Origin: Candidatus Aminicenantota bacterium
GTDB lineage: Bacteria > Acidobacteriota > Aminicenantia > JAMOAD01
Assembly (NCBI GenBank): GCA_027061995.1
Contig: JAMOUT010000069.1
Location: forward strand, 1 to 8,477
Length of the DNA stretch: 8,477 nt
Reading direction: 5' to 3'
Every line of letters starts with the position of its first letter. The stretch's first letter is position 1. The notes under the pieces were generated by a model. That model searched no databases, was not told the DNA's origin, and worked only from the letters and a program-made list of their open reading frames with translations. This document shows positions 1 to 8,477 of this stretch, in pieces. The translations under genes were made by a program, and so were the position numbers.

Positions 1-191
1 TGATTACCTCCGATATTATTCCCGAAGGTTTTTATCTCTTTTATCTCAGGTTTTACTATTTTCCTATTAATGTTTCCTTTCACAATGGTGTTTTGGTTTT
101 TTCTTACAATCGCTTCTTTTTTACAATCAATCATAATTAACAAAGAAAATGCCAAAATAAAAACAAAAATATAATTATTTTTTCTTTTCAT
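1..191 (-). CDS. N-terminus of an exported, possibly lipid-anchored protein (partial)
   Basis: An open frame runs from the ATG at 191-189 to the left edge without a stop, giving the first 63 residues of an incomplete protein. The start is preceded by AGGGGTG with a 7-base spacer, a good ribosome binding site. The protein begins MKRKNNYIFVFILAF: a basic n-region, then a hydrophobic stretch (about residues 8-21) ending in ...IMIDC at Cys23. This looks like a signal peptide or lipoprotein leader, but Asp just before the Cys is unusual for a lipobox, so a simple membrane anchor is equally possible. The mature part is rich in Lys, Asn and Ile, and no family is recognisable from 40 residues. It follows the propeller-bearing permease by about 94 bases with no visible terminator, so it may be the last gene of the GntR/ABC operon and an envelope partner of that transporter. 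That link is inference. Confidence 0.6.
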   Translation of the reverse strand, partial: MKRKNNYIFVFILAFSLLIMIDCKKEAIVRKNQNTIVKGNINRKIVKPEIKEIKTFGNNIGGN

Positions 192-285
192 ATTCGAACA
201 CCCCTAACTTTTACAAATTGATGAAATTCATATACATTCATTCTATTTCCTCTTCTTCAGCAAGGCTTTTACGGATGGTTGCAGT

Positions 286-1905
286 CTAAAATTTTATAAA
301 CTCATATTTTTTCATCCATTTAATCACCATCATCCCTTTTCGGGACAGATAAATATATTTGTCTTTTTTAAATGATGATTTATAACCCTTTTTCGATATT
401 AGTCTCCCCTTTTTATAGACCATGACTGTTATATAGGGAGTATTATTATTCCAAATAGCAATAATGGTTTTATCCACGAAACTTCCTGTTACAACAGAAT
501 TATCCTTTTTAAATTTTAAATTAATTTTGTGTAAATCAAGCGTTTCAAAATCAAAGATATATACTCCACTCGTCAGTTTAACAACCATAAATCTTTTTTC
601 ATAAGGGCGCTCAAACCATTTAAGGAAAATATGACCTCCCTCATTCTTCGCAAAAACAGGTTCCGAATTTCCTCTCTCATAAACTTTAAACGAACTTTTA
701 TCACACAAAACCATTCTGTTTTTATAAAATTTAATATCCCCCGTGAAAAAATGCTCTGTTTTACCGTTTTCATATTTATAAGTTTTATTATTGTATTTTG
801 TATAGATAAAACAGAGAGGAGATTCCGATATAAGCTTAAATAAAAACACCCCGCCGCTAATTGCTCCTTTCGGAAAATCAATTTTTCGAATTTTATCTTT
901 ATTTATTATAAGTATGGATTTATAATCTCCCCCTTCTCGAACAAGAAAGGTTATTCCATTATCATTTATATGCGGATTTGAAAAAAAAGAATATTTTTCA
1001 GCTTCATGGATGTTTTTTATCTCCTTTGTTTTGAGATTTATAGAAATAAGTTTACTTTTATCTTTTTCCTCGGTTTCTCCGTATAATAAATCATCTTTAT
1101 ATACTATTGGAAAAACTTTATAATCGATTGATAATATTGTTTTGCCTGTTTCAGCATCAACAACTTTCAGGCTTTTTACATCACTTATAATAATTTTCCC
1201 GTTCTTCGTCAGCATATAATAGTTATAATTATTCATGCCCGATAATTTAATGAAAACAGTTAAACCAACAAGAACAATGATAAATGTGATTATCGAGCGG
1301 GTTAGAAATTTACGATTGAATAATTTAATAGGCAAGATATCATCTTTGATAAATGAGTAGATAAAAACAATCGGAAAACTTAAAGCGACTATTATTATTA
1401 ATATGTAAATATCACTGTACCATAATAATTTCCAAACCTTCATATCAATAAGAATCATGAACATCCCGAAAAAAGTTATTGAAGCGAGAACCATGGCAAT
1501 ATTATTAAAGAGGAGCGAAAAGGAAAAGGATAAGATAAAAAGGAGAAGGTAGAGAATGATGAAAATATTTTTATCAAAGAAAAAATCCGAAGCAAAATAT
1601 TCTCTCAGAGGAAGATAGATAACTAAAACAAGAAGAACAGATACTATTCTCGGAATCAATTTATTTATGAGAATAGAATTTTTCCCAATAGGTAAAGAAA
1701 ACAGGTATTCAAAGCTATTTTCCTTTTTCTCTCTGCTGAAAATCGACCAACCGGAAAAAACGGGATACAGCAATAAAATAAGTTCAAGAAGGGGGATAAT
1801 ATAAAATTCAACCCCTTTTATTAAGGCGAGAAAAGAAAGTCCTATGATTAAAAGTAGAATAATCAATAATTCTCCGATTGTGTCTTTAATCTCTTTTTTT
1901 AACAT
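286..1905 (-). CDS. ABC-2-type permease with C-terminal propeller-like domain
   Basis: The 539-residue membrane protein has hydrophobic segments near residues 11-30, 34-50, 82-100, 114-133, 135-153, 162-186 and 203-220. The stretch REKKENSFEYLFSLPIG (58-74), followed by a hydrophobic helix, is typical of ABC-2 exporter permeases. Residues 221-539 are soluble and rich in beta strands, with repeated strand-turn patterns such as KVVDAETGKTILSID, LISINLKTKEI and YIFDFETLDLHKINL. These recall PQQ- or WD40-like propeller blades, although I cannot count blades reliably. With an N-in start and seven membrane spans the C-domain should lie outside the membrane; this topology is inferred. A plain ABC-2 permease of the YtrC/YtrD kind has about 250-330 residues, so the C-domain is an addition. 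The ATG lies inside the end of the ATPase gene (20-base overlap) behind GGGGG, so the two are translationally coupled. Substrate unknown. Confidence 0.8.
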   Translation of the reverse strand: MLKKEIKDTIGELLIILLLIIGLSFLALIKGVEFYIIPLLELILLLYPVFSGWSIFSREKKENSFEYLFSLPIGKNSILINKLIPRIVSVLLVLVIYLPLREYFASDFFFDKNIFIILYLLLFILSFSFSLLFNNIAMVLASITFFGMFMILIDMKVWKLLWYSDIYILIIIVALSFPIVFIYSFIKDDILPIKLFNRKFLTRSIITFIIVLVGLTVFIKLSGMNNYNYYMLTKNGKIIISDVKSLKVVDAETGKTILSIDYKVFPIVYKDDLLYGETEEKDKSKLISINLKTKEIKNIHEAEKYSFFSNPHINDNGITFLVREGGDYKSILIINKDKIRKIDFPKGAISGGVFLFKLISESPLCFIYTKYNNKTYKYENGKTEHFFTGDIKFYKNRMVLCDKSSFKVYERGNSEPVFAKNEGGHIFLKWFERPYEKRFMVVKLTSGVYIFDFETLDLHKINLKFKKDNSVVTGSFVDKTIIAIWNNNTPYITVMVYKKGRLISKKGYKSSFKKDKYIYLSRKGMMVIKWMKKYEFIKF

Positions 1906-2713
1906 AATTTCCCCCTATAATTGACTTTATTATTTCAGAAAGTTTTACGGATTCCATTTTTAAATCCTCTGATTTTTTTCTTTCATAGGGATAAAGATAG
2001 CCTTCTTCAAAATCCCCCCAATCCTTTTTATAGATTACAGGTAAATCTTCGGGAATTTTCTTGGCTGTAACTTTAAAAAACGCCCTCTTCAGAGTTTCCA
2101 CACTCTCTTTCAAAATAATCTTTCCTTTATCAAGGATAATTAGTTTCACTGGTAAACCCTCTATATCTGAAAAAGTCTGTGAACTTATTATAACCGAAAG
2201 TTTTTTCTCTTCCATCCTTTCTATCAAAATATTTAGAAAGGTCTCCCTTAGGTAAGGGTCAAGAAGATGAAGTATATCATCTATAAAAAAATATGAAGGA
2301 TTATGGGAAAGAACAAGGATAAGATAAAACAGAACTTTTTCCCCTTTGGAAAGTTCCTCTATTCTTCTGTTGGTTTCCAATTTATAATCGGGGAAAGTAA
2401 TTAAAGAAAAATAGGGATAAATACTTTTATGAAAATCTATCGATTCTCCTATTTTCATCTTATCGTAAAAACTCAAAGAGGAGGGGAGATAACCGAAGCT
2501 GTATCTGTCTTTAGCTTCGATCTTTTTATTATTCAAAAGAATTTGCCCTTCGTAATTATTAAAGATTCCATTCAGACATCTTAAAAGAGTCGTTTTACCG
2601 GCTCCGTTTTTCCCCGCTATTAAAACACTCTCCCCTTCATCTATTGTAAAATTTACATCCTCTAAAACTTTTCTTCCGCCAAAACCAAAGGAAAGATTTT
2701 TAATTTCAAGCAT
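1886..2713 (-). CDS. ABC transporter ATP-binding protein with degenerate catalytic motifs
   Basis: This 275-residue nucleotide-binding subunit presumably drives or gates the adjacent permease. The Walker A motif GKNGAGKTT (34-42) is intact, and the signature is LSKGE (121-125) instead of LSGGQ. Several other positions depart from the family. The Q-loop glutamine is Ser78 in GYLPSS. Walker B is YFFID (141-145), followed by Asp146 where a catalytic Glu is usual. The switch histidine is Gln179 in IISSQT. The C-terminal 75 or so residues are an extension with no motif I recognise. The order GntR regulator, ATPase, permease matches YtrA/YtrB-type export units of Gram-positive and other bacteria. 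The gene overlaps the regulator by 8 bases and the permease by 20, and its ATG follows AGGGGG with a short spacer. ATP binding is likely; efficient hydrolysis is doubtful. Confidence 0.88.
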   Translation of the reverse strand: MLEIKNLSFGFGGRKVLEDVNFTIDEGESVLIAGKNGAGKTTLLRCLNGIFNNYEGQILLNNKKIEAKDRYSFGYLPSSLSFYDKMKIGESIDFHKSIYPYFSLITFPDYKLETNRRIEELSKGEKVLFYLILVLSHNPSYFFIDDILHLLDPYLRETFLNILIERMEEKKLSVIISSQTFSDIEGLPVKLIILDKGKIILKESVETLKRAFFKVTAKKIPEDLPVIYKKDWGDFEEGYLYPYERKKSEDLKMESVKLSEIIKSIIGGNYVKKRD

Positions 2714-3092
2714 CTTTTCCCCCTATAAATTTTATTAAAAATTCTCTTAACTCTTTTGAAGAAAACCCCAGTTCCACCGCTTTTTCAACAAATTTTTCAA
2801 ATTCCTCTTTAAGTATTTTTTCTTTCTCCCCATCCCCCCCTTTTCTCTTTTTAATCCAAAACCCCTTACCCGGCCTTGAATCCACAACCCCCTCAAAAAC
2901 AAGTTCCCTATACGCTTTTGCCACAGTATTAGGATTTATCTTTAGAAAAGAAGCTAATTTTCTAACAGAGGGAAGCTCCTCGTTCTCTTTTAAATCACCG
3001 GACAAAACAAGATATTTTATATGCTTTTTTATCTGATCATATATCGGAACAGCCGAAGAAAAATCAATTTTAAAATCATTGTATATTTTCAT
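2706..3092 (-). CDS. GntR-family transcriptional regulator, YtrA subfamily
   Basis: A 128-residue DNA-binding repressor, the usual length for the short YtrA branch of the GntR family. The family opening SSAVPIYDQIKKHI (12-25) is followed by the winged helix: ELPSVRKLASFLKINPNTV (39-57) contains the helix-turn-helix, and RPGKGFWI (73-80) is the wing. The C-terminal part (about 87-124) is helical and should provide the dimer interface; there is no ligand-binding domain of the FadR or UTRA type. It is the first gene of a compact unit with the ABC ATPase and permease, overlapping the ATPase by 8 bases. No Shine-Dalgarno sequence precedes the ATG. The promoter lies so close that the mRNA would be almost leaderless, and heptamer repeats cover the promoter, which suggests autorepression. 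YtrA-type regulators commonly respond to envelope stress or cell-wall antibiotics; the inducer here is unknown. Confidence 0.92.
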   Translation of the reverse strand: MKIYNDFKIDFSSAVPIYDQIKKHIKYLVLSGDLKENEELPSVRKLASFLKINPNTVAKAYRELVFEGVVDSRPGKGFWIKKRKGGDGEKEKILKEEFEKFVEKAVELGFSSKELREFLIKFIGGKDA

Positions 3093-3120
3093 TGTATTAA
3101 TAATATAATACAGTAATACA
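3093..3120 (-). promoter_or_regulatory. Probable operator: three TGTATTA heptamers
   Basis: Read on the minus strand, TGTATTA occurs at 3120-3114 and 3112-3106 as direct repeats one turnless 8-base step apart, and its inverse TAATACA lies at 3099-3093. The second and third copies form a perfect 7-base inverted repeat with a 6-base spacer (3093-3112) that covers the -10 box and reaches the start codon. This is where a GntR-type dimer would block its own promoter. The site is low in complexity, so part of the match could be chance. Confidence 0.6.
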
Positions 3121-3130
3121 GGAATGTCAA
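3102..3130 (-). promoter_or_regulatory. Sigma70-type promoter of the GntR/ABC operon
   Basis: On the minus strand TTGACA (3130-3125) and TATATT (3107-3102) are separated by exactly 17 bases, a near-consensus housekeeping promoter. Only nine bases separate the -10 box from the regulator ATG (3092), so the expected start of transcription lies 0-4 bases before the AUG. The spacing is read directly from sequence; promoter activity is inferred. Confidence 0.75.
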
Positions 3131-3182
3131 GAAAAATAAAATTTTTAATTTAATAAAAAGGAATTTTACCGAGGAGAAGTTT

Positions 3183-4082
3183 TTATCTGAATTGGAAAGG
3201 TTCTACTACGGAACCCTCTTTAATCTTAGTTCCCGAACGAATATAATTGAAAGGATAAATTATAGAGTCATCGCCTATTTCAACATCAAACTCCATAAAA
3301 GTATTTTCAGGGGATACTATTGTAACCCCCTTTTCAATAACTCTATCCATATTCTTCTTATTAAAATATGCAATAGCTTCAATAAGTTCAACTCTATTGT
3401 TTAACCCCTTTGTAATCTCTTGCTCCTTGACCTTAAATAAACCAACCTTTCCCCCTGCTTTCGAGAGAAAATTTATTGCATCCGGCAGAAAATACTCCCC
3501 TTTGGGATTATCATTTTTTATTTCATATAATTTTGGTAAAATTTTTTGCCAATTAAAGAGGAAAATAGATGAGCTAACCTCCTTTATCTCTAATTCCTCT
3601 TTTGTCGCAACAATCTCTTCCACTAATTTTATAAATTTTCCGTTTTCATCACGGACAATCCTTCCGTAGGGGGGGGGATTATCAAAATCAGTTGTAACTA
3701 TTGATACATCATACCCGTTTTTTAAATGAAAATCATAAAACTCTTTTATTGTCTCAAAACCAAGATAAGGGTTATCCCCGACCGTTATCAAAAGCTCGCC
3801 CGAAAACCCTTCCAAAGCGGGAATCGCCGATTTAACCGCATCCGCGGTGCCGAGAGGAGTTTTTTGCAAAATATACTCAACACTGTTTTTTAAAACTGTT
3901 TTTAATATTTTTTCATTATGAGGGCCTGTTATAAGGATAATTTTTTCAACACCCGCTTTTTGCATGGCATCAACAGGAAATTTTATCACCTCTTTACCGA
4001 GTATCTTATGTAAAAGTTTATTTGTTTTTGATTTCATACGGGTTCCTTTCCCGCCCGCCATGATTAAACCGAATAAACTCAT
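3183..4082 (-). CDS. Short GlmU-like sugar-phosphate nucleotidyltransferase (no acetyltransferase domain)
   Basis: This protein resembles the uridylyltransferase half of GlmU, which makes UDP-GlcNAc from GlcNAc-1-phosphate and UTP for cell-wall synthesis. Visible motifs are MAGGKGTRM (8-16), a nearby lysine (K22), QKTPLGTADA (73-82), GDNPYL with metal-binding Asp103, PYGRIVR (138-144), GEYFLPDAI (195-203) and GLNNR (226-230). From about residue 252 the left-handed beta-helix begins (GVTIVSPENTF, then DVEIGDDSIIYP), but the protein ends at ...VVEPFQFR after 299 residues. Full GlmU is about 450. No continuation exists in any frame downstream, so acetyltransferase activity must come from elsewhere. 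The usual EINTG sugar-contact motif reads EVSSS (168-172), losing the Asn, so substrate choice may differ. It follows the cheX-like gene by 4 bases; the SD is GGGTGA. A nine-C run lies in the coding strand at 3669-3677. Confidence 0.85.
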   Translation of the reverse strand: MSLFGLIMAGGKGTRMKSKTNKLLHKILGKEVIKFPVDAMQKAGVEKIILITGPHNEKILKTVLKNSVEYILQKTPLGTADAVKSAIPALEGFSGELLITVGDNPYLGFETIKEFYDFHLKNGYDVSIVTTDFDNPPPYGRIVRDENGKFIKLVEEIVATKEELEIKEVSSSIFLFNWQKILPKLYEIKNDNPKGEYFLPDAINFLSKAGGKVGLFKVKEQEITKGLNNRVELIEAIAYFNKKNMDRVIEKGVTIVSPENTFMEFDVEIGDDSIIYPFNYIRSGTKIKEGSVVEPFQFR

Positions 4083-4086
4083 TGCA

Positions 4087-4548
4087 TCACCCTTTAATCC
4101 CTATTGTTAAATAAAACCTCTCATCTTTAAAACCAAATACAAGCTCATCAAGAAGTGTTTTCGGAGGATAGAATATCTCATGTTTTTGTCCCACTATTAT
4201 CGTAGGAGGGGATATCTTAACATCAAACCCCACATCAACAAGTTTGTTCCTTGCGTTACCAACAACAATATTTGCAAATTCCCCGAGAGCATCTCTCGCA
4301 TTATAATTAATCTCATCAATCTCTTCCATCAACATCGTTGATGCTATTTTCAGTGATAATCTTTGGGAAAAACTCAATACCACTGAACCTTCGACATCTC
4401 CTATCAATCCTATTATCGATGAAACAAAAATCGCATCATCTTTGTTTTGAGTATTGTTTACCCCCATATATTCGGCATCAATATTACCGAACTGTTTTAA
4501 ATGCTCCGTAAAAGAATCCTTAAAAAACTCCCTATATTCATTCTTCAT
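4087..4548 (-). CDS. cheX: CheX-like (CheC/CheX family) phosphatase domain protein
   Basis: The 153-residue protein matches the CheX pattern. It opens with FFKDSFTEHL, then has the glycine-rich strand SIIGLIGDVEGSVVLSF (44-60) and an alanine/methionine helix (65-75). The catalytic-type helix DALGEFANIVVGNARNKL (86-103) carries the ExxN pair Glu90 and Asn93. The region ends with ISPPTIIVGQ (112-121). In characterised CheC/CheX/FliY proteins the ExxN residues reach into the response-regulator active site to remove phosphate from CheY-P. Only one such helix is seen, as in CheX. It is a single soluble cytoplasmic domain of normal length. No chemotaxis gene adjoins it; it is paired with the GlmU-like gene 4 bases downstream, so a role in another phospho-signalling circuit is possible. 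The ATG follows AAAGAGG at about 4-5 bases. Confidence 0.85.
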   Translation of the reverse strand: MKNEYREFFKDSFTEHLKQFGNIDAEYMGVNNTQNKDDAIFVSSIIGLIGDVEGSVVLSFSQRLSLKIASTMLMEEIDEINYNARDALGEFANIVVGNARNKLVDVGFDVKISPPTIIVGQKHEIFYPPKTLLDELVFGFKDERFYLTIGIKG

Positions 4549-4564
4549 AATAACCTCTTTAATA

Positions 4565-4573
4565 ATTATAACA
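4565..4573 (-). promoter_or_regulatory. Extended -10 promoter before the cheX-like gene
   Basis: The minus strand reads TGTTATAAT, a consensus TATAAT with the TGn extension that can replace a good -35; the -35 position 17 bases upstream (TTTTTA) is poor. Transcription would start near 4558, giving a leader of about 10 bases that still contains AGAGG. It would let cheX and the GlmU-like gene be expressed apart from frr-wtpBC. Confidence 0.45.
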
Positions 4574-4593
4574 TAATCTTTTATATTTAAAAA

Positions 4594-5640
4594 TCACCCC
4601 TTAAGTTTTTTAACGGAATTTGCCTTAAAAGAGAGATATACTTCGGAATCACCGGCCAAAGATAGTTTTTCAAAACTTTCTTTCGTGATCAATACTTTAA
4701 AAACAACCTTCCGAACATCAACCACTACCTCTCTGTTGTAAAGATCGGGGGTAAAATCAATAATTTTTCCTTTAAAACAATTCAAAGCCGATGAAAAAAT
4801 TTTTTCTTTTGAAAGTATAATTTCATCCCCCTTTATCATAATGGAAGTTTTTCCTTCACCCTCAAGGGTTGTTTTTATAGTAAGGTCTGAATTATCAATT
4901 CTGAATTCCCTGTCTTTCAAATAACCGAAAATTATATTTTTATGCCTGAAAAAAGAGGCAATCCAAACATCATCCGGATTCTTAATAAAATCACTGATGT
5001 TTCCCTGCTTAATAAGCTTCCCCTCTTTCATAACTATTATTCTATCCGAGATCGCCATAGCTTCTTCAAAATTATGGGTAACATAAATTACGGGTGTTCC
5101 GTATTTTCTACTTATATCTTTTATAAATTTAAGATATTTTTCCCTAATTTGATAATCTATGGAATTCATAGGCTCGTCCATTAAAATAATGTAAGGATTA
5201 AAAACAAAAGCTCTTGCAAGTGCCACTTTCTGTTTTTCCCCCCCCGACAAATTCAACGGATACCTGTTTAACAATTCCTTAATTCCGAAATCTTCCAAAA
5301 CCGATAAAACTATTTCTTTTCTCTTCTTTTTACCGATTTTTTTGAATTTCAGGGGAAATTCAATGTTCTCCATAACATTAAGATGGGAAAACAACCCTAT
5401 TGTCTGAGGGATATAACCGAAATTTCTCATCTCGGGGGGGTATCCTGTTATATCTTTTCTATCAATGAAAAGATTGCCAGAGTCAGGTTTAATAATTCCC
5501 GTAATTATTTTTATTATCGTTGATTTACCGGAACCGGAAGGACCTATAAGGGATAAAATCTCCCCTTGTTTTATTTTAAAAGAGATATCCTTTAAAGAAA
5601 AGTCCGTATATTTTTTTTCAATATTCTTCAGTTCTAACAC
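4594..5640 (-). CDS. wtpC: Tungstate/molybdate-type ABC importer ATP-binding protein
   Basis: A full-length 348-residue import ATPase with all motifs intact: Walker A GPSGSGKST (33-41), Q-loop Gln79 in GYIPQ, signature LSGGEKQ (131-137), Walker B IILMDEP (151-157) and switch His189 in VTHN. After the nucleotide-binding domain (to about 235) come roughly 110 residues of TOBE/Mop-like strands, the usual regulatory or oxyanion-sensing tail of ModC/WtpC proteins. Assignment to tungstate/molybdate rests mostly on the partner permease; sulfate or another oxyanion cannot be excluded from this protein alone. The start is GTG (5640-5638), one base after the permease stop, with AGAAGG close upstream, so translation is probably coupled to the permease. 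The signature motif is encoded across an eight-G run (5238-5245). Confidence 0.85.
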   Translation of the reverse strand: MLELKNIEKKYTDFSLKDISFKIKQGEILSLIGPSGSGKSTIIKIITGIIKPDSGNLFIDRKDITGYPPEMRNFGYIPQTIGLFSHLNVMENIEFPLKFKKIGKKKRKEIVLSVLEDFGIKELLNRYPLNLSGGEKQKVALARAFVFNPYIILMDEPMNSIDYQIREKYLKFIKDISRKYGTPVIYVTHNFEEAMAISDRIIVMKEGKLIKQGNISDFIKNPDDVWIASFFRHKNIIFGYLKDREFRIDNSDLTIKTTLEGEGKTSIMIKGDEIILSKEKIFSSALNCFKGKIIDFTPDLYNREVVVDVRKVVFKVLITKESFEKLSLAGDSEVYLSFKANSVKKLKG

Positions 5641-5641
5641 A

Positions 5642-6424
5642 TCACCTTCTCTTTTTGTTTGATATCAGTCTTAACAATAAAAAAACCAATATTATTATAA
5701 ATAACAGAAAAGCCACGGCGGGCGAGGAAGACCTTAATCCCGCTGTTTCAAATCTTTCATATATCAAAGTTGAAATTATTTTAGGATTATAGGCTATTAT
5801 TATAATGGCTCCGAACTCAGAAATCCCTCTTGCCCACATCATAATCGAACCTGTTAGAATATTACTCTTAACAGAAGGGATTAAAACCCTTACAAAAGTA
5901 TTAAAGCTGTTAGCTCCGAGACTTCTTGCCACATTTTCAATCTCAGGGTCAAGATTCTTAAACCCCTCTTTAACCTGATTAATCAGAAAAGGAACACTAA
6001 CATAAACCATTGCAACTATTATTCCCGCCGATTCATTGATAAATTTTATCCCGATTGAATTAAATATTTTCCCGAGAAAAAAATGTCTCCCGAGAATCGT
6101 AAGTAGTGCAATACCGGCGGCAGTATGAGGTATAACCACAGGAATATCTATTATAGCTTCAATAATGGTTTTAAAACGAAAATCATATTTGGCGAGGATG
6201 TATCCTGTCGGAATTCCGAAAATCAAACCGAGAAAAGTGGCAAACAAAGAGGTATATATTGTCAGATATACGGAATTCAAAAGTTCTTTATCTTTAAAAC
6301 CATCCGTAATAAAACCGATTCCACCCGCACCTATTATTTTAACAATCGGCAAGAATATAAAAAGAAAAAGAAGTAAACTTGCGGTCAGAACAAGAAAGTA
6401 AAATAAAAAATTTCTTGTTTTCAA
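5642..6424 (-). CDS. wtpB: Tungstate/molybdate-type ABC importer permease
   Basis: A 260-residue inner-membrane permease of the ModB/WtpB/CysTW type, with hydrophobic segments near residues 8-30, 51-73, 88-113, 131-150, 185-210 and 236-254. The EAA loop that docks on the ATPase is NVARSLGANSFNTFVRVLIP (164-183). WARGISEFGAIIIIAYNPK (197-215) followed by LIYERFETAGL (220-230) is the pattern I associate with archaeal-type WtpB more than with ModB, whose equivalent reads GEFGATI. The start appears to be TTG at 6424-6422: an in-frame stop lies four codons upstream and the next Met is residue 139. Only a weak AGAG precedes it. It begins 17 bases after frr and is probably cotranscribed with it. No periplasmic binding-protein gene (WtpA/ModA/TupA) is present in the window. 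Confidence 0.83.
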   Translation of the reverse strand: MKTRNFLFYFLVLTASLLLFLFIFLPIVKIIGAGGIGFITDGFKDKELLNSVYLTIYTSLFATFLGLIFGIPTGYILAKYDFRFKTIIEAIIDIPVVIPHTAAGIALLTILGRHFFLGKIFNSIGIKFINESAGIIVAMVYVSVPFLINQVKEGFKNLDPEIENVARSLGANSFNTFVRVLIPSVKSNILTGSIMMWARGISEFGAIIIIAYNPKIISTLIYERFETAGLRSSSPAVAFLLFIIILVFLLLRLISNKKRR

Positions 6425-6441
6425 AATAAAACTCTATATAA

Positions 6442-6999
6442 TTAAATCTCCATAATCTCTTTTTCTTTAAGCTCGGCTATATTATCCAATTTTTTAATAT
6501 AATCATTCAAAATATCCTGAACTTTATCATAAAGTTTATGCTCATCATCTTCGGAAATCTCTTTATCATCTTTTAATTTTTTAATTCTGTCCCTGTAATC
6601 TCTCCTTATATTTCTAAGGGAGGCTTTTCTCTCTTCAAGATATTTTTTGACTTTTTTAACAAGATCTTTCCTTCTTTCTTCATCAAGGGGGGGCATTATA
6701 AGTCTTATCTGTTTTCCGTCATTTATAGGGCTTATCCCTATGTTTGCAGCGATTATGGCTTTCTCGATTTTAGGGAACATACTCGCTTCCCAAGGTTTTA
6801 TCGTAATCGTATCCGATGATGGAATACTTAATGTCGCCACTTGATTTATAGGAGAGGGATTTCCGTAATAATCAACTTTTATCCCGTCCAATATTGAAAG
6901 TGAGGCTCTCCCCGTTCTAATTTTCTTTAATTCATTTGACAGATTAACAACAACTTCTTCCATCTCTTGTTTCATCTCATCGATTAATTTTTCCATCAT
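6442..6999 (-). CDS. frr: Ribosome recycling factor
   Basis: With EF-G, this cytoplasmic factor splits post-termination ribosomes so that they can be reused; it is near-universal and usually essential in bacteria. The 185-residue length is canonical. The diagnostic blocks are in order: IRTGRAS (27-33), the KVDYYGNPSPINQVA segment (41-55), IKPWEASMFPKIEKAI (67-82), IGISPINDG (87-95), PPLDEERRKDLVK (103-115) and NIRRD (130-134), followed by the C-terminal helix. The ATG at 6999-6997 sits 8 bases behind a strong AAGGAGG; a second ATG follows at once and would be slightly far. In many genomes frr follows pyrH; here an IS3 element lies directly upstream, leaving frr with its own promoter. wtpB starts 17 bases downstream. 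Confidence 0.98.
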   Translation of the reverse strand: MMEKLIDEMKQEMEEVVVNLSNELKKIRTGRASLSILDGIKVDYYGNPSPINQVATLSIPSSDTITIKPWEASMFPKIEKAIIAANIGISPINDGKQIRLIMPPLDEERRKDLVKKVKKYLEERKASLRNIRRDYRDRIKKLKDDKEISEDDEHKLYDKVQDILNDYIKKLDNIAELKEKEIMEI

Positions 7000-7031
7000 T
7001 TTTTCATCCTCCTTAATTTTTCTTATTTATA

Positions 7032-7060
7032 AAAATACGATTTTTTAAAGGTTTTGTCAA
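7032..7060 (-). promoter_or_regulatory. Promoter of frr
   Basis: The minus strand has TTGACA (7060-7055), a 17-base spacer and TATTTT (7037-7032). The -35 is consensus and the -10 matches at four of six positions. Transcription from about 7025 would give a leader of some 25 bases holding the strong SD before frr. The box lies about 20-25 bases from the IS end, so the insertion spared it. Confidence 0.55.
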
Positions 7061-7079
7061 GAAGAGGAAAGAATACATT

Positions 7080-7104
7080 TGTCTTGTCCTGAAATAGGTT
7101 GACA
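7080..7104. repeat. Terminal inverted repeat of the IS, orfB end
   Basis: This end contains TTGTCCTGAAATAGGTTGAC and pairs with the repeat at 8453-8477. It lies 27 bases beyond the orfB stop codon. The outer boundary is uncertain by about five bases. Confidence 0.7.
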
Positions 7105-7130
7105 GTTTTTAAGTATAAATTTTACCATCT

Positions 7131-7997
7131 TTAACCTCCTTTAGACAAATCATTTTTAATTTCAACAAGTGGAGCAATTTTAATATTTTCATAAACTTCA
7201 TTTGGGGTAGCATAATTCAAAGAAAGATGAGGCCTTTCCATATTATATAAGATAATAGCCTCTCTGATTGCTTTCTCCGCATCTTCATAGCTTATGAATG
7301 TATCGCATAAACCATATTCATTCTTTAAGATTCCTATAACTCTCTCTGCATAAGCATTATCATAAGCATTTCCCACCTCTCCCATACTTGATAGCATACC
7401 GTTTCTCTCTATTACCTCGGTATATTCTCTGCTTATATACTGTATTCCATGATCACTATGATGAATTAATCCTTCAACATTACCATCTGCTTCTCTTATA
7501 GCTTGCTCCAGCGCAACTACTCCCCATCTCGCTTCAAGACTTTTCCCAAATTTAAACCCAACTATTTTTCGACTGTATAGATCCATTAGCAAAAATAAGT
7601 ATCCAAAATTCCTTATTCCTACCCGAATATATGTTATATCACTTACCCATACCTGATTTATTCTTTCTATTACCTCTCCTTTCAATAGATTATCAAACTT
7701 CCTCATTCCTCTCCTTGTTGTTTTTATCCCGCTTCTCTTCCTTTTCACCAAATAACCTTCCTCTTTCGCTAACTTGTAAAGTTTGTCTCTTCCTATCTTT
7801 ATCCTTTCTTGTTTTATCATATCTTTTATCTTGTAGTATATCTTCTTTATTCCCATTCTCAAGTGCCTTTTCCTTATCATCTGTATCATTGTTATTATCT
7901 TTCCTCTTTCCCTTTCATCTCTTGCCTCTTGCTTTTTAAACTTATAATAGCTCTGTCTGCTTATTCCGTATATCTTGCATATTCCGAATATGCTCAT
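7131..7997 (-). CDS. IS3-family transposase OrfB (DDE integrase core)
   Basis: The 288-residue catalytic part of the transposase cuts and joins IS ends. An N-terminal helical segment (HTH_21-like, about 43-100, rich in Lys/Arg) precedes the retroviral-integrase fold. The acidic triad is visible: Asp120 in WVSDITYI, Asp182 in HHSDHGIQY and Glu218 in AYAERVIGILKNE, with 35 residues between the last two, the DD(35)E spacing of IS3. The tail YNMERPHLSLNYATPNEVY (251-269) is also typical. The ATG overlaps the orfA stop as ATGA, with AGAGGA as its own SD. The same frame stays open 13 codons upstream to the A9 run, so the active product is probably OrfAB made by frameshifting (about 417 residues). 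Nothing is broken. Confidence 0.95.
   Translation of the reverse strand: MSIFGICKIYGISRQSYYKFKKQEARDERERGKIITMIQMIRKRHLRMGIKKIYYKIKDMIKQERIKIGRDKLYKLAKEEGYLVKRKRSGIKTTRRGMRKFDNLLKGEVIERINQVWVSDITYIRVGIRNFGYLFLLMDLYSRKIVGFKFGKSLEARWGVVALEQAIREADGNVEGLIHHSDHGIQYISREYTEVIERNGMLSSMGEVGNAYDNAYAERVIGILKNEYGLCDTFISYEDAEKAIREAIILYNMERPHLSLNYATPNEVYENIKIAPLVEIKNDLSKGG
7977..7993 (-). repeat. Perfect palindrome just inside orfB
   Basis: GCATATTC and GAATATGC flank a single central base, which in RNA allows a 6- or 7-base-pair hairpin with a small loop. It starts two bases after the orfB AUG and 42 bases after the slippery run. It could dampen independent OrfB initiation or pause ribosomes. It also encodes residues 2-7, so part of it may be coincidence. 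Confidence 0.5.
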
Positions 7998-8383
7998 TCT
8001 CGTCCTCTCTTTTGTCTTTTTAATAACTTGAATTGTTTTTTTTTATTATCTCTTTTTATCCTCTCTTCCTTATAAAAATTTATCTCTTCCTCAAGCAATA
8101 CATTCTTGATTGTCATATCCGATATTATCTTCTTCAATTTCTTTATCTCTTCCTCTTTCCTCTTTAACTCTTCATATTCTTCAGGCTTTTGTATCCTTAT
8201 TACTTCGTATGCTAATCCTTCTCTTCCTGCGTACCGTTTTACCCAATTCCGGATCGTATGGTCTCCTCCTATACCATATTTCTTCTTTAATACATTGACG
8301 CTTTCTCCCTCTAAATATTCTCTTACTACTTCTTTCTTAAACGCTTCCGAGTATCTTTTTATTATTCTCTTCCTCATACTCAT
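7994..8383 (-). CDS. IS3-family OrfA (DNA-binding helix-turn-helix protein)
   Basis: The 129-residue product recognises the IS ends and, as in other IS3 elements, probably tempers transposition when made alone. Residues 8-52 form the HTH_Tnp_1-type domain (RYSEAFKKEVV, then KYGIGGDHTIRNWVKRY). Residues 68-106, with charged heptads around EELKRKEEEIKKLKKI, look like the leucine-zipper coiled coil used for dimerisation. The start at 8383 follows GGAG with an 8-base spacer; a second ATG two codons later is the alternative. After Asn113 three Lys codons form the A9 slippery run, and the remaining 13 residues are read only when no frameshift occurs. The stop overlaps the orfB start. Confidence 0.92.
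   Translation of the reverse strand: MSMRKRIIKRYSEAFKKEVVREYLEGESVNVLKKKYGIGGDHTIRNWVKRYAGREGLAYEVIRIQKPEEYEELKRKEEEIKKLKKIISDMTIKNVLLEEEINFYKEERIKRDNKKKQFKLLKRQKRGRE
8036..8044 (-). promoter_or_regulatory. Programmed -1 frameshift site (A9) for OrfAB
   Basis: On the coding strand orfA reads AAT then nine A and C. In the orfB frame a TAA stop lies immediately before the run, and the frame is open from the run into orfB, so slippage must happen within these nine bases. This matches the adenine-run slippage known in IS3 elements. The fusion would contain 116 OrfA residues, 13 linker residues and 288 OrfB residues. Confidence 0.8.
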
Positions 8384-8452
8384 CCTCGCGTCTCCTTTTT
8401 TCTTTTCTCTCTTAATGATACCATTTTTTCTTTAGCTTTTAGCATATTTTTT

Positions 8453-8477
8453 TGTAAACCTTTTTTAGGACAACTCA
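8453..8477. repeat. Terminal inverted repeat of the IS, orfA end
   Basis: Read on the minus strand from the window edge it gives TGAGTTGTCCTAAAAAAGG and then TTTACA, matching the other end at 20 of 25 positions. The element may finish exactly at the window edge, so its target flank cannot be seen. Confidence 0.7.

Follow-up and report, generated by a model that had tools for sequence, protein, structure and literature searches.

The stretch of DNA analyzed here (the window) is one whole contig of 8477 bp from the class Aminicenantia of the Acidobacteriota. On its minus strand, three overlapping genes run in the order GntR regulator, ATPase, and permease, and the permease, which is the 3' member, continues into a large C-terminal domain. 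The features discussed below are as follows.

3..191, minus strand: N-terminal 63 residues of a longer lipoprotein whose gene is cut by the contig end, recognized from a paralog
286..1905, minus strand: ABC-2 permease/β-propeller fusion, 539 aa (P0001), from the ORF call, homologs, and model
289..1236, minus strand: periplasmic β-propeller, residues 224-539, with seven or eight blades, from the predicted model and structural matches
1240..1905, minus strand: membrane domain, residues 1-222, seven spans with the N terminus inside, from hydropathy, models, and charge
1240..1329, minus strand: seventh span, residues 193-222, which lies beyond the six-span ABC-2 unit and exports the C-domain, from models and structural alignment
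1690..1743, minus strand: cytoplasmic coupling-helix motif FxxExxExxxEYLxSLP, residues 55-72, near-invariant in the family, from the alignment and model
1886..2713, minus strand: ABC ATPase, 275 aa (P0002), overlapping the permease start by 20 bp
2177..2179, minus strand: codon of Gln179, at the H-loop His position in the alignment with NosF
2276..2278, minus strand: codon of Asp146, at the position of the Walker B catalytic Glu in the alignment with NosF
2706..3092, minus strand: YtrA-type GntR regulator, 128 aa (P0003), from PF00392 and operon position
3093..3120, no strand assigned: predicted operator, inverted repeat TGTATTA-N14-TAATACA, abutting the GntR start codon
3125..3130, minus strand: TTGACA, a -35-like hexamer

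The regulator has a wHTH domain (PF00392) at residues 18-79 of its 128 residues followed by a short C-terminal part, which places it in the YtrA subfamily, and the ATPase matches PF00005 (E=1.8e-19), as expected of the cognate ATPase of an ABC-2 exporter. Repeats like the predicted operator precede the GntR gene in most relatives, and TTGACA occupies the same site in most of them. Such a repeat and box at the GntR start fit a YtrA-type operon that would be autoregulated, as has been described for other YtrA-type operons (PMC6746942); YtrA regulators have also been linked to envelope stress (PMC6746942, PMC12772383). Elsewhere, the window encodes a GlmU-like nucleotidyltransferase of 299 aa with one hexapeptide repeat and without most of the acetyltransferase half (3183-4082), an ABC importer ATPase with a TOBE domain together with a BPD-type permease (4594-6424; the window contains no binding-protein gene), and an IS3-like two-ORF transposase (HTH_Tnp_1, rve) at the contig end (7131-8383).

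An initial, sequence-only reading of this DNA had suggested that the C-domain might dock a small exported protein encoded next to the permease. We could not sustain this proposal: the ORF at 3-191 is the cut N terminus of a lipoprotein for which the five closest genomes contain a single clear relative, a lipoprotein of 454 aa from the window's own genome, and in the nearest relative of the fusion (L051) an unrelated gene of another family occupies this position. Because the contig end truncates the lipoprotein gene and relatives do not conserve it, we rejected it as a member of the system; the two nearest relatives carry different downstream genes, so no fixed partner exists. The 454-aa paralog lies in a RiPP-like cluster of the window genome (L065, G000:C94, 2142-5000, minus strand), beside a radical-SAM/SPASM maturase that resembles the CcpM and GG_samocin models below their cut-offs; the cluster also includes a SPASM-domain protein and a short ORF for a Cys-containing peptide, MLKKIKTNNSIIRTIVLESKNQCEKCCKIGRPYTETYREYHKPKV, identified by eye.

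Hydropathy reveals seven hydrophobic spans in residues 1-222 of the permease. AlphaFold2 models were built with ten family members. The full-chain model has seven long helices and a short coupling helix (mean pLDDT 82.7; pTM 0.65, at which the placement of the propeller relative to the membrane is not fixed by the model), and residues 1-224 modeled alone again yielded seven helices (pLDDT 85.6, pTM 0.84). The latter model aligns with NosY, ABCA, LptF/LptG, CcmB, ABCG, and PmtD over 158-194 residues (rmsd 4.2-5.5) with Z of 8.8-10.5, which is moderate for helical proteins, and the match list consists almost wholly of ABC exporters of one class. Foldseek also placed NosY first, yet with no match at E below 0.001. 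The solved six-span units reach only to about residue 190-200 of our model, so the helix at 193-222 is an extra span, and the seventh span that had been only apparent in the sequence is genuine. The model contains the six-span unit, N-terminal helix, and coupling helix after span 2 that define ABC-2 (type V) permeases. Among curated sequence models, PF12679 gave 17.1 bits, below its cut-off of 27.2, so ABC-2 membership rests on fold and operon. Judging from the model, residues 1 to ~190 would constitute a six-span exporter unit of the NosY/LptFG/PmtD type.

The side of the membrane on which the C-domain lies follows from the orientation of this domain. In all 41 aligned family sequences, Lys and Arg are in excess in the loops that an inside N terminus makes cytoplasmic; their per-residue frequencies are 0.27, 0.17, 0.12, and 0.26 in the four inside segments vs 0.04-0.09 in the outside ones. 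An inside N terminus and seven spans put the C terminus outside, as the sequence-only reading had proposed, and since the genome encodes an LpxD-like protein, indicating a diderm, "outside" here means the periplasm and not the cell exterior. The close spacing of spans 4 and 5 in hydropathy could be taken to indicate an even number of spans, hence a cytoplasmic C-domain, for which we otherwise found no support. Both models, full chain and domain alone, have seven helices; the charge bias is uniformly that of an inside N terminus; a related stand-alone protein, composed of span 7 and a propeller and with a positive N terminus, brings its own membrane span (L068); and the split modules described below are signal-anchored. 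We therefore regard an even span count as very improbable and are highly confident of the architecture and of a periplasmic propeller.

In the predicted model, residues 224-539 form ~31 strands (pLDDT 83) arranged in a closed ring of four-stranded blades compatible with a count of seven or eight. The top PDB matches found by Foldseek, among them EMC1, BamB, Cdc4/Fbw7, and Atg18, are all β-propellers (Z 13.6-16.6 over 272-300 residues), in agreement with the propeller-like fold first suspected. Searches with 10 members against Pfam gave no convincing match for the C-domain, NCBIfam gave no name for it, and neither the permease nor the C-domain had a convincing match among PDB sequences; by these Pfam and PDB sequence searches, no convincing match ties the C-domain to WD40, PQQ, NHL, or DUF5128. 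Outside the nearest pair, identity to the window sequence is 14-21% for the propeller vs 26-34% for the membrane domain; the propeller thus diverges faster and has almost no invariant residues. Such weak conservation fits docking to varying partners, and also a merely structural role. With almost no invariant residues and no family match, we found no support for binding of the cell wall or capture of a ligand by the propeller, which had also been suggested.

We searched for the fusion in Acidobacteriota genomes and in one narrow pattern scan. Its profile matched 48 of the 142 class genomes at E<=1e-10, and 31 distinct near-full-length fusions of the same architecture were aligned within Aminicenantia, so the ORF at 286-1905 is not a product of chance or assembly; its closest homolog shares 55% identity over the full length. 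Extending the search to the wider phylum sample added matches to the membrane domain only. Two stand-alone C-domain matches truncated by contig ends (L085, L087) were left uncounted. Among the 34 fusion ORFs listed, 31 have the ATPase gene directly upstream and overlapping; of the remaining three, one is a second permease in tandem and two are truncated by the ends of their loci. As called, the overlaps measure 14-107 bp, with over-extended starts accounting for the larger values. A YtrA-type GntR gene usually heads these operons across the class, so the pairing of fusion and regulator does recur outside the window. The clade of the window permease is supported at 100/97. One locus (L042/L069, G068:C159) carries two tandem permease-propeller genes behind one ATPase gene, suggesting that heterodimeric versions exist. 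PADLOC returned only generic ATPase matches for the system, and the open-access literature that we searched yielded no earlier description of a permease-propeller fusion.

The seven-span core without the C-domain is common among relatives, and related operons contain exoplasmic proteins both fused and split. At three loci, short permeases are followed on the same strand by secreted six-bladed DUF5128 propellers that carry signal-like spans at their N termini, with gaps of 1 bp in the window's own genome (L066), 146 bp (L088), and 454 bp (L082). With 5-31 DUF5128 genes in each of these three genomes, we estimate that chance adjacency in ~18 operons would yield well under one case; sequence comparison of the DUF5128 proteins with the fused propeller established no kinship. 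At another locus (L090, G131:C60, 314-2386), the seven-span core is fused to an apparently helical domain of ~440 aa that belongs to no known family, and a relative of this domain (28% identity, E=1e-49) is a separate signal-anchored protein in a permease operon (L092:4648-6030). At L070, L071, L078, and L079, two short ABC-2 permease genes flank a gene for an ankyrin-type lipoprotein; Pfam confirmed Ank for L071, and the other three were judged from their N termini. Most 540-aa fusions of family f5 are followed by a secreted protein with ankyrin repeats and a metallo-β-lactamase fold; we considered it as the partner and rejected it, as it is missing beside both the window fusion and the closest relative of that fusion. 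Taken together, the fused and split propeller, ankyrin, and helical versions suggest a permease core that operates with exchangeable exoplasmic modules.

The partner ATPase lacks the Walker B Glu and H-loop His of canonical ABC ATPases: Asp146 and Gln179, 33 residues apart, stand opposite the Glu and His of NosF. These atypical residues had escaped the sequence-only reading. The Asp/Gln pair is found in 13/13 ATPases of the window clade; the clade of ~590-660-aa fusions has Glu/His in 18 of 19 and Glu/Gln in one; and all 16 ATPases beside short or helical-module permeases combine Glu with Leu or Val at the H-loop (at L066, L067, L073, L074, L076, and others). A fully supported branch separates each of the three groups from the rest. 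Sites with a Glu-to-Asp change hydrolyze ATP slowly while retaining some activity and often accompany H-loop changes, and in asymmetric exporters the weak site is the one that bears such a pair of changes (PMC7756269). By analogy, the Asp/Gln pair should slow hydrolysis, although it could yet permit normal turnover. With a single ATPase gene in the operon, a homodimer would hold two identical Asp/Gln sites; alternatively, the ATPase may pair with another ATPase of the window genome.

NosDFY resembles this system in that NosY is the best structural match of the membrane domain and NosF ranks among the closest sequence matches to the ATPase. NosD is a separate, repeat-built β-helix periplasmic protein that works with the NosY permease. 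In place of NosD and a six-span NosY, the window encodes seven spans with a propeller fused via the seventh; its ATPase differs from NosF at both catalytic positions; and it has no nos context. The gene order GntR(YtrA)-ATPase-permease is shared with staphylococcal PmtABCD, PmtD is a fold match (6xjh, Z 8.9), and for ATPase and regulator the most informative NCBIfam matches are PmtA and PmtR, at 94.3 of 350 bits and 59.7 of 200 bits, far short of the curated equivalog cut-offs. Unlike PmtABCD, the window operon has one ATPase gene and one permease gene, and PmtD is not known to carry a propeller. TAP belongs to the type I exporters, whose fold is different. A Walker B Glu-to-Asp change coupled to an H-loop change also occurs in TAP1/TAP2 and other asymmetric exporters (PMC7756269), but there only one of two sites is degenerate, whereas one ATPase gene here implies two identical degenerate sites. 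In the Bacillus ytrGABCDEF operon, a YtrA-type repressor likewise heads the ABC genes; YtrF was an extracytoplasmic substrate-binding lipoprotein in an earlier model, and YtrB2CD and YtrE2F2 have since been proposed to form two transporters (PMC12772383), with no permease-propeller fusion described.

From the computed gene order, predicted fold, seven spans, orientation, conservation of the fusion, and residue substitutions, we infer a slow, repressor-controlled, probably homodimeric ABC-2 machine whose exit-side propellers dock an envelope partner or substrate, a reading that we favor on balance. GntR(YtrA) would repress the operon, and the complex would probably comprise two ATPases and two permease-propeller subunits, each with a six-span core, its N terminus inside, and a seventh span carrying the propeller into the periplasm. 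Located at the exit side, the two propellers could then offer a platform or adaptor on which an envelope protein or exported substrate docks. When ATP closes the ATPase pair, the coupling helices, and hence the propellers, would move, and hydrolysis slowed by Asp/Gln would suit a low-flux or switch-like machine better than a fast drug pump.

It is also possible, though less probable, that the complex does not pump and is an ATP-gated mechanical switch or envelope sensor, in which ATP holds the ATPases closed at two degenerate sites while the propellers monitor an envelope partner or act upon it. The invariance of Asp/Gln in the window clade, the single ATPase gene per operon, the equation of such paired changes with a weak site in asymmetric exporters (PMC7756269), and the link of YtrA regulators to envelope stress (PMC6746942, PMC12772383) all point in this direction; however, Asp keeps some hydrolysis, making slow transport possible (PMC7756269), and the sister clade of fused permeases retains Glu/His, so a propeller needs no degenerate ATPase. 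A more elaborate form, which we consider doubtful, is a symmetric complex with both sites degenerate that would serve as an ATP-binding switch sending force to two propellers, within a family that swaps propeller, ankyrin, and helical modules on one seven-span core. The resemblance of the core to PmtD and NosY, the weak matches of regulator and ATPase to PmtR and PmtA, and the poor conservation of propeller residues would all suit a peptide or small-molecule exporter whose propeller passively shields the exit or serves as a structural cap, but retention of the fusion in 31 homologs and the swapping of exoplasmic modules exceed what a dispensable cap would lead one to expect, and we think this unlikely.

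An ABC-2 permease with a fused periplasmic propeller represents a new layout of a known machine type. ABC-2 transporters thereby gain a domain architecture in which a seventh span attaches different periplasmic modules, and comparing fused with split versions across related genomes reveals which exoplasmic proteins go with which permease. The clade-specific pairs Asp/Gln, Glu/His, and Glu/Leu provide a natural series on the catalytic Glu and the H-loop His in symmetric ABC machines.
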